DNA from: Eutypella sp. D-1
Taxonomy: Eukaryota > Ascomycota > Sordariomycetes > Xylariales > Diatrypaceae
DNA length: 16,114 bases
Direction of reading: 5' to 3'
Assembly: GCA_023313575.1 (NCBI GenBank)
Contig: JAJTTP010000058.1
Location: 1 to 16,114 of the forward strand
Each line of letters starts with the position of its first letter. Position 1 is the first letter of the stretch. A program made the translations under genes and the position numbers. Shown in pieces: positions 1 through 16,114 of this stretch. A model generated the notes under the pieces. It saw only the letters and a program-made list of their open reading frames with translations, had not been told where the DNA came from and did not search any database.

Positions 1-574
1 AATTAACCGCCTCCGTAATAAGGCACCGCGTAAATATTTAACCACAACTGCTAAACGAAATGCTAAATTAATCAGAAGAGTCCTCTAAAAATAAGAATGA
101 AAAATTGAATAAATAGCCACACATCTGACTTAGATAAGTTTATGACTATTTATTATTATATAGATTAAATGAAAAGATAAAAAAGTCATCTAATTGGATT
201 TTTAATCAGAAACGTATTTAAACCTTAATTACTGACAAAAATATCGGTTTCCCGACTTCTTAGAGTACACCTTACAATAACACCTATTAATAATTACACT
301 AATAGTTAATTACTGAAGAACCGTCTACTCGTTGCTCTTTTACACTTAAGGTGAATATACAAGAATATATTTGTATTTATGTCTTCTCTCTTGTAAATCT
401 TACACCCTAGAGGTGACTTAGATCCGCGATAACCCATTATCTTTTCAGATATACTTAGTGTTATTACCGTACCTGAGTAATTAATTCAGCCGCCTTGACC
501 TTTTGCTTCAAGGGTTGGTAACTAAGTCTTTTGGGTTTCCCCGGAATTTGATTCTTTATACACAATAAAGATTG
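1..574 (-). other. group I intron 7 of rnl (partial), no HEG in view
   Basis: A complete group I core is readable on the minus strand. The P4 side with the GGGGAAACCC motif lies at 531-545, the Q-like segment at about 415-436, the R strand (CAACGAGTAGACGG) at 321-336 and the S strand (AAGGTGTACTCT) at 262-273. P7 pairs GAGTA with TACTC. The same core type recurs in the introns at 6312-6535 and 14062-14360. The 5' splice site is near 575-600, after an exon matching LSU about 2395. The 3' splice site is not in the window. Positions 90-240 hold AT-rich sequence in which I see nothing else. Confidence 0.75.
2..88 (+). CDS. possible 3' end of an unidentified basic protein
   Basis: An open frame enters from the left edge and runs 28 codons to TAA at 86-88. 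The peptide is very basic (Arg and Lys at about 10 positions) and uses CGC, CGT and CGA arginine codons, unlike the AGA-rich endonuclease genes here. That composition would suit a ribosomal-protein tail. However, the stretch should still be minus-strand rnl intron, because the 3' exon after intron 7 has not appeared, and the minus strand is also open here (from about 82 down). It could be chance. I do not recognise it. Confidence 0.2.
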   Translation: MNRLRNKAPRKYLTTTAKRNAKLIRRVL

Positions 575-696
575 CCAAAATCTATGTATTATGTGTCTTG
601 TGATCCTATGCCCCGCTTACGCGACTGTAAGACTTGTTGGTGGTCAAACAGTAAGGCAAGATTAAGCCATTAAACTTGATGAGTATTATACATAAA

Positions 697-715
697 CCAC
701 CGCGTCACGCGGTGG
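697..715. repeat. perfect GC palindrome in rnl
   Basis: CCACCGCG-TCA-CGCGGTGG forms an 8-bp perfect GC stem in an AT-rich surround. It is a typical fungal mitochondrial GC cluster, placed between LSU segments matching about 2290 and 2305. Confidence 0.8.
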
Positions 716-868
716 ATAATAAAATATTAGAACAATTCATAATATTTTAACTACGACTATTTTCACTATAATCAAAATCCTACCTGGTGTAAAAAATTGC
801 TCCTCATGAAAGTTTTGTAAATCCATACTAATTTAGTATTTAGATACAAATAAGCAATATGATAATTA

Positions 869-904
869 GACACGGCGGCTAACGAAGTTAGAGCTCGCCA
901 TGTC
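869..904. repeat. GC-rich hairpin in rnl expansion
   Basis: GACA-C-GGCG pairs with CGCC-A-TGTC, and the inner CTAAC pairs with GTTAG around a GAA loop. The result is a nearly perfect 16-bp hairpin with one mismatch, inside the helix-79 expansion of the LSU exon. Confidence 0.7.
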
Positions 905-1000
905 TAGGCTTGTACATCTATACATAAATAAGATAGAATATAGCATTGCTATCTACTATTACAAACAAATAATTATATTAAAATTATATTTAGTGATACA

Positions 1001-1056
1001 CTCGTAATTATAATTATTGTACGTTAGGTGAGCTAACGTGTAATAATAATTATAAA
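1001..1056. repeat. long hairpin in rnl expansion
   Basis: ACGTTAG (1021-1027) pairs perfectly with CTAACGT (1033-1039). The flanking AT-rich arms (TAATTATAATTATT and AATAATAATTATA) extend the stem to roughly 20 bp. It lies at the base of the expanded helix-79 region. Confidence 0.65.
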
Positions 1057-1103
1057 GAACAACGAACATAAAACATAATTGGACACTCCCATTTACTCTT
1101 TGT

Positions 1104-1117
1104 GGGGCCTGTGCCCC
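1104..1117. repeat. GGGGC/GCCCC hairpin
   Basis: A short GC stem, GGGGC-CTGT-GCCCC, sits where E. coli LSU has the GGGGCGGTCTCC strand. It may be native rRNA helix or a small GC-cluster insertion. Confidence 0.5.
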
Positions 1118-1562
1118 GCATAACAACACTAATTAACTAAAGGATCATAAATAATCTCTTATCTATTCCCCTGAGAGTACATTATCCCTTCAATTGCTAA
1201 AAAGAGTAATTAAATTAGTATAATTATCCAATATATTAACCAGATAATACTTAACACTATTTGAATTATTTACACTAATTAATAATACCTTACTCTCTAC
1301 AAGAACTAACTTCCCTAAAGAAGATCTAGCTCTCGTTATAGTGTTCGACTGTACATTTGGACAGACATCTCAGTCTAACCCCGGCGATCCAGTCCGTAGC
1401 GGCATCTACAACTACCGACGGTCTTGAATAAGGTATTATTCTTTAACCGTAACGCCAATTATTTTAAAGTCAAAAAAAACTCTTCAGTTGTAACCTTGTA
1501 TGAGTTTTCCTTCTTAATATATATTCCTAATAAATATTTACAACTACACCCCCAAACAATAA

Positions 1563-2757
1563 TTACCTACAAAAGACAGAAATCTTTTTTATAGTATAAT
1601 TATTGAGTGTGACTTCTTTGGAGCTAGTACGCTCTATTGATCTACTTAATGTACTATAATGTACACCAACTATTTCTGAAGCTTCTTTTAAACTTTTAAC
1701 TAAAAACTCTTCTTTATTCTCAGCTAAGATAAGATAGACTACCTCATTAACTAGAGGTAATTCTGTAGGAGCAGATAATAATTTAGCATATTCATCAGAA
1801 GTTAAAACAGGGACTAATTCCCCTTTAAACGTAGATAAACGAAAATCATTCATCCTTAGAGAAAGCTTTATAAGCAACTCTCTAATTAAGCTATTTTTAT
1901 GAGCCCCTTTATAAAGAGTTTCACAAATGATCTTAAAATCTGCAAAATCTAAACCTTTCTTAGACAAGAAAGTAAAATTACTTAAAAATGGAATAAGGTA
2001 ATTACGTAATAAAAGTATATTATGAATTTCCAAACAAACGGTTGGTTTTGAGTTACCTTTAGCTTTGAACTCAAAAATCCCAACACCTGATGAATTTGCT
2101 AATTTTCAAAGTGAAAACCTATCAAATCCTAAATTATTTATAAAAAATAATTTAATTGACTCTAAAATAGGTTTTTGAGAGGCAGTAAATAATAATTGAA
2201 AACAAGGTCTCAAACGTGAACCCCTAGTCATGCTAAATGATCCCTCTCCTTCTATTAAACCTAAAAGTCAATACCCTGTTATGTTTATTTTATGATTTAA
2301 AGGCATAGCAAAATCTACACGACCTCTGTTTAAACCTTCTTTAAGTTTAAGTAATTTTTTAATTAGATCCTCACTAATTGTTCCCCTACGATTAAAATAA
2401 AGCAAAAAAGCTTCTTTGAAATCTATAAAATCCAAGATTTTCACTCCATTTAATGGAAAACCATCAAATAATTTTATAAGTTCACTAAGCTCCTTTTCAC
2501 TTCCTATAACAAAACTACAAGAATTCCTACTATTATTAGCATAAACATTTCCCATTTTTGTGCGAAGCTGTCTTTTTTATAGATAGGGCGGAGCCCACTA
2601 AAAGATCAAAATCATCTATATGCAAATGTATTTCAAATTCAAATTGAAAGCTAATAATTCTACCATCACGGTACCTAGGCTTAATTTTAAAGCAACCTTC
2701 AGCTTCTGTAAATCCCACAAATCATTCAATAAATTGCTCGTATTTTAATTTTTTCAT
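1563..2757 (-). pseudogene. LAGLIDADG homing endonuclease, frameshifted by GC insert
   Basis: This is a double-motif LAGLIDADG endonuclease that would cut an intronless rnl to drive intron homing. It starts at ATG 2757. The first motif is WFVGFTEAEGCF (TGA read as Trp), the second WLLGLIEGEGSF near 2265-2230, and both catalytic acids are present. The C-terminus has a modular helix-turn-helix-like tail (about 1563-1720). The frame breaks at about 2555-2600: the first part stops at 2536, and the second continues in another frame to TAA at 1563. Compared with the intact paralogue at 4969-3641, about 46 nt with GC-rich halves (GGGCTCCGCCC and GCTTCGC) replace some 10 codons just before the GNVY residues. 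It is therefore probably inactive unless read by frameshifting. Confidence 0.8.
2555..2602. repeat. GC-cluster insert in HEG
   Basis: A short GC-rich segment carries GTGCGAAGCTG at one end and GGGCGGAGCCC at the other, separated by TCTTTTTTATAGATA. The GTGCGAAGC end recurs at 5706-5716, 7962-7975 and 10193-10206 (GCGGAGC variant). It coincides with the frameshift in the surrounding endonuclease gene. Confidence 0.6.
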
Positions 2758-3054
2758 GTGTTCTATTTCTTATATTAGTAGTTAAAAAAGTTTAGAGTTA
2801 GTAAAAGCTCTAGTATGTATTATATACAGCTAATTAAAAGGAAAGGGTTGAACATTCATCATGATCCTTAAAGGATAAGTAAATATGCACACTATAAATT
2901 AAACTTTATAGATGAAAAATTACAATAAAAATATTCAAATGTTTGCTTCTAATAGTTTGCCTATAATTCATTCATTAGTAAATATCTCATAGTTCTTGAA
3001 TTTTGTTATAAAAAGAAAAACTTTAAAGTTGGATTCTAACCAACACAGCTCATT

Positions 3055-3370
3055 AAAAATTAATCATAAACTGTCTCCCAGCAATTTTTCCTTTCTAAGG
3101 TCACTTTTCACCCCCGTAGGTTAAAAAAAAGAGGCCAAAATAAATATCCAACATCGCACAGACACCGATGTTTGGATATTTATTTTGGCTTTTTTTATAG
3201 TTGAAGATGGGTTAATTAACCCAAACAATACGATCCCCAAATAAAGGTATTACATTTGTATCTTATCAATTACCTTATTTACTAAAATTTGTCCCCAACC
3301 ATACCTAATAATTAGTAACAGTAAAGCTGCATAGGGTCTTCTCGTCTAACTAGAGGTAAACAGTATCTTC
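3055..3370 (-). rRNA. rnl: LSU rRNA exon (E. coli about 2029-2200)
   Basis: Reading the minus strand from 3370, GAAGATACTGTTTACC followed by GACGAGAAGACCCTATG and CTTTACTGTTACTA matches E. coli 2029-2090, including the A2058-equivalent region at the peptidyl-transferase entrance. The L1-stalk part is shortened and carries a long artificial-looking hairpin (3122-3197). The 3' end around 3055-3080 (GGGAGACAGTTTATG) matches about 2195-2200; that boundary is approximate. Confidence 0.85.
3122..3197. repeat. A/T-tract palindrome in LSU exon
   Basis: Bases 3134-3156 pair with 3166-3189 in a 23-bp stem with a single bulge and a 9-nt loop. The stem is flanked by A8 on one side and T7 on the other. 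The layout (A-tract, long stem, T-tract, GC-rich neighbour CACCCCCGTAGG) matches the elements at 5599-5757 and 11405-11510. It sits in the variable L1-stalk region, where rRNA may tolerate it. Confidence 0.75.
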
Positions 3371-3640
3371 CAGTTCTGATTAAATAGAGGTTAACATACC
3401 ACTGTGCGATGGCTATCTATAAATATAATATAGATACTCCTTCCCTCTTACAAAATAGCAAATTTCGTTTCAGAACCCGACTATACATTTGGACAGACAT
3501 TTCAGCCTAACCCCGGTGATCTAGTCTGTAGCGGCATTCACAACTGCCGACGGTCTTTAATCAGGATATTATTGACCGTTGTCACCTTATTTTTCTATGA
3601 ATTATAAAACTGTTCGATTATAACCTTTCATCAGTTTTAT

Positions 3641-4969
3641 TTACTTTTTATTTTTATAAAATACAGCTACTCTTTTAACTGTATTTCCTTTGATTGCTGC
3701 TGCATTATTATAAGCAACATCTAATGCTTTACTTAACGTTTTAATATTTACACCTGCCATTTCAGCTGCCTCGAATAAAGTTTGTGTTAAAACCACCTCC
3801 TTATTTGGCTTAATTACTTCATATACACTACTTGAATGTTGATGGATAATTTTCCCAGTTGCTAAATCTCTTTGTCTACCATCACTTAGATGTTCTATCA
3901 AGGGAGGCGCGGACACTAAAGTATCCATTTCTGAATCGCTCAATGCTTCTACTTGCTCTGTATTTGTAGATAATCTGTAATTATTCATGGTTAAAGACAA
4001 TTTTAAAATCAAAGATTTTATCTCATTATTTTTATGAGCACCTGTGTAGAGCAACCTGCACATTAATTTAAAATCCTTAAAATCTTTTCCTTTTTTAGTA
4101 ATAAATTGCATCTCATCTAAATACGGAACTAAATAGTTATTCAGAATATGTATATTTTTAATAAGAATTAAGACACTAGCTTTACTATTGTTTCTAGCTT
4201 TTTGAGGTGTTATTGATATAGCCGATGAATAATTTAGTTTAAACATAGAATAAGAATCAAAACCTAAATTATTCATTAAGAATTCTTTTATCTTTTCCAA
4301 AATAGGTAACTGTCTTTCTGTTAAAACTAAACCAAACACAGCCACAAAATCTTTTCTCCATAGATGGAAAGACCCTTCACCTTCGATAAATCCTAATAAT
4401 CAACTTTTAGTTACCCTAATTTTATGTTCGGTAAGCATATTAAAATCTAAACGTTTTGTATTCATTCCTCCTTTTAACTCTAATATTCTTTTTTTTAACC
4501 CCTCTGTTAAACCCTCTTCTCTATTAAAATATAAATTAAAGGCTTTTTTAAAGTCAAGGTAATCTAAATATTTACTAGTGTTAAGGTTATGCATATCGAA
4601 AATAGAAATTACTACACTTAACTCCTCTTCTTTAGTAACAACAAATTTACATTCATCTTTGGCAATTCTAACTATTCCAATATTTAATTTATTCTGAATA
4701 TAGTTTAAAGCCTCCAAATCATCTAAATGTAGTCCAATTACGAACATAAAAGTAAATCTATTAATATTACCTTTACTATCCTGTTTAGGAACTATGTTAA
4801 AGCTAGATTCTGCATCTGAAAATCCCACAAACCATGAATAAAAATCCAAGGAATTTTTATTAGAAACACCTGTAACTGCTAACTCTCGAACCTCCGAGTA
4901 AAACCTAAAAGAGCCAATCCTTAACGAAAGGATTTTTGTACAATATTTATTTTTTATCTTCATCATCAT
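3641..4969 (-). CDS. LAGLIDADG homing endonuclease, intact
   Basis: A 442-residue double-motif LAGLIDADG protein, read with TGA as Trp (residue 190, which standard-code translation would take as a stop). Motif 1 is WFVGFSDAESSF (46-57): the catalytic Glu54 is present, but the usual Gly after it is Ser. Motif 2 is WLLGFIEGEGSF (190-201) with Glu198. A C-terminal modular DNA-binding segment (about 360-435, with LFEAAEMAGV resembling a NUMOD helix-turn-helix) follows. This length and layout are usual for large fungal mitochondrial HEGs. The gene lies inside intron 5, just upstream of the ribozyme R/S block. Its expected role is to cut intronless rnl near position 2028, with possible maturase help. 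The start at 4969 (MMM) is the first in-frame ATG; a later start is possible. It is the best-preserved paralogue of the broken genes at 2757 and 11849. Confidence 0.9.
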
Positions 4970-5598
4970 TTTTTTATATATATAAATAGGCGCTACTTCT
5001 TTTACGAGCTAGTACCACTCGACCAAGTTTTGTGTCGGACTCGATAATCCCTAGGGATATTAGATCAGCTAACCGTAAGTTAAATACTATTAACGTACAA
5101 CAGTCTTTATAACCTTTAAATTAACACATAGGCTAACTTGTTAACAACAATCTAATTCCCGATCGAATTAAAGACCTCCTTTAGCTAACATATCTAAAAT
5201 AAGATCCTTCTATAATTACACATTTGAGTTAACTACCATTCCTCCTTGCGGGCCAGGTTTTTACTACCAGTTGAGACCTCACTATCTTCTTCAGATAACT
5301 TATAGAATCTACCCAATTAATAGTAGTATATTACTCTCTACGGCGAAGTATAAATGCAGGTTCCGTAACGCACCCTGCAATACCTATTCCTCTATTAAAA
5401 TTCGAAGTTTAATATATCTGCGGATCCCGGAGGGATAAAGATTTCTTGTCTATTTCTTTTTTTTGAGGTCGTATGCGTTTATTCCCCTCTTCATATTCAC
5501 CAGTAAATTTACGTTATATCTTACTTCCTATTTGCATAATTTCTACATAAATATGGTGTATAAAATACATACAAGAGAGATATTTTTAGTTTTAATAA

Positions 5599-5757
5599 CC
5601 TCCGTTCCCCTAGGGAGGGGGCCCCCATCCCCGATGGGGATACGGAGTTAAAAAAAAAATCCAAAATAAAATCTAAATTTAATACACCATATTTGATATA
5701 TATCTATGCGAAGCGGATTTTAGGTTTTGATTTTTTTTTAACCGAAGGTCGCGAAAA
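5599..5757. mobile_element. double-hairpin palindromic element, copy 1
   Basis: A GC-rich hairpin (CTCCGT...ACGGAG with inner CCCC/GGGG stems, 5600-5647) is followed by A10, an imperfect AT stem (AATCCAAAATAAAATC pairing with the GATTTTAGGTTTTGATT side), a T9 tract and the terminal CCGAAGGTCGCGAAAA. A GCGAAGCGG motif lies in the second arm. The A-tract/AATCCAAA start and the AGGTCGCGAAA end are shared with 11405-11510, which marks a dispersed element family. It lies in the intron 5 interior. Confidence 0.65.
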
Positions 5758-6151
5758 CTAATAGTTAATTTAGCTAATGAATACCTGGAGGCCAATTACG
5801 TTCACTCGCTTATCAGATATGACTGCTATAGTATAACTTCCAAACTTTACATTATAGCTCTAGCATATTTTACATAGGTTAAAATAAAGGTGTTACTATA
5901 ATTAGTTTCCCTTTTATACTAGAGGTATCTAGTATATTTGTTTTGTATTAGTTAATTATCCATTTATAATTAACCTCTACTTATATAATAATTAAGCCTC
6001 ATAGACTGCAAATAATAGTTTCATATTATTAAACTAGTCATACAAAGTATGGTTTACATGGATTTTTCAGTAAATCCGAATAAAAAGTAAGTTCATAGAG
6101 TAAGACTTTCACTTACGCAGCGGGATTACAATACTATAATCACACATAAGC

Positions 6152-6214
6152 ACTGCTATGCCAATTTCACTGAGTCAATCATAGAGACAGCTGTTGTATC
6201 GTTACATCATTCCG
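6152..6214 (-). rRNA. rnl: LSU rRNA mini-exon (E. coli about 1972-2028)
   Basis: The minus strand reads GGAATGATGTAACG...CAGCTGTCTC then GACTCAGTGAAATTGG and CATAGCAGT. This matches E. coli GTAATGATGG..GGCTGTCTC..GACTCAGTGAAATTGAACTCGCTGT. The exon is only 63 nt, between a 4.1-kb and a 2.8-kb intron. Confidence 0.9.
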
Positions 6215-6611
6215 TCACAACTTCAACCCTAATATTATTATTTTAGGTCCAGGATGTTGTGATTATACATTAAGCCTAGCACATTATTTAGCTAAGCGCC
6301 GGTCTCCCGGTGACTAGAGCACACCTTACAGTATAATATAATACCGAAGAAGCTTCTGCTCGTTGCTCTTTTACAGTGCTACTTTAACACTGACTTAGAT
6401 CCGCGATCACCCGTTCCTATTTATAGAATCTACTGAGTTATTACTTTACACCAGGGATTAGCTGGTCCACCGATATATTTTCATATTAAGCTTAGTATCA
6501 GTAGTTTTAGGGTTTCCCCGGAGTTTGCTCCTTTATTGCACGAGACATCAATTTCCTAAGTTGATATCCTTAATTCTAAATAAATATAATTATTAATTTT
6601 AATTTTCCAAT

Positions 6612-7280
6612 TTAATTATTTTTATAAGTAATTAAATATTTTCCTTCAAATAATTTTCCACTTTCAGCATAAACCTTAATAGTTTGACCTGTTGTACGTA
6701 TATCAGGAGCCAAAGACGCAGCTGCCTGTCTTAAAGATGAATATTCACTTACCGACCCCGTTTCTACATTTCTTACAGATACAAATATACTTTTATCTTT
6801 AATGTGAAAAGTGTCTTCGTTAGCTCATTGAACTATAAACCCTTTATATGGTTTACCTGTTCCTACATATTTGTATAAAGTCGATTTGTTAAATGTACTG
6901 TCAATACTCTTTAAAAAGTCCAGACAACTCTTAATACTATCAAAAGTTTTAATATTATCACGATCACTCTCTGTAATCAGAGTAATATGTCTCCCCTTTT
7001 TTGAGGTCTCTTTAAGAGCTCTTCTATCTTCTTCTAACATTACAAATACTTCAGCCTCTGCCATATTACTTCTTTCTACATCCTTTATTAAATAATCAGT
7101 AAAAATATATTTATTCAGATAAGCCTCTCCTTTTGTATTACAACGACTAAAGATACTATGATGTATTCCTAAATTAAAGATAAAATCTTCTTGTTTATCA
7201 GAAGAATATATTAATAGAGCTAAATCTTTAGTATACATAAACAGAGCTTGCAAGCTCAGAGATTGAGATACTATATCATT
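6612..7280 (-). pseudogene. C-terminal fragment of outer GIY-YIG gene
   Basis: The frame AAT GAT ATA GTA begins at 7280 and runs through ALFMYTKD and LGIHHSIFSRC to TAA at 6614-6612, with TGA as Trp near 6826. It matches the tail typical of the first GIY-YIG class, not of the inner GIY-YIG gene just upstream. An internal ATG at 7229 exists, but there is no catalytic domain, so it is unlikely to act alone. Confidence 0.75.
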
Positions 7281-7304
7281 TAGTTATTATCCTTATAACT
7301 CCAT

Positions 7305-7982
7305 TTACAGATCACTTCGTTTTACTTGAAACCTTTTTTTTAAAACGAAAGGATTAGATTTTTTTAGCCCCTTACTTAAAGCAGCTGCGCTACAACCTAT
7401 GGCCTCCGCAGCTTTAGCCATTGAAAAGTAATTAGACCGCTCTTCAGTCTGCAAATCTAAAACCTCAAGGGATATTCCCTTGGATTTACTCATATTCAAT
7501 TTAGATTCCTCTGAATGCTTTTGACCAAACCACGGGTGGCTCTCACCAAATAAACCATACATTTGGTTATTTTCTCCGTCATATCTCCCCACTAAAGACG
7601 CTCTTATTCTTTCCTTAGTATCTACTGAGTGTCTATAACCTAATGAAGACCCGGCTACTTGTAAGATATTATATTCAGGTTTAAGAAGATTTAGATAGTA
7701 ATTTTCTCTATCTATAACATCAGATTTATTACAGTACTCAAGGATCTCTAATTTAAAGTGCGAATGCCCGTATTTCAGAATTGCTGCATATATCTTGCTT
7801 TGACCTAACTTTATTTTACTTCTCATTAAATCTAAGGAATAATAATGTTTCAATCTATTTTTTAAATCCACACCAGATCCTACATATGATTTACCATTAT
7901 CCTTATTTGTTCAAAGATATATACCAGATTTTCCTTTATTCTCATTTAAGATTTGTGTTTTTTGTGCGAAGCGGTTCCCCAT
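7305..7982 (-). CDS. inner GIY-YIG homing endonuclease
   Basis: A 225-residue GIY-YIG endonuclease from ATG 7982, with TGA as Trp24. GIY is at 20-22, SYVG at 32-35 and the catalytic Arg43 lies in VDLKNR. The catalytic Glu93 lies in DRENYYL, and the Asn-rich YNIL motif follows. NUMOD3-type zinc-free modules (YRHS..TKERI, FGQKHSEESK) lie at about 120-170. A C-terminal helix-turn-helix-like module (MAKAAEAIGCSAAALSKGL) follows, and the gene stops at 7305. The length is typical for this class. All catalytic positions are intact, so it may be active. It interrupts an older GIY-YIG gene of a different class. Its first codons cross the GC cluster at 7962-7975, which may have supplied the start. Confidence 0.85.
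7958..7981. repeat. GCGAAGCGG GC cluster
   Basis: GTGCGAAGCGGTTCCCC follows a T6 tract. It matches the GC cluster ends at 2558-2568, 5706-5715 and 10193-10206. It lies at the 5' end of the inner GIY-YIG gene and forms its first codons. Confidence 0.6.
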
Positions 7983-8013
7983 CTAAGTAAGTCGCCACTG
8001 GTAAGATATCATT

Positions 8014-8247
8014 AACTACCTTTAATGTATTAAGATTGAATTTACTATGAAGTAAGAAATACTGTTCTAAACAAAATTCTAATCCTTCATAATATTCTTC
8101 ATTAAAGGTTATAACATCTAAAGTAAAAGCTTTTAAACCCTCCTCTTTTAAAAGAGGTAAAAATTTTCCGACACTTGCATGAGTACCTTTAAAGTAACCT
8201 ATTAATCTCCTAGCTAATTGACGAGATGATCCTACATACAATTTTTT
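8014..8247 (-). pseudogene. middle fragment of outer GIY-YIG gene
   Basis: The fragment starts KKLYVGSSRQLARRL, so the YIG half-motif and the catalytic Arg are here while the GIY half lies 933 nt upstream. It continues with the conserved GLEFCLEQYFLL (catalytic Glu) and FNLNTLKVVNDI. There is no ATG at its start, and a TAA at 8257-8259 separates it from the upstream frame. The reading frame then runs on into the insert and stops at 7942. Confidence 0.8.
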
Positions 8248-8249
8248 AC

Positions 8250-9182
8250 ATAAACTTTATCCTCATTTATTAAATTCAGACAATAAAGAATCGATTCTTT
8301 CTTTTCTAGCTGAGTCTGCACCAATGTTCTTATTATTAAGTATTTCAACTATTTCTTTTCAGATCTTAAAATTATGAGATTTAAGAGCAGTAGATGGAAT
8401 AGGATATCGATCAAAAAAGGGTATTATAATATCTAAACAACTTTTCATTGATCCTACTTCATAATTCAAACTATTACCATTTTTGTAAATATTACCTACC
8501 TTTAAATAATCTTTAATTTCCTCGAGCAAAGTTAAATCTCTATTGTGTTGAGTTATAAAAAATTTAACTTTATAAGTTTTCGATCTATAAGGATAAGCTG
8601 AAAAAGATCCATCACCCGCTACGAAACCCACTAATCAGGAAGGATCATAAATAGGTATTGGTTGCAGATCAGGCAGTTCATAAGGTTTAATGTTTGGAAA
8701 AGCTGCGATTAATTTTGGTGAAAGACCTTTATTATTATTAGCTTTAATTCTGATAATTTCCAGGAGTCCTTCACTAGTTAAATGTCCACCCATTTCCATA
8801 ATATTGGCTACCTTACTTCACAAAAGAAAGTCTTGACGTTTCTTAGTTAATAAAGGATACTTATTAAAATGAGGGATTATAAGTTTAATTATATCTTGAA
8901 CATTTGAAACCCTAAAAAAAGCCTTATTATTTTTAGAATCTATAGCTATATATCCGATTCCTTTAAAATATTCTTGAATACTTAATAATTGAGGTAAATC
9001 TTTCTCATGTAAACAAAATTCTAATCGAATCTGCACACGTCATTTCAACTTTGAAGTTTCCCTAGGATACACAGAAATATGAAAAGTACCTTCCGCATCC
9101 GTGAATCCTGATATAAAACTAGGATCATTTATGTTTTTATTTTGCCTTCCTTCGGACGAAGTTGTACTAAAAAATCTTTTAC
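8250..9182 (-). mobile_element. 933-nt LAGLIDADG HEG insertion inside GIY-YIG catalytic motif
   Basis: An imperfect direct repeat GTAAAARATT lies at 9173-9182 and 8240-8249 (one mismatch), separated by 933 nt (311 codons). Removing one unit joins THIATGK to KLYVGSS and regenerates a normal GIY-YIG core. The insert is filled by a LAGLIDADG frame, with no room for a group I or II ribozyme. There are no intein splicing blocks. Confidence 0.7.
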
Positions 9183-9648
9183 CTGTGGCTATATGTGTTC
9201 AGATATAGACTCCTCCTTTACTTTTCTCATTTCTAATAGTACCTATTTCATCTAAAAATAATTCGGACGAGATAGTATTTTTATCTAAATTTATAAAATT
9301 TGTAGGATTTTTACTTAAAATCAAATCCAAAGTATTTTGATCTATACTAAATTTGGTAAAGGCTAACACATTATTTACTTCTAACGCAGTTATTCTTACA
9401 CCTTTATTTGAATATTCTAAAGCCAAATCGTAAGGAGTTTTATTAATCTCCTTAACTTTATATTTTCTATTTGTTATTAAACCTCAATTCCTGCTGCTGT
9501 AAAAAGACATTGTTGTAAATCCCGCCCTCAAAAAAAAGAATTTATTATTAAAAGTTAAATTATGGCTATTTAAAAAAGACTTGCTGCTATTAATACGTGT
9601 TCCATTTAATCCAACATAATTATTAGTGTTAAAGTTCATATTTTTCAT
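8257..9648 (-). CDS. GIY-stub/LAGLIDADG fusion endonuclease
   Basis: One open frame of 463 residues (TGA = Trp). Residues 1-157 are the N-terminal part of the outer GIY-YIG gene, ending in GGVYIWTHIATGK. Residues from about 159 are a complete LAGLIDADG endonuclease. Motif 1 FISGFTDAEGTF has Glu186, motif 2 WLVGFVAGDGSF has Asp346, and the frame ends in TAA at 8257. The LAGLIDADG part has no ATG of its own near its start, so it seems to borrow the invaded gene's start and leader. Both catalytic acids are intact, so the nuclease may still work. The region between motif 1 and motif 2 resembles the gene at 13276-12323. Proteolytic trimming of the stub is possible, as for other intron-read-through HEGs, but this is inference. 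Confidence 0.8.
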
Positions 9649-9659
9649 TTTTTCTATTA

Positions 9660-10295
9660 CATAGACTAGATACGTTCCAGACCCGGGTGAAAGAATCACC
9701 ATGCCAGATCACATATAAATACTTCAGGTATATATGCTTTGACGGCTTTTTTTACTGGCAAACCGAGAATCTCTACTTCCCAAGCGTTTCCGCTTCCTCA
9801 AACTTAGGAAGAAATTCTTGTCCTATCACATTGGTGTCGCACCTGGACCAGACTCAACCCAAAGCTACAGGTTCATGTCAGTAGATACACCAATTAATAA
9901 ATTAATAGGATAAAAATCCTAGAGGAAACAATAATTGTAATTAAATCTATAAATAATAACTAATAAAAAGAATAAGAATCTACTTATCCTAAAGAAAGCA
10001 AATAGCCAGCCTTGATGCCTACTCATTGTCGGTGAGCCTTTACCCCGGTTTTCTCGTCTTTTCAGCTGTAAGAAGGTTATCAGTGGACTTGTAGCCTACC
10101 TTAAAATAAGATATTAATAAACAGATAATAACAATTACGAGGCAATAGTAAAGGCGAATTAATGATAAATCAAACAGATACAGGATTATCTGTTTGTGCG
10201 GAGCGGTTATAAAAGCTCCTATAGGTATTATATACCATTAGTGTTATTTTATGGAATCTACCATTATATTATATTTATTTAGAATTGAGATGTAG
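9660..10295 (-). other. structured, non-coding 5' part of intron 4
   Basis: Two GC-richer, structured blocks lie here: 10005-10110 (AACCGGGGTAAAGGCTCACC-like, resembling P4/P5 sequence) and 9690-9895 (several short complementary stems such as GGAAGCGGAAACGCTT). The intron's start pairs with itself: the sequence across the 5' splice site, ATGAATCTACAT, can pair with ATGGTAGATTCCAT at about 10245-10258, a P1-like helix. I could not lay out a full second P-Q-R-S core here. It could be P2 and peripheral domains of the intron or a second degenerate intron. Confidence 0.45.
10193..10214. repeat. GCGGAGCGG GC cluster
   Basis: GTGCGGAGCGGTTATAAAAGC is a one-base variant of the GCGAAGCGG clusters elsewhere in the window, in non-coding intron sequence. 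Confidence 0.55.
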
Positions 10296-10625
10296 ATTCA
10301 TGCAAAGACTGCATTTAACAGTCAAGGTATTCCGCTACCTTAGGACCCTCACGTTAAGGCCGCCATTAACCGGGGGTTCCTACAGTACCAAACCTTTTAA
10401 GGTTAGTTATTTTCGTTAGCCAGCCGGCACCGGGCAGAAATCACACTCTATACTTAGACTTTAAGTCTTTATGCAAAGTGCTTTGTTTTAATTAAACAGT
10501 CGTACAACATTATTTCATGCTTCTTCCTTCTTACCCGTGATCCACATTTTTACCTTGCTCATCTTTTTAGTTTGTTGCCGAAATAAAAACGGAGATCCGG
10601 GACAAATGAGCCCTCCTTCAACTTG
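10296..10625 (-). rRNA. rnl: LSU rRNA exon, domain IV (E. coli about 1695-1971)
   Basis: This is the best-conserved block. The minus strand reads ACTGTTTAATTAAAACAAAGC, then TGATTTCTGCCCGGTGCCGG, ACCCCCGGTTAATGGCGGCC and GGTCCTAAGGTAGCGGAATA, ending at TGCATGAAT. These match E. coli about 1770, 1825, 1900 and 1925-1971, the domain IV helices at the subunit interface. The 5' end (GAAGGAGGGCTCATTTGTCCCGG) matches the about 1695 region after the intron. Confidence 0.95.
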
Positions 10626-10756
10626 TTATCATAATATTACTATTATTTCCACTTTTCACAAAGCGGTTCAGACTATATCTTCATTTTTTCTTAACTATGT
10701 ATAATTAACGCTAAATACCGAATATCGTAATATATTTATATGCATACCTAACGGTA

Positions 10757-11849
10757 CTACAATGCAGAAGGTGTTTCTTCAAGAATTCTAACCTCCTCCT
10801 CAGTTAAGGTTTGAATTTTTTTATTTTTTCATGTAGATAATCTTGCACTATTCATACCTTCTGCTAATTTTAACAAAACATCTTTTACTTGTTTATTGTT
10901 AATATGTGCTTTCCTATCTAACACTTTACAAATAAAACAAAAGTCTTCAAAATCCTTTCTCTTGTCCGAAAAAAATTTTAATTTATTAAAAAATACATTA
11001 AAATAATTATGTAAGAAATTAACTCCTGTAATTTCTAATCTTACTGTAGGTTTACTATTAGATTTTCCCTGAAGATCACGAATTTTCATCTTAGGCAATT
11101 TTCCAGATAACTGATATGATTCATCCAATCCTAAGTTACTTATAAGATAAGATTGAATTGCGACTATAAGAGGTTTTTGAGCTAAAGTTAATTCTAACTC
11201 AAATTTCGGAGTTAAGTCTTTTTTTTGTATCATAAAACTCCCGTCCCCTTCGATCAAACCTAATAATTTATAATCAGTAATAACACAACTATGCTCAACG
11301 GGCATTATAAATTCAGAACGATTTGTATTATGGTTTCCCCGTATTTCTTCAATTTCAGTTATCAAAGATTCAGTTACTAAACCTGGACGATCAAAATATA
11401 AAACCACCAGAGGTGTTTAAAAAAAATCCAAACTAAAATCTTAAACAATATAAACAATACAATTAAGAAGATTTAGATTTTAGTTTGGATTTTTTTTTAC
11501 CGGAGGTCGCGAAAGCCTTTCTAAAGCTAATATAATCTAAATATTTAGCTCCCATTAAAGTAGTTTTATCTAATAGGTTTATAAGAATACGTAATTCCTC
11601 TTCAGAACCTACTTCAAAAGTACAATTATTACTATGAGGCCGCACAGCTATTCTTCCTATATCCAAAGTATTTTTAATAGCTGTTAAAAGGGGTTCATGA
11701 TCTATATGTAATTTAATAGTGAACTCGAAGTAATAACGAATTTTACCATTAGACATGGTTTTTCGCTTTATATGAAAACAACCTTCAGCGTCAGTAAAAC
11801 CTACAAATCATTCAACAAAATTAGGATTATTTTGAAACTCTTTCATCAT
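10757..11849 (-). pseudogene. LAGLIDADG HEG disrupted by palindromic element
   Basis: This is a double-motif LAGLIDADG gene from ATG 11849. Motif 1 is WFVGFTDAEGCF near 11810-11775 (TGA = Trp). Motif 2 is LLGLIEGDGSF near 11265-11233, where the residue usually Trp is Lys-Leu. A C-terminal modular segment ends at TAG 10757. Just after SFRKAF, at a position where the homologues continue into a LYF(N/D)R segment, a 106-nt palindromic element (11405-11510) intervenes. The upstream frame runs into it and stops at 11463. The downstream frame is offset by one and carries on with VLYFDRP. Apart from the insert, both parts are open and well conserved, so the disruption looks recent. Confidence 0.85.
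11405..11510. mobile_element. double-hairpin palindromic element, copy 2
   Basis: A small GC hairpin (CACC-AGA-GGTG) is followed by TTTA8, then TCCAAACTAAAATCT. The complementary AGATTTTAGTTTGGA and T9 come after an AT-rich loop, and the element ends CCGGAGGTCGCGAAAG. The stem is about 23 bp and perfect near its base. The ends match copy 1 at 5599-5757. It lies inside a LAGLIDADG gene, and its 106-nt length accounts for the frame offset. Confidence 0.8.
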
Positions 11850-12070
11850 TTCTTACACAAATTAGTTTATACATAGAAAAAAAAAATGTTGGGCTTTTAA
11901 AAAGGATTATTGTTGTTTTTACTCACCTTTTAGTCGTTGAACGTTTTTATCTTAACAAAACCAAGAATAAATTACGCTTCAAGTTTACTTAATTATAAGC
12001 AATCCATGAAATTAACCCAATTAAATATCAATATATTAAATTTTTATTATTTTTTAACATTGAAGGACAA

Positions 12071-12117
12071 ACATCCCTAAGTTACGGTAGTCAGTTTGCC
12101 GAGTTCCTTTCGCCCAC
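12071..12117 (-). rRNA. rnl: LSU rRNA mini-exon (E. coli about 1657-1690)
   Basis: GTGGGCGAAAGGAACTCGGCAA then CTACCGTAACTTAGGGATG on the minus strand matches E. coli GGGTGAAGGAACTAGGCAA and CCGTAACTTCGGGAG. It is under 50 nt long, between two introns. Confidence 0.9.
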
Positions 12118-12322
12118 AAATTTTATCCTACTTAAATTTCTTAAAAACTTTACACAATTCTATCTGCATTATAGAATTAACATTTTCTCTTAGGATAAGG
12201 CTAATGTGGTTACCTATTGAATATTTACTACTATTTTGTAAATAAATCAATAATTTTTCATGGGATTTAAGCAATAATATTAATAAGAATAATAGTAATA
12301 TCGATATTTATAATAATAAAAC

Positions 12323-13276
12323 CTATTCCTCGTCCAACACTGGTTCTATTATAAGTGGTTGTTCTCTACCTCTGTTCATACCAGACTTAATTAATCTGAT
12401 TCGTTCTAAACCATCTTCGTTAAGATGAGCTTTATCTTTCATTAATTCTGCAACTTTTACAAAATCTAGGAATTCTTTATGTTTAGCTCCTTCTAGAGGA
12501 TAAGCTAAGAAAAAGGGTATTACGTATTTTAGTATATCTGAAAGACCAGTAATCAAAAAATCATGTACTTTTGCACTAGGAGATTGTCTATATACTTTAC
12601 CGCAAGAGAAAATATTGTTAAACATTGCTAATATTTCACTATTTCTTAAGTCTTGGGTAATCTTAAAAACTACTTTCACTCCTTCACCTAATGTACTATC
12701 TTTTCTTTTATAAATATTAACAAAGAACATCCCTTCTCCCTCAACAAACCCACTTACTCAGAAAGGATGAGCTACTGGTATATTTTTTTTTATAGGCCTC
12801 TCGACCGGGTTTACATCAGTAAATCTAGACAATAATTCCTTAGATAGAGCACCAAAATTCATCGCTGCTTTAATGTTAACTATTTTTGCTAGCCCTTCTT
12901 CAGTTAAGTGTTCTTTATTTAACATCATGTTAAATACTAATTTTAATAATTCAAAATCTGCTCATTTTTGAGTTATTAAAGGATAATTATCTAAATGTTT
13001 TATTATTACAAATAAATCTTCTAAAGACGAAACTTGGTAATACACTGCACCATCACTACGCACGATAATCTTACCTACACCGAAGAATTCTCTTAGTTTT
13101 TCTAATAGACCTAGGTCTTTTTCATGTAATGCAATTTGAAAAATTGCTCTTACACTTAATCCTAGTTTTAAATTTAAGTTCTTAGCTAGAGAAACATGAA
13201 AACATCCCTCTGCGTCTATAAATCCCGTTACAAAATTAGGATTTAAATATTGATTCTCTAATATTTTAATATTCAT
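12323..13276 (-). CDS. LAGLIDADG homing endonuclease, intact
   Basis: A 317-residue protein from ATG 13276 to TAA 12323, continuous only when TGA is read as Trp (positions 105 and 173). Motif 1 is FVTGFIDAEGCF with catalytic Glu23, motif 2 WVSGFVEGEGMF with Glu181. This is the compact two-motif form without a C-terminal modular tail. It is a close family relative of the LAGLIDADG nested at 9177-8257 and of the broken gene at the right edge. It lies in the 3' half of intron 2, downstream of the structured segment. Expected role: cleavage of intronless rnl near E. coli 1655. Whether it moves the group I core or only the downstream part is open. Confidence 0.88.
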
Positions 13277-13319
13277 TATATTGTTATAGTTTGTAGCTGT
13301 TTTATTTTTATATTAAGTC

Positions 13320-13961
13320 ACTAAAGTGGGAGTCACGATAAAGGGTAACTCCATTAGATTCCCCTTTGATACCTACTGTCCATCAGTGCTGGCGACCATG
13401 GTGATTCTATTTCAGCGCTAGCTCGTTGAATCCTCCCAGATCTAGTCATTAAAAGATGGGATCCTTAGCCCCTACTTACTAAAGTTTTTCGAACGTTTAT
13501 GATAAAAGCGGACATACTACCATGATCCCTCTTAATGCAAAGACAAATTTTCTGCGTGGTGGCCTACACCATCCACCATCCGCGATTCACCAAATCCTCG
13601 TCATTTGGGCCCCGTCCAACACCAAAGAATCCTCTAAATTAATATCCTTTAAAGTTGAGTTAAACTTTGAGACTCCCATGCTTTATCTTACGCAAAGAAA
13701 TACCAAATAGAGTTTAGATAAACGGGGTGCTAGCCCATAAACCTTAACCACCTGACTCGACAGATCGCTAATCTAATAACCTTTGCTAGGATAAAGTGGT
13801 AGTGTTTTGAAATGGATAACATCATTGCTGCTTTAAATGCAAACCGCGGCTAATACACCGCTATAAATCCAACCTAACCTGCCTGTATATTCTTGGAATT
13901 AAATCTTCAATGTAAGAAAGCGCTTTTTAAACACACTGTAGGGCTAACGAAGTACGCCCAC
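13320..13961 (-). other. structured GC-richer non-coding segment of intron 2
   Basis: About 640 nt of clearly higher GC with many local stems: GCGG..CCGC near 13838-13855, GGTG..CACC near 13722-13748, and GGAGT..ACTCC and CACTTTAGTG near 13320-13355. It matches none of the LSU exons and lacks long conserved reading frames. It has no clear group I P-Q-R-S set. A few pieces (an AGCAGCAATGATGTTATCC segment, a GGGGCTAAGGATCC segment) recall group II domain I/II sequence, and LAGLIDADG-carrying group II introns are known in fungal rRNA genes. However, I find no domain V before the exon. CGCCCAC occurs at both 13955-13961 and the exon edge 12111-12117. Confidence 0.4.
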
Positions 13962-13965
13962 TACT

Positions 13966-13966
<1 letters not shown>

Positions 13967-14003
<37 letters not shown>

Positions 14004-14024
14004 TACTATTACTATTACTATTAC
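13967..14024. repeat. (TAT)n/(TACTAT)n microsatellite
   Basis: About 11 TAT/ATT units are followed by about 4 TACTAT units, just after the group I core of intron 2. Likely prone to slippage and length variation. Confidence 0.9.
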
Positions 14025-14390
14025 TTTTAATCCTTATGTAAAAATTCCAAGTATCCTTGGGGGCCAGAGTACACCTTACAATTATAAAAAAGATAAACCT
14101 AGTTTATCTAGCTATTTATAAATGAAGAACCGTCTACTCGTTGCTCTTTTACAATAAGATTTTTAGTAAAAATTCAGTATATACATTTTTTCTATATACT
14201 TTTAATTATTATTGATTTAGATCCGCGATACTCCATTACTATTGCTAGTATCTACCTGACTTATTACCATACATGAATAATTACTTCATCCGCTTATATC
14301 CTTCCGGGTATAGTTTGGTATCAGGAGCTTTAGGACTTCCCCGGAATTTGGTTCTTTATCACAAAATAAGGAGCCTACCCTTAAATTTAA

Positions 14391-15085
14391 TGATTGTTAG
14401 CTCATTTACGCCTTCGTATTCTACACTAGCTTACTTGTCGCAGTCTTTAGGTACGGTTTTTTTTTCATCAAATATAGACTCATCTTTTTTAGTTTATTGT
14501 AAATATTGATATATTACTTATTTTTTCCAGCACACTTTTCACTTTAGAAAATGTTGTCATTTAAGTATTAAGATTTTCTCATCGTTTCAACCTTTGGGAT
14601 TGTAAACTTAGAGGCCGTTACTTTAAATAACCATAAGCTTTAGGCGAGCACCCGACCATTAAACAAAAAAAAGGAATATGTTTTGTGTCGCCTGCCGAAA
14701 AAATCTCAACCTATCAAGTTGAGATTTTTTTTTCTCTAATCCCTACGGGATAGGCAGGCTGCACTGCGACCAAAGAGCATGCGAAGTTAAAGCGAAAAAA
14801 AAATATATATCCCTTGATTTCCCTTAATGATCGAATTTCTTTTTTGTTACTCATGTCACCATTATCTCTTGAGTATACTGTAGGTGAAGTCTTTTGCACC
14901 ATCGCATCTACTAAAAAATAATAACAATGCTACAGGTTTACTCAATGTTCTGCTACCCCAGTAAATGACAATAATAAACTCATTATAATCAAATATGGAC
15001 AAGGTTTCGGTATATTATTTAGATCCGTTAAATTTTCGACGCTTTGTAAAAAATTAACAAGCGCTCTGTTACGCACGACCGTCAA
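14391..15085 (-). rRNA. rnl: LSU rRNA exon, domains II-III (E. coli about 1060-1655)
   Basis: From 15085 downward, GTGCGTAACAGAGCGCTTG matches the GTPase-centre strand (about 1070). ACTGGGGTAGCAGAAC and GTAAACCTG match 1165-1190, and AATGGTGACATGAGTAAC matches about 1225-1240. GTGAAAAGTGTGCTGGAAAA matches about 1560, and AACCGTACCTAAAGACTGCGAC and GTAGAATACGAAGGCG match 1590-1640. Domain III is shortened in places and carries a palindromic insert (14690-14759). Short open frames here are incidental. Confidence 0.88.
14690..14759. repeat. nested hairpins in LSU domain III
   Basis: The outer stem GCCTGCC/GGCAGGC (14690-14696 with 14753-14759) encloses AATCTCAAC/GTTGAGATT with A6 and T9 flanks, and ATCCC/GGGAT. 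The A-tract and T-tract around a stem recall the elements at 3122, 5599 and 11405. It sits in a variable part of the LSU exon. Confidence 0.65.
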
Positions 15086-16114
15086 ATTATCATACAAAAA
15101 TTAAAAATAGTAATAACAAATAATTAAAAAAGGTCCTACTTCAATTTAATATTTTACACACTTTATTTCAAGGAGAGGTTTGACCTTAATTGTCTACAAG
15201 GCTATGTGAAAAAATATTAAGCTTAGTTAATATCTCTAAGTGTATTCATATTAGATTTTAATAGTCTAATCTTTTCTAAACCTTCAACAGTTAAATGTTT
15301 TTTATCGCTAACAAGTTTGGCTACTTTACAAAAATCCTTATAATTCTCCAATTTAACTCCAATTACAGGGTATTTTTCAAAAAATGGGATTACCTTATCA
15401 GTTATATCCGCAAATTTTGTTACATGAAAATCTACTATATCCCCACGTTCAGAAATATACCCACAGCCTAAATAACTAATTAATCTCTCTATTATAAATT
15501 TATCTCGAGATTGCTGAGTTATCTGAAATCTTAATTGTACCTGATAACCAATTGCATGACTAGCTGAATTAAACACTCTAACGGAAAAATTTCCCTCACC
15601 GCTTGTAAATCCAGCAATTCAATTAGGGTCAGGTATTTCTTTAATAACATTACATCTGTTTATATTAACCAGCTCAAGATTAGGAAATGCTTCTTTTAAT
15701 GTATTAGATAGACCTTTATTAACTAAAGATCTAATGGCCACTAATCTCTTTAAAACCTTCAATAGTAAGATGACGTTTATTTAGAATCAATTCATAGGCT
15801 TCTTTGAAAAGTATATAATCCGCCCACTTTTGAGTAATTAGTGGATAATTATCAAAAAATCTTATAATAGCAGACATATCTTTATAGAGGATACCTGTAG
15901 TTCAACTGAATCTGCACGACTTGAGATTTATAAATTTTTCCACCGCCTAAATGTGGATTGAATTAATTTTAAAATCTTTTCATCTTTCAAGTGCAACCCT
16001 ATTTGAAAATAAAGTCTAACAGATAAAGGCATAATATTGCCTAATTCACTGTTCCCACTATAAAGAGATGGGTCCCAAGGGTTACCTTTATAATTTTTAT
16101 TTTTAAGAATAAAT
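15086..16114 (-). other. rnl intron 1 (partial)
   Basis: The sequence upstream of the exon at about 1060 is intronic and holds a decayed LAGLIDADG gene to the right edge. The 3' end near 15110-15180 has a GAAGTAGGACC segment that could be the S strand, with GGTCAAACC upstream, but I am not confident of a core. The 5' splice site is beyond the window. Confidence 0.6.
15223..16083 (-). pseudogene. decayed LAGLIDADG homing endonuclease
   Basis: The C-terminal half is intact from about 15735 to TAA 15223. Its second motif is WIAGFTSGEGNF (TGA = Trp) near 15622-15587, followed by the usual LxF(H/Q)xTKFxD-type region. The N-terminal half is readable only by changing frame at about 15950, 15920, 15885 and 15745. 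Pieces such as HLGGGKIYKS, ADSVELQVSSIK and FFDNYPLITQKWADY line up in order with the intact homologues. The first LAGLIDADG motif is missing: DPSLYSGNSELG stands where DPSFISGFTDAEG would be, some 15 residues short. The gene continues or begins beyond the right edge. It is non-functional as a nuclease. Confidence 0.8.

Follow-up and report, generated by a model that had tools for sequence, protein, structure and literature searches.

Nested homing endonuclease genes in a fungal mitochondrial rnl intron and a LAGLIDADG clade with GIY-YIG flanks

A GIY-YIG gene in three pieces

The window, that is, the entire 16,114-nucleotide stretch of Eutypella sp. D-1 DNA analyzed here, carries on its minus strand a fungal mitochondrial rnl gene in which three ordered pieces of a GIY-YIG homing endonuclease gene (HEG) lie within one group I intron, at about position 1972-1974 of E. 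coli 23S rRNA. The pieces are separated by a LAGLIDADG gene of 942 nt and by a GIY-YIG/NUMOD3 gene of 757 nt. The features are listed in minus-strand order and compared with P0009, an uninterrupted homologue of the outer gene, and P0003, an intermediate form.

10297..10503, minus strand: upstream rnl exon (E. coli 23S ~1770-1970; RF02541, nhmmer E 9.8e-18)
9181..9648, minus strand: outer N piece, 156 aa, ending in ...GGVYIWTHIATG (open frame; 139/150 identical to P0009; exact in P0003)
8239..9180, minus strand: insert 1, LAGLIDADG HEG, 942 nt (PF00961, E 1.6e-49; absent from P0003 and P0009)
8257..9180, minus strand: coding part of insert 1, 307 aa, in frame with the outer N piece (translation; TAA at 8259-8257)
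8005..8238, minus strand: outer middle piece (YVGSS...NTLKVVNDI), 78 aa, in the frame of the N piece (74/78 identical to P0009; exact in P0003)
7248..8004, minus strand: insert 2, GIY-YIG/NUMOD3 HEG with short flanks, 757 nt (PF01541 and PF07460)
7305..7982, minus strand: open reading frame of insert 2, 225 aa (open frame; PDB match to the I-TevI catalytic domain)
7965..7974, minus strand: GC-rich 10-mer CCGCTTCGCA (the relative P0242 reads ATYTNAELQKKQILEENKGK across the same point)
6612..7247, minus strand: outer C piece, linker end and C-terminal part, 211 aa plus stop (192/210 identical to P0009)
6296..6589, minus strand: group I ribozyme core, 3' of the HEGs (RF00028, E 0.0015 in a 521-nt scan; 22.4 bits, below the gathering score of 50)
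6106..6215, minus strand: downstream rnl exon (E. coli 23S ~1965-2061; weak nhmmer match, E 0.018; exact blastn 15-mer; reading by eye)

The outer GIY-YIG protein comprises about 450 aa, and its gene is a disrupted member of the family, with the active-site hairpin broken by the 942 nt between GVYIWTHIATG and YVGSS. Taken alone, the middle piece matches PF01541 over profile positions 13-72 with 20 bits, below the cutoff of 22.6; the intact P0009 has the GIY-YIG catalytic domain, at E 9e-07 and 29.6 bits, above that cutoff. The C piece, which presumably binds DNA, retains all of the residues that are invariant in the family (28/28), a degree of conservation that would fit a recent insertion and also some residual function. 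The outer-family profile had no match among PDB sequences at E <= 0.001, nor did a fold search with the outer protein model at the same threshold, and no relative was found in viral contigs searched with the C piece and with the outer-family alignment, or in genome contigs searched with the outer family.

Insert 1 encodes a double-motif protein with two LAGLIDADG_1 domains (PF00961, two stretches, 167.4 bits), and its PDB relatives are of the I-OnuI/I-SmaMI/I-PanMI type; the second catalytic acid is D, as opposed to E in the PDB relative 36of. The earliest Met of the LAGLIDADG frame is residue 128, and the frame is fused to the outer N-terminus, the N piece, which is open upstream to 9822, being the source of the start codon for the fusion. 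The N piece, the LAGLIDADG gene, and the middle piece share one frame, the in-frame arrangement by which a "secondary invader" is recognized (PMC12308204). A search of viral contigs with the LAGLIDADG alignment recovered a single distant locus, L002 (35% identity).

Insert 2 contains a GIY-YIG domain (42.1 bits) and NUMOD3 (44.8 bits), each above the respective cutoff. Judging from the reading of P0242, the GC-rich 10-mer CCGCTTCGCA would interrupt what was once an in-frame fusion between the outer gene and insert 2; similar words occur on the plus strand at 2561, 5707, and 10197. The hairpin DNA of insert 2, at window position 7886, has TATGTAGGATC in common with the outer hairpin site. When mapped onto the P0009 model, the site of insert 1 lies past strand 143-149 and ahead of strand 155-158; that of insert 2 follows residue 233, within a low-confidence linker (225-237).

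Nested introns are frequent in fungal mitochondria, and it is conceivable that either insert, or each of them, represents an intron or part of an intron that leaves the RNA so that the outer reading frame is restored. Also along these lines, in the protein P0038, some 100 residues that, by eye, resemble translated intron sequence lie between a GIY-YIG half and a LAGLIDADG domain. A twintron, however, contains an internal element with a ribozyme of its own. Because scans of the whole window with Rfam missed the core at 6589-6296, the presence of ribozymes in the inserts was assessed by local scans, which detected that core, the only one found, and no group I or group II intron in either insert. 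Coding sequence, moreover, occupies 924 of the 942 nt of the LAGLIDADG insert, and the open reading frame takes up 678 of the 757 nt of insert 2. The twintron reading is, accordingly, very unlikely, and the original view of the inserts as ribozyme-less HEGs is supported.

Excision at the protein level fares even worse. Insert 1 is in frame at both ends, and its relative P0012 continues without a stop into the remainder of a GIY-YIG domain, which is what an intein-like element could look like. Inteins are in-frame elements that are free of stop codons and carry splicing residues, the first of which is Cys or Ser. The LAGLIDADG frame, by contrast, is terminated by the in-frame TAA (8259-8257) ahead of the outer middle piece, insert 1 starts with Lys, and the Pfam matches include no intein domain. 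An intein-like element is, therefore, almost inconceivable here, and both readings were rejected.

Relatives of the nest and the order of insertion

The original prediction, that one GIY-YIG gene had been cut into three ordered pieces by a LAGLIDADG gene and a second GIY-YIG gene, came with a search for an uninterrupted homologue as its own check. Such a homologue exists: P0009 matches all three pieces at the identities listed above, contains them in their native order, and lacks both inserts. Beyond P0009, the outer gene has 165 protein relatives at E <= 1e-8 (the best 120 of these 165 are listed), and in 79 of 110 outer-family proteins the catalytic hairpin fits an uninterrupted pattern; the remaining 31 were classed as off-pattern by the pattern match alone.

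The second informative relative is P0003, represented by one member sequence on a single 1735-bp contig. P0003 lacks the LAGLIDADG insert and has two codons, "SM", at that site, and it already contains the start of insert 2; its flanks are identical to those of the window in 156/156 and 78/78 residues. Of the 79 hairpins with this uninterrupted pattern, 76 have K or M as the final residue of the site, and 3 natively carry "SM". Given that "SM" also occurs natively, P0003 appears to represent a site not yet occupied, as opposed to the product of excision. P0003 shows the LAGLIDADG insert to be separable from the rest of the nest, and because the start of insert 2 is present where LAGLIDADG is absent, the GIY-YIG/NUMOD3 gene arrived first and the LAGLIDADG gene later.

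The junctions are less tidy than originally proposed. By comparison with P0003 and P0009, they are resolved to the codon rather than to the base. The agreement of codon phases with exact insertion into one ancestral frame survives for the N and middle pieces, which share a frame, but not for the C piece, which is shifted by +1, or for insert 2, which replaced six family-conserved codons (SGSRSK). The flanking repeats, which had been invoked for both inserts, turn out to be weak evidence of insertion. A match as good as the repeat at the insert 1 junction occurred in 34-44 of 500 random pairs (372-459 in an off-centre test). For insert 2, 32-42 of 500 pairs did as well when the 3' window was set directly over the repeat, and 452-497 of 500 did so at the junction.

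Given that chimeras can arise in metagenome assemblies, pieces from different loci might simply have been joined. However, the LAGLIDADG fusion cluster, P0001, includes 4 member sequences on 4 contigs, and the insert 2 cluster, P0238, 5 member sequences on 7 contigs (the window is possibly counted in each); the same kinds of junction recur in other relatives; and the pieces lie in order within one intron, with an exon on either side. An assembly artefact thus appears extremely improbable.

It seems highly probable, then, from the comparison of these genes, that a resident GIY-YIG HEG of the rnl intron was invaded twice by ribozyme-less HEGs. Under this scenario, the GIY-YIG/NUMOD3 gene would first have inserted into the linker that joins the catalytic domain to the C-terminal part, and the LAGLIDADG gene would subsequently have landed in the catalytic hairpin, at its turn, where the GVYIWTHIATG codons are followed by those for YVGSS, each insert probably through a separate double-strand break, presumably made by the cleavage activity of the incoming endonuclease in the course of homing, and its repair. 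Translation of the LAGLIDADG protein would continue in frame from the outer N-terminus and stop just before the outer middle piece, so that the invader would take over the start of the outer gene and wreck its active site. The whole nest is expected to leave the rRNA together with the single host intron.

A LAGLIDADG clade that recurs at the GIY-YIG hairpin

The LAGLIDADG protein of the window and its closest relatives form a clade of 12 members, 8 of which are accompanied by GIY-YIG pieces cut at the same active-site hairpin; elsewhere in the tree, GIY-YIG flanks were found in 4 of 100, all at other positions. These counts come from a scan of 98 N-flanks and 12 C-flanks of 118 proteins against 207 GIY-YIG domains, which were trimmed because the N-terminal extensions of some GIY-YIG records resemble those of LAGLIDADG records; P0001, with no N-flank under the cutting rule, and P0005, in which the frame starts at the core, were left unscored. 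In 12 control shuffles, the best E-values ranged from 1e-4 to 1e-2, and for this reason, P0008, P0011, P0014, and P0018 were labeled from the motif and its position beside the LAGLIDADG start rather than from E-values (in P0018, the scored match lies elsewhere in the flank). Clear GIY-YIG flanks are present in P0004 and P0012 on the C side and in P0007 on the N side. P0038, which is outside the clade and among the 4 of 100, has an N-flank that scored 1.3e-5 and contains a GIY-YIG half. A motif match in P0017, within the LAGLIDADG domain itself, was attributed to chance and excluded from the count.

The insertions could be real and still owe nothing to the inserted endonucleases, having arisen through illegitimate recombination, with their location in HEGs being a passive safe-site effect. 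An intron-borne HEG is neutral ground, invaders of the GIY type occupy several positions, linker codons were lost at insert 2, and when only the clear labels are counted, the clade stands at 4/12 against 4/100 outside (p 0.004). This explanation appears unlikely, although it has more to it than the others, in view of the same-hairpin flanks in 8 of 12 clade members as against the 4 of 100 elsewhere, at other positions, and of the relatives of insert 2 that occupy this linker, or a point close to it, in other genes (P0240 and P0230). Across 104 N-flanks, fusion of an insert-2-type gene to a gene of the outer family is seen in 4 at E < 1e-20 (P0230, P0246, P0240, and P0347).

A broader proposition, to which we give roughly even chances, is that a LAGLIDADG lineage has specialized on endonuclease genes. 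Its homing site would be the DNA of the GIY...YVG hairpin, and it would spread across GIY-YIG genes and introns (rnl, cox1, and others), using the start of the victim and destroying its active site; hyperparasites would then repeatedly find a niche in GIY-YIG genes, and the insert-2 type would make up a second, linker guild. The particular pairing of LAGLIDADG with the rnl-type outer gene is known once, because, P0001 apart, none of the scanned LAGLIDADG flanks comes close to that gene; the best match outside the window, the C flank of P0012 (5e-13), is through the common GIY-YIG domain.

Here, the parasitism of selfish genes upon one another becomes visible through an intact gene and a half-way stage in close relatives. 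If the proposition is correct, HEGs are a habitat for site-specific parasites, and ribozyme-less HEGs can persist and move between introns inside other HEGs, at a catalytic motif that the victim can hardly alter. The existence of a filled allele (the window) and a LAGLIDADG-empty one (P0003), with 234/234 flanking residues identical, allows recent homing into an HEG to be tested directly, and natural meganucleases with a predictable target may be obtainable from the clade.

Comparison with known systems

In fold, insert 1 belongs with I-OnuI, I-SmaMI, and I-PanMI, and none of the PDB titles listed, considered as titles only, names a GIY-YIG target. The catalytic domain of I-TevI is matched by the sequence of insert 2, whereas the fold match of the outer gene is weak (best E 0.13) and, unlike the I-TevI type, the outer protein is extended at its N-terminus by a long stretch (~140 aa).

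Cases in which one HEG interrupts another have been described. In Ophiostoma montium cob-490, a LAG(2) gene is apparently split by a single-motif LAG, a case that resembles the rnl nest in that an HEG interrupts an HEG and differs in that both belong to the same family; it is given in a footnote that contains no target analysis (PMC12308204). The introns atp6-572, cox1-212, and nad5-248 each hold two HEG open reading frames, and the account of them makes no statement of one splitting the other (PMC12308204). The closest counterpart is cox1-212 of Leptographium sp. WIN(M)1376, where a double-motif LAGLIDADG gene is described as lying within the N-terminal portion of the resident GIY-YIG open reading frame (PMC10448965), a case cited as a possible "secondary invader" (PMC12308204). 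As in the rnl nest, LAGLIDADG is fused in frame within a fungal mitochondrial group I intron; according to the description, however, this is a single insertion, in cox1, accompanied by a partial group I module (PMC10448965), whereas the rnl insert has no ribozyme match. The rnl nest additionally harbors a second inserted HEG and, unlike cox1-212 as described, has known intact and intermediate homologues. The single published case of Leptographium cox1-212 is thus the precedent, and what is new here is a LAGLIDADG clade with recurrent GIY-YIG hairpin flanks.

One endonuclease gene in three ordered pieces

The window covers a stretch of rnl, the mitochondrial large rRNA gene of a fungus, on the minus strand (translated with code 4), and the exon alignments to E. 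coli 23S rRNA place the insertion point of the host intron near E. coli 1972-1974. Within this intron, one protein, a GIY-YIG homing endonuclease, is encoded in order by three separate stretches, here the outer gene, with a further endonuclease gene in each gap.

Parts of the host intron and the outer gene
10503-10297, minus: rnl exon upstream of the intron; aligns with E. coli 23S ~1770-1970, E 9.8e-18
9648-9181, minus: outer gene, N piece; 139/150 positions match P0009
9180-8239, minus: insert 1, LAGLIDADG gene
8238-8005, minus: outer gene, middle piece; 74/78 positions match P0009
8004-7248, minus: insert 2, GIY-YIG/NUMOD3 gene
7247-6612, minus: outer gene, C piece; 192/210 positions match P0009
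6589-6296, minus: group I core; full RF00028 model, 22.4 bits, under the gathering score of 50, E 0.0015
6215-6106, minus: rnl exon downstream of the intron; aligns more weakly with E. coli 23S ~1965-2061, E 0.018

Local scans located the group I core downstream of the endonuclease genes and found none at 9600-10300; Rfam scans of the whole window were too insensitive to reveal it. Related segments occur in three spaced sets (repeats D4-D6) at 306-559, 6337-6536, and 14115-14359, and as the middle set corresponds to the group I core described above, the window likely has two further introns of this type. Towards the 5' end of the host intron, AAAAGACGAGAAAACCGGGG (10070-10040, minus strand) resembles a conserved LSU rRNA segment, either by chance or as a captured exon piece.

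The nesting of three endonuclease genes put forward in the original prediction is real, and an uninterrupted homologue of the outer gene exists: P0009, returned by the search with the LAGLIDADG fusion, is a GIY-YIG protein of 449 aa that contains neither insert. Of the columns that do not vary among 16 relatives, the N, middle, and C pieces keep 18/18, 26/27, and 28/28 residues, respectively; as a control, each of the 16 was left out in turn, and they departed at 0 to 10 of 76-86 such columns. The N and middle pieces are read in one frame, from which the C piece is offset by one base. P0009 matches 165 proteins at E <= 1e-8 (best 120 of 165 listed), and the uninterrupted hairpin pattern GVYIW...[GD]-x(1-3)-YVGSS is present in 79 of the 110 outer-family proteins examined, the other 31 falling outside the pattern, with pattern fit as the sole criterion.

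The two inserts and the order of their arrival

Insert 1 is a double-motif LAGLIDADG gene of the I-OnuI/I-SmaMI/I-PanMI kind. AlphaFold models strands 143-149 and 155-158 of P0009 as the GIY...YVG hairpin (mean pLDDT 70.8, pTM 0.40), and insert 1 maps to its turn. Insert 1 continues the reading frame of the N piece, and its first Met is residue 128, so that, with an ATG start, the LAGLIDADG protein could be produced only from the start of the outer gene; 18 nt separate its stop (TAA, 8259-8257) from the point where the outer gene continues. Insert 2, a GIY-YIG ORF with NUMOD3 motifs that matches the I-TevI catalytic domain, lies after residue 233 (P0009 numbering), inside a low-confidence linker (residues 225-237 of the model) ahead of the C-terminal part. 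The original reading, in which free-moving endonuclease genes invaded another one, holds except on two points, the flanking repeats and the exactness of insertion at insert 2, where the codons of six conserved linker residues (SGSRSK) are missing. In line with the claim that neither insert holds a ribozyme, local Rfam scans of both at E <= 10 gave only chance-level matches to other families (best E 4.4).

Flanking repeats, also invoked originally, do not carry the case for the insertions. Across word lengths, 34-44 of 500 random pairs did as well as the best cross-junction match of insert 1, GTAAAAGATT/GTAAAAAATT, and 372-459 of 500 were as good in an off-centre test; for the insert 2 match, AATGATAT, the figure was 32-42 of 500 with the 3' window set on the repeat and 452-497 of 500 with the test placed at the junction.

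The order of events is suggested by P0003, an intermediate relative known from a single member sequence, on a contig of 1735 bp. It is identical to the window over 156/156 N-piece and 78/78 middle-piece residues, has just 'SM' at the position of the 942 nt of insert 1, and then, like the window, continues into insert 2. 'SM' is the native filling of the hairpin site in 3 of the 79 pattern-fitting hairpins, and the final residue of the filling is K or M in 76 of them. Given the combination in P0003 of insert 2, native 'SM', and no LAGLIDADG gene, we read insert 2 as the probable earlier arrival and the LAGLIDADG gene as the second, recent one.

At insert 2, its relative P0242 reads ATYTNAELQKKQILEENKGK, and in the window ATYLDGE is followed by the GC-rich word CCGCTTCGCA (7974-7965) and, in the next frame, by QKTQILNENKGK. 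We infer that an older in-frame fusion was probably broken by the GC cluster, the ORF now starting at the ATG at 7982. Similar words occur on the plus strand at 2561, 5707, and 10197; the first, TGCGAAGC (window 2540-2600), sits at the frame change of a LAGLIDADG gene (ORFs 2769-2536 and 2576-1563). Elsewhere, another LAGLIDADG ORF is interrupted, leaving the parts 11852-11463 and 11416-10757, by a hairpin element at 11405-11515 whose 26-nt arms (11419-11444 and 11472-11497) are 96% complementary. Similar hairpins lie at 3127-3196 and 5647-5742, and a 101-nt direct repeat (D3, 83% identity) links 1333-1433 with 3465-3565.

The GIY-YIG hairpin as a possible recurrent target

The LAGLIDADG query retrieved 263 proteins at E <= 1e-10 among 7998 candidates scored. 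Among the best 120 of these 263, eight LAGLIDADG genes, P0001 (the window), P0004, P0007, P0008, P0011, P0012, P0014, and P0018, carry a GIY-YIG half cut at the window's hairpin. In P0012, a cox1-exon fusion, Pfam finds LAGLIDADG followed by GIY-YIG only from profile position 17, much as the match in the window's middle piece begins at position 13. The GIY-YIG flanks of P0004, P0007, and P0012 are clear of shuffled controls; P0008, P0011, P0014, and P0018 are labelled by motif and position.

In a tree of 112 LAGLIDADG cores (P0003 and P0009, not LAGLIDADG proteins, were excluded, and 6 of the other 118 were dropped as too short), all eight fall in one 12-row clade with SH-aLRT 87 (quick search, not starred), or 94 with P0023. 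A GIY-YIG flank is absent from the frames of the other four members, P0005, P0006, P0010, and P0015. Outside the clade, 4/100 have a GIY-YIG half: the near-identical P0056, P0058, and P0063, with the insertion about a dozen residues further on than the hairpin site, and P0038, which by eye is cut after YIGSA, with ~100 residues resembling translated intron before the LAGLIDADG part, and which may be a GIY-YIG gene containing an intron with a LAGLIDADG gene. The GIY-YIG-half label changes 6 times on the tree (shuffled mean 11.6; 0/500 shuffles as low). Fisher values, guides only because the rows are related, are 4e-7 for clade versus outside, 3e-6 with near-copies collapsed, 2e-5 with the window also left out, and 0.004 with only P0001, P0004, P0007, and P0012 counted in the clade. 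This clade appears to be specialised on the GIY-YIG hairpin. Within the window, TATGTAGGATC occurs only twice, at 8238 in the outer gene and at 7886 in insert 2, each time in the YVGS codons. A putative LAGLIDADG recognition site that spans these codons would be expected in many GIY-YIG genes.

For insert 2, 4/104 relatives have strong N-flank matches to outer-family genes: P0230 (8e-114) and P0240 (4e-39), at or near the window's insert 2 linker, and P0246 (2e-55) and P0347 (4e-27), elsewhere. P0271 (1.7e-5) follows the equivalent catalytic-domain end of a cox1-type GIY-YIG gene (by eye, against P0012). In P0265 and P0324, a GIY-YIG gene looks, by eye, to have been interrupted close to its YVG codons by a second GIY-YIG gene, which suggests that invaders of the GIY type exploit the catalytic motif as well.

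Relation to known nested endonuclease genes

Neither double nesting nor GIY-YIG genes as preferred targets figure in the accessible portions of PMC8393795, PMC7487136, PMC12007492, PMC6279837, PMC8260586, and PMC5626475, and searches of the open-access literature turned up no paper that we recognised as a description of either. In the available text of PMC10448965, the cox1-212 intron of Leptographium sp. WIN(M)1376 has a LAGLIDADG sequence in a GIY-YIG ORF, as an in-frame fusion with a partial group I module, a case termed a possible 'secondary invader' in the corresponding part of PMC12308204, which also lists introns with two HEG ORFs and, in a footnote, a LAGLIDADG gene interrupted by another in Ophiostoma montium. 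Insertion of one homing endonuclease gene into another is a kind already known from one clear case; what sets the present one apart is that two genes are nested in a third, that relatives in an intact and an intermediate state exist, and that a LAGLIDADG clade appears to have specialised on the GIY-YIG hairpin.
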